A stretch of DNA of 64,000 nucleotides from Marchantia polymorpha subsp. ruderalis. Lineage: Eukaryota; Streptophyta; Marchantiopsida; Marchantiales; Marchantiaceae. Below are positions 1 through 64,000 of this stretch, piece after piece; position 1 is the first letter of the stretch; every line of letters begins with the position of its first letter. Location of the stretch: contig AP031354.1 of the NCBI GenBank assembly GCA_037833965.1, forward strand, positions 33,024,001 through 33,088,000, given 5' to 3'. Under the pieces are notes generated by a model. The model worked only from the letters and a program-made list of their open reading frames with translations. It searched no databases and was not told where the DNA came from. The position numbers and the translations under genes are program-made.

Positions 1-513
1 TTTTACAAAGATAAATCATAGTAAGTTTGACTAGTTATCAATATGTGGCAACATGCTATTGGTCTGCTAAACCTTCTAGATGTTTACTAATCCATAGATT
101 GAGGTGACGACATGACATTTGTATCTTTCCAATTTTTAGAACCTTCTAGATGTTTACTAATCCATAGATTGAGGTGACGACATGCCATTTGTGTCTTTCC
201 AACTTTTAGAACCTCCACTTGCCACTAACTCAACATTAGACTTAGTCTAACCATTGGAGTATTTTTTACTTAGTCAAAGCAATCAAAACTAAACATAAAG
301 TCAAAAGTCTTTTATCTTGGAATCTAGACATTTGCACAAGACAAAATAGAATATCTCACTCAAATTTTCTAGAACTTCTTTAGTTATTTTGCCAAGTATA
401 GACATTATAGCTAAACATAGTTATAACTTGATAAATTTAGTTATAACTAGCTAGACTTAGTCATAACTATCATCACCATGATTAACTCATTGGCTACTTC
501 TAGTTTTATTTCA
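1..513 (-). mobile_element. LTR-like arm, minus orientation, runs off the left edge
   Basis: Read on the minus strand from 513 leftwards, this stretch aligns over nearly its whole length with 5880 to about 6330 read on the plus strand. Shared blocks include TCATGG near the start, ACTTAGTC-type motifs and the TTTGACTA...TCAATA.GTGG segment. Both copies begin with TGAA, so the edges behave like LTR 5' ends. It abuts the LINE exactly where that element's reverse transcriptase is cut, so it probably belongs to an LTR element that inserted into the LINE. The other end lies outside the window. Long terminal inverted repeats of a single DNA element are an alternative reading. Confidence 0.5.
71..210. 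repeat. 70-bp tandem duplication
   Basis: Two head-to-tail copies of a 70-bp unit (71-140 and 141-210), each beginning ACCTTCTAGATG. I count three differences between them. The unit lies inside the LTR-like arm and is not seen in the opposite arm near 6 kb, so the duplication arose in this copy. Confidence 0.9.
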
Positions 514-1703
514 CATAAACAACATGTGGTCTTTTAGCTTCATCCAGAAGCAGAATGCCACGGAGCCTGCATGTGGAAAGGGAATGGTTCGAAACTCTAG
601 CCAAAGCCTCCGCTACAATTAGAAATAGGAACGGAGATAATGAGCAGTCCTGAAGGACCCCTCCTCGGATTGGGAATTCTGAGGTGATCATCTTGTTGAT
701 AGAAACCGTTGCTCGGTCATCCTGAAGAAGAAGCTGGAGCATTTGGATGAAAGCTCGAGACATCTGATTTTTTTCATCACCCTAAATAGAGAGCTATAGT
801 TAACTGAATCATATACCCTAGAGAAGTCGAGTTTAAGCATAATCAACGGCTGTTTGGATTCTCTTGCCCATGCGATAGTCTTGTGTTGGACGGGCATCAC
901 ATCGAGATTGTACCGTGAAGGGAGGAAGGTCGCCTGTCCCTGGTGAATAACTTATGGCAGCTTAATCCGTTTGCCTTATTGAATTAAGTTTATGGTCGGT
1001 TTGTGACCCCTATATGCCTTATTCGACATCCTTGGGGGCGGCTATACTAGACTTGAACCAGAGACTTTGTACGTGAAGTAAATCATCGCACCTTGGCTAT
1101 AAGGCTTGGAGACGCAATTGGCTAACCTTGGCTACAATCTTGTAGAACGTGTTAAGTAGAGTAATTGGCCGCCAGTGCTGCATGAACTCAAGGTTTCCGT
1201 TCTTCGGTAGGAATGAATCGTGGTCTGGTCAGACCACAATTCATTCCCGGAGGAAGAGCTTTGGTAGGAATGAATCGCGGTCTAGTCAGACCACAATTCA
1301 TTCCCAGAGGAAGAGTGTCGGAGCGTATGGCGGTCGAGAGCATTGTCATGAAGTCATCTTGGATCACATCCCAAAATTTTACGTAGAATTCAGTGAGAAC
1401 TCCGTCGGGACCGGGAGTCTTGCTGGATGACATCTCCTTGAGGGCCTTGAAGACTTCAGATGATGTAGATTCCCGACCCAATTCATCAAGAATGGCCGGG
1501 GGGAATCGCGCTGTGAACGTAGCGGGGATGATTCCAAGGAGCTCTAATTCGGCGTGCTGTTGGTGTATCGATGGTTCCACCGTAGCGTACAAGGTTATGT
1601 AGTACGTCAACGCCGTTGCCTCAATGACATCTTGGTCGGTAACTCGAGTGATAGAGACATCGTGGAGGATCGTGATCTGTGCCGAGTGCGTTCTTTCCCT
1701 CAT
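514..1703 (-). pseudogene. LINE ORF2 reverse transcriptase remnant
   Basis: Three out-of-frame pieces of an L1-type reverse transcriptase. 1188-1703 carries the GPDG motif that opens the RT domain (TPGPDGVLTEFYVKFW). 688-900 carries motif A with LDFSRVYDSV, normally LDF.KAYDSV. 506-763 carries motif B, GVLQDCSLSPFLF, with aspartate where the family has glycine after Q. The frame stops at HVVYVK, where YADD is expected. 1188-1300 also holds a short duplicated segment (GMNCGLTRPRFIPT twice). It cannot encode a working enzyme. Confidence 0.8.
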
Positions 1704-2241
1704 CGGTCAAAAACATTCTTTCGTAACTTGGTCCCCATGGAATCTCCAACGTATTCTGGATCTAGCCTTGTGACTCACAATTTTTTGCTCCTAAACGTCC
1801 GCTATGCATGTCTGAATTGCTCCACGTCAATTCATGAGAATGGGATTATTGGGATCCTGTTAGGCTTGAGCTGTCGCCTGTTTGAGTCGCCAAGATTTCT
1901 TAATCTGCTCTATAGGCCGCGGCCCGTTTCATGCAAAAACTTCAGTAGAATCGTATCACCCGTTGGAGCTTTGCAAAAAAACTAGAGCAACAGTGTTCGG
2001 CTTGCCAGATCTATTGTATTTCTGTTGCTTTTGCCTCTAGCCATAGAGCATATATCTTCGAATGCGTCTTTCGAGGAGGCTAATCCGCCCGCTTCACCGT
2101 CATATGGAGGGGGTGGTGATTGGACCTGGTGAAGTTACTCTTAATGCTATATTGGAGTAATGTCTGGTCCGGTGAGGATAATGAAGATAAAAAAAAAAGA
2201 TATATGCGACCCTGTCTCGCCAAGGCTACCCATGACGTCGA

Positions 2242-2854
2242 TTATTGTTCCATAAATAACGCAAACTTCTTGCAGATCGATTGTTGTCGATTGAGAGCCG
2301 TTTTCATGGCATTCAACAGAAGTCTCTCGCGGTTTGAGATCATCGATGCATCGTGGCAAGATTTGTGTGACCATGTTTCCATGTTATAGTCACTGATAAG
2401 CATCCACTGGTAGTGCTGAGGAAGATCATGCGCAAGTGCATTCCAAAAGTAGCACCTCACGGGTGATCCATTCGGGGCGTATATGTTAGAAATGCCGATC
2501 TTCTCCTCGAAGGCCATTTAGTATCACCCACTGGACACGATTGTCAAAGAGGGATCATGAAGCACTCACGTTCCTTGCCCATTTGGGGTGTATAAGGGTC
2601 ATCATCCCCCCCACACCCGACTCTCGGGTTGTGTATGTCATGCCCGTAGCCCACAAAGGCTTCTAAATTAAGCCGATGGATCCGCGCCAAAGACGCTGCT
2701 CAACTTGGTGAAAGAGCTGTCCACGAAGTTTATGTTCTTGCAACAGGATTATGTCAATTGCTGGGCTACAGGCTTGAATGTATGCTTGGAGGACGTCCGC
2801 GGCCACTCCTTTGTTAAGGCCCTCGACGTTGAGTGATAGAATTTGTAGTTTCAT
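2242..2854 (-). pseudogene. LINE ORF2 endonuclease remnant
   Basis: The piece at 2663-2854 reads MKLQILSLNVEGLNKG...DIILLQEHKL, matching the start of an exonuclease-endonuclease-phosphatase domain: the LNVEGL strand and the catalytic glutamate in LQEHK. The piece at 2242-2517 reads ISNIYAPNG...WMLISDYNM, corresponding to the NIYAP and GDFN-like motifs (here SDYN). In L1-type elements this domain nicks the target for target-primed reverse transcription. Frameshifts separate the pieces. Confidence 0.75.
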
Positions 2855-4172
2855 GGACCTCTTGGAGGAGATTCGACGTCTCCGTCACGCTAGGGCCCTG
2901 CCGTCTAAAATTCCATAGATTGTATGAGGGAGGCTTGTTTGTTGGTGGAGTAGTTTTCAGTCGAGCAGTACTCTTAAGGTCTCGTACTGACAAAGGATTG
3001 GGCGTCGTTGACATTGAACTAGATTGCTCCTCCCCAACTAGTTCGATTGGATTGGAGTTCCGAGTGCCGTTTCTGGGTGTTGTGGCTGGCTTGTCTTCAT
3101 GTTCTTCAGGAGGAAACTGGGACGTATGTTCGTCAGCGTGGAAGATGTCGGCGTGGAAGGCAGGTTTGATGCCGCATCCCTGAACAAATCGGAGTCGGCG
3201 GGACCACTTGCGGAAGGTGCACCGGGTTCAGCCTCACGCAAGGAGAAAGCTGTGAGGGGATTGGGGATGCCATTCCTGGTCACTGGATTTAAAGAACCGG
3301 CTCGCTCGGATGAAGTCGATGGTTGTCTGGCCGATAGTTGAGGATGATGTGCCTGTTCCGTAGCTAGATTCCGAATGATACCATGTAGACCCGTTCCAGA
3401 TGGTATGATCAATGACTTGGTGGAGTTAGAAGAGGTCGTGATGACCGGTAGAACAGGATGATTCCTTCTCCTGAATCTACATCCATACCGTGCTACTCAC
3501 CACACGCTCCGTCTGCTGCAGAGGAGTCTGAAGTAACTAGGTGGATCCTTGGCGGATCGACTTGTCGTGCGTCCGTGCAATATGAAATTAGGGTACTAGG
3601 GACCTTCTCAAAGCCATTCCATTTCCATTCCTGTTTCATTCACAATTTTCCAGTGGAATAATGGTTGGTGAAGCGATCCGTTTGGTCATGTGGATCATCG
3701 AGATCGAACCAAGGTATACTGAATTCTATCATTATGGTATCTCTAGTGTGGTCAGTATGATCCGAGCTCAGCACGGCTATAAATGACGGTAGAGCACTTG
3801 GAACAGTCTCCACGGATTGGACGTGCGGGCGCGCTACGGGCTGGCGCTCGACAGATGAACGAACATTCCACCTTACTTGCTGGTCGAGTCCGTACTAGTG
3901 CTGGAGTTGTCACGATGACTTGATGCAACACTACTTCCTCCGACGGGCTGGGTTTGATTACAGGTGCCCCAGGCGGATATTTGACGAACTGAATGGCTAG
4001 TGACGGTGCTGTCATCAGGTGGGAATTAAAGACGAGACCGGAGGTGGAACCGAAGGGATAGGAGTCGTGCCCGGAATTGAAAGAACTGGAGCAGTCGGAT
4101 TGATAGTGAAGAACGTTGGCCGGCGTCTGTTGCGAGGACGAGGACATCGACGTTGTGGCGGTGGTGGGACAG

Positions 4173-5052
4173 TTAGAATGCGCCTGGAGCGTCTTGCGCC
4201 AATGGCTGCAGGTGCATCTGCCCTTGCGGCTGTGTCCTTACTTGGACTTGTGGACGATTTGCCTCGCGGGCTTTGAAGCATTGAGCAGCGTAGTGGTTGT
4301 GGTTTCCACAAATGAAGCAAAACAAATCCAGAGCCTCGTATTGGACTAGGATTGTGGCGCTATCTCCAGACGCGTTGTAGCCCATGACGGTAGAAATCCA
4401 TCCTTGAGTGGGGTCGACTCCAACATAGAAGCGGGGTAGAGAATCGTAGCAAGATCCATCGTGAACGGCGAGAATCGGGCCGACTTGCTCTGCCACTTTG
4501 TTTGTGAGTTTCTGGTATTTCATTGGGAGTTCTGGAAAGTATATCCACATCGGCCACTAAATGTCTAGGGAGAGCTTGAGATTAAAACCTTGCTTCCATT
4601 GCTGATATATCACCAGGCCCCCGTTGAATTGGTGAAAAGCTCGAATTAGGAGTCGTAAAGTAGTTTTCTAGACATCCGTCCCAACATATATGAATTGAGG
4701 GTTAACGCGAGTATGAAATGTCACTTTGCCAGGAGTCGCTAGCTCAACAAGTGCCATTCCCTGAAGTTTGCCCTCAACAACACAAGCAATCACCATGTGA
4801 GTAGCAAGAATGGGATTTTCATTCGCCACTACGGCCTAGGATTCTATGTCTAGGTTGAATGATGAGACATCCCGAACGAGAATTCCTTGATGATTGCAAA
4901 GAGTTCCCCTTGGAAGCGATTCTCCATTCGTACATTGAAATGAATTTACTGTTGCTCGGTCGAAGGATGGGCTGCCTAACACCGTTCAAAAAATGGCCAT
5001 GTCCACCTCGGACCAAGTTGCATGCGTTCTCCGCACATCTTGCGTCTGACAT
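4173..5052 (-). pseudogene. LINE ORF1 (gag-like, CCHC knuckle) remnant
   Basis: The frame at 4173-4550 reads MWIYFPELPMKY...ALDLFCFICGNHNHYAAQC. This is the end of a plant LINE ORF1 domain (DUF4283-type) followed by a CCHC zinc knuckle (C-x2-C-x4-H-x4-C). The frame at 4819-5052 (QSSRNSRSG...) is probably an upstream, shifted part of the same ORF. ORF1 proteins of this family bind RNA in the retrotransposition particle. The proline-rich sequence to about 3750 probably continues the ORF1 C-terminus. The gene is broken. Confidence 0.65.
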
Positions 5053-5879
5053 TCTGCCCTTGATTGGATTTCCTTGTAGCTGGGCTTGGGGACTGCCATT
5101 GCAAACTAATCCTAACCTTATCCTAAATAATATGTGATCAAGTTTGTTAAAACTCCTCTCTAACTAAGCGTACGGTCATGGCGATCACAAATCTAGAGCG
5201 TGTGTGGCAACAACATACTAGAGTGAGCAAAAGAAGAAGGCGTCACCTTTGCAGCGCTGCGGCTTCGTCCGCCATCGTTCTCCGATGTCAAGTTCCTGCT
5301 TTCCCTTTTCGACTCCGGTGCCTGACAATCCAATGGCGGCTGAAGCTGCCATAGCTGCCATTAGATCATTGTGAGCTCTGTGCATGTTTGCTGCATGAAT
5401 TGGAGGCGCTCAGCTCCGCCCCCGACCCGCCATCGCTCCCTCCCATTTCGAGGCGGTTTTCCAACCGAGAGCGTTTGAATGGTCAAGGTATGTATCTTTG
5501 GTACCTTTGGATGCAGATTACGCTGAATTTGCACTATATTTTATGCCATATTTTTCAATTTGGCAAACACAAACTTATAAAGCAACTCAACTTAGCTAAG
5601 TTTGATAATACATGAATTGTGGAGTTGATCGGGTGATAATAAGACAATGTTTGCCATCAAGCTAAGACTCATTGATCAGCATTGATTCCTTGATCCATCT
5701 TGGACTAAGGGCAAGGACTTTATGAGCCACCATAACATAATTTAATCTCTAGAATTTCTCAAGGTCATGTCAAAGGATTGTAACAAATATGTTACACCAA
5801 AGAAACTATTTAGAGAACTACCGACATATAACACAAGTGTGGAAAACTCAATCTTGACTTGTAACATAGGTTGAATTTT

Positions 5880-6530
5880 TGAACTGCTAATAGAACTAAT
5901 CAATAAGTTGATCATGGTTATCTTAGTTATAATTAAGTCTAGCTAGTTATGACTAAGTTTAACTATAATATCTATATTTGGCAAAATTAAGTAGAGTATC
6001 TTTATAAAATTTAAATGAGCATTTTTATTTTGTCTTCTATCAAAGTCTAGATTGCAATGAGATAATACTCTAACTACATGTTAGTTTTGATTAATTTGAC
6101 TAAATAAAAAAGTTAGACTAAAACATTTGAGTTAAACATTAGTTAGACTAAGTCTAAAGTTGACTTAGTAGCAAATGTAATTTCTAGAACGGTGGAGTTT
6201 TTAAATGATATATTTCAATTTGGCCAAGGACAAGAAAAATTCATAAATGTTTAGGTATGCAAATGTCATGTTTCCACGTATTGAAAATTAGTCAAATATA
6301 CCTAGCTCATTTTGATAAAGTAAATAGGATGATAAATACCATTTAATACTATGATAACTTCTGAAAAATTATAAATAGAGAGTTAGAGAATAGACTCAGA
6401 TAAGTTTTGAGAATTTATTGTATGAGGATTTGATTCATCAATATAAATTTGAGTTACACTATCTCTTTTGGAGTGTCAACGAATGTTTCCATTTGCGTTA
6501 TGAGTGGACAGTTTGTGTAAGAATATGTCT
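5880..6530 (+). mobile_element. LTR-like arm, plus orientation
   Basis: Inverted partner of 1-513. It begins TGAACTGCTAATAG and carries the same series of motifs. Near 6370 there is a TATA-like ATAAATAG, followed by GAGAATTTATTG...ATCAATATAAATTTGAG, which looks like a promoter and R region of a copia-type LTR. The 3' boundary is unclear; a weak TGGTATATGG at about 6530 could be a decayed primer site. No target duplication was identified. Confidence 0.45.
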
Positions 6531-8640
6531 GGTATATGGATACATTGAAGAAGATTCACCTTCTAGAAACATGATAAATTACCAAAAAGACATCTAAGTC
6601 AAACCTAAGTGACTGTCAGATCCAGATCACAAACCTGATAGCAGTTGAGGTGTCTAATGCACATACATGTGATTTATCAAGTACTGTGATAATAGTAAAA
6701 TCACAATGACTAATAACATTTGACTACTTCAATTTTGCACATTAATCAAATTACAAAAACTAAGTTTGAACTTTAATTCGAACTTTAACAAATTATCAAA
6801 TGATTTTATTTGTTTGAAATGATCTATTTTTAAGTGCTTATATCATGATGATTAAATGTCATACTTATAAAGCCAATAAAATAATGATTAAAAAGATGAA
6901 ATATTACACAATCAATTTATTAAAGAAGCAAACATATTGTGAAAATTTACATCAATGAAAACAATTATAATTTTCAAGAGAATGTTATTTAAAATTGGAC
7001 TTCACTTATCAAAATTTTTTTTTTCAATTTTTTATGTTTGTGTTTTGATTTTGATATTAAATAATTTCTAGAAAAATAAATATCAATTTCTTTTCTAAAA
7101 TTAGTGTGTAATTATCATTCGAAGCTATATAATAATAAATTTTAGATTATAAAATAAGAATAATCAATTTTTCTCATTTTTATTTTTTTTAAGTTTGATT
7201 ATATGTCTTAGATTGTGTGCAATTTATAGCATTGATCATATAAGATGATAGCTCAATGTTTGAAATCTATTGTGCTTTTTATTTAAAAGTATTTTGCATT
7301 ACAATAATTGTAAGATTTCAGAAGATGATATCTATGAATATAAATCATAGCTGATTTTTAACATGATAAATTTTATGATTATAAGCACAAAAATTGGCAT
7401 AAGATACGATTTAAGAAACGATTTGTGATTTTTTAGATTTATATATATTTTTTAATTTACTAATTTTTTCAATGTAATAAACAATGTTTGATAGAGAGTT
7501 TATCAATATTTTTAGTGAAAAACTTGACTTCAATCATTTATGATGATTGAAATTTGGATTGTGAGTATGATACTATTTAGTATAAATATTTGATGTTAGT
7601 GTCTCGAATACAAGGTTAAATTTAAGCTAAAGAAATGAATAAATACCTGTTGTAAGGGTGATAAATTGTTAAAGCTTCTCTTCATAGTAGCATTTACGGA
7701 ACCAGGGTTGGCATATCACTCATTGAGATTTTGTGTTGATATATATGGATGTTGAAATATTTCTATCTTATTTTGTAAAGTGTCCGTAAAAGATAAGAAA
7801 AATGTAAAGTAACTATTGAGATTAAACTTTTTATTTCTCAATACACTCAAAAATGATATCTGATTCAAATATTGTCTTGCAACCTAAGCAAATATTTCTT
7901 TTCACATCAAAATTTGTCATTTTGTCTTCTCTTGTATTACAGAATTGTGGATGTTTGAGAGAGAAGGAAAAATCTATTTGTGTGTACCGCTCCGTGCGGC
8001 GGCGAATCCAACTAATTATTCTTTTGATTGAACTAGCATTAAATTAGCGAAATTCATGATCATTAGAACTATTTCACCCTATTTTCTAATAATAATACAT
8101 GTCATGTTTTCTTGTTACTTGAACGTGGTTCTTGTTCAGTTGCACTGCATGAAGTAGACACACCGTATCTAATCCAAAGTGATCTTCGAATGTTTCAGAA
8201 ATTTCTTTGGAGATTTAGGGTTCTCAAAATTTTCAAGTTTCAGGAAGTTGAATACAATTTAGATGCATAAATGATGCTAAGAGTACAATCATGAGTTGCA
8301 GCTTCGTTAATTCTGATACATGTTGAGGACATTCCAGAAATAAATTATCAACAGGTAGTACCTATTTAGCGTCAGGTTCTACCACCGAAGCCTACTTTGA
8401 AAGACCAACATAATTAGTGACTCAAACGGAATGATCTCATCCTCTGAATTTCTTCCGAATTTCCTAATTGTTTTCATCTGGCAAGTGCTAAAGCTAGATT
8501 CGAGTTCGGTGTGACAGGATGGAAAATATGGGAAGCATGGGGATATCCAGAGAAACGCAAAAATCTTCAGATTTCCAAAATTGGAAGATGCCATGCTGTC
8601 CGCTGAGGCTTGTGGTTGGTGAAAGAGCAGCTGCGGATAG
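6531..8640. other. AT-rich intergenic DNA, nothing recognised
   Basis: Very AT-rich, with many poly-A/T runs and no open frame resembling a protein. From about 8100 the base composition rises toward that of the neighbouring transcribed region. The downstream part of the LTR element that starts at 5880 should lie here, but I could not recognise gag or pol in it. Confidence 0.5.
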
Positions 8641-10675
8641 ATTAAGAATTTAATCTTCTTTCTTTTTTGTGCTCAATTGACTCTTTTCTTTCGCATGCTC
8701 TACTACGACTCGCTTACATGCGTTAAGATCATTCGATCCTTGTATGATCTCTCCTTCTTGTTGGCTTGATTTCATTGGCTTGGCTGGACCAATTGTCCCT
8801 ATCGTTTTCCCCGCGAGCAGCACTCACCCGCTCTATCTTCTACATACTTAAAGCTGGCAATTTAAGGTCCGTCCCGAATCCTGCTTTTTCTTTGTGAATA
8901 TTATAGAGTCGCAACTGTTTACTTTCTCTAACTCGGAAAGGGTCAATTCGTGGTTATCTGAATTAAATGTACCGCAACTGTGCGCATCGGCGTTGTAATT
9001 TTCTGATGAATGCTGACTCGAGAACTGTATACCACTTCGGCGCCTCGTGCTGATGTTCTTCCATTAAATCCTGGAAGTATCGAGTTTCGTGAACCTTGAC
9101 CTTTTAAAACAGGCAGTATCAGCCATACACTTGACACGCTAGGGTTTTTTAACATGACTCTGTCCTTAGTGGCAAGCAGTTATGAGTTTGCCTAAACTGG
9201 GAAGCTAATTTGCACAGGTGAAACTCTTCCAGATTCTCAGATAGCCAATTTCACAATTTCCTGTGATGCGTAAACAACAGCTTCCATTCGAGAATATGTT
9301 TCAGTCAAGCCCCTCTGGACACTTGACCTCTTATGCAGGAGTAGACATTTTCCATCAGAAACATCAACTCCAAGTGTGTGCTTTATTCGAACAAGGACGA
9401 ACATTACATTGAATTTTTGTTGTCTTTTCTGCGTGACTCCCCCGTGGTTTGAACAACAAGTCGTTTCATCCCCATTCGCCGTCAGGATGGGCTGGCTCCC
9501 TGGCCTTTTTGCTCGTCCGTGCTTTCTCTTTTTTTGGCTAAACCGTCGTTCCTTTCCTGCTAAGTCCTTTTGTGTTTGAAGCAATAATACAAATTACAGA
9601 CCTTTTTCTGGAATAATTTGAGCCACGTAACCACACTAAAAGCCAAAGTTATTACCTTTAAGCTAAAGGCGATCCACACGATCTTAATCTTATATTATCT
9701 CAATTTCACGCATAGATGACCTCTTTTAACTTGTTTTTTCAACATTTTTCATCTCTTCTATGATCTGCTTGTTACTTACATGAATTCGTTTAACAAGATC
9801 CTCAAGATACATTGTCGTTTAGTTCTGTCATTTTGGCAAACTCTCCACTCAATCCACCTCCCTCTAAGCCAAGATAATACAGTTCGATAAAAGTGGATGG
9901 ATCCAGCAGCCAAGATCCAGGCAGTTTAAATTTCAAGTATTGTGTCCTTAGGCTTAGATTTTATTGCTGACTTGATTGTTATCACCTCAAAGCATGTCAT
10001 CTGATGTTCACAACATGTTGGAAAGCTCTTTCTAATGTGGAGTCATGTGCTTAAAACTGTTTTGTTTACAACGAGAATGTGAGGAACTCCTGAGCCACAT
10101 TAGAACATAGAACTAGAGTAGATATTTGAAACGAGAACAAGAGCCAAAATATAATGAGACACAGAACAAGGCATTGCAGACACTCCTCATAATTGATAGA
10201 ACTACAAGCTTTGATTACTTGCAAATAAGTCTTCTCTTTATTCAAAGAATCGGCTGTGTGAAAGGTACGAATTGGAAGCTGGCAAATTGGCCCCACTCAA
10301 GGTTCCAGGCTTTCACAGATACAACAATTTCAGCCCCCTCTATCCGAGCAGAGACTAACAGCTGGGATCTGGTCATAAACACATTTATTTCCTGGGTTTT
10401 GTACACATACAAGATTATACTCGGATCTACAGAAATAAACTGTAACCATGCCGAAGGGTGGATGAATCTTAACTTGTCAGTGAGTAGTTGTTCTTCTGTT
10501 TTTGTAAACCTTCACCTCGGCAGCTACAAACGCAATTACATGCTCAGTACAAATATCTCCTTTCTACACCCACTCGATTTATCCGCCACTGAGCATGACG
10601 GCTTGAGTGAAATGACAGTAAGTGACGGCAGTCGCCAGGAAGCAATAATATTTAAAAAGATGAATCGAGGAGTGA
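8641..10675. other. Moderate-GC region, unassigned; includes probable 3' UTR of the quinone reductase
   Basis: Composition is gene-like, but none of the short frames resembles a known protein. The stretch just below 10676 is probably the 3' untranslated region of the minus-strand quinone reductase gene. An open frame of 234 codons on the plus strand (10126-10830) is antisense to that UTR and to the last coding exon, and looks accidental. The rest may be promoter or non-coding RNA. Confidence 0.35.
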
Positions 10676-12693
10676 TTAAGAGACTCCAGTTAACCTTTTC
10701 ACAATTCCTGCAGTGTATTTTCCTTGATGTACTGCGAGAGCCAGCTCGGTCTCACTTGGAACTCTCGATCCATCTCCTGCAAATGTCCCAGCACCATAAG
10801 GTGATCCACCACGGATTTCATCCAGTTTAAACATACCCGCTCCAAAGGTGTAACCGATTGGCACAAACAGCATGCCGTGATGAGCTAATTGCGTGACAGC
10901 GGTCCAACTGCGAACAACGAAATACAGTGCAGACAACTTAAGAACTGGTATAACTTAAAAATGAATGCTTCTGATCCAAACCAATTTGGACTCCGAATTC
11001 TGCATACTTGACACTGCTTTGAAAAGGAAACCTAAAGTACTCACGCGGTGGTCTCTTGTCCCCCTCCTTGAGTTCCGGTACTGACAAAAAATCCAGCAGG
11101 CTTTCCTGCTAGTTGCTGACCTCTCCAAAGCTGTCCAGTTGTATCAAAAAACGCTTTCATTTGTGCTGCCATGGCACCATATCGGGTTGGAAAACCGAAA
11201 AGGATCGCATCAGCCTGAGGTAGCTCTGTGGCAGAAATGGTGGGGATGCTTGTGTCCTTTGGAGGTGCTTTCATCTGCTCCAATATCTCGGTATTTAGAG
11301 TCTCGGGTACCTGAAATATGTGACCCTCTACACCCTCAACACTGTCCACACCTTCCTTGACCTTTTTGGCCAAGCTCAGCACATGCCCATACATAGAGTA
11401 GAACCTGTACAGCAAATACAGGGAATAATAAGCTTTACTGTGGATAAAGCATCATAAGCTACACAGTATTATTGTAGAGCTCAGCCGTTGCAGAAATCAA
11501 TGCAAAGTTTCGCACAACAATTTTAACATCAACATGATCAGAAACTTCTTCTGAATATGATTGTCATGTCGGTTAAGTCGTCAACGCTACCTATGTGAAA
11601 AACCGGAACTTCAACTCTACCCTAAAACGGCTTTTCCCGTCTCCGGTTTTCCAACACCATGCTTGCACTATACGTACTCTTCTATGACATTCTCTGAAGA
11701 TTAGATATTTGGGGTGTAGTAGATGCTGTGGAGCTCCATATTATATCTGAAAGAAAGGTCCTCAGCACTACTAGTGTGTTTCAATTCCTCGATGAGATTA
11801 CTCCTACACCTACGTCTAGGTCAGTCTCTATCATATTATTCTCGCCCCCTGACCCTTCCATGTACACACGGAATCACGAGACCCAGAGACCCACAAATGC
11901 GCGAAGCTTTGATTGCAGAGTACATGGCTGAATTCATGATAGAAGGATCGTGTCGTTTAATGTTCTCCTATATCTAGGAGGAAGACCACCAGTTTTGGGA
12001 GTTCTGTCTATCACGTTTCGATCCGAGATGCTGCATGGGATGTCCACAAAGAACACAGAAGCATTTCACATCGTCTGCAACTACACATGTGAACACACTA
12101 AGCCCAGAAAGCATTCAACGCCTATTGAAGCAGGCATGCCATCTCCCATGCTCACTTGTGTCGAGGTCCATCTCACTGTCAGAACTACCACTAAAAAGTA
12201 ATGCTAATTCAACAGATGCTGCTGTAAGACGGGAAGAAGGAAAGCAAAAGGGTGGGGTAGAGGAAAGAGTTGGGTCGCGGCGGGTTTTAACTAGTTGAAT
12301 GATATGATTCAATTAACTTATGGAATGACATTCAATGTCGTGCTTCGCCTTTCCCATGAGAAGGATTCTCAAACTGTACCATGTCGGTCCAGAGCGAAAA
12401 TGTCAGCCCATGAGAACGTGACTCTGTAGAAAGCTCATGTGCGCCGTGAGACTGTCCACTTACACTATGAAAATCTTCAGCTTCTCCGGAGTCGCCTTAG
12501 GAATGGGGGTCGAACCTTCAGTGGTAGATGAAGGGGCAGCATCTGCAGGCTCTGTCATGACCTCTTCATGTACTGTTTGTTCCTCATTCTCACCCACCAG
12601 CTTCTCATTATCATCTCCGGCGGAGGGATCGACGTCCCTCTTCTTCTTTGAAACCAACATTTTCCCAGGAACACATCCTCCTCCCTTGCCCAT
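10676..12693 (-). CDS. FQR1/WrbA-like NAD(P)H:quinone oxidoreductase, 3 exons
   Basis: A flavodoxin-fold, FMN-dependent reductase that makes two-electron reductions of quinones and so avoids semiquinone radicals. Exons: 12464-12693, 11045-11404 and 10676-10907; introns of 1059 and 137 bp are GT-AG. The spliced length is 822 bp (273 codons plus stop) with a continuous frame. Family motifs: FYSMYGHV (phosphate-binding loop), [18 protein letters not shown], the [20 protein letters not shown] signature, and GMLFVPIGY with GGSPYGAG near the C-terminus. The start at 12693 gives [11 protein letters not shown], as in the plant branch with an acidic linker before the domain. Gly2 and Cys7 are candidate myristoylation and S-acylation sites (inference), suggesting membrane attachment. 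The neighbouring ATG upstream is not conserved in character. Identification is confident. Confidence 0.93.
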
Positions 12694-12770
12694 TTCTCTC
12701 CAGTAAATTTCGTCTCCCTCTCGGTTCCCTCGCTTCACAAATTTGCAGATTCAAGCGCGTCCAGCAGGGC

Positions 12771-12777
12771 TTATATA
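12771..12777 (-). promoter_or_regulatory. TATA box of the quinone reductase gene
   Basis: On the minus strand the sequence reads AAGTATATAAGCC, about 80 bp upstream of the ATG at 12693. This spacing implies a transcription start around 12740 and a 5' UTR of about 50 nt. It is inferred from position and consensus only. Confidence 0.55.
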
Positions 12778-14040
12778 CTTTTGTCAGTAAAATTTTCACT
12801 CTGTTCCACGGCCATCAAATCCAGAGACAAACCATCAATCGCCTGAATTGTGGATCTCTCATCAGCAGCTTCACCTCAATCCACACTCAGCTCCACAATC
12901 TCCCGAGTAAGAGAAACACCAGAAAAAAAGTTCTAGCACTCCTTATGCTGAGAAAAATAAAACGGAATAAAGATAAAAGCCCGAGACTTTGAAGTGTTCA
13001 TGTACAGTGTCGAAACGAGGCGGTCTCGAAAACCCCTAGGCACAAAAAATCCACAGTCCCAAATACGATGCCGCCGATAATGTCGAACGCGCCAATTGGA
13101 TTCCGAGCGATCTCGCTCGCCTCGTTCACTTGTATGGGAGAAAAATCTGAGATGCGTTCTCCTCAGCGCTTACCTGACACAATCACCGACGCTCGCCTCT
13201 CCTGCTTGCCTGCCTGTCTCTGGGCTTTGACAGGATGCAATCTCACATACGAGTTCAGTACAAACGAGTCCAGTCCAAGAGGGCCGTCACGGCCGGAAAA
13301 GGTGGTCAAGGGGACTAGACTGGACAGTAGGAAGAAAGTTCAGCGGTGAGCCAGCCGGACCGACCGACCGATAGACAAACCAACACATGTGAAACGGAGA
13401 GAAGAAGAGGAATGGAGTGCGAACATGAGGCGCAGATAGGCTGAGAGAACCTTACAAAATTAGACGCGACCTCCCCTCCTCTCCTCTTCTCTTCTCTCAC
13501 CGGTGTCTCAAGCACGAAAGCTCTGCAGCTGTATTCCTATTTATCAATCCTGTCTACATGAATGAACGCGAAAATAATAATCCGGCTATAATTGCTGACT
13601 CCCGACAATTGCAACGTACTCAATGATCCAGGCATGAAAACCGCTGCACGCGCATCACTGTTTGGTTTATATCTTATTGTTATTGTGTGTTTAGAAGCAG
13701 TCACAGTTCCAGCAAGAAGATATCTTGAGAGTAAACCTCGAAGAAGATTTAAGATACAAACAAGATTGGATGTTCTGATTATGTACGTAAGAAACCTGGA
13801 ATGAAAAGCTTGCACCTCGGTTTACCGTCAACATAAACTAGTCTGCGAAATCTTGGAATATTTACGTGTCCCTGTCCTCAATTACTCGTTTATTACCCTT
13901 GCCATTGTGAAGATAGCCACTCTAATGATTTCAATTTTCAAATCTTGCAAAACAGATATGTATCGTTCCAAAAAAGAGTGCTGCTTTTATCAATGGAATA
14001 GATGTAAGAAAATTTTCACAAACTTTTTATCTTAGAAAAA
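12778..14040. other. Upstream region of the quinone reductase gene, unassigned
   Basis: Moderately GC-rich to about 13530, including CT-rich tracts near 13480. Short frames on both strands are not recognisable proteins. It probably holds the distal promoter and perhaps the start of another transcript. After about 13820 the sequence turns AT-rich. Confidence 0.35.
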
Positions 14041-16513
14041 ACACAATCAAATCATAATGAACTTGTACAGAGTATATCTACTAAAACTAGATATTAATAT
14101 TTTGAAAATTCAATAATGATCTTTAGCTAAAAAAATGTACCTTCACATTCATAGTATTGGATTTTCCACATAATACAATCAGGATTTCATCATGTATATA
14201 TAGCTCTTATGCTTATTTTTTTAGGTAAATAAATTAGTTATTGTATATTGTCTGATATTTCATGTGTAGTAGATCTTTAAATTGATGAAAAATTTCTTGA
14301 AAATAATTTCTTTTTAAATTTTACATCAAATAATGATGTAGAGTTGTGTAGAATAAAAGTTTTTCATTCTTTCAGACTCTGAAAAAATAAATAAATCTAT
14401 GTACAAGAATTTTTGCATATTGACATTATAGATTGATGAAATGTACAATGAATATTCTATAAGTAGATATAAGATTAATAAGTGATAGTTTTTAACAAAT
14501 TTAATAAACTTTTTTTAATCAAAAACTGAAAAATAACGTTTAAAATTTAAAAAAATTAATTGTATATAAAATAGTGCAACACATGCATTAAAATTATTAT
14601 GATATGTTATACACATCTGAAAAGATGAGTAGTTTCAATACATCTACATAAATAGGACAAATATTTTCATCCTGATTTTCAAATCTAAAATGCAAGTGGC
14701 TACAAATTGTATCCATAAACTGTTTATGCATGATGTGTTATTAATTATCTTGAAACATATTTTAATTTATTGATAAATTTTACATTAACATAGTATATCA
14801 TCAATTATCATGTGAAAATAAAATCACACTATCATAATGAAATGACAGTGGGATTCAAGTAGTATTTCACATTTTCTTAACAAAATAAAATAAAATTTTG
14901 CATTTCATAATGTTTGTGTTATTAGTTTCAATAACTTTCTTATATAATAATAATTCAGCAAAACAAGTTCATAAAACATGCTTATATAAATTAGAATCAA
15001 AATTTGACTCTAATTTTGCTTAAGTAAATGAATAACTTGCACAAAAATAACATTTGCAATCAAAGCGTCATTCAGTTTGAAAGTGACAAACACTCTCAAA
15101 CATGGTTTTTGATGATTATGATGTGAACAATTTAAGTTCAAATTTGCCATGATAATCATTTTTCAAGTTGACATTGTGCTCCAAGTAAAGATTCAAGTGT
15201 ATAATTCAATTTTAGCAAAATAATTCAATCTTGTGTGTTAAAGCAAACACTTTGACGTTTTTTGTATGATCACTTAGAATATATTCAACAGTAAGAATAT
15301 AATCAAAGCAGATAGATTGAGATATATAAAAAACATTGTGTATGTGTTCATGATGAATACATTTTTGAATATTTATTATAAATTGTTATTATCACATATA
15401 TACAGAGTTGATAAGTACTTATTTTTTATCAGCTTGATAACAATTCTGTTTTCTTATAACATTGATACAATTCCTCTTTAAATTGTGTTTGTTGATATTT
15501 TTTATTACACAAAAGATAATTTAAGTTTTTTATTGATATCAAATATTTCAAACTTTCGTGAATTTTGATCAATTATTTCAAATTTTAGATTCTGAATATG
15601 AAAAATTTTCAATTTTTATTCATCTTCAAGGATATTGATAAATTTTAACTATAACTATGGATTTGCATTAATGATATTTTGATAATAAAATGTATTTTTT
15701 GGTAAAAAAAATGATAATAAATCTTAAATCATGATTGAACAATGATCATATCGAGTTCCTATATCAATCATGTAAAATGCAAATATTTTTAAATATTTCT
15801 TTGAAATTTTCAACTAATGGCATTTAAATTTGGATTATATACCTTAATTTTAGCATTATAAAAAATAAGTTTATTGATTTCATTTATAAAATAATAATTT
15901 TTATCCTAATAATAATGATGTTAAATAATAAGTATATTTTTCATGATATCTGCTTCAAGATTTGTTTCATCAATCAATAATAAAAGTATTGATTAGAATA
16001 AATAAATGAAACTTTTAGATCATGATAATTTATTTAATTGTATATAATTCTACAAATTAAAAGAAAAAAATTTATTGAATATTTGATGATTTAAAGCTTA
16101 GATTGATGATTAAAAATTTGCACATCACAAAAATAAAATTATTGTTTTTTCAACATTTCATCATAAAATTTTTTGGCATAATTCAAATTGAAATATATTT
16201 TAAATTATAATCATTGAAAATCTGCTCCTTATTATGTGTTATTAAAGTGAGCATTAAAACATATCAAATAAACATATTTATATTTTTGTAGTTTATGTAG
16301 ATTAATATTAGTTTGATTTTGAGTTTTGATGTTATGTATAATATAGAGCTTCTCAAACTTTCATTGATGACTTTAGAATTTTTATCATTAAAGATTTTTT
16401 TAATCTTACGTACATAGTTAGCATTGGCAAATCATTTTGTGTTTGCGTTTTGCATGTGTAATGTGTGTGTCAACTCTATTACCAAATATTTGTACATTTA
16501 TATTTATACTCTA

Positions 16514-16732
16514 CTTGAGCTTGACTTAATTAAGTGACTTGTAGCATCAGGAAATACTCATTCATCAACTCTATTACCAGTTGTTGCATGTGTATGTGAT
16601 AAATATATGTATACTCTACTACTAATGGTTTGTTGTATATGTGCATGTATCAAAATATGCAACAATTGGTGTTATAGTTGATAAATGAGTATCTCCTTAT
16701 GCTAATAGTCGCTTAATTCAATCAAGCTTAAG
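16514..16732. repeat. Inverted-repeat (MITE-like) element
   Basis: Two 74-bp arms, 16514-16587 and 16659-16732, are reverse complements with 13 mismatches and no gaps (about 82 per cent), around a 71-nt loop. Both arms share TACTCATT.ATCAACT. A partial direct repeat (CAACTCTATTACCA ... TATACTCTACT) also occurs at about 16470 and 16566. The transcript would fold into a long hairpin. A MITE or foldback element is most likely; a small-RNA precursor is possible. Confidence 0.6.
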
Positions 16733-17015
16733 CAAGATGCTCAACAGAAAATTAACATTGGGCACAAAAAATCTTCGCATTACTGGTAATGAGGTTATGG
16801 CTTTGTTGACATGCAAGCTATTTTGAAATCTTGATGTGATTTTTTGTGAAAGTTTACATCCAAGCTATGGGATTTACAATCTCAACTGTATTTAATATAT
16901 GCACTTTCAAATGCTTGTTGATGATCAATAATTTCTTGATAAAATTAATGTCAGATAATTGTTATGTTTTGTGACTTTTGAAATTGATTAAAACATATAT
17001 CCTAAGAGTTTTTAA

Positions 17016-17068
17016 GAAATTGATATATTGGAATATGCATAAAATGCAAATTCCAATATATCAATTTC
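17016..17068. repeat. Near-perfect hairpin
   Basis: Arms 17016-17034 and 17050-17068 are perfect 19-bp reverse complements. Inside the loop, TGCAT and ATGCA extend the stem by 5 bp after a single mismatch, leaving three unpaired bases. The AT content is high, but this length of perfect complementarity is unlikely by chance at one given place. Confidence 0.75.
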
Positions 17069-18184
17069 AAGCTAACTTTAATGAAATTTTTTGGTAATAA
17101 ATCAAAAGTGATTTTAAAATATAATTAAGGTTCAAACTCAACTAGTAATCAAACTTTGTACACTAGTTAATGGGTTTGAATTTTAGTAACATCATCAAAT
17201 ACCGCATAGCAGAGAAAAATGGTATATCAACAATTCAGTAAATAATCAAATCATCTATCCAGAGCCAAACATTTGAACATTATTCAGATAAAAAAATAAT
17301 ACTGAAAAAAATCTAAATAGAGCATTTGGTGCATTGATAAATATTATTTTTTAAGAAATTTCAAGTAGCATACTTTGCAAATTTTGCATAAAATGCAAAA
17401 ATAGAGGTTACTATTAATTAAAATTTTGCACATATAACATTTACTTCTAAAGAAATTTAAGCTAGGTTTTTTTGATAATTTTATACAAAATAATTAAGTA
17501 GATTGTGAAGATGACAAGTTTCAAAAAATGAATTTAGTTGATGATGATTATGTGTTAAGTCAAGTTTGGATAAATAATCAGGTTGATGAAGCTTGTGAAT
17601 GTGTCAATATATTAAAATTTAAAATAAATTTTTGAATGAAAAACTATTATTTATATGAAATTTAGCTCCTTTGAGATGAACCATATATTTTTCTTGTTTG
17701 GATATATGTTTGTGAGATGTTACTCTGATACTTTTCAAACAGCAAAAATAAATATTCATAAATGTAATTAAAACAAAAATTAATCATTACAAAGTTAATG
17801 ATGTGTTATAAGTAGAAGTTTCAATACACATGAAAAATAACAAAATGGATCCAAGACTTGAAAAAGTAAAATCTTAATTGGTCAAAATCAAAACACTATA
17901 AAAAAAATAAAGATCAATCAAGAATATTTATAACTTGTTTATCATTAGATTGGCACATCATTTTAAGATATAAAATATGTATCTATTCAAAAATTCTTGA
18001 AAATCATGAAATTAGAATAAAATAATAATAGCAATGAGTTGTATCTAGGAGAAGTAATAATAAGTATGTATTACATCTTGCAACAAATCAAATAATACAT
18101 TGAGCCAAATCACTACAACATAAAATAACAAACTATAAAACATTTATTCTTTGATAAATAATTTGAATTAGTGAAAATTGACAT

Positions 18185-18518
18185 TGAAAGAACCCTCATC
18201 CAGATCAACCAGCACGCATGACAGTCACAACACCGACATAACGTGGTTCACCTTTCACAGGCTACGTCCACGGGCAAGAGCAGAACTTCACTAAAGCACG
18301 GATGATTACACAGCCTCCATAGCCAAGCGCTACTCCAACTCCTTCACTCTCTCGATGTTATCCTGAACTGTACGCAGAGAGTCACCTTATCTCTTCTATA
18401 CAAGAAGAGATAAGGTGCACATAATACTTAACCTAACCTAACCTAACACAACCACAGTCACCTTTCTAATCATGGTTACCACTAACTTGAATTAATCCAA
18501 GATAGAGTTAACCTAACA
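18185..18518 (-). mobile_element. Copia-type solo LTR with GACAT target duplication
   Basis: A 334-bp island of higher GC in the AT desert, bounded by TG...CA and flanked on both sides by GACAT (18180-18184 and 18519-18523), a perfect 5-bp target-site duplication. On the minus strand the end of the LTR reads GTGGACGTAGCC...GTGAACCACGTTAT, a sequence style typical of the R/U5 region of plant copia LTRs. No internal region is present, so this is a solo LTR left by recombination between two LTRs. It contains a 15-bp perfect palindrome (18383-18397 with 18403-18417) around a TATA-like centre, and a short AACCT run at about 18430. Confidence 0.85.
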
Positions 18519-18523
18519 GACAT

Positions 18524-21500
18524 GAGTCAATTAACCTTATGCATTGATCAAAGTTATTTCTTTGAAAACTTTTATATGACACTCTGATAATTTGAAACTT
18601 TTGCATCAAGAGTTAAGCATAACTTATTACAAAAAAAAATATTTTTTTAGAAAAAAATATATATTTTATAATATCCTAAATCTGATTCTAAATGAAATGT
18701 ATGTTTTTTTATTAAAAATATTTTAGATCCAATCATATTTTTTTTAAACCTTGGAGAGCTCATACTTTTCAAGATATAAGTTAGCAAAGGATTATTAGTA
18801 GGCTCAATAAGCAATTTTGTTAAATCAAATTTGCTTAATCTTGGTCAATATAGCTAGAGTTTCTAGCATAATATAAGTGAGACAATAAAAAATCTAAATC
18901 CATATATTAAAGTTTTTTTTGAAAAAAATTTTATGTTTTATGAATATTATTTGAAATTAAAAAAAAATGAAAAACTAAATTCATAAAATAGAATAAGTAA
19001 TATTTGAGTTTGATAGATGTTTGTTGATTATTTGAAAATAAATATTACAGATGTTTTTCATTCATTTGATCTTGAATTTGTTTCATAAAAAATAAAAATA
19101 TATACTGAAGTTTGAAAATGTGGAGATTAAAAAAAGGGGTGAAAATATTAATATTTAACTCAAAAAGATAAAATTTGATGTAATAAATGATGTACTGCAA
19201 GAAATCTGCAATTTTTGTTTGCTACTTGGCATTTATTTGTGTTTTTGTGTGTTTTAATGTAAAAGTTTCTTTTTTGTAAAAATCTAAAATTAAATTCATA
19301 TTAAATTTTAAGTATTTTAGCAATTTTCTCAGATTTTAAATCATGAGAAATGAGTTGTGCATTTTATTTATTCAGACATTCTACAAACGATATTTGATTT
19401 TGAAAAACCAATTAAACATTATCTGTTTGAGTACACATGATACTAACTAAAATTGCAAAAACGTAACTATTAAAATAGCTTAGATGTAGTTTACATGCAT
19501 ATAAATTAGTAATAAAACTTTAAGATAAATTGTTCGAATAAAGGTTTTGAAGACAATGAAAATATAATTACTGATCACAACAACATATTTTTCAAGAATT
19601 CAATTTCAAACTTCATAATTTAAATTTCAAATATTAGAGCTTTATTTTAAATATTTTTATATGTTATTGCAATGGATGTTGTTTTGATAGTGATTAGTAA
19701 TACTAAATTTCATTTCAAAAAATCATTGATTTATTTAAATCTGAAAATTAAATATGTTTGATTCAACGATACAAAAATCACTTTGTGCATTGTTATGTGT
19801 AGTCATAAAGACTGGGAGAGCATATTTTGATAATTACACATTCGATTTTTATGATTATACTTTATCATGAGAAATATAAATTAAATCAAGCTAAAAGTCT
19901 TGATTTCATTTCAAAAAAATCAGTTTGAATTATATATATTTTTAACTTTCAGGATCAAAAACATGTCTGAAGATGAATTGAAAAATTTATGTTACATTTA
20001 CAAAAAATCTGGAAAAAATTAAATAATAAAAATAAAATTTTTATTTTAAAAATATTTTTCATTATGCATTCCTGTGTTATTAAGAAAGTTTCATACATAC
20101 TTGAATTTCATTTGTGTAACAGAAAAAATTTCAATACAACTCTGTAAATATTTAAGATCATAGTGATGCTTTTGATTATTTGATATTTTTAATTTAAACC
20201 TTGATTTATTAAAAGTCAAATACTTTGTTCATGAATAGGTTTATACAAAAGACATTGATATCATCATTTCTTATATTTTTCATCTGATATGGCATGAGTT
20301 TAAATTTGTAATTGTTCATATTTACACCATGTTGAAGTTAAAACAAGCTATATATCTAAAGATATTTAAGTATAAGTTTAAATTTCAAGATTAAGAGAAC
20401 AGTATATGTTTAAAATTTTTAAAAAAATATAGAAAAATTGTTGTTTGAAAAGAAATCCAAAATCTGATTTTCTTTAGCCAATGTATCTCAAAAGTGTATT
20501 ATTAGATGAGATATTTTCTTCATAATGTATCATGTTTAGCCAATATTTTTAAATTTTTTGTATCTTAGAATTGTATACTTCACTATGAATTATGTTTAGG
20601 CCATGAATTTAAAGAATTTGGTGCTAAATAGAATGATTTCCTCAACAATAAACTATGAAGGTCGGAATATGTATCATGCAACTTATCATAGAATTCAGAT
20701 GATAAACGGAGTTTAAATAGTGTTTTTTTATGCAATTGTAATATTAGGTATTTGTTTAATAGATTTTTTATACTGAGTGGTTTATCATGATGAATGATCA
20801 ACCTTTAAGATCCAAATGTCTAATGGAATCAAACATACATTGATGCGCTTAAAATCTATAGTTGATTTGATATCTCTTTAATAATTGTAGATTCAGAAAA
20901 GTTTGAATGAAGTTCTTAACAAGTATGACTTGAATTAATATAAATGATAAAAAAATGTATAAGATTACAAGCATTACATGGTAGAGTTTAATATGGTATG
21001 CGATGACATGAATTTAGTTAGATTTTGTTAGTCTAGGAATGAGACTCTTCTCATGTCACCTCTAGGTTGAAAATGTAAATTTTAGTCAATAGTTGGTAGC
21101 ATTCAGTATGGACTAAACACAAATTGTATCTAATCCATGTGTTGACATGAAGACTGTGAAGAATAAAACATTAGTGTCATTGTTTTAATATTCCACGTGT
21201 ATTAGAGTTCACTTTGGCAAAGGAACAATCAGATGCCAATAGATGCAAAAAAACAATAAAACTTGTATGCTTGAAGTTTCATATAACAAACTTCAAAATA
21301 GTTAAGATGGTGAAGCACATGGACATCATCTTATTAGTAACTCAGTTTCAGATAGGAAATTGAAACTGCAAAATCATTGATGTGGTTCTTTATAAGTACC
21401 AGAAGTAAGACAAATATTAAGTTTGAATGCTCGAACAAGCTTGAAGAGATTAATTTTGCACATATTTCAAATTACTTTTTTTTTGTGAGATTAATATTTA
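18524..21500. other. AT-rich intergenic DNA, nothing recognised
   Basis: Continuous AT-rich sequence without recognisable genes. The only longer frame (20583-20801, minus) has no family features. Confidence 0.6.
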
Positions 21501-23516
21501 TGATCAAATTTTGTTTTGGGAAGTTTGTGCGCACAATGTTCAGATGTAAGTAGTGTATGTTTTGCCACGAGTTTAAATTTGTTGAATTTGCCAATTTTTC
21601 CAGATAAACGTTATTATCGCGATTGAACTGTAGAATTCTCTTACAGTTCTCTTTTTCCTACAGTTTTGTCTTTTAGTTCTAGATTTTGTCCTCTGTTTTG
21701 ATGTGCTGCGTGTGGGATTTCGTATGAAGGAGATTTCCTCTATTCTGGATAGATTATAATTTTTCTATTCACACGATGCAGCTCACTTTTGTGATTTTCA
21801 ACTGTGTAAGTGTATATGCATTTGAGAGTTTTTCGGCTACGCATGTAGCTATTTGGTTGTTAGGGAATGTTCGTCACGATTACTTTAAGACATATCCTTT
21901 TCTAACTTTGGAGGTAATTGGTTGTTGTACAGAATGAATGAATTGTACCCTTTTCAGTCCATATGAAGGGATAGAACATTCGTATAAGTACAATCTATTT
22001 CGTTTTTCTCTTTTCGTGTTTTCCGATTACTACCTCAAAACTTATCAATCATTCCTACTTTGATATTTTCTTGTCTCTTCGGTACAATCTTTAACTTTCC
22101 TCCTCTCCTATACTTCAAGTTACCCTCTGATAAAATATATGACCTTGGAACATTTTTTCACGCATTACCGACAGGAATTGTCGTCCATTCCATCCAATAA
22201 TTTCACAGTACAGTATAATCACAAAAACACAATCTTATTTCGATCTGACTCTCTGATAACCTCAAATCACTAGTCTCACGCGAGTGACATGACTGCCCTT
22301 CAAAATCCAAACCACATGGATTCTTGAAGATAAGATGGTAACAACGTTGTGAAGCCGCCTCAGATTTAGAAGACAATCTGAGCTAGAAAGAACTACATGA
22401 TATAGGAAGGCACCCTGTAGAAAACTGACAGACTCGCTCATCACGACTTCCACATAGGTCACCACAAAAAGCATTAGGAAGAAACAGCGGGGAATAATCT
22501 CGCCATGCTACAGAGAATATGATGAAGGGGATAGGGTCCTTGTACAATTTAGAAAACAAATTTCAAGAAAATACAACAAATATCACTTCGACCACGGCAC
22601 AAACATCAACGGGGACATGGCTGGCAGAAGTGGACTACGTTCTAGTGGATCTCCTGTTAACCGCCCCTCATCTACATAGTACCTACCTATCATGTAGTGG
22701 GGGCATGTCTCATACACCAGCTCAATGACTCAGTGACGCCAGCTCAAATCAGTGACTGCCCAACCCATGTCATCGAAATGTCGGAAACGCTACACAGAGA
22801 AGAGCTAAAAGACACAAACATATGAGAACCTGATATTTCCGGTGTAGGATAAAGCTATTGAGAAAGAGCATTGGAATAGAAGAGTTAAAACAATTTATAC
22901 CAAGGGGAAGAACCCTGTATTCACCGGGCTCAACAAGACTGCAGGAAAGTCTTCCAGACTCTACCCGAGACGCAGGTAACGCAAGTATCGGGAACACCGA
23001 AAACATCTACTCCTGACCGTCGAAAGGGAGAAATCCACTCACGTTAGGAACCAGATCTGTGGCCCTTCGTAATACAAGACTCCTTCTCTAAAACAGGGAT
23101 GAATGATTGATGAAGTATGGAGGACGATCCATTCCAACCAAGAGTAGGTTCTCACTCACATGATAATTCCAAACTTGAATTCGGCAAGAAAAAATCCCTG
23201 TATTAAGGACGAGGTCCGTTGTGGTCGTCGTACCGTTTAAGTACTTTCCACCCTAGACGACAATGGACATAGACCTATTCCCGAGAATCATGTGAGTGAA
23301 CGATTCATATTAGTGTTAAGGCACAAGTACTCCGGCAACGCATTCACGGAAGCGTTATAATGTCTCGTGAGAAGCTCTACTGATGAAAATCTTTCTATGG
23401 CCCTAGACTTGGCTCAGAAGGGCTCAAGAGCTACCCACTCCTCCGCTCATCGCGTCCCGACTAAAGAAAGCTCCGAGGTGAAAAATTTTCAAGTAAAATT
23501 TTAATACAAAAATGAA
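21501..23516. other. Moderate-GC region, unassigned
   Basis: Composition is gene-like, especially 22260-23460, but every frame is short and none resembles a protein I know. The part nearest 23517 is probably the 3' UTR of the minus-strand RPL9 gene. The rest could be a non-coding transcript or a decayed element. Confidence 0.35.
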
Positions 23517-24308
23517 TCATTCCTCGTCGGCAATGCTTCCTTTCTCACTAACGTAGATACCATCCAAAAACTTTCGGATATCCTTCTTCTTGACGTGACA
23601 TTTCTGCGCACAGGATTGAAAAAACGGTGTTAGTGACACAACTCACTCAAATTTCAGCAGAGAACACTTGGCACATAGGGAATTGATTTGAACTGTCGAG
23701 ATCGAGAGAAATACCTGGTTGATAAGAGCGCAGGAGCGAGAAACCAGCTCGATATCATTTCCTTCAAGGACAAGCTCGTCCTTGACCTTCTCAGACCTCG
23801 TGACGGTGACATCATCCAACATCTCGACTCTCCTGACCTGATTTAGAAAACCACAATCACGCAACGATGAGCAACAAGAACTTCACCACGACTCCAACGA
23901 AAGAGTTCGAACGCCATTGGTTAGGGCAAAATACAGTACCTTCTTCTCTCCCAAAAAGTTTCGGATCTCAATGCTGTCCTTCTCGTTGGAGATACTTGCG
24001 TTGATGGGAAAATGGGCGTACACAAATCTCATCTTGTATCTATAACCCTTCGTCACACCGGTAATAAGATTGTTGATGTGCGAAACGGCCGTTCGGATGG
24101 CGGCAGTGGTCTTCCTGGACCCAAACCAAGCATCAACTTTCAGCTTCTTGTCCTCGCCATCCTGAATCATCTGAAAGTCCAGATTCAGATGCTTGAAATC
24201 TCTGGTCAGAACTCCGCGCGGACCTTTTACGCGAATCTGCTTCGCCTTTATCTCAAACTTGACATCCTTCGGGATGTCCATAGTCTGAGATGACAAAATC
24301 ACCTTCAT
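23517..24308 (-). CDS. RPL9: 60S ribosomal protein L9 (uL6), 3 exons
   Basis: Structural protein of the cytosolic large ribosomal subunit. Exons: 23940-24308, 23715-23837 and 23517-23603. All introns are GT-AG and all three exons are phase 0; the spliced length is 579 bp (192 codons plus stop), against about 190-194 in other plants. Clear family blocks: [18 protein letters not shown] near the N-terminus, [69 protein letters not shown] and the C-terminal [21 protein letters not shown]. The start at 24308 gives [13 protein letters not shown], the usual N-terminus. The promoter carries a telo-box and a TGGGCC element, as expected for a plant ribosomal protein gene. Confidence 0.97.
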
Positions 24309-24470
24309 GGTTGCAAAATCACCTGAGACCTGCTTCTAGTGACAGCAACGCTCCAATCCGTCAGCTTCGACTGCCCAATTCTACTGGCAGCAACGCTCCT
24401 CGCCCAAAAAGACCATTCCCGGTGTGAGAGAAACGATAAAAGGTCGAGCGACTCAGTTTAGGGCTCGAAA

Positions 24471-24550
24471 TTAGGGTTTCGATGTGAGGCTTCGCCACCG
24501 AGGTCAATATCGAATGGCGTAATTTCTATTTGTCCTTTGTGGTGGGCCCA
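24471..24550 (-). promoter_or_regulatory. Telo-box and site II element of the RPL9 promoter
   Basis: On the minus strand AAACCCTAA (24471-24479) lies about 165 bp upstream of the RPL9 start codon, and the palindrome TGGGCCCA (24543-24550) about 70 bp further up. Telo-box plus TGGGCY (site II, bound by TCP-type factors) is the established arrangement in plant promoters of ribosomal protein and growth-related genes. Because TGGGCCCA is palindromic it can serve both directions. Confidence 0.7.
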
Positions 24551-24626
24551 CGATCTTCGATCGGGCCGTCGATACTGCAGCACGGGGTTAGAAAACCCAC
24601 GAGTGTTCAACCCGTGTTCAACCCGG

Positions 24627-24633
24627 TATATAA
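24627..24633 (+). promoter_or_regulatory. Plus-strand TATA box, divergent from RPL9
   Basis: TATATAA followed by AGCGACG on the plus strand, pointing away from RPL9. About 35 bp downstream is a splice-donor-like CAT/GTAAGT at 24670. This suggests a divergent transcript sharing the RPL9 promoter. I found no convincing protein for it. Confidence 0.4.
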
Positions 24634-24669
24634 GCGACGTTAGGTCCCTTGCGAAGGTCTCAGACGTCA

Positions 24670-25865
24670 TGTAAGTACTATCCCAGAGGATTCGAAGCTT
24701 TTAGCACTCCAGCCCTTCTAACTGTGGCGTGCTCTCAACATTCAGCTGCAAAATGATCTTGAAAATGCCAAATTCCTATCGAAAGTAGCTCCGCTAAGTT
24801 CAACGAATATGAGCGATGACGATGCGTAAGTGGCGACTTTCAACCTCGTTTGTTTCATTCAAACGGATGCGAGGACTAGAAACCTTCTTACTTCTATCTT
24901 AGTGTGTTCACTTGGGCACTGTACCCAATTATCGAATCAGTGAAGTGTATCTCCCTTTGAATCAGGTGTAATTTGGTATATTTAGCGCGCATCAAGCTGT
25001 GTCTTGTCATTTCCTCGTGTTTTCTGTGCATCTTCTCTATTTTCAGTGTTGCTGTTATTGAGATATTTTCTTCTCTCATTTACTTGAGGCCCGGTCTTTT
25101 ACATCTAAGCCTCGGGGCTGCATCATCTTGTGATATGCACACACACACGCAACACATCTCTTGCCGTTGCACTAAACGGCAAGGGTCAGGGACTATCGTA
25201 AAAAACAACACATTCGTCACTTCAGAGCTTCTATGATCCTTCTTAACTCGACAATGAAGTGGATTTACAACACAAGGTAAAAGACTTCGAATTACAAAAC
25301 AAACCATCTGCACAACGCAATGTTGCTGCAATATGTGACGAACTTCTCACCTACATCAGTAGCTTGATTTGTTATGCAACATAGTAAAATGTTTGTCATG
25401 TAATTTGAAACATTTTGTAGGAAATATTTGACAATCAATTTTACATCTTCGGGCCGGCAGAAGGAATATCATAGAAGAGATCCTAAATCCCGCTTATGGT
25501 CCGGAGCAATTTGCCTTATTCATCTCTAATACAGAAACATGTAATTCGATGAGCCGCAAAAGGGTGTTGTCTTTGATTCTTTCCCTTCGATATTCTCACA
25601 TTAAGAGGACACGAATCGGCAAAACTGCGCTGCAGGGGTTTCCCTCAACTCAGGCCCCTCTTAAGATCCGACCTAAATTCGCAGCGAAAACTAAACTTCT
25701 CCACTAACTTGGAAGGGGTCGCCCACGCCTCCCAAGATACAACAGACTAGACCTTTAGCGGTTCTTTAGCAAATGCGAGTTTTTTGGTGTTCTCCATCAA
25801 TATCTGCAGAGTCACGCGCAGTGCACCACTCAGCACGATATCAAGAGTTTCTGAACATTTCCTGA
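24670..25865 (+). other. Possible divergent transcript, coding content unknown
   Basis: Downstream of the plus-strand TATA box there are splice-like signals, including a mini-exon candidate at 24809-24825 that reads ATG AGC GAT GAC GAT GC and is followed directly by GTAAGT. No later exon gives a recognisable protein; the 87-codon frame at 24973-25236 has no family features. It may be a non-coding or poorly conserved gene. The end near 25865 probably includes the 3' UTR of RRP41 on the other strand. Confidence 0.3.
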
Positions 25866-28800
25866 CTACATCAATTCCAAGGAAATAAGAGTCGATGGCA
25901 AGCTGAAGTACTCAATATGAACCAGTAGCTCAGATTCCATCTCCCTGTCTAAAAGAGCTGAACAAAAGACATCACAACAAGAAAAGCAATGCGACTTGTT
26001 AGCGCTATAGCAAGTATTCAGGACAGCAAAAGTAGGACACCTCATTTCAACTAAGAGAAGACTTACCTCGCGAAGAAACTGAGTAACAGCCTTTGCACCC
26101 TCAGAAGCTAGATTCATGACTTTCTCGAACACATCCAATGGGACTTTTGCATCCATCTGTTTAACAACCATCGTTAGTTAAAGGACAACCAACGACAAGT
26201 TTAGCCCTTATAGGGATTCCAGCAGCCAAGGATAATGCATGTTTTCAAAGCCAGAACAAGATTACTCCTAGAACTTACGACTAATCGAGATGAGGCGAGG
26301 ATAAGTGGCACATAATCGAGTCCACAATAAGACGTCTACGATGTGAGTGCAAAGAAAACGCAGAGATGCGGCAAGGTTTGAGTGTACCAGGGATGTTCAG
26401 TGTTTGATGATATACGAACATCCAGGGGAAGACTAATGGACAACACACTAATAAGTGGGACCCCATGTCTTGAAGTGGTTCTACAATCAGCGAATAAAGA
26501 TTTGCACCTGAAGCAGGGTCACTTTATCCAGTTTTGAAAATAGCGCAACCGTGAGATCTGGACCTCCTCCACTGTCCTCCAGGTAGTTTAAATCTTCAAA
26601 ACATAGCACCCCACATCATATTTTTCAGGCGTCGAAGCATGCACACAAACATTAATCACCTGAGGCCGAGGCTTGACACCAAGGAATAAATGCGAAGTAG
26701 TCTTGACTAAAAGTCAAACCTCAACTTGACATTAGATATTGGGATGTCCAAAAAGCTTGCATCAGAATCCGCATATAGCTGCGACACCGATAAGAGAAAG
26801 AGTGGCCTCTGCATCCTTACTGCTCAGGATGTATAAACGACATAGACATTCAAACATCAAGGATATACCCAACAGGAAAGGAGAATGGAAGAAAAGATTC
26901 AAAATCAAACACGAAAAACATCTGAAGAGCAATCCATTAGTTCCTGTCTACGTGGTTTTAAATAATCAAACAAGTTGTGTCGAATATGACACTCCCTAAC
27001 AGAGATGTCTGGATGAACAACCTAAAAGTGGGGTGGAATTGAGATAGCCAGCTGAGCAAGAAGCGACTAGATCCCGCATTGGTATTCCTGCGTCTGCAAG
27101 AGCCAACGCTGCGGCATTGATGCAGCATGCTCGAGTTCCTAGCAGCAAAGAGCGAGCGCCTGCGTGTTAGACAACCTTCTATATACAACTCGTTAGTATG
27201 TTCTCGTTAAGCATATTTTATCACAGCACCGTAGCGAAGCAGTGTTAGAAATAACATACTCGCAAGAGATAACCTATGATATCATATTTTTCGGTAGGAG
27301 TGCTCTCCATAAACGAAGTTCGTTTCAATGTTGTATGTCAATTAACAGATTCTTCACTAGCATATCCAGCTGAAAGGGCTGTGAAAACAGGTGCACAACG
27401 ACCAGTTACGATAATCGATTTACCTCCATCAGCTTGTAGAACCTGAACGAAAATATCAATCTGCGAAAAAGAACCACACCTTTTTTATCCACTAATTGTG
27501 AAGAAGTGACAGTTGGTGCATTCCAAGAGTATGAATCGAATCAAGAATAAGAGAAGTGCATCTAAGAGAGTACCGTGAACCTTCAGTCACCTAGTATTTC
27601 CTACTGCCTTACTTACAGGGGTACTATACACGCGTAAAATACTGAAACTAGGTCGGAAGCGTCAGCAGAATGCAGCACCTGAGAACGAGGTAAAAGGTTG
27701 GTCAGAATAGCGGCCTCCATTGTCTGTCGGATGACTAAAGAAAGTTCTGTTCCTCGTCTGTCCAGCAAACAAACATACTCAATCAACATTCCTTATGAGC
27801 TTGAACAAAAAAATTTGCACCCTTAAATTACTACAGTAATGAATTCAATACATAGAGTTGAATGCCAAACTGGAGGGAAGAGAAAGAAAGTCAACAGCAC
27901 TGTTTCATTGATGGTTAACATAGTTGTACACGTTCTCCGGCATGTATCCTGTCTCTCCTGACCAAATTTATTGACATTCGACGGACTTATTCATACCTAT
28001 CTCCCTTCCCTCTCCGCCTACGATCACCTGTGCTGAAAGTAGCCATGCTATATTCACAACGAACCTACGGCAACAAAGCAGAGAACCCAACCCCATTCTT
28101 TCAGAAAGAAATTTGCCTTTGTGAGACAAGTACAGAGAAGTAATCATTACATGTGTCAGTTAACAACAGATGCGGAATGTTTGAAGCAAATTGCTCTAAT
28201 CCTCTATTAAAACCACGAAAAATATTCAGCAAGACCGAGAACAAGTACTCATTACGAGCGGTTGGGGAGCCCATGACATTTTTTTTTAACCATAGAATGT
28301 ACAATTAACACATTTTTATTGCAGACAGTGCTTCTAGAGAGAATGTCAAATTTTCCCAGAGTTGAAAACACTTTCTGCGACTAGAAAACTGAGAAAAAAT
28401 CCGTTACATATATAAACGAAATTTGAAAATATGGTCAACCAGTTAGGATAGATGCAACCTTACAAGAAGATTTCCGCAATATTTACCTATACATGAGAAC
28501 AAAATATAGAATCTAAGTCATACCAGTGCATGGTCAAGCTGCTGCTGACTTCGATTTTGTACCTACAAAATCCAAATCAGTCACATCAGGAAAGACATGA
28601 TCTTCACAGCTCATAAACGACTGAAATTTCTGCAGTTCTATAAAAGGTGCTCCCAAATACATCGGCAGCTTTACTGAAATTACCTCGCGGGGCCCATAAA
28701 CCACAGCTATAACTTTAGTATTACCCATCTCGAATGTAGCAGACCTGTAATTGCAAATTCAAAAACAACATATGAGTTGACATAATGTAGAACACAATGT

Positions 28801-29162
28801 TTAATCAGATACCTACACTGACGGAAACGCTCTAGGATTTTGATGGAAGGTGTAACAGTGATAAATTCGAAAAACGTCCAAAATCAGAGCAACGTCCGCA
28901 AACCACTGAATTGCAGTCATCAAACGCACCCGTCTGCATTGTCCAGAACTCCAATTTCCGCATGCAGCTGCCTCAACTGTGCACTTCCACCGACCAAAGT
29001 AAAGTTGAATAGACAGATAAAGTGGAATGTGATTGCTACTCCATCAAAACTAGAGATGCACAGCTCATCACCCGGAACTACGCTACATATCAAATTCTTG
29101 ATACTCACCTCAAAAGGACGACGTCCATCAAGGCGCAAGCCTTCCGGACTGATGAAATCCAT
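25866..29162 (-). CDS. RRP41: Exosome complex subunit RRP41 (RNase PH-like), about 11 exons
   Basis: Subunit of the ring of the RNA exosome, which performs 3'-to-5' RNA processing and decay in nucleus and cytoplasm. Exons: 29109-29162, 28930-28976, 28684-28744, 28524-28562, 27997-28064, 27679-27757, 27424-27460, 27022-27138, 26508-26593, 26067-26156 and a last exon near 25866-25940. The introns of exons 1-10 are GT-AG and the phases join without a break. Motifs in order: GLRLDGRRP at the N-terminus, [105 protein letters not shown] and LDKVTLLQMDAKVP. In plants this subunit retains phosphorolytic activity (established for Arabidopsis). The last acceptor is ambiguous: the CAGGGAG/ATGG choice keeps the frame and gives 250 residues, close to the 241 of Arabidopsis. 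Confidence 0.93.
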
Positions 29163-32100
29163 CGCCGCAGGCTTCTTAAGTCTACCGAAGGGAACCTATT
29201 GCTCTGATTGACAATATGAAGCTGAAGGGCAGCAAATTGAAAGCATGGAATCTGCAAACAAAAATCCTCGTCTCAGAGGTGCGGGGAAGTTGCGGACTGC
29301 TCTCTAAACCCTTTTTCCTGTTTCTTCCGGTAAACTACACGGTATTTGCGACTGCAGTAGGATTTCGACAGTGCTGAATTCATTACTGCTAAGGACCTTC
29401 ACGCAGTCAGTTTTATGTTATAGCTTTAGAGGGTTTGGAAACTGCCCCTTCGCTCCTATCCGTATATTTACCATACTTCTATAATATAAAGAGCTGTCCC
29501 GGCCAATAAAATGTTCCAAATTTAAAGTCACTTTGTCACTCTTTTATCTCCCAAAAATGAAAGATTTCTTATGGTTGAAATGAGACTGTAAGTGTCCATA
29601 TATCCTAAGGCTCAATTCAAATTACATTAATTGCTTCAGAACTATTTTGGAAAAATCAATACATATATATAGTTCATATCATCATTCGATGAATTCTATT
29701 TATGATATTTAATTATAATTTACATTATAAAATTGTGATAACATGAATCTACCATATTGATAATTCCAAAACTGTACTTTAATATGTTTAATTATAATAT
29801 GTACCCTCATGATCTAGAATACGACACATCATGAGGGGTTCAGGATACCATATCATTAGGCAAATTAGCAACTACAAGAAATTAACCTAATTTTAATACA
29901 TTTGATCACACGATTATCATAGTATTTTATATAAACACCAATTTTTTTTTTGAATACTTCGATATGCACACATCAGACTGGAATTGATATTCACCAGATA
30001 TAATACAATGTGAATTTCTCATATCTCATAATGCAATGTACAAATTTATAAATTGTAAATGATATGATTATGAATATATTTGATATATAAAGATATAAAA
30101 AAATCATTGATGTGTAAACATTATAGAAATGTTACTACATTTGTTGACTACGAATTTTACCCAATTTTTGAATACTAGCATCAAATGTTATAATCTGAAA
30201 TTTTCTAATTGTATAAATTATATCAAATAATGGATATAACTTAAAAAAATCCAATTTAAATCAAATATTTCATTTACATGATTCAAGAGATTTTGAAAGT
30301 TTTGAAAAAACAGAATCTGCAATATAATGAAACTTAATGTTATAATTAAAGACTTGGATTTATACAATAACAATAATTTAGATAATAATTAATCAGATTT
30401 GTTGGATTCTTAATCTGCTTAATTCGGTTTTATTCCACTTTATTCAAGACATCATCAATATATGTCCATCATGAATTAAGTACTATATTAAGTGTTTAGT
30501 TATAAACATCGTTCTTGTAAATCAAATTACAAAAACAATTTATGATTATTCTGCATCATTCACTTAACCAATTTCATAATATATATACATAATTTTCTAA
30601 AAATTTGTATAAAACTTAAATTTTAATGATTTTTTTTTAGTTTGACAATCTTGCTATAATATTGAAAATTCCTTTTAATACTGAAGATTGATACATCAGA
30701 CTATTCATATAGTTAAATTTGACTCAGTTAATTTTTTACATCAATTATGTGTACAAGAAATATCAGTATTATTTTAAATTTTAAAAAAATTGTTTAAAAT
30801 TTCAAATTGATTTTTTAAAATTTTTTTTATATCTCATATGGGGTTTTTTCTTTAGTTAAACTTGTTCATGAATTGCTGTTTTAAAATATATGTGGATAAA
30901 AAATTTTATTTTCATTTAGATGTGAATTTCAATCATATTAATTAAATTTATTTTTAAACTTAATATTGTTGATACACATTAAAATTTATTTTTTGCTTGT
31001 GAACTCAATAAATTTATAATTTAAAATATTATATGTATACTAAAATAAAATGTGTATAATTATGGAACATAATAATTTTTATTGATAGATTATTATAAAA
31101 ATAAAAATATAAATTTTTCGATTTCATTCATGAAATTTTTGTTGTATATACAATTAAAAAAATTTGCAAACCTCTAAATTTTAAATTTAGTAGAAAAATT
31201 TTTATGGACGCACACACACAAACACATCAAACCTATATGGTAAACAGGTGCATGCTATTTACAACTATTTATATTGAAAGTATATACTATTTTGTTTCAT
31301 AAAGAGTTTTGGTGGTCCTATCTATCTACCTCTTTAAACACAATATATTGGATACCTATGATGGTGACGACAAATGCTTGCATGTTATGTTCGACCAGGG
31401 GTGAGCTTTTTTATATGGGATCAAGATTATAAGGTTTAGGTATTACCTGGATCTTAAATCTAAATATTGTTAAACTTTTTATTGACATGAGTTTACTCAT
31501 AAAAATGTTCAAGTGGTTGATTGATCCAACTATTGGTAAATTACAGATTTCAATGTGACAACATTATTCATATATCTGATATTTAGCAGTTCAATAATAA
31601 TTTTATATTCTGATGTTTGATATGAAAATATTGGTTATATAATATGATTATTGATATAATAATAAATTATTTTTTGATGATGCATATATATATATATATA
31701 TATATATATTAAATGAAAGGTTAAAGATCATAATTTATACATAATTCTGTTAAAGACTTTAGTAATCATAACTGATAAAATATTTATACATGATATAATC
31801 TGAAAAATAAAAATGTGAATTTTTAATACAATATATAAACATATTATTTTTCTAAAAAAATTAATGCAATATTTGGCTATTTTTTAATACTGATATTTTA
31901 TTTAAATATATATTATATCTAGAGGTTTAGATTAAATAGGTACATCAATATTATCATGTTTTTATGAGTTTAATGCATTCATTTTTACAAAGAATCATTA
32001 TATAAATTGAATCATATTTTATATATGTGTTTGCAGATTATATATTAATAGAATACATCATATCACTATTCATACTTTTATAAATTATAATTTTAAAAAA

Positions 32101-33900
32101 TATATTAAGCATTTTAATCAAGATTCATTGTAAGACTTAATATTTGTAATAGAGTTCAAAGACTTGAACATATTTTTCAAAACAAGATAATCATTTTGAG
32201 ATTGTATGATTATATTGTCAAATCTATGATTCAAATGAGTTTTATATATATATCTCAACATTTGTAAATTAGCATTCAAAGAGAAGTAACAATGTATACA
32301 TCATATCCTTGGCTCATTATGTATCTACAATATATAAAATATGTCATATTCCAAATGTTTGAAATGACAGAAATAAAAAAATTGGATTACAAATAGTCTA
32401 ATTATATACATATGAAACAATTCCGTTCAAAAATGTAATAAGATCCATACTTATAAAAAATAAAAATAATTAATGTCTAAGACTAAAATAACATAAGAAC
32501 TCAATCAATTTTTTTTTCCAAATACAAGATCTCAAATGATGAGCTTGTAGATTTGAATGTATGATTTCTTCTAATGTTGTAAGTTTTGTATTTTCTGTAG
32601 CTGATGAGAACATAATCTGACATTTATGAATCAAATTGGAGTAATTTTAATTACTTGATTGCTAGCTATCATATGATAGATCATGTGAATCAACTTACAA
32701 GAAATAATGACCATTAATCATTAAACTTCATTACTGAGACTTCTAAGAAAAATTTGTCAAAGCAGCATTTTGAGGCTTTTATTAAATATAGTAAATTTGC
32801 AATGATCAAGATGATGTATAATTTTGATAAATTTTGCCATCAAATACTAACATCATACTTCTAGAATAGCTAAAAGTTGCTTTAGTTAGGTTATATTCAT
32901 ATAAAGGAACGTAATTCATAATGGCATATATATATATATACACATATATAGCATCAGATAGCATTGTTTGTCAACCTAAATCTTCACTTTTTACCACTTT
33001 GATATGAAGAGCATATACGTCTTTGATGACATGATGAAACCAAGATCTTTAGTTATAGGATATGACATTGCATCTATGCATTTTTTACAAGTTATATGTT
33101 TGTTTACAAATATGCATGAACATAGTTTTGGCATCTGTAATCAATTGTACGTTCTTTTACTATTTTTAATCTGCAATTCTTGATATTTCGATAATTCATG
33201 TGTATGTGAAATCTGAGGATATTTGATCATTTTTCGAAAACTATGAATTCAACTCGTACGAGATGCAAGAGACGTAAGGATGACTGAACATGGAGAATGT
33301 GTTGATATGCCTTGCATCAAAGTATGACTATACAAACAAATGCTTGGTTTACAATCATTAAGTTACCGTGATGATACTGACCTTGCATGCGAATAAGTTT
33401 CTATAGACCCGAACATTTTATTCCATCAATATGTGAAAAATCTTCTCTTTGTAATTTAAATTTCGGAGCTAATTTTTTAATAATTCTACAGGTTCTCAAG
33501 GAATTATGTGAGAGCCATATCATACAAGTAAGCTTGAATTATGATCTTATGTCAATTAGATATTTTATTGTGTTCTAGTCAATATGTCCTGCATTATGCT
33601 AAATGTAACACTAGCTGGTTATTTCCATAGTGGAGATTCAAAGTATATGATGATTCTTCTCATGCTGTATAAATGCTACTCTTTTATCTTATCTTTAGAT
33701 TTTGCAGTTAATATTTCTAATCGTGACGCAATTGGGGAGCAGTACCATGTTAATAGATACGTGGGGCTGTTTCTTATGTTCTCCTTTTGTGTAAATTTTG
33801 ATCTTTGACATCTTTGTCATATTTTGTATTCACCATCACGATGCTATTGAGTACTAGTCCCATGTTACTCGCTTGATGGGGTGAGTCCATCCAATTTGTT
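29163..33900. other. RRP41 upstream region, then AT-rich intergenic DNA
   Basis: 29163 to about 29450 is the RRP41 5' flank. From about 29500 the sequence is very AT-rich, with no recognisable gene. It contains simple TA runs, the longest at 31684-31709. Confidence 0.55.
31684..31709. repeat. (AT)13 microsatellite
   Basis: Uninterrupted alternating AT for 26 bp inside the AT-rich tract. It is likely to vary in length between individuals. Confidence 0.9.
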
Positions 33901-34255
33901 CGTTTATTGTGCATTTTTGTTACACCTTCTTCCAACGATGTATAGAATAAAGGGGTCGCTTTACAGAAACATGACCATAGTCAGACTGGACAAGATGTCC
34001 AGTCAAAGCTTACCCCACCCCCGGTTGCAAAGGTCAATTCCTCTGAATTATAGGAAGTTCGCTAAAGAGCCCGCGGTGAGGCTTCTGCCCTAAGAGAAAA
34101 CAGTTCAAGTGAGTGTGTTTTTACAATCAGGCGACCACTCTGGGAAAGAAAGGAAGTCGCCAGTCTTTGTAGGTCGAGAGCTGTGGAGCCATTTTTCACA
34201 CATCCCCCGTCCTGTCATCGCTCTCCCTGAAGGGGAAGAAGAAGAATTGGCAGAT

Positions 34256-34719
34256 ATGGAGGATCTGGAGAGCCTGCCAGAGGAGGACAAGCAGCGGATG
34301 GCAGCAATGATCGATCGTCTCCAAGTCAGCGATAGGTAATACCAACAGTTGTATGTATGTTGTGGAATGTTTCTGTGATCACTTTCTGTCTCTGTCCGAA
34401 GAAGAATTACTGTCAATTGTGTTCCTTCCCCGCCGCAATTTGACTGTTTTATGGTGTTAACTTCATCTTTCTTTTGCGATGACGACATTTGTATTTAGAT
34501 GGACGTGTTAACGAAGGTTTGGTTTTTCGCAGCTTAAAGATGTACAACTCTTTGGTGGAGAGGTGCTTCAGCCATTGCATCGAAAATTTTCGACGTAAGA
34601 CTCTGGACAAGCAAGAAGAGACGTGTGTGAAACGGTGTGCTGAGAAGTACTTGAAACATTCCATGCGGGTATCGATGAGATTTGCAGAGTTGAACCAGGG
34701 CAGCCCGACCCCCGACTGA
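34256..34719 (+). CDS. TIM9: Mitochondrial import inner membrane translocase subunit TIM9, 2 exons
   Basis: Small chaperone of the mitochondrial intermembrane space. With TIM10 it forms a hexamer that escorts hydrophobic carrier proteins from the TOM complex to the inner membrane. Exons: 34256-34335 and 34533-34719; the intron is GT-AG and the split codon gives serine. The product has 88 residues, and plant TIM9 is about 93. The twin CX3C motifs, which form two disulfides, are CFSHC and CVKRC, 21 residues apart counting first Cys to first Cys of each pair within KTLDKQEETC. The C-terminus RVSMRFAELNQ is the family signature. The frame stays open upstream of 34256, but the first in-frame ATG is the one chosen and gives MEDLESLPEEDK as in relatives. 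No presequence is needed. Base composition is clearly higher in GC than the flanking desert. Confidence 0.96.
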
Positions 34720-36403
34720 CAGATTTTCACTGTACACCATTCATTTCCGGCCTGTGGGATCGGATTCTGTCCAGCCAGTGGCCCATCTGTAGCAGCTGGT
34801 TTGAAGGAGAACTCGGATCCAAAGTGGTTGATTCCTACAGATTTGTTTGCCCTAGACATCTGCAATTTTGTAGTTGAAGGGCAGCTCTGGCTTCTTATCC
34901 GGAAAGCTTCCGGATCGTGGAAAGAATTTGACCTAGTCGAAAGAAGTAGGGTTTCTGTGAGCAAGTTGATTCATTAGGACAATTTTGATTGTACTCTGTT
35001 ACGCAAGCCAATATTGCGGTTAAGATGTGCTTCGATGTATCCGTCGTCGTCAGTTTGTTTTGACGAATGCCGAGCCAAGGTCGTGCTGTCCGTGTTTGCT
35101 GATGATTGCTGCGAAAGTTCTGAATCGAAAACTTGACCACCTTAACGGATTCAAGAGGCCAGCTTCACTTAAGCTGGTTCAGGGTACTAACAGTCGTTGA
35201 CAATCGTAGGTGTGCACTTTGGCGGATGGATGTAAAGGAAGTTGTGTCTATGACCGAAGCTATTCCTCGTCTGGGAGCACCTTCGGTGCTTCCAGAAGCT
35301 GTCTTTACGCTTCTTGACTTTCCACATGTAGCAGCATCGTATATACAACTCGTTAAAACATTTACCGAACACAGAAGTGCGGAACCTTCTTACTCATCAA
35401 TAGTAACAGAACTTCCGATTTGTAGAGTTTAGGGTAATTTGTAATCAAAATTGCACGCTTTCTGCACGCTGCACGATCTATCAGGCTGCCGCATCATTTC
35501 ATCCGTTCTGTGAAGTGTTTGTTCCGGCGGCTTTGGTACAAACCTAGTAATTCAGACTCTTCTGCTGTGAAGTGCGTTTAGGCGTTTTGATAAACCTAGT
35601 AACACAAGTTGCAGTTTGCGTAAGGAGCAATCTGTGTATGGAAGCCTTTTCCTGTACTGAAAGTCTTTCTGGCTAACTTAGGCCGTCCAAGCACAAAAGC
35701 TGAAGAACGAATGAGTAAGGAGGTGGTTGCAATGTTACTAAACGCGATGCGAGAGAGTTTTGTGAGGGAATCAATCGATAAGATCGACGGAACAGCAGAG
35801 ATAACTAAGAAACCGGATCCACAATAGCAACAGATACCTCCTGTAGGTAGTTTGTTCTCGAGATATGTACATGGAGCACGACTTAACATGTTTTAATTCT
35901 CACAATCCGTACACCCTTTGTCACGCTTCTTTCACGCTTTCAATGATGTATCATCGAGTAGTAGGGAAATATTTCTCCGACAGAGTTGGCTTGCTTCGCT
36001 TAATTTGTCCTAAGAATGACATTAAGAGAGAATGTCGAATCTTTTACTAGACTTATTCAGCGATTTCTTCGAAAAATTCAAATCCATCAAATTCGAGAGA
36101 TATGCCACAAGTATTTTTTATCACGATCCGTACTACACGACTGAGATCATTCGCACTCATACATAGTGAAAAATCGTTTTTTTCCAAAGAAGCAACAAAT
36201 TGTTCGAATCATACACGACAAATTCCTGTCTGAGATATTCGATGTCACTGATGAGACGTGATCGTAGTACAGACTTGTGTTTGCTTTTGACATCTATCTT
36301 GTGTTGAGTACTATTTTCTCCAAGCGGGAAGGACTTCACAACAGAAGTAGAGTATTGTCATGTCACTCTTTCAGTACGATTGCGAGATGGAAATGTTTGA
36401 CGA
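34720..36403. other. TIM9 3' flank, unassigned
   Basis: Gene-like composition to about 36050. The longest frame (35133-35432, plus, 99 codons) begins MTTLTDSRGQ and is not a family I recognise. It may be a long 3' UTR or a lineage-specific gene. I see no introns that would join the frames into a known protein. Confidence 0.35.
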
Positions 36404-36501
36404 GTTCAAACGTGCCAAGCACGTTCAAACTGACGAGTGCATGGCACGTTTGATCTCTTCAACGTGCTTGGCACGTTGACTCAGTTCAACGTGCCAAGCA
36501 C
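36404..36501. repeat. Cluster of imperfect palindromes containing CGTGCCAAGCACG
   Basis: The 17-mer AACGTGCCAAGCACGTT occurs at 36409-36425, its reverse complement at 36461-36477, and a partial direct copy at 36488-36501. Each copy is itself an imperfect palindrome (ACGTGC-CAA-GCACGT), so the cluster can form one large hairpin or several small ones. A further degraded relative lies at about 36437-36450 (GTGCATGGCACGTT). Confidence 0.75.
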
Positions 36502-38926
36502 TACAAAATTTGCGTGACATCGGTACAGTTCAGAATCGGTTTATGACTAGGCTATGCTACCGAAACATTGTAATGTTGTGTTATTTGTGAAGCGTTTGAC
36601 AAGTTTGCGGTATTATTGCGAGGGGTAAAATCCCAAAATGAGCTAGATAAGACATTGTGTCCATCTCCAGGAAACATGACCAGGGTAGTGCCCTTCTTCA
36701 ACTTCTAACTCTTCTAGAACAACTCTGGACGCACAAAGGGGCTAGCCTGACATTAATGTTTGAGCATTTGAATATCAAAACGGATTCAGCTTAGACATGT
36801 CAACCAGTTGCTTTTACCACGGGCAGGTGAGCATTCATCAAGATGTTTTCTGTGCACTCTTTTAGCTTCATCGAACATCCAGGATATCTAGAAAATTGTC
36901 ACAGCATAACTACTTCAACGACTGTCCAACCACCTGGTTGTTCGTACATCACTGAAAAAAAGGCAAACACCCTTCATCAAGCACACGGACAACGTCAAAT
37001 ATCCTTGGTCGTAAGCTCCGGCCGTCCACTCATGATCATGTGTGATGGGCTCACGAGGCGATAGCGAAACTCTGTACAATGAACAAAGTAGAAGGCGGGC
37101 TCGACTGAGAGATAACTTTATTTACAAAACAAGCACTCAAATTACCGCACCTTGCACTCATCCTCACACAGCTCAAGTGGGAGTGATTAAACTTCTGCAT
37201 CTTTAAACATGACCTCTTCCCCAACATGTTGAACACATAGTGCTTCCGGTCCCTCCGCAACCTGCATCATGTCCATCATAATAAATGAGCTGATAGACTG
37301 AAGAATGTTTGGACTAAGCTCTCTTTCAGACAAATATGTCCACTATCTATCGGCAGCCTTTTGACAACTATTTGAGAGAGAAGTCTGCAGACAGTTACAC
37401 AAACCACAATTATAATGACTCGAGCTTTGAGGGATCTTATAGATAAAACTCAACACCGCTTCAACTCTAGGCTCTTTCTCAGTGGAAGTTCATAATACTC
37501 TAGTTTCGAACAGGTCCGGGCCCTGTAAAGGCAAAGAAGTCTTCGGACCCATAAGCACGGAGTGCGCAGGGAGCGTGTTCGGGTGAGGGGCCTATAAAAG
37601 GAAGTAGAAAAAAAAAGAGACTAAACTCAGTTAATATAGAGAAAAAATCCTACGATAATCTTAGGACATACGGCGCGGACTAGGTCCAACGAGGGCAGAG
37701 GGTGTAGGAGCTTATGTTGTAGCAGTCTGCCAGACAAGTTCAAGTCTGCAGATAATGGCCTGAGAACCTTAATCCACTTATAAAAATACTCTCTGACGTC
37801 AAAGCATATGTCCGACAAGGTGTTGGAGTACCAAATATTGGTACTTTTCATTATCATCATAAACCTAGCAACATATTCCTCTCCTTAGGACCCAAGTACA
37901 GGACGTAAAGTGATATCGTTGACCGGTTCAGTCTCCTCTTAGATGATATTCCGACAGCGAAGATGACCTCACTTGCTCAACTTAGCCTCCAAATCATACT
38001 CTAATCACATAAAGACTTAATGGATCCAAATGAACAGTCTTAACCAAAAGGTCCAACGCTACTGAACAGAGAAATCTGAGAGACAGCACGTTGTTAACGC
38101 TGTTAATGACGGTGAACGTCACCAGGATCCACCCAGAGACTTAAAAATCTGTCGACCTTAGGGATCCAGCGATCTACATGATCAACTTACGCATCAGATT
38201 TTGTTCGGTACTTGAGCAGTGTCAGTATGTTATACCAGGAAAGTATGTTGTATAATACAACCATCTCACTGGTACATACACTCTAGAAGGTAAGCTTCCT
38301 AATCTGGGTCCACGCTGAGAGCTGAAGAAAAATCTGATCATATGCACTTTCATAAGGAGTTCAGTGAAGTGAAGTGAAGTGGACAGTCGTATCGTTCTGC
38401 TTATCGAATGGAAGCAAAGCAGTGACCTTCATAATATAGATTTGACCGAACAAATCACAAATTGATGCATTTTACGTTGCTCTATATCTAACTAACGTCA
38501 AACCCGGCGTGAAAGTAAGGTTCTACTGCTATTGGACCATGCATTACCAGTGAATGTAGGTAACTCGGGTCGATACTGATTCAACTTCATATCCATGGTT
38601 GCGAAGGGCTTACGGCTTATGGTTTTAGGGTTTAGGTGGGAAAGGTGCAAGAACTCCTCGAAGTAAAAATTTACTGATATTTTGATATTTCGGAATCAAG
38701 AAACGTGGACAAACATTCAGTGTTCCCTCAATGTTCTGTGATGCTCAAATTGTAAAACTTGGACGCAAATACAATAGACGTCGATGATACACCAAACTAC
38801 TCTCTCTCTCTATGTAACACGTCTTTGGAAAGAGATAGATGAGGAAGAGACCGTACACGAGAGATCAACATAGTGAAAGACCATGGAAAATCTGTTTAGA
38901 TTTTACGGAGTGATTGGAAAGCTTAC
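36502..38926. other. Unassigned region between TIM9 and the DnaJ-like gene
   Basis: Intermediate composition and only short frames. Two adjoining telomere-type units (TTTTAGGGTTTAGG) lie at about 38625-38638, which could be a promoter telo-box. I looked here for the missing third exon of the DnaJ-like gene on the minus strand and did not find a cysteine-rich segment. Confidence 0.35.
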
Positions 38927-39545
38927 CTAGGCATCTAACGCGGACAATGACTCCCTGGCTTTCCAGCACTGCGTCGACATATAATCCACTTCCCGCACAA
39001 GTCAAACATTCGACAGCTCCTTTTGCTTCACAATTGGTACACTTGGGTTTGTTCCCTACAGGCAAGGCTTTCGAAGGCAGACCAGTTGGTTTTTCAATCT
39101 TCTCTTCTGGGATTGACTTCCCACAGTAAAGTAAAGCCTCGAGCTTACTTCGATATTTGTCTACGTCGATCCCATTATTGGCACTGCCACTGGCCTGAAT
39201 TTACGACAACAACTTCAACAATCAGAAAATTGATCTCTTGCAACTGCGCATCATGCTATAGATGGACAATACAACGTAAGATAAAGATAGACACAGAGCA
39301 CTCACAGAATTCCAAAATATTGCTCGACTTGCGAGAGATTGGCGTTTGAACCTGGAGCAGCACAATCGTGTAGTAATGAGTCCATGCTTCTTCTTGCCCA
39401 AATTCTCTGTGGAGGTCTGCAGAGCATATCCTGCGTGAGAGATTCTGAAAATGACATCACTGTCAGGACAGATGGGTAGCGAAGACTGAGCAGAATACGC
39501 TACTGTATGTAGCTTCGGGCCCGCAAACATTACCGCGTTGGCCAT
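38927..39545 (-). CDS. Plastid-type DnaJ cysteine-rich zinc-finger protein, 3' end not found
   Basis: Related to the plant BSD2/LQY1 class of small chaperones that carry the DnaJ cysteine-rich domain without a J domain. Exons found: 39306-39545 (80 codons from ATG at 39545) and 38927-39194. The intron is GT-AG in phase 0 and the second exon ends at a good donor (CTAG/GTAAGC). The first exon is rich in Ser, Ala and basic residues and poor in acidic ones, as in a chloroplast transit peptide (inference). The second exon contains KPKCTNCEAKGAVECLTCAGSGLYVD, two CxxC(x)GxG units, then RVRCLG at the splice site. Family members usually have four such units, so about half the zinc finger should follow in another exon. 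Either the exon is distant or the gene is truncated. Confidence 0.75.
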
Positions 39546-40454
39546 TGCCTCCGAAGGTTTCTTAGATCAGAAATCAACCCGGCCACTAATTTTGTCCACC
39601 TCGAATCCCTGGAGACAATACCAGTCCGAACCAACGATCATAGGTTGCGTGTTGGTCTAGCAACTATGTCATCTACTAACCATTCGATAGACGGTCACGT
39701 ATTTGGTGCCTCCTCATTCTCGACGATGTTGTCTCCCTAGCTTGATGAACATGCGCGCCATTCCACCAACCAACGACTATCCAGTACGCGATATTCGTCT
39801 GCGAAATTGCTGTTGTGAATCTACTAGAATCCAGAACATGTCCTTTCGCTTTTTCTCCCAATCTTCAGTTATTGGTATAAACCACGTCTAATTAGATCCA
39901 ATTACTGCAGATAATTCCAACGATCAAGGCTCCAGCTGTAGGCGGGAAAAAGATGTGGGCAAAACATCAGTATCCGATCACATCAGCTATAAAATGAGGA
40001 GGAAAACAAGTTAAAGGCTGGATTTAGGAGAAATACAACGAAGAAGGTGCTCATTTGGACAGAACATTGTTGACAGCAATCCAATGAAAACAGATATTTC
40101 ACCCTCTCACTCCCGACCACGATAAATATTGTTTATTATCTATAAACAGGAGCCCATTATATCTATATTATCTATCTATATATTATCAGTCTATATTATC
40201 TATGAACACAGCCCATTTCGTGTGGGTTGACCGCCCACTAGAATAGTTTCAAAGTCAAACTCAAATTGAATTATCTCTAAAACATTAATAAGAACGGTCA
40301 AGATTGCCATTAGCTGCATTCAAGCATGATTTTTGTATGCATCACATATTTTCTTGTGAAAGTTAACCCTCCATATAGGACTTTTACTCTTTAACCATGC
40401 CTTTTCAAAAAATATTGATACGCAAACAAGAGTAGCAACGATAGTTTTTAAAGG
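39546..40454. other. 5' flank of the DnaJ-like gene, then AT-rich sequence
   Basis: 39546 to about 40080 has gene-like composition and probably contains the promoter. From 40130 to 40210 there is a run of repeated TATATTATCTA units. No gene was recognised. Confidence 0.4.
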
Positions 40455-42242
40455 GAGTCATTTAACAACAATGGTAATGGTAATAGATCAAGCCCGGGGT
40501 CCCAAAGGGTCAAAAGGCTGAAAAACACAAGCGACAACCACAAACAAGGGAAAAGACCCCAAAGGCTAATGCCAAGAGCACTAGAACGATAACTAATAAT
40601 GTACGTAATATAACAACCTAAATCAAAAGGAACTAACTGTAACAAAGAATAAAAATTCTCTACATCTATATTATGAGTCACTCTAATCTTTGTATATCTA
40701 GTACAAGTAAGAAATATATGCTCTTCATACTCAACTTCTCTTCCATCACATAGGTTACAAATACGTTCACTCCTATCAATATTAAACCAACGTCCTTACT
40801 CAATTCCAAGTCTATGAGATCCAGTTCTATGCCTAGCAATAATATGACGTAAGTATGTAGAGATTCCTGCAAGTAGGTAATACTGTTCACAATAAACAAA
40901 CATAGGATTCACATGAAGTTGATAAAACTGCATCTTGGTGCCGCGCTTGCTCCAAATAATGTTCAGAAACTCCTCCTTTAGACGTTCACGTAGTGCTATA
41001 GGTTGTACGTCCCAATCGCGTTCCGTCACATTCCACCTCAAAGACCAAGTTATCACATCCGCTAACCATCCTTTGGCACGTGTGGCACTCAAAGCCTGAG
41101 GAGGAAGGCGAGAAGCATCAAGAGATCTCACCCTTGTGATATAAGTGATGGTCAAGTATAGAGCTTTAGCCTCTAGAGGTAAACAATCTGTTTCCGCAAG
41201 AAGAATAGCATATGAGGTATGGTTTCTCACACCCAATTCTTCTTGTAGAAATATCTTCTGCACCCTCTCCACACGCTCCCAACCTGTCTTCTTACAACCA
41301 GGACCCCACACTTGGGTTCCATACAATACTACCGGCAACACTAAGCTTCTGAATAAAAATTTCCTAAGACTCCAAGACACAAGATGAGCCCTTCTACACT
41401 GATTTAGCAATGAATATAGAGCTTTGTAACCACCTTCCACTCTCTTTTGCACACAAAGTGCCCAACTATAATCATTAGAAAAATCAATGTCTGGATATTT
41501 ATAACTCTTCAACTCTTCTAATTGTAGATCCTGGTAATAGAAGAAAAACTTGGATCTAGTGCCCACCCACTATCATGACTTTGGACTTCTCTATATTTAC
41601 CTCCATCTGATTCTGGGTACAAAAGCTAGCCAAAGTGTATAGGTGTTTCTGTAAACTAATTGCATCACGTGCTAGTAATATGATATCATCTGCATACAAG
41701 AAAGCTTTGATAACAAAGTTTCCAAGCTTGACAGCTTCACTATCACATGCCTCCAACCACTCTTCGATATCATCTATAAAAACTCCAAATAGAGTAGGAG
41801 AGAGAGGACAATCTTGAATCACTCCAATGGTACTCAAAACCTCTTTAGTTTGAGAAGTGTTGATCTTGGCTCGAACAGATTGGTAAAGCGTGGCCACAGC
41901 TGCTAGAAGATCTGATGGTACTCCAATGACCTGCAGCCTTTCCCATAATAGCTCACGAGGTACGGTGTCAAAAGCTTTCTTAAAATCAATGAAGGCGCAA
42001 AACAAAGCTTTGCCGTTGCCCTTTGACTTCTCCCATAAAACACGCAAAGCCAAGATATGGTCAATGGTGTTGTATGTGGGGCGAAAGCCTGCTTGAAACC
42101 GCGCTATCTTTCGATGAGATTCAGTCCATGTGCTCAACTTTGACTCCACCAATTTGCCAAACAACTTGGCAAAAACACTACCCACCATGATAGTGCGATA
42201 GTTTGTCACCAAGTACTTCCTTCCTGACTTGTGAATAGGCAC
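40448..42242 (-). pseudogene. LINE ORF2, reverse transcriptase and C-terminus
   Basis: The frame 41556-42242 contains PIHKSGRKYLVTNYRTI (RT region 1-2), ARFQAGFRPTYNTIDHI, motif A FIDFKKAFDTVP, motif B IGVIQDCPLSPTLFGVF (QD in place of the usual QG) and motif C FLYADDIILLA with the catalytic aspartates. A frameshift at about 41560 leads to 40796-41566 (YKYLG-like region, SLRKFLFRSLVLPVVLYG, then a helical tail). A stop at 40796 separates a last part whose CNLCDGREVEYEEHIFLTC-type cysteines resemble the C-terminal zinc region of LINE ORF2 proteins. It is not functional because of the frame breaks. Confidence 0.85.
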
Positions 42243-42250
42243 AATCTTCC

Positions 42251-42718
42251 TTAATGACCAAGCTGAAGGAAAACCAGAAAAACCAAAAAAACTTCACCTT
42301 TGCTCTGATAATTGACAACATCTCCTATAAGTCGATGGAATGGTTGACTCCGATTGCAAGTGCGTGTGGAGTAGATAGGCATGAACAATGGTGCAAAGTA
42401 ACAAACTGCCAAATAACTATAAGATACTCCAGCCAATCCAAGATATTGACCCCCAATATCCTGACCTTCTAGGTGTATAAGAGGTAGAAATTCAGATCTG
42501 ATGAAAGTAGCAATACCGCCATAGCCTCTTCCTCCTCGTTGACTTCTATGATTCCAAGTGGATCCCACCAAAGTAAACCCTGGTATCTCTCCAATAGTGT
42601 TGCTCTCATGTTCCCACGTCTCCACAATGTTGATGATGTCAGCCATCTTCCAAATCGGATCAGCACTCACACATTTTGTTGAAGAAAGACCTCTAATATT
42701 CCACATTAACACCCTCAA
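42251..42718 (-). pseudogene. LINE ORF2, endonuclease part, truncated by an internal deletion
   Basis: The frame begins MRVLMWNIRGLSSTKC, the first strand of an exonuclease-endonuclease-phosphatase domain, and continues with IVETWEHE (catalytic glutamate region) and GGRGYGGIATFI. After GEVFLV the GDFN motif should follow. Instead the sequence runs through TTTTTGGTTTTTCTGGTTTT into the RT in another frame (PSAWSLRKIVPIHKSGR). The second half of the endonuclease, with its GDFN and SDH motifs, and the linker to the RT are missing. Confidence 0.8.
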
Positions 42719-42730
42719 GCTCTTGAATTG

Positions 42731-43465
42731 CTAGATTGATGATTGTCTCCTCCTCTGAGTGATAACAGCTTGACTATCACGTAGAAAAGCTACAAAACCT
42801 GCATCTTGAGCTTCTTTGATTTTTGCAAGCTCTTTTCTCCTTGCCTCTACTTGTAGAGGTGTGAGATTGGGATCTAACCAAATCCTTTGCACCTTGAGAA
42901 CAACTTTATTAGCTAAAGCCGTATCACGTTGAGTTTGGTCATTGAACTTAACTATGATAGCTCGAGGTTGAGTTCCTATTGTTCCAATGCGAAAAGCTTG
43001 AGCCACATCCGGATTAGCAACATGAAGTGTTTGAGCCAAAAACTTGGTAACAATACTTTTCACCTCTTCCTTCTCAGATTCAAGTAGACCAGAAATCCTC
43101 ACATTCTTTCTACGAGCAAATTGATTAGCCTTTTCAATCTCTTGCTCTTGACAGAAAGAGATATGAGCAAACTTGGTGGCTTCGGCATAAGACTTCATTT
43201 TCACCTCTAGACTTTCAACCACTTCATGGAAACTAGGTGTAGTAACAGTAGAAGCTTGGGAACCAACTTTCTCTTGGATGTATTCAACTAATCGAGATAT
43301 TTCTAGCATGATCTTTTCAAAACCCTTGTGGGAAATCTTCAACTCTCGGATTTCATTCTTTGCAGCAATCAAAGCAACATTTTGTACCTTGAATTCTTGA
43401 CGGAGCACTTGCAGTTCTTCTAAAACCGTTTGGAGAAGTTTTGCAAGGTTGTCTTGAGATGACAT
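42731..43465 (-). CDS. LINE ORF1 protein, coiled coil plus RRM-like
   Basis: Open frame of 244 codons without interruption. Residues 1 to about 75 are heptad-like (LAKLLQTVLEELQVLRQEF...) and predict a coiled coil. Residues about 118-200 (RRKNVRISGL...VAQAFRIGTIGTQPRAIIVKF) match the RNA-binding core of L1 ORF1/transposase_22-type proteins, with RISGL and AIIVKF as the two RNP-like strands. A basic C-terminal region follows (EARRKELAKIKEAQDAGF, ending QRRRQSSI). Such proteins trimerise and coat the element RNA. ORF2 begins 12 bp after its stop codon. The product may still be functional, although its partner ORF2 is damaged. Confidence 0.8.
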   Translation of the reverse strand: MSSQDNLAKLLQTVLEELQVLRQEFKVQNVALIAAKNEIRELKISHKGFEKIMLEISRLVEYIQEKVGSQASTVTTPSFHEVVESLEVKMKSYAEATKFAHISFCQEQEIEKANQFARRKNVRISGLLESEKEEVKSIVTKFLAQTLHVANPDVAQAFRIGTIGTQPRAIIVKFNDQTQRDTALANKVVLKVQRIWLDPNLTPLQVEARRKELAKIKEAQDAGFVAFLRDSQAVITQRRRQSSI

Positions 43466-43499
43466 CTTGTATGGTTCACTGAAAAATCATATTCTCAAG

Positions 43500-44085
43500 T
43501 ACAAACTACAACCTCCAGTTCTCAGAACTCCTTCAAACTCTTTCCTCATCCGTGGGTCTGAAACTTTCCAGGTGGTTCCGTCCAGCCGAGTGGAATGTGC
43601 CTGCAAAATTTCAGGTCGAGTTGCTACTCCAGTGCAAAGAATTTGCAAGCGCAAAATCTGTTCACCACAACCTCAAATCAAAGCTTCGACCCTGAGAACT
43701 GCTGCAAATCACCCCCGTTGGATCTGAAACTTTCCACGTGATTCCGTCCAGCCGAGTGGAATGTGCCTGCAAAATTTCAGGTCGAGTTGCTACTCCAGTG
43801 CAAAGAATTTGCAAGCGCAAAATCTGTTCACCACAACCTCAAATCAAAGCTCCGACCCTGAGAACTGCTGCAAATCACCGCCGTTGGGTCTAAAACTTTC
43901 CAGATGGTTTCGTCCAGCCGAGTGGAATGTGCCTGCAAAATCTCAGGTCGAGTTGCTACTCCAGTGCAAAGAATTTGCAAACGCAAAATCTGTTCACCAC
44001 AACTTCAAATCAAAGCTCCGATCCTGAGAACTGCTACGAATCACCCCCGTTGGGTCTGAAACTTTCCAGGTGGTTCCGTCCAACC
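43500..44085 (-). repeat. 166-bp tandem repeat array in the LINE 5' leader
   Basis: The phrase TCTGAAACTTTCC (or a one-base variant) recurs at 43557, 43723, 43889 and 44055, exactly 166 bp apart. There are three full units plus partial units at both ends, differing by only a few substitutions. Each unit contains CAGCCGAGTGGAATGTGCC and GCAAAATCTGTTCACC. The array ends about 35-90 bp before the ORF1 start codon at 43465. Its place matches the promoter monomers at the 5' ends of some animal L1 elements. Confidence 0.9.
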
Positions 44086-46659
44086 GAGAATAAGAATAAG
44101 AAAGAAGAGAATAAGAAAATATAAACCTTCACAAAACATTAAATGTTTCTAACCTTTTGAAGCAAACAAATTTTTTTTGTATAATGTTAGGAGCTAGCTC
44201 ACCCCTTAGTTAATTGTGATCTAAACCCTAATTCCTCAACCGAAATGTATTATTGCATATAGTAAGTGTGAGTTACACCATTAGAGTTTCTGTAAACTAG
44301 CTCAACAAGGTAACCACGAATCTAGAATGTAGGCCTTGTCCATAATGTTTGTGTCTGGGATTTTATTTATTGATATCAAAGTGTATCTTAATTGATTTTG
44401 TATCAAAACTTGAAACCAAACATCCTTTTCTTTATATGTAGGCTTTGAATTTAAGGCTTCAACCCATTTGATTTTGTTTGAAGTCAAATTGACTTTTTTT
44501 TTCATATATTGAATTTTTTGTGCATATTGAATCTAACAACAATTTCATTGTGACTTTTAATACTAATGAAGTGATATCAAGTTTTAAAAAAATAAAAAAT
44601 TTGATTTTAAGACTGGTTTTTTATATGGATTTCCAAACGTAGATATAAATTTGTGACTCCACAATTTTTACTTAAATTGCTAGCAAAATGATTGCAATCA
44701 AGTTTTATTAAAAAAAATGCATTATCGTTATCATATATGACACAAAACAATTCTTTCGTGATCTAATGAGATGATTCCTTGAAAGACATGTCTGCAATGG
44801 TGCAAAATTATATTTTATTGCAAAATACAATAAAAATTGAACGAATTCCTTACATCTCACTAAACATAATGCGTAGTAAAAATGAAGTTCTTGTATTGAT
44901 TACTTGTGTGTAAAAATAGGATTTTTGAAACCTTTGTAATTTTATTGACTGAACCATAATTCTTGTGACATCGTGAGATTCAACTGATTATGTTTAGAAT
45001 TTCCAAAAAACAATTTTTTTCTCTCGAATCTCATAAAAGCTAAGACTATGAGAAGCATAAAAAATACAATGAAAATTCATAAAAAATATATGCATGAAAT
45101 GATTCAAAGCAAATTCAATCCACTAATTGAACTAAGAGATAGAATGATGTTGAAAGACAACAAAACGTTGAAACATAATTATAAGAAAAGTTGTATATAT
45201 GATATAATAACAAAAAATAATGCTATATATGTACAAAAAATCTTTTTTTAAACTAATTAGTCTTAAGTAATGCTATAAAAAAATAAATTAAGTAAATTTA
45301 TAATTGATATAGTAGTTAAATCACATTTTGCATTTAGACCTTTGAATTTGTGAAATTTTTCATTAAATTATGACTCAAAATATTGATGCAAAATGCTTAC
45401 ACCAAATATGAAATGTCTTTGATGTACTTTTTAATTTTCAAAATCTTGATGAAAACGTGAATAAAAAGAAAAAAACCTCTTGACCTACAATAAAAGTTAA
45501 GTTTTTATTTCACAAAAAAATATGTTATCTTCTCAATGATCGATTCCTTCAGTCACATCATCATTAAATATGAAGTGTAAAAATCAAAGCTAGATAATAA
45601 AAAATCATTTTTATTGAAATAGAATAATTCTATAGCAGGAGAAAAAACACATCCAAGATGCAATTTTGGTGTTTTTCAACTTATTTTATATCATAAAAAT
45701 ATAAATTTGTTTTTTGGATTATAGTCAAGATAAGATTTGTGCATAATTTTAGGCTGTTAAAAAAATTCATTTGGATGAAGAGTTGTCAAGAGACAAAAAC
45801 CTTCGTTTATTTGGGATTTGATTCAAATTATTTGGCAGATTGTCACATATTACTTGCCCGTTCGCCACTTTGTTTTCAACAATTTTCACGATTGATCGGA
45901 GGCCGTAGCTCAACTGATTAAAAGTTGAGCAGCTTAGAGAAGAAAAAATTAATCTCAAAATATAACAATTAAAGTTTTTTTAAATCCACCATATTATTTT
46001 TGAGTAAAATTTTCAAATCTTGCTTGTTTATCTACAAACTATTATCATATGTATCATTGATCAAAATTCAACATGTAGGAAAAAAATGTATCAGTAAGTC
46101 TACAATATATTCCTTGACACAAACATAGAGCTTGTCAATTCCCACAGATGTAAAACTTCATCGTGCAATTTCATTCACCAATGCAATGTAATATTTGCGG
46201 CAACATTATGTAAAAATATTATGCTTCGTACAATAATTCATTGCTCTCTCCATTGACTGTCAATCGCATTCAAGCATTGCCACCACAATAACGATCATTA
46301 GTCAAAAGAAAGTTTAATCGATCCACTAACTATCATATGGTTTGAGGTTTATGCATATCAACCTTGTCATCAAGCAAATGTTGTCTGTACACTGCCAGTT
46401 TTACGTTTACATTGGAATGAAACAAATTCATGGATAACAACGTGAGCGTAAACATACAACAATAAAAAAAACTGGAAGTTAATTTGCACAATACTCTATG
46501 AAAGTTATCATAGAGTCCAACATCGAGATCATTGATTAATCTATGAAGCCTTTGATTCTCAATCCAAAAAAAAGTTATTCAAAAAAATGCATTTGTAGTT
46601 AATAATTTGTATTTTCATTATGATGCTAAAGAGTAGTTTAAGCAAAAAAATCTGGCGTT
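44086..46659. other. AT-rich intergenic DNA
   Basis: No recognisable genes. Short frames at 44302-44505 and 45048-45251 are AT-rich and lysine/asparagine-rich, as expected by chance at this composition. The N-terminal part of the hAT-like remnant may extend into the end of this stretch (a CNICG-type piece lies at about 46188). Confidence 0.45.
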
Positions 46660-48110
46660 CAAGCAAAAAATTATTGATAATATCATTAACAAACTGTTTT
46701 TTGATCAGACTGACGATTTTTAAGCTCCAATAGCAAGGGTTTTGTACTTATTTCAACTCCAAAATGATGACGGTCAAACGATCACAATTAAAAATGTCTT
46801 TCATTTGGCCACCTCATAACTCTTTCATGGATTATTGTTCAGTCAGATTGTTGTAGTTCCACAATACATCAAGCAATTAATTGATGTTGGCGAGATAGTA
46901 TATGTTTCACATGACATGAATTTAAATTTTACCCGCATTATTATCACAACTAATCTTTTTGTTATGCATGAAATCTTATAATTATAGTAAATTTAGACTT
47001 TTTTATAGACATTTGATTCATCAACCCACCATTATTTTTTGTATCTTGCCATCCGCGTTTGCTTTCAATTTAAGTATACTTTGCATCATCTTCATGTTTC
47101 AATGAATCATATGTTCAAATAGTATACAGATGCAAATATCTTCAATCTTATGATGACAATGTTGAATTCAATGTGTACATTTTGGCACCACAAATTGATT
47201 GATATTGCTTTTGATGACGCAAACATGATGATTGAAAGTATCGATGGTGTAGTCACAAAGCTTGAATATGAGGTATTGTTACATGTGCACATGACTTGGT
47301 CCATACTGCATCAAATGGATTTTGAAGCCAAAGTTTGTTTGAATGCATTATTTGACAAAAAAGTTTAAAACGATTGTAAACAAAATTGTAAACTCATGCG
47401 CGTATAACCATAAGATTCTCATTAGAGAAATGAATTGAATCAAATGTCGAAAGCTTCGTTGGCTTGAAATGGACAGATGAACTCATTGACAACTCTAACA
47501 TTACGATCACCATTATGTTTTCTATCCACATGACGTTTACATCAAATGAGATCAAGATAGTGATATTTGCAAGTTGTCGCAGCAATATATGGATTGTTTG
47601 ATTGCATCAACATCATTATAGGGAAGCTTTGAAGTCAAAATTTGCTAATGACAATATCCGTCAACTTATGAGTTGAAATCCGTCAACTTATCAAAAATCT
47701 CACACAGAAAACGGAAGTAGAAGGACTGCTTAGTCCGAAAGAAGTTACTCACGGTCTAAAATACATAACTAAAGAAAGCTGTACAATATCTACCGATTGT
47801 GTTACCAAATTTCTAGACGATCAAGGATTACTAATGCACAATATCATGAAGTCTCTTTCAAGCGATGTTGCTGTTGATGTGAAAGTAAAAATTTATGAGC
47901 TGATTGTTGGATTGATCGATGGTATTAGCCAAATCTGCAGATTGCAAGATTCTCAAAACAAGCCAATCAAAGAGTAATTTTCATACGTCTTGATTGCACA
48001 TCTTGGTAAGCTCTGCAAAAGAGATTTATTGTCATTTGCAGCAATATCTTGATCAATTTTTACACATGATGAACCAAATCATCTCGGAGCTAATATAGCT
48101 TTTTAAAGCT
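46660..48110 (+). pseudogene. hAT-like transposase remnant
   Basis: Scattered plus-strand frames line up in order with the RNase H-like hAT transposase type found in plants and oomycetes. 46996-47368 reads DSSTHHYFLYLAIRV...LHHLHVSMNHMF, then NLMMTMLNSMCTFWHHKLI, DIAFDDANMMIESIDGVVT and ILHQMDF. These match the SSTSYLD, WR.KLIGI..DGA..MTGR..GVVT.L and LHQLDL blocks. 47670-47978 reads IRQLIKNLTQKTEVEGLLSP...ELIVGLIDGISQICRLQDSQNK, matching the later helical region, and about 47979-48050 gives YVLIAHLGKLCKRDLL. Several stops and a 22-bp duplication at about 47655 break the frame, and the C-terminal dimerisation motif is not seen. The gene is dead. Confidence 0.68.
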
Positions 48111-48967
48111 TAACAAACCAATTTGATATTGAAAATTGCTCTTGATAAAAGAACAACTTGTCTTTTGAAAAAAATTAGAACATCTTTATTTTATTGTTAC
48201 TCATGCTTGGTTCTTGCATGTCTAGATTTTTTCATACAAAGTGAAAATCAAAATATATTTTTCTCATACTTTCTACTTTTTTGAATTCATGCATGATATT
48301 CAATGCTTGAACCCTGAATATATAACATCAAAGTAGATACATTTCTTGATGCAAACTAAATCTATTACTTTATGACTTTTCCGAGTTTAATTTGTAATGA
48401 TGTTGATGACAAGTTTTACATAGACTTATTCATGAATCTTTACTTCGAGTTTTTGGTAGCAATGCCAACAAAAAGTTGGTCCAACGGCTAATAATCTACA
48501 CTTTGCATGTAGAAAGACTTTAATGAATGTTTTAATTTTTAGCCAACATCTAAGTCATACAATGCATAGAGAAGAGAAGATTGATAGAAGAATAATTAGA
48601 AGGGTTTTGAATTCATTCAAAACTGATTTGAACCACTTCATTCCAATTAAGCGAAAAGATCATATCTCTATATGTAATATTAGATACTTTTGTATATCAG
48701 GTTGAATATACCTGAGTAAACTCTTGTATGTTTTGTTACTTGTTAGTATTTGGATCAACACCCTTAATATACAATGATATGAAAATCATTGTAGTTTTTG
48801 TTAAATGTAATAAATCAGAAGAAATTACTTGATGGTAGCCCATATTTTCCACTTTACTTGATGAGACCCCCCTACTTCACTTCAGTTCATAGTCACTTAT
48901 GTTTTCATTCCCGGAAGTTCAATAGTCAAAATTCCCATGGTTGCCAATCTCTCTCGAACGAGAATGA

Positions 48968-49032
48968 TTTTAGGGGTTTAGGGTTTATCCATTTAGGGTA
49001 AACCCTAAACTCCTAAACCCCTAAACCCTAAA
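48968..49032. repeat. Inverted pair of interstitial telomere-type motifs
   Basis: The sequence contains TTTTAGGGGTTTAGGGTTTA, then TTTAGGG, then TAAACCCTAAACTCCTAAACC and CCTAAACCCTAAA. Plant-type telomere units (TTTAGGG) therefore face their own reverse complement. It lies below the 3' end of the phosphopantetheinyl transferase gene. It could be a pair of telo-boxes in a promoter or the scar of a telomere-primed repair. Confidence 0.75.
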
Positions 49033-49798
49033 CGGCACAATTTACTTACATTTTTCTACTCTTTTTTCTAAAACTCATGGCTGAAGTCACATTGGCTGTG
49101 TAGTTTGGTCAATGAATTCCCTGCTTTGAATACCTGAAGGTGACTCGTTGAAAACTAGGGTATAACTGAACTTCGGGAGAAGTCACTTTTCCAACAAAGA
49201 GCCTAACTGCTTTGTAAAAGCAGTTACAAGAACTTGTAGTAGAACATCGGTGCCGGTGTACTTCTTGCACTCTGTATGAGTAGATACACAAAGATTAATC
49301 TTACCTCTGCAAAGAATCGATCCAAAGCAATCACCACGAACGAACTTAGGAAGATGGTGAAAACTGAAAGCAGAAGGCTGCTCCAACTGAGTTGGAGTGA
49401 CCATGTACTCAATTTACATCGGAAGTGTCCCATCAGATAAAATAGAACTTATTTGGACCCCAAAACTTCTGCATTCTGATGGGTCCCATCAAGTAATTCT
49501 CTCAATGAATCAAGAGACAGCATTTCGATTTACAGGTTAAATCTTTTTGAATAATTTTTTCAAGATACATTTTTTAGTTGCAATGATCAGATTAATCATC
49601 TAGCAAAACGTGTAACATTTGTCTAATGTAAACATTTCTTTTACAGTGTGACTTTTCACTTTTCACTTTTCAAATTTCTCCAGAATTTACTCCTAAATTT
49701 CAAACTGTATTAGCATGTCTACACCACTTGAGCCTGGTGGCTCTAAGGTCCAGCTCTTTCATACCTCGAACTTTCTCTAACTTAAAACTAGTAATTCA
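49033..49798. other. 3' flank of the phosphopantetheinyl transferase gene
   Basis: Gene-like composition with short minus-strand frames that overlap each other and resemble nothing known. It probably includes the 3' UTR of the gene above. Confidence 0.4.
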
Positions 49799-51639
49799 TT
49801 AACAAGAATTCTCCAAATCCATTTTGTAGTTATGTGGAACCAGATCCCCCACTTCTAGTATTCGGAATTGTTTCTCAGGTGCTTCCACTGCAGCTCTAAG
49901 AGAAGTACTATCAAAGCTGATCCTTTGCAAAGTCTTCCTATAGCTCTCAACTGCATCTTCCGGGGCCCCCTTGGCTACGCATGCCTGTCGTGAATAGGAG
50001 AAGTCAGAAAACATGCTCGACGCAACAAAACTCCTACTTTTAAGTCACTAACCCAATTTTATAATAACTTCTGGCAAAATGCTGAAGCTCTTCCAATTTT
50101 GTTGACATGTTGATGTTCCAATAATAGTCTTATTGCAAACTCAAACAGCCAAGACTTACCCAATGATCATCATCCAGTTTATGAAGACAGAAAATCCAGT
50201 CTTCCTTCTCTTCACAGTCAATTCGTACACGGGCTACATCACTCCATATGTTTCCTGATGGATGGAAAAACTCTGCTCTCAGCAGATCAAATCCTAGCCC
50301 GATTCCAATAGCTTTAATATATGCTTCCTTCAGACACCACAATCTGTATCTTTTGTTTGTAAAATCAGATTGGATGACAATCCAGTAAATAACAACTCGG
50401 TCACATCATAGCATCATCAACAACTCTTTAAAGCAGGAAATCTATTGCTCAGGCTTACTCTGATCACTGATCATCGTGAGATATCGTGTCCTACTGAGAA
50501 TTTTGCATCATTACGATAACTCAATTACAGGACGACACACACATCTATCTTTACTTAAACGAGACGCGGAAAGGCAGATGTTGGGGGATGTCATTCCAGC
50601 TCTTGATACCTGTAAAATTGATCAAATAAAGCGACGGATTTGGGTCCAGCGCTCATAACCATATTCCATTCAAAATCAGTGTAACAATTTTTGAAGGGCT
50701 CAAAAAAGGCTACGGGTAACTCCTCCCTCACTGGTTGATGAGTCATAACATCAACGCCAACAATACAGAGAGGCTCTGATGCCAAAACGACAAAATTGCC
50801 TTGGTGACTGACATTGAAGTTGAAATTTGGCATTTCACAGCAGTCAATTTGATTGGCCTGTCACGAATGAAATCCAAATACATTATATCAGCCGAGAGGG
50901 AGAGCAGCTGAAACACATATCCGCTGTTCGTAAATAGTGAAAACGCTAATATGTATGATTTGCTGCATGTTGGGTGAAACTGGAACTGGTTAACTTGGTT
51001 TACAAGGACCACGATAAACTCGATTTACAAGGCTACTACTTCAGATCTTCAGTAGAGCGTCGAGATTATGTTGCTTAAAGTCAATTTACAGCGATCACTG
51101 CGGTTGAAGCCGTTATCGGTGCAGTAAGGATTCATTCATACGGCCTTCTTATACGATTTATTTCACTTATATAACATTGAGGAGCGGAAGATACACACCA
51201 GGTAAGGCTTGCCTTCTCTTGTGCGCTCAATGACAATATCACCGTACTCAACGTCGAGGAGTGAGTGTACAAGCTTGCGCTGTAACAGTCTGCTTACCAG
51301 GGCTTTCTTTTTATCCTCAAACTTAACATACCTGTACCACCGCAGATACAAAGAACACAAGCTCAGCCGTGTTGCAACTAGATTTTTGTTAAAAATTCCT
51401 TAATCTACATCACATAGAACGATTTTTACATTTCGGGCTTTTCGTTGAATGTGCGCAGAGCCCTAGCAACCAGAGTTCATCGATGTGGGTTGAGCGACGA
51501 CAAAGAATGTTACTAACTTTCACCTCAACACAAGGGGGCGCTCGGCAATAGGTAGCAGTCCAACAAATCCGGAGAATTGTGCTTCGGAAGGGCTCCACAT
51601 ACCAACGTTAACCGCCCACCTCTGCACCCCAGTTTCCAT
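49799..51639 (-). CDS. 4'-phosphopantetheinyl transferase, Sfp/AASDHPPT type, 5 exons
   Basis: Transfers the phosphopantetheine arm of coenzyme A to a serine of acyl carrier proteins, activating them. Exons: 51524-51639, 51199-51331, 50610-50857, 50160-50343 and 49799-49984; all introns are GT-AG and the phases join to 867 bp, 288 residues. The N-terminus METGVQRW and the block KFEDKKKALVSRLLQRKLVH follow the eukaryotic AASDHPPT family. NVSHQGNFVVLASEPLCIVGVDVM holds the CoA-binding motif and the Mg-binding aspartate of GVD. WCLKEAYIKAIGIGLGF holds the second signature (WxxKEAxxKAxG) with the catalytic Glu and Lys. AKGAPEDAVESYRKTL near the end is typical of the plant branch. The location, cytosol or an organelle, cannot be read from the sequence; no clear targeting peptide is seen. 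Confidence 0.95.
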
Positions 51640-52384
51640 GACAGTATCTTGATGTTCCTTGCTAAGGCAAACACTTCACAGTTTTTTATATGCCTGAGAC
51701 AAGTCATGGAGTTTGATAAGTTAACGCCAGCAGTATTCATCAAGGTCGTACTTACGGAGGAAGGAATCTACAATTTTGCCGAAGCGCAGATAAAGGGAAG
51801 GATTCCCTTCATGTGGGCTTCGGTCATACAACCATTTTGAAGAGTAGCTAAATTTGCAACTAGAGTCCGGACATTGCGGTGACTGACGTTTACTCCCCAC
51901 TGTTCTCCCTTCTCACCTATCCAGATTCATGTCATAGCCGTAAACCGAAGCTTCAATTATATCCAGTATCCATCGCACGTGAAATGACTAGTTCTGAGTA
52001 AACTTTCAAAGCTGAGATTATTTAGATATGCGTTCACATGCTGGCCGACCCTATACCAGCTTCCTTATATTTCACAGCAACCCTCGAGGCGATGTTGTAG
52101 AATTGTGCCTGTTGGATTGTGGTAAAGACATCGTGCAATTGAGCGTTTTCCCAACACATTCTACACCTCGATGGAGCAAAGGATCTTCAAAAGCACCATG
52201 GATCGCGCCAAATGCAAAGTCTACCGAAGAAATGTGCTAAATTACCACAAGTTGTAAATCGTGAATCTTGTCATATAGTCACACTTTGCAGAGAATTACC
52301 TCGACATCATCTGTGGTCATATTCTCCATTTGGCATTGTACACTAAGCGCCTTAAAAGTATCCATAGATGGATCTAGGCTGTTT
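51640..52384. other. 5' flank of the phosphopantetheinyl transferase gene
   Basis: Contains the presumed promoter and 5' UTR. Frames at 51577-51840 and 52028-52240 on the plus strand are unrecognised; the first is partly antisense to exon 1. No clear TATA box was identified. Confidence 0.4.
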
Positions 52385-53820
52385 TTCCAATAAATGGTAA
52401 AATATCAAGCCCAAAGTGTCAAAAGACTTAAAAACACAATACAAGAAAAAAACCCTAAACAAGTTAAAACATTACATAGATCAATCCCTACCTACTGTCA
52501 AAAGCAAGAGAACTACAACTAATGATGTACCTAATATAACAACGTAAATCAAAAGCAACTAACGATAATGAAAAATAGAAATTCCCCACATCTGTATTAT
52601 GAGCAAGCCTAACTGTACCCACTGTCACTTAACCTTCAAATATGTCACTCCTGTCAATATTAAGCCAACTTCCTTGCTTAATTCCAAACATATAAGATCC
52701 AAATCTATGTCTAACGATAATGTGACATAAGGACGTAGAGATTCCTGCAAGTAGTTATTCATGTTGACAATAAACAAACATAGGATTCACATGAAGTTGA
52801 TAGAATTGCATTTTTATGATTTTGAAAAACTTCTTTCGTTTACTTCTGCGGAGTGCCATATGTTGCAGATCCTATTTGTAACTGTCACATTCAAACTCAA
52901 AGACCAAGTTATCACATGCGCTAATCATCCTTTGGAACATGTGGCACGCAAAGCTTGAAGAGTAAGTCAAGAAGTATCAAGATATCTCACACTTCTTATG
53001 TAAGTGATGGTCAAGTATAGATTTTCAGACTCTAGAAATAGACAACCGATTTCCACAAGAAGAATAGCATATAGAGTTTGGTTTTTTACATCCAATTCTT
53101 CTCTATTCACTAGGATTCCATATAATACTACTTGCAACACTAAGGTTTCAAATAAAAATTTCCTAAGACTCCAAGACACTAGATGAATCATTTTACAGCA
53201 ATTTAAGAATGAATGTAGAGTTTTGTAACCACCTTCTACTCTCTTTTGTACACAAAGTGTCCAACTATAACCATTAGAAAAATCAATGCATATATATTTA
53301 TAACTCTTCATCGTACTTGTAATATAAAGTAAAATTTAGATCTAGTGCCCACTATCATATCGATAGATTTTTCCATATTTATCTCCATTTGGTTGTGGAT
53401 ATAAAACCTAGCCAAAAAGTATAGGATTTATGTAAACTAATTGCATCATGTGCTAGTAATATGATATCATCTGCATACAAGAGACCTTTGATGACAACGT
53501 TTCTAAGCTTGACACCTTCACTATCACATGCTTCCAATCACTCTTAGGTATAATCTATGAAAAATTTAAATAGAGTAGGAGAGAGAGTACAACCTTGAAT
53601 CACTTCAATGGTACTCAAAATATCTTCAATTTGAGAAGTGTTGATCTTGATCCGAACAAAATGATATAACATAGTCACGGCTGTTAGAACATTTGATGAT
53701 ACTCCAACGGCTTGCAACCTTTTTTCACCCTAGCTCACAAGATACAATGTAAAATTGATGAAAGCGTTGAACAAAGTTATCCATTGCACTTAGATTTTTT
53801 CATACAACACGCAAGACAAA
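52385..53820 (-). mobile_element. 5'-truncated, decayed copy of the second LINE
   Basis: Aligns along its length with 40470 to about 42065. The shared 3' end reads ATCAAGCCC...AAAAACACAA on the plus strand, and the block CCTAAGACTCCAAGACAC.AGATGA lies at 53161 and 41366. Its best frame (52967-53311) parallels the ORF2 C-terminus (YSWTLCVQKRVEGGYKTL...LVSWSLRKFLF). Many substitutions and deletions show it is older than the copy at 40.5 kb. Only the 3' part exists, which is the usual result of incomplete reverse transcription. Confidence 0.85.
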
Positions 53821-55212
53821 GAGTCAACTAGTCGTCAACTAGCTTTGAATCGTTCGAGAGTGAATTCGTTCAGTTTGTGACTCGCATTCTTGATATGAAG
53901 ATGAAGAGTTGTTTTCTTAAAATGAAAAAAAATGGATTGGAATTTGAAGACTAGAGATAAGAGGATGTAGTTGAACATGTTAGCAGATTCATGGAGAAAA
54001 AAATATGCTTAACTTTATATCTTTTCTCAAAAAAACTCTTGTACAAAGGAGGGAAGGGACATAAATTTGCAAGTATGGTAAGCTCATAGTATCAAGAGTT
54101 ATGATTGCATATTTCAAAACAATGACAATTGGAAGAGTTTTTGTGTGAAAAGTATTAGCTCAGTCAAGTAAAGATGTAATGTTTTAAAGTTTATTCCGAA
54201 AGATTCAACATCCATGATTATGATGCTAACGCTATACTCTATGTAATGCTAAATGCAATTTTTGATGTTGTGTATGAAAATAGATCCAATTTTTTATCAA
54301 CAAGTTTATATTCTTTAAAAATGAAAGTTCTATTGGAACTACAATAGACGCACAACTTTGTGAAGAAATATACTTGTAGAGTGGAGTTGGAACGGTAGGA
54401 TAACATTAATTTTATCACTTTTGCTTGGTGATTTTTCACGCTCGAACTTTCTCTTGGTTTCAATTGTTTTAGCAGTTGGATATCAGATGACGTGTACTCT
54501 TATCTTGGATCTTTCACACGTAATTAACTTGTCTTGCTTGGTACTTCAACATTCTCGTGACGTTCGCAAAAATGGCTTGTCAATACTAGCTAGAACAATT
54601 TTGTAAGTTACATTGTGTAAAATCTTATAGATGTTGGTACGCAATAATTGACAATTATAAGACAAGATAACTAGTAAGAACACTAGTTTTCTATAAGTGT
54701 TACTGTGTCAATTGTCATGGAGCTCAACAAAAAATTGTAACCTTCACAAATTTACTACATCTACTTTTTACTCTTGAAGCTTCATTTTAGGGTTTCTATG
54801 AAGAGCAAATTCTTGAAGACTAAGCTGAAACTTGCGATACAATTTTAAGATCAAGTATATTTTCACCTTGTAAGTAGCTCGACTATTACATGCAAGCCAG
54901 AAGTGGGTAGCCATATCTGAAATGTAAAAAAAAAATATGTATAAACGTGAAAAGTAAAAGGTGTTTTAACTTTATTTTCAAAAACTATTAACATGATTAG
55001 CTTCAGCTGCAACTATTTATGTGACTTGTAATATTAATCTAGTGTGTCTAGAGAGTCATATTCTTAGTTTGAGCTAAGCTAGAGAGTAAGTTATTGTCTA
55101 TAGAGACTAAAGTGACACTATGAATGTCACTTTAGTCATATTGATTAAAATAATCAGAATATTTTCAATTGATATGGATGATTTAGAGCTGTTTATAAGT
55201 ACAACAAGAAAT
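53821..55212. other. AT-rich intergenic DNA
   Basis: No recognisable genes. A short perfect hairpin lies at 55105-55137. Confidence 0.5.
55105..55137. repeat. Perfect 13-bp hairpin
   Basis: GACTAAAGTGACA (55105-55117) and its exact reverse complement (55125-55137) flank a 7-nt loop. It lies about 75 bp before the older solo LTR. Confidence 0.85.
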
Positions 55213-55542
55213 TGTAATTATCTTTTGTTAGTTGAAACTAAAGTAAAAGTTACCTAATATGAGATTGTAATTACCTTAGAATGCGCTAGTCATAGTTGTC
55301 ACGTTATCAACTCATGTGCTTGGTAGGTAAAAAATAAGTGTTAGTTGAGAATAATATGTAAGCAATATGTGTGCTTGTTAGTTTAGGATTAAAAGTACTA
55401 GTTAGTGTATTTGTTGAAAGTGACAAATCTTAGACTTGATGACAATATGCTTATTGTCATGTCATCAATCCACAAGGAATGAAAAGCATGATGGGAAAGA
55501 GATATTATCTCATTGTATTTGTTGGTATGATCTATAAGGAAG

Positions 55543-55962
55543 TGTAACCATCTTTAGTTAGTTAGAACTAAAGTAGAGGTTACTCTGAATATTGATGTAG
55601 ATACTTTAGTGTGCACTAGTCATAGCTGCCACGTCAGCGATCCGCGCACTTGGTAGGTACAGAGTGGATGTGTTAGTTGACAGTGCCACGTCAGCAATCC
55701 GTGTGCTTGTAGGTAAGGATTGAGTGTGTTAGTTAGTGTGTTAGTTGGGTGCGCCACGTCAGCGATCCGTGTGCTTGTTAGGGTTATCCGCCACGTCATC
55801 CATCCACTAGGAGTGGTATGGATGGTGGGGATTAGATCTTATCACCTTGTACTTGTTGGTGAGAGCTATATAAGGGAGAGGAGAACCATTGTTGGTATCT
55901 CTCATCTTCAGAGTTTACGTTTCTATCTTCGAGTGAAATTCTCTCTAAACCCTAGTGTTACA
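55543..55962 (+). repeat. 5' LTR of the chromovirus
   Basis: Bounded by TG...CA. It contains four copies of GCCACGTCA in the U3 part and a TATA box TATATAA at 55867-55873. Transcription should start shortly after the TATA box. Confidence 0.96.
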
Positions 55963-55963
55963 A

Positions 55964-55975
55964 TGGTATCAGAGC
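55964..55975 (+). promoter_or_regulatory. Primer binding site, initiator Met-tRNA
   Basis: TGGTATCAGAGC, one base after the 5' LTR. This is the standard plant LTR-element site complementary to the 3' end of initiator methionine tRNA, and it primes minus-strand DNA synthesis. Confidence 0.93.
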
Positions 55976-56126
55976 GACCTTGCTCTTTCCTTGAGTGTGG
56001 ATTACCCCTCATGGAATAGCAAGTGAGTGATGATGGAGTGTAGTCTTGAGAGTGTATAGAGGTTGGCAGAGGTCATTCATCTGCATGTAGAGAGAGGTGG
56101 AAGGGGGACATTGTGTTTTTGCAGAT

Positions 56127-56559
56127 ATGGACGGGATTGACAGGAATCCAGTACCGCACTGGCCAATTCCTAACCTATTCGATATTCACCTTCGTTGCAT
56201 GGAGAAACATCATTTTCGGATGTACCTTGTGGCTTGTTGGGGTGCAGATTTTATGACTAGAGTGATGGAGTCAAGAGTGCCACTGATTCTTCCAATAGTT
56301 ACTTATGGAGAGACTTGGGATTGTACTATATACATTCTATACTAATTGTTTCATGGATTTGAACCGCGAACCACCTGTCCTGGTTCGATTCAGCACTTAT
56401 GTAGAGATTAGAACAGTATATAGACAGAAGAGGATATGGAGAGATTTTCTTGTGAGGAATTATGGAGAGGAGTACTATAGAGCTGTGATAGAGTCACCTG
56501 CACCTTTTGTGACTCCTTTGTTGAGAGGTCACATAATGATTATACTCACTTTGTATTAG
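56127..56559 (+). other. Two short leader ORFs of the chromovirus
   Basis: 56127-56345 (from MDGIDRNPVPHW) and 56305-56559 (from MERLGIVLYTF) lie between the primer site and gag, overlap by about 41 nt and are in different frames. Their products share a faint pattern: F..Y/H..E followed by D/W-F, then VMESRVPLILPI in one and VIESPAPFVTPL in the other. They may be upstream ORFs that control gag translation, or remains of a duplicated N-terminal domain. Function is unknown. Confidence 0.45.
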
Positions 56560-56576
56560 AGGGAGTGTGAAAAAGC

Positions 56577-57740
56577 ATGGGAACATCAATTGATATGGGT
56601 GAGGTTCTCAATGCAATCATGGCGGAGATGAAGGAGTTGAGAAAAGCGATAGTAGATGGGCATACCAAGCAGCAAGCCATGGAAGATAAAATCTTTGCAT
56701 TAGAGAGTGAGAAAGTAGATAGAGAGAGAGTTGGAGAGATGGAAGTTGAACCTCAAGTTCAAGCTTCCCAAGTTCAGCCAGAACCAACTCCTATTGATGC
56801 AGCAGAGGCAAATAGGAGACGTCTTCAAGAGATTGAAGATCAAGCAAATCTTTTGCTTCGAATGGGAAAATCCTGTAAGGTGGAAGCTTACAAAGGGAGT
56901 AGAGCAATGGGAGTGTTAGAGGGATGGATTATGAGGATGAATATTCATTTATCCCATTTTCATGTTTCTGATTATATTGCAGGAATGTTCATGAGATCTT
57001 ATCTTACGGATAAGGCTCTCACATGGTACACAACATGGGAGAGAATGCTTTCAGAACGAGGTGCTACCATTTCGTGGAGTGGAATGCAGGAAGGACTTCT
57101 GCAAAATTTTCAAGCGGTGGATTCTCTTCAAACTGCAAGAATGAAGTTGTGGGATCTGAAGCAGAAAGGAGGTATTCATGAGTACATTGAAGAATTTCGT
57201 GATCTTCAAGTATCTATCATGGATATGAGTGGAGCTGAAGCCTTGGACGTGTTCAAACGAGGCTTGAAAGATCGAATTCGAAAGGAGGTGATGGTAAGCA
57301 ATCCATCTACTGTGAATGAAGCAATCGCAATTGCTCAACGAATTTCAGGTGCTTTTGGTGTCACACACGGTGAGCCAGTGAGCAATTTTAGAGATCCATC
57401 TGGTCCAACACCGATGAAGTTGGGAAACCTTCGACGTAGAGAAGGTTTTGCACCAACAAGAGGACCACCACCAAGATTTGGAGGTGAGATTAGGCGACCA
57501 GGAGTTCCAAATTTGCAAGAAGGTTATGCAAATAATGGAATGGTTCGAGGAGGAGCTGGAGTTCGTGACAATCGCCAATGCTATGCATGTGGACGAATGG
57601 GTCACATAGCCAAGTTTTGTCGAGTTCGGCCGACACAACAAGGAGGACGGCCCATGCAGCGACGACCGTTCAACAATATGGAGGGGATAGAGTATGAAGA
57701 GGTGGAGGAAGCAGTTTCGGGAAACGAAGATCACCAGTAA
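56577..57740 (+). CDS. gag: Chromovirus Gag, capsid-nucleocapsid
   Basis: 387-residue structural protein that assembles the particle around the element RNA. Residues about 5-50 are helical and charged (coiled-coil-like). Residues about 95-265 form the retrotransposon gag/capsid domain, with [34 protein letters not shown], and [20 protein letters not shown]. Residues 335-348 are a CCHC zinc knuckle ([14 protein letters not shown]). The acidic tail overlaps the start of the pol frame. The start ATG at 56577 is the first in frame with the domain. The stop at 57738-57740 lies just downstream of a candidate slippery site. Confidence 0.95.
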
Positions 57741-60700
57741 TCTTGCCTCGCGGCCTTACTGGTTCTACAAAGCGAAGAAAAGGCGAGGTTGGAAGAAAGC
57801 AATGGTTGGGAGCTCATGGAAGGAGTAAGAAGCAAGCTCAACTCATTGTCACTGATGGTTTCATGGAAGGACACAAGGTGAGAGTTTTAATTGATCCTGG
57901 AGCAACTGAGAATTTTCTATCAAGGAGTGTTGCTATGAAGTTAGGTTTGATGTTGATGAAGGACGTGAGTGAAGAAGTTGAATTGCCAAACGGGCAAACT
58001 GAAGTGATAGAAACACTACCACGGAGTGTAGAATTATCCATAGGTAGATACAAGGAGAGCATTGAATGGAGAGTAATTCGTTTAGCTCGGTATGATGTCA
58101 TCCTTGGAATGCCATGGATGGAACAATATAATCCGAAGGTAGATTGGAGAAGAAAAGTGATTACAAGTAGCGGATGGAAGATCTATGGAGATAGAATTAG
58201 ATCTCAGAATAGGAATTTACCCCTCTTTGTGATGGGTACAGCATCCATTTCTAGAGATGATGTATGTTTCCTTGGACTTATAAGAGATATTGGGTCCACG
58301 GACAAACCTTACATCCCGGAGTCCTTGAACGACATTTTTATGGAGTATAAAGATGTTTTTCCAGATGATCTACCTGCAGGATTACCACCAAAGAGGCGAG
58401 TTGATCACAAGATTGAGGTGATACCTGGAAGTACACCAACTTGCAAAGCTCCATATCGTTTGGCTCCAAACGAATTGGAAGAATGCAAAGCTCAAGTGGA
58501 GGAGATGTTGAGCAAGGGATTCATTCAGCCAAGTGTTTCACCTTATGGAGCTCCAGTACTCTTTGTGAAGAAGAAGGATGGATCCATGAGACTATGTATC
58601 GATTATCGCGGGTTGAATCAGCAAACGGTGAAAAACAAATATCCATTACCTCGTATGGATGATTTGTTTGATCAACTTCAAGGAGCGAAGTACTTCACCA
58701 AGCTAGATTTGAGAAGCGGCTACAATCAAATTCGAATTGCAGATGAAGATGTTCACAAGACAGCTTTTCGTACTAGGTATGGACACTTTGAGTATCTGGT
58801 GATGCCTTTTGGTCTCACTAATGCACCAGCTACATTCATGGGATTGATGAACGATATCTTTCGCCCTTATCTAGATAAATCTGTCATTGTTTTTCTAGAT
58901 GATATATTGGTGTATAGCAAAACTTTGAGTGATCATAGAAGTCATTTACGAGAGGTACTTCAAGTTTTAAGAGACAATCAATTGTATGCCAAAGCTTCAA
59001 AATGTGAATTTGGCAAGTCAGAAGTAGATTACTTGGGTCATAGAGTTACAGCTACAGGAATCCAAGTGATGAGTGAGAAGATAGAGGCCATTCAGAAATG
59101 GATAGCACCTGAGGATCAAACTCAATTGAAGAGTTTTCTAGGGCTCACTGGATTCTATCGTAGATTTGTGAAAGGTTTTGCTCGACTAGCTCAGGCCTTG
59201 ACTTCCATGTTAGGGAAAGGTCAGAAGTGGAGATGGGGAACAGCTCAAGAGTTAGCTTTTCAAGCATTGAAAGATGCTTTGTTACACGCACCTATTCTCA
59301 AGTGGTATGATCCTAACCGTTCTATCAAGTTGGCCACTGACGCATCAGGTACAACAGTAGGTGGCATACTTCAACAAGAATGGGAGGATGGATGGCATCC
59401 AGTTGCTTTCTATTCTCGAAAGTTGGTGGCGGCGGAACAAAATTATCACACGACAGAACGGGAGGAGTTAGCTATCGTGTTGGCAACCAAACATTGGAAG
59501 CATTATCTGGGTGATAAGGAGTTTGTGGTGGAGACTGATCATAAACCCTTGGTTTATTTGGAAACTCAGAAGGATCTGTCCAAACGACAAATTCGATGGG
59601 CAGAGTGGCGTCAACGCTTCAACATGAAGATTGTGTACGTGGAGGGAAAGAAGCAACTTGCAGATGCTCTCACACGCATGCCTTGTTTGAATCATGTTGC
59701 AGAAGTGAAAATTCAGGCGGATTGGTGGAGCAAGATGTCACAAGCCACAAAGGAGGATGAAGAGATCACTCGAGCACTACAAACTGGAAAGGCAGAGAAA
59801 TCTCGAGGTTTGGCGTTTTACAATCAGCGTATATGGATTCCACAAGATCACGATTTGCGCACAATGATTTTGGCAGAAAGTCATGATACAGCCATTGCAG
59901 GTCATGTGGGAGTGGAGAAAACCGTGGAGAGTATACAACGAGTGTACTTTTGGCCCAAAATACGTGAGGATGTGGAGTCTTACGTTCGAAGTTGTGTTGC
60001 TTGTCAACAAAACAAGGCAAGTAATCAAAAACCAGCGGGTTTATTACAACCTCTTCCTATTCCCGAACAGCGGTGGGAACATGTCACCATGGATCTTGTA
60101 TGTGAGTTACCAAGGACTTCGTTAGGACATGATTCAGTGGTGGTTTTTGTGGACAAATTGAGCAAGATGATTCACATCAGGCCAACCACAAAAACAGTAA
60201 CAGCTCCACAACTAGCTCAATTGTATCTAGACGCAGTTTTTGTGAATCATGGCTTAAGCAAAGTGTTAATCACGGATAGAGGTACTCACTTCACTAGTTT
60301 ATTTTGGAAAACTTTGTTTAGTTTTTTCAAAACAAAACTAGCAATGTCAACGGCCTATCACCCTCAAACTGATGGACAAACTGAGAGGGCAAATAGAACC
60401 ATAGAGGATATGCTACGAGCATTCACATTAGAAGAGCAAGAAGAGTGGGACAACCTTTTGCCACTTGTGGAATTTGCATATAACAATTCTGTTAATGCAT
60501 CCACAAAAGTGTCTCCATTTTTTCTTATGTATGGAGCTCATCCGATAACTCCTTCAAGTTTGATGAGACTTCCGAAAGGAGAGGAGTTTTCGACCAAAGT
60601 TGCAGCAGTCAACGAATTCATGGAGCATATTCACCGAGGACTACATCAGGCCAAGGAGAAGTTGGTGATAGCTCAAAATCGGCAAAAGCAGCATGCCGAT

Positions 60701-61171
60701 GCTCATCGTAGAGAAGTGATTTTTGAGGTTGGAGATCATGTTTGGTTATCTACAACGAATTTGTCTCTTGTAGGAACACCAAAGTTAAACCCTAGGTACA
60801 TTGGTCCATTTTTGGTTTTGAAGCGTGTTGGTGAAGTGTCATACAAGTTGGAACTTCCGTCACATATGAAAATACATCCAGTATTTCATGTGTCACGATT
60901 GCGAAAACATGTACCACGACCAAAACAATTCACCAATCAACCAGCACCACCTCCTCTTCCAACCTTGATAGCAGATCATGAGGAGTTTGAGGTAGAAAAG
61001 ATACTCAAGAAACGTATTCGAGGTCATAAATATCCCAAAGTAGAGTATTTGATTCAATGGAAAGGCTATCCATCGTATGAATCAACTTGGGAACCAGCTA
61101 AAAATTTAGCAAATGCACCTTTGATAGTTCAGGAGTTTGAACGTATGTGCAACGAGGACGTTGCATCTTAA
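57698..61171 (+). CDS. pol: Chromovirus Pol: protease, RT, RNase H, integrase, chromodomain
   Basis: The frame opens at 57698, overlaps gag by 43 nt and has no ATG at its start; it is in the -1 frame relative to gag. Numbered from the TTG at 57743 (1142 codons): protease at about 35-140, with active site [10 protein letters not shown] (proline replaces the usual serine or threonine after Asp51); RT at about 240-420, with [28 protein letters not shown] and FLDDILVYS; RNase H at about 515-640, with LATDASG and ETDHKPL; integrase HHCC finger (GHVGVEKT...CVACQQNK), then the DDE core [16 protein letters not shown] and [12 protein letters not shown]-like [10 protein letters not shown]; chromodomain at 1082 to about 1133 ([10 protein letters not shown]...YLIQWKGYP...TWEPAKNL). 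The chromodomain probably steers integration to particular chromatin. No internal stop is present. Confidence 0.95.
57719..57788 (+). promoter_or_regulatory. Candidate programmed -1 ribosomal frameshift signal
   Basis: GGGAAAC (57719-57725) fits X XXY YYZ exactly in the gag phase (TCG GGA AAC) and lies 12 nt before the gag stop. After a 7-nt spacer, ACCAGTAA (57733-57740) can pair perfectly with TTACTGGT (57756-57763). The loop sequence CCTCGC (57746-57751) can pair with GCGAGG (57783-57788), which would make an H-type pseudoknot. Alternatively a small GCC/GGC stem closes the loop. A -1 shift here enters pol. Confidence 0.7.
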
Positions 61172-61182
61172 AAGGAGGGAGG
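61170..61182 (+). promoter_or_regulatory. Polypurine tract
   Basis: AAAAGGAGGGAGG, overlapping the pol stop codon by two bases and two bases before the 3' LTR. It should prime plus-strand DNA synthesis. Confidence 0.92.
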
Positions 61183-61184
61183 TT

Positions 61185-61604
61185 TGTAACCATCTTTAGT
61201 TAGTTAGAACTAAAGTAGAGGTTACTCTGAATATTGATGTAGATACTTTAGTGTGCACTAGTCATAGCTGCCACGTCAGCGATCCGCGCACTTGGTAGGT
61301 ACAGAGTGGATGTGTTAGTTGACAGTGCCACGTCAGCAATCCGTGTGCTTGTAGGTAAGGATTGAGTGTGTTAGTTAGTGTGTTAGTTGGGTGCGCCACG
61401 TCAGCGATCCGTGTGCTTGTTAGGGTTATCCGCCACGTCATCCATCCACTAGGAGTGGTATGGATGGTGGGGATTAGATCTTATCACCTTGTACTTGTTG
61501 GTGAGAGCTATATAAGGGAGAGGAGAACCATTGTTGGTATCTCTCATCTTCAGAGTTTACGTTTCTATCTTCGAGTGAAATTCTCTCTAAACCCTAGTGT
61601 TACA
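61185..61604 (+). repeat. 3' LTR of the chromovirus
   Basis: 420 bp, with no difference from the 5' LTR when I compare them by eye. Its TATA box is at 61509-61515. It can promote transcription into the flanking DNA. Confidence 0.96.
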
Positions 61605-62250
61605 GGAAGAGTAAAATCATTGTAGGTATTATTCATCTTCAAAGTTGTGTTTCATTTTTGATCAAGCTACTCTCTTGATCACTAGTGTTACAAAACTACA
61701 ACAAATGTGATTGTGATTATGTCACATGATTCGATTATCTTGCGATCATTTGGTTTTGTCCACAAAGATGCCATGAGTTATGATTTATGACTTTGAGTCT
61801 CCTTTCCAAAAGAAAATATCTACTTGTGAGAGGATTTTGGTGTTACATGAAAAGTTTAGCACATTCATACTTTAAACATGACGTCTCTAAACATATGAAA
61901 TGGTATGATATGATGTTATTCAACCTTATGACTTCTTAAATCAAATCTAATCATGCTTTGTAGATAAAAATTTCATGAGTCAATGACTCTAAAAGTCCAT
62001 AATATGAAGTTCAAGAATTGTTGAAAGATTGAAGACAATTATCATCTGGTTACGTTATAATCTTTGAACATATGAAAGTATCTAATTTGATACTTATATA
62101 TTTGTGATTTCTTGAATCAAAAATTTGATCATGCTTTGTAAATAAATGAATCGGTGAGTACCAAGGAAGTTCATGAATTTTCAGAGGATGAAGAAAATAT
62201 TTGCAACTCAATCTCAATCATTTTTGTGAGTATGTAAACTACAGATTTAA

Positions 62251-63357
62251 ACCTCCCAATAGTGACATACATTGGTCTATAGTTTTATGTCACTATTGGG
62301 AGGTGACACTCACACGAGGTTGAATAATATTTGGTGTATCATGTGGAGACATTCTTATTGCATGTTTAGTGGATCCACTAAATATTTAGCGGATCATTTG
62401 GCGGTTCGAATCTGAATTCACATCAACAATGATCAGTGAAATTACAATTATTTGATATTCTTGATAAGAAGATTTCTAATACATAAGATGTCTGTACTTG
62501 CCTGTATATCAGCAATTTCTACTATATAAGATTTTTAAGATTCTCTACTGTATATAGAAGATTTTTACTACTCAAAGAATTACATGGCTAAATCAAGAAG
62601 CAATTTTTCTCGTTTGAGAAATATAAGGAACCAATTCTGCTTGGTAAATTTTGTAAAACTCTCTAGATTACAATGGTGGTTATAATCAACATAAATATCA
62701 ATTTTCAAAATTGAATTTTTATTTTCCCTTATATGACTCAGAAATTTGAGCTGGTTGAAGAGCCCAAGATTCTAGTCGAGATTGAATTTTTCAATTTGTC
62801 CCTTATATGATTCGGAATATCTTAACACAAAGTGTTTGGATCACACTGAGCACTAACGCCACCTAGAACAACCTTTCTACAAATGATGTGCAAAATGATA
62901 TCAATTTTGTTAAGATATGTTTCATCGCGAAATTCAAATCACACTTCCTTAACTTATGCTCCGAGCATAAAATCAAAACATCCACGTATTTCTGGGACCT
63001 GTCGTGTTAGACATACATTTAATGTATGTCAAGGAAAAGTAGCAGATGATAACAAGAGCAGTTAAAATTTGACGCATTCAATCTTCTCATAAATTAATTA
63101 CAATCATGATTGGATTTCATTGGAAGCATAGAAAAAAAATATAATTCTAAATCCGGAAGTTATGAACGGATACTTTCAATAATTATGATAGTCATTAAAG
63201 CTCCACTATGTCACTATTGAATCTTCTCATGTCACTATTGCCAATAGTGACATACGTTTCTTATTGAACAGATTTATAAGTTAAAAACTAATGGTTCCAC
63301 ACTTTCATGTCACTAATGGGAGTATGTCATTCATAGGAGATGACACTATTGGGAGGT
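62251..63357. mobile_element. Candidate non-autonomous inverted-repeat element flanked by TTAA
   Basis: The left end begins ACCTCCCAATAGTGACAT; the right end, read in reverse complement, begins ACCTCCCAATAGTGTCAT, one mismatch in 18. Both ends are flanked by TTAA (62247-62250 and 63358-63361). Extra copies of the core occur inside: an exact inverted copy of the left end at 62286-62304, and several at 63205-63253 (with a 12-bp palindrome at 63229-63253) and at about 63308. No transposase is encoded. The boundaries are plausible but TTAA is common in AT-rich DNA. Confidence 0.5.
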
Positions 63358-63361
63358 TTAA

Positions 63362-64000
63362 CTCTATATCATGTTAATCAAGTAAGTTTAGTAAAAAAAA
63401 GCTACATGACTGATATTATTTTCATCAATGTATAAAAAATTTGTTGGAATCTGTCAAAGATCATGATGTCAATTATGATTTTAAGTTTATGCATTATGAT
63501 ATCAATTAGTCAAAAGTGACAATACTTCATTATCAAATATATATTGCATTTGGTGGGAAGAAACAAATTGAATTGAAATGTAAAGCTGCATGTACTATTC
63601 AAGTATGAAACTATCTATTTAGTTACAATGTTATTATGAACTATCTTTGCAACCAACATCTTGTTCAAAGTATTCTATATCAAACTTTTGAATACTATTC
63701 TAATTACGTTTTATTCTTTGATGATGTTCTGATTGATGATGATGTTTTGTTCAAAAACTACATCAAATTATATTTATTGTTTTTGTCTCTAAAGCATAAG
63801 AAAAAATTGTCTACAATATCGAGAGGTATATTGTGGAAATCATTGTAGATGACATGATGTTAAATTTCAAAGATCGTGAAGATAATGATGCAGATCATGA
63901 TGCGGATGAGTAGTGTACATTCAATAGAGCATTGCGATTGATGCTTACCTTCTTTGACATCTTAAAACAACAACAAAGACAAAAGAGTAAGTGCTGTTAT
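63362..64000. other. AT-rich DNA to the right edge, nothing recognised
   Basis: One frame of 70 codons (63636-63848, plus) with a tyrosine- and aspartate-rich middle has no family features. Confidence 0.5.

What the first reader, a model, noticed from the sequence alone, without database searches (positions are those of the whole stretch)
57698..57788. Chromovirus pol appears to be expressed by programmed -1 frameshifting
gag and pol overlap by 43 nt with pol in the -1 frame and no ATG at the pol start. In the overlap sits GGGAAAC in the correct gag phase, 7 nt before an 8-bp perfect stem that includes the gag stop codon, with a further 6-bp GC-rich pairing possible from the loop to 57783-57788 (pseudoknot). 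Many plant chromoviruses use one continuous gag-pol frame, so a full retrovirus-like signal is notable. Seen directly: frames, heptamer, stem. Inference: function.
Basis: partly seen in the sequence, partly recalled or inferred. Interest (0 to 1): 0.78.

Follow-up and report, generated by a model that had tools for sequence, protein, structure and literature searches.

The report
Liverwort retrotransposon with ribosomal frameshift signal
A young, abundant jumping gene in a liverwort-like plant genome seems to make its enzymes by having ribosomes slip back one base at a retrovirus-like signal, and the shape of that signal appears to be kept in a related liverwort.

Summary
A 6,062-bp chromovirus (55543-61604; identical 420-bp LTRs) has gag (stop 57738-57740) and pol (open 57698-61171) overlapping by 43 nt, pol in the -1 frame, first pol-frame ATG only at 57863. 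G GGA AAC (57719-57725) is in gag phase, 7 nt before a perfect 8-bp stem (S1); loop bases 57746-57751 can pair with 57783-57788 (S2). It is not a one-copy indel: 0 of 88 sampled junction loci (about 85 places) have an indel in the overlap; 83 of 88 keep the heptamer. Those copies are too alike to show constraint. The useful test is Riccia sorocarpa: two gene models (P0003, P0127) read the whole junction in the third frame, so their residues limit its bases. With P0003, S1+S2 strands differ for certain at 1 of 28 bases, loops and flanks at 30 of 58; after the gag stop, 1 of 20 against 20 of 39. Riccia's slip site is inferred as GNAARAC, not GGGAAAC. Best reading: -1 programmed frameshifting stimulated by a conserved H-type pseudoknot; inferred, not measured. 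The mechanism is known (PEG10 uses the same heptamer); the land-plant LTR-retrotransposon setting looks new, within limited literature searches.

The parts
55543..55962 (+). 5' LTR, 420 bp, identical to the 3' LTR; preceded by GGAAG target-site duplication (55538-55542)
55964..55975 (+). primer-binding-site-like TGGTATCAGAGC (match to plant initiator tRNA-Met is recalled)
56571..57740 (+). gag frame, stop to stop (389 codons); capsid domains and CCHC knuckle; ends TAA 57738-57740
57698..61171 (+). pol frame (1157 codons open), -1 relative to gag: protease, RT, RNase H, integrase, chromodomain
57698..57740 (+). gag/pol overlap, 43 nt
57719..57725 (+). slippery heptamer G GGA AAC in gag phase
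57726..57732 (+). 7-nt spacer
57733..57740 (+). S1 5' arm ACCAGTAA (contains gag stop)
57746..57751 (+). S2 5' strand CCTCGC, in the S1 loop
57756..57763 (+). S1 3' arm TTACTGGT
57783..57788 (+). S2 3' strand GCGAGG; the 19 nt between S1 and S2 form loop 3
61185..61604 (+). 3' LTR, 420 bp, followed by the GGAAG duplication (61605-61609)

Best explanation
A recently active Ty3/gypsy chromovirus of a Marchantia-like liverwort makes Gag by normal translation and Gag-Pol by -1 programmed ribosomal frameshifting. A ribosome with GGA in the P site and AAC in the A site slips one base back to GGG AAA, while an H-type pseudoknot 7 nt downstream (S1 8 bp, S2 6 bp, loops of 5, 4 and 19 nt) holds it. The minority that slip pass the gag stop, which lies inside S1, and read pol. 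Shown: frames, heptamer, complementary strands, same arrangement in the copies read. Inferred: conservation of both stems in Riccia (from protein sequences), and that slippage happens.
For: Frames, heptamer and stem; no pol-frame ATG before 57863; same arrangement in the copies read. Riccia third-frame tails: S1+S2 strands differ for certain at 1 of 28 bases against 30 of 58 (P0003) or 33 of 58 (P0127) in loops and flanks; restricted to bases after the gag stop, 1 of 20 against 20 of 39 (Fisher 0.0003) and 1 of 20 against 22 of 39; 0 of 99 circular shifts of the stem mask do as well. S1 is the only one of 25 registers in which all 8 pairs are possible; the single sure stem change (57758 A to G) can still pair. 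All 6 S2 pairs are possible too, against 12 of 17 pairs of the competing nested fold. Six other Ty3/gypsy contigs with a -1 gag/pol overlap carry GGGAAAC (3) or CCCAAAA (1) by script, or GGAAAAC (2) by eye, near the gag end. G_GGA_AAC is named among the most shift-prone heptamers with mammalian ribosomes (PMC5009743, passage), and PEG10 uses it (passages).
Against: No translation data. Copies in the genome show no lower variation in heptamer or S1 than around them (0.86 and 0.94 distinct variants per site, S2 0.50, against 0.46-0.57). Nested energy models prefer another fold. Riccia evidence is back-translated from gene models of one species, assumes an ungapped alignment, and its heptamer is not canonical; only 3 of 8 S1 pairs and 1 of 6 S2 pairs are forced, the rest depend on codon choice; S2 is possible in six other registers of 25 for P0003, two of which score clearly better than the proposed one. 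The Fisher tests treat neighbouring bases as independent.
Confidence: 0.85

Rival explanations
1. Pol is made separately by re-initiation or internal initiation at the first pol-frame ATG (57863), which still precedes the protease DPGA motif.
For: ATG at 57863 in the pol frame, 123 nt after the gag stop; the protease motif starts 10 codons later.
Against: ATGs in other frames lie between (57802, 57816, 57855); it explains neither the open pol frame upstream to 57698, nor the in-phase heptamer, nor the conserved stem strands.
Confidence: 0.06
2. A spliced RNA joins gag to pol in one frame, as splicing sets the Gag to Pol balance in other plant LTR retrotransposons.
For: Splicing strategies are described for plant elements (PMC12786077 passage; Ogre in PMC6317226 passage).
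Against: A compact 43-nt overlap with no intergenic stretch; splicing does not explain the heptamer or stems. Splice sites were not searched for.
Confidence: 0.04
3. The -1 offset is an old indel fixed in a master copy, heptamer and stem are accidental, and pol is supplied in trans by another element.
For: The scored copies are very alike, so a founder effect could fix anything; the heptamer alone has a 3-12% chance.
Against: Full-length frames stay open in many copies; heptamer plus 8-bp stem in 0 of 20,000 shuffles; stem strands kept in Riccia.
Confidence: 0.04

Closest known systems
PEG10 / sushi-ichi-type Ty3/gypsy -1 frameshift signal
   Same: Same GGGAAAC heptamer near the end of ORF1 and a downstream pseudoknot (5-nt spacer in PEG10) (PMC2800197 passages; PMC10570562 passages)
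   Different: PEG10 is a domesticated mammalian gene; here an LTR element with chromodomain in a plant; spacer 7 nt; kinship of the two signals not tested
SM-Tcn1, two-ORF chromovirus of the lycophyte Selaginella
   Same: Non-seed-plant chromovirus with separate gag (323 aa) and pol (1238 aa) ORFs (PMC2864245 passages)
   Different: The passages read give no frame relation or slip signal; clade membership of the present element not tested
Plant LTR retrotransposons with gag and pol in different frames in the 2003 survey
   Same: Separate gag and pol frames
   [quoted passage not shown] here it is -1
Angiosperm chromoviruses (for example Beta vulgaris families)
   Same: Chromodomain-bearing Ty3/gypsy elements
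   Different: gag and pol in one continuous ORF (PMC3605345 passage); in the RT tree the window and Riccia lie outside the group that holds the angiosperm rows

Membership tests
-1 programmed ribosomal frameshift signal | Overlapping ORFs, downstream ORF in -1 frame | tested here: met
   0 of 84 merged places with an indel in the overlap
-1 programmed ribosomal frameshift signal | In-phase X XXY YYZ heptamer | tested here: met
   GGGAAAC 57719-57725; in Riccia inferred GNAARAC, which cannot be a strict X XXY YYZ
-1 programmed ribosomal frameshift signal | Stable structure a few nt downstream, conserved | tested here: met
   7-nt spacer, S1 and S2 complementary; strands conserved by inference in Riccia; nested folding alone does not predict S1; pseudoknot energy not computed; no Rfam match
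-1 programmed ribosomal frameshift signal | Measured -1 product | not testable with these tools
   no translation data
Chromovirus (Ty3/gypsy with chromodomain) | Gag, then PR-RT-RH-IN order, and C-terminal chromodomain | tested here: met
   PF03732/PF19259, PF08284, PF00078, PF17917, PF17921, PF00385 over their cut-offs; PF00098 (20.2 of 20.8 bits) and PF00665 (29.7 of 32.6) just under
Tcn1 clade of chromoviruses | Groups with Tcn1/Tf1/sushi elements in RT phylogeny | not tested
   no named Tcn1 reference was available; only shows the window with Riccia (100/100), apart from the angiosperm rows
Tcn1 clade of chromoviruses | Chromodomain with aromatic cage (95% of Tcn1, but also 56-59% of Galadriel and Chlamyvir; PMC6317226 passage) | tested here: inconclusive
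   candidate F, W and Y residues seen by eye in the translation; cage positions recalled, not checked by alignment

The most novel reading that the evidence does not exclude
The first retrovirus-like -1 frameshift signal with an evolutionarily conserved pseudoknot in a land-plant LTR retrotransposon, kept in liverwort elements (Marchantia-like and Riccia) and using the slip site of the sushi/PEG10 line, so that it could be an ancestral chromovirus trait lost in the single-ORF plant lineages.
Probability: 0.4. Interest if true: 0.62.

Novelty: new member of a known kind. Interest (0 to 1): 0.5.

Why it matters
Plant LTR retrotransposons mostly use one gag-pol frame, and how they keep Gag in excess is a standing question; splicing is the documented answer in some. 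A -1 signal in an abundant, recently active liverwort family offers a plant system in which the retroviral solution can be tested directly, and a way to ask whether chromoviruses inherited or reinvented it.

Tried and rejected
Copies inside the genome as a test of selection: rejected, too alike. Viral-contig scans: no relatives. A nested-only hairpin as the stimulator: not favoured by energy, so the pseudoknot is needed. Readthrough of the gag stop: cannot reach pol, different frame. Register test for S2 in Riccia: uninformative, other registers fit as well or better. Another Ty3 family on C1 (L074 with L146, 44% identity over 623 aligned residues of protease to RNase H) reads gag, protease and RT in a single frame, with a stop inside, so single-frame elements coexist in this genome; the FGLCNAP-type family was not resolved at its junction.

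Rows dropped: L057, L074 and L079 did not enter the RT tree (stops or too short a match). Of 25 contaminant loci, 13 had a junction with gag supported by Pfam (L054 under the cut-off): 6 with -1 overlap, 7 in one frame (L042, L043, L044, L046, L049, L050, L053; L043 and L044 have identical RT), none +1. L047 and L048 gave no gag domain; L058's upstream ORF is a protease; L052, L055, L056 and L063 are partial or broken and their gag was not tested; L039, L040, L041, L051 and L061 lack the junction. Of 84 merged places, L015 and L016 (4 kb apart) were merged by my margin although they are separate.

Full report
What is there. The window lies in a 241-Mb, 9-contig genome (C5:33024001-33088000). 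The gag hits are few: an unnamed source (P0001, 99%), Marchantia polymorpha (P0002, P0005), Riccia sorocarpa (P0003) and another unnamed one (P0004), so the host is inferred to be a Marchantia-like liverwort. The element spans 55543-61604 with identical 420-bp LTRs, a GGAAG duplication and a TGGTATCAGAGC primer site. Pfam finds capsid domains and a zinc knuckle (just under its cut-off) in gag, and protease, RT, RNase H, integrase and chromodomain in pol.

Observation. gag ends with TAA 57738-57740; pol is open from 57698 in the -1 frame. GGGAAAC 57719-57725 is in gag phase. S1 (57733-57740 with 57756-57763) follows 7 nt later, and S2 (57746-57751 with 57783-57788) makes an H-type pseudoknot possible. 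The first pol-frame ATG is 57863.

Chance. In 20,000 dinucleotide shuffles a canonical in-phase heptamer fell in the overlap in 2.8%, and with a stem of 8 bp or more in none. In the real gag frame 4 of 388 in-phase positions are canonical heptamers, including another GGGAAAC at 57422, so the heptamer alone could be a 12% event; 16 of 889 canonical heptamers in the window have such a stem.

Family. In the junction search the 40 scored matches (of 667 candidates) are listed at 100% identity, rounded, over 501 nt. Of 150 scored pol matches (2,563 candidates) 69 by my count show the full 1157-codon frame without stops; among 114 scored gag matches (1,998 candidates) the 389-codon frame is the commonest. 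I read 88 junction loci: 22 identical to the window over 57690-57800; heptamer kept in 83, S1 arms in 79 and 81, S2 strands in 85 and 83, gag stop in 87, heptamer with S1 and S2 in 68. Merged to 84 places: heptamer 79, S1 70, S2 77, all three 65, and no indel inside the overlap. The sample is not random: best matches plus 40 lower-ranked matches; it includes degraded copies. Per-site variation of heptamer and S1 is not lower than around them, as expected for neutral change after insertion, so these copies show a shared arrangement, not constraint.

Deeper comparison. Riccia gene models P0003, P0126, P0127 and P0128 carry a tail that matches the window's third frame at the junction (TK-I/T-T; in P0003 and P0127 on through W and RG). 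That frame is not known to code for anything in the element, so its residues act as a read-out of bases. In three of four models (not P0127) a CCHC knuckle is possible only in the gag phase, 51 codons upstream; the pol phase has a forced stop 8-13 codons upstream of the site in P0003, P0127 and P0128, not in P0126. So the same gag phase reaches the junction; that Riccia pol continues in the -1 frame is not shown. With P0003, bases that differ for certain: upstream flank 10 of 19, heptamer 1 of 7, spacer 0 of 7, S1 1 of 16, loop 1 4 of 5, S2 0 of 12, loop 2 2 of 4, loop 3 9 of 19, downstream 5 of 11. Stems 1 of 28 against 30 of 58 (Fisher 4e-6); after the gag stop only, 1 of 20 against 20 of 39 (3e-4); first two codon positions after the stop, 1 of 13 against 19 of 26 (1e-4). 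P0127 gives the same picture (1 of 28 against 33 of 58; 1 of 20 against 22 of 39). No circular shift of the stem mask (0 of 99, each model) is as good. The upstream flank may be misaligned, since by eye Riccia P0003 is about two codons longer there, so I rely on the downstream counts. S1 is the only register of 25 in which all 8 pairs are possible, though only 3 of the 8 are forced. S2 is possible in its register with 1 of 6 pairs forced, but also in six others for P0003 (five for P0127), two of them with clearly higher scores; S2 therefore rests on strand conservation, not on the register test. The competing nested fold allows 12 of 17 pairs. The models come from one species and are not independent.

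Slip site in Riccia. Inferred GNAARAC in the four models: with G and A filled in, GGAAAAC, also seen by eye in the overlaps printed for L059 and L060, where my script listed no heptamer, and proposed for several fungal and plant-infecting dsRNA viruses (PMC4881467 passages). It is a relaxed site, so non-conservation of the exact heptamer is a result against the simplest reading.

Other elements. Of 25 contaminant Ty3/gypsy loci in bacterial and archaeal assemblies, 13 had a readable junction with gag supported: 6 with pol in -1 (L045, L057, L062 GGGAAAC; L054 CCCAAAA; L059, L060 GGAAAAC) and 7 in one frame. L045 and L054 carry chromodomains; none was found in the scanned parts of L059, L060 and L062; L057 was not scanned. 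Their hosts are unknown. In the RT tree of 51 rows the window and two Riccia rows form a 100/100 group outside the group that holds the angiosperm rows; the deeper place is open.

Structure. S1 hairpin alone -7.0 kcal/mol, S2 duplex -11.5; the nested minimum for 57726-57790 is -15.9 and leaves S1 out, -14.7 with S1 forced. I did not compute a pseudoknot energy. No Rfam family matches at E up to 1.

Literature. Passages read: plant elements with separate frames in the 2003 survey were only +1 (PMC5009743); most plant groups have one ORF, some two (PMC6317226); SM-Tcn1 has two ORFs (PMC2864245); Selaginella Galahad, Fogey and Diluvium elements one (PMC3350952); PEG10 uses GGGAAAC plus pseudoknot (PMC2800197, PMC10570562). 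[quoted passage not shown] the passage names no plant case. Ten searches (three of them on other points) listed no title about a -1 signal in a plant LTR retrotransposon; I saw at most 20 rows of each and the named passages, subscription journals are mostly absent, and supplementary tables could not be read.

Verdict. A real signal, very probably functional, of a known mechanism in an unusual host.

Noticed in passing
57893-57904 (pol frame): The protease active-site motif reads DPGA ([10 protein letters not shown]) rather than the usual D-S/T-G (recalled); P0009, from an unnamed source, has the same.
   Followed up: partly
G000:C8:10763738-10775882 and C3:30250408-30267912: Copies at regular spacings (three copies 5,822 bp apart; four copies 5,635 bp apart) look like tandem arrays of the element, perhaps from LTR recombination.
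   Followed up: no
57422-57428: A second in-phase GGGAAAC lies inside gag; its -1 frame closes before 57698.
   Followed up: no
L074/L146 (G000:C1:872700-876672): A different Ty3/gypsy element, 44% identical in protease to RNase H, reads gag and pol in one frame, with a stop inside.
   Followed up: partly
L039-L063: Bacterial and archaeal genome assemblies hold Ty3/gypsy retrotransposon contigs, evidently eukaryotic contamination.
   Followed up: partly
P0003, P0126, P0127, P0128 (Riccia sorocarpa gene models): Annotated Riccia proteins hold gag or pol fragments joined to a stretch read in a third frame at the gag-pol junction.
   Followed up: yes
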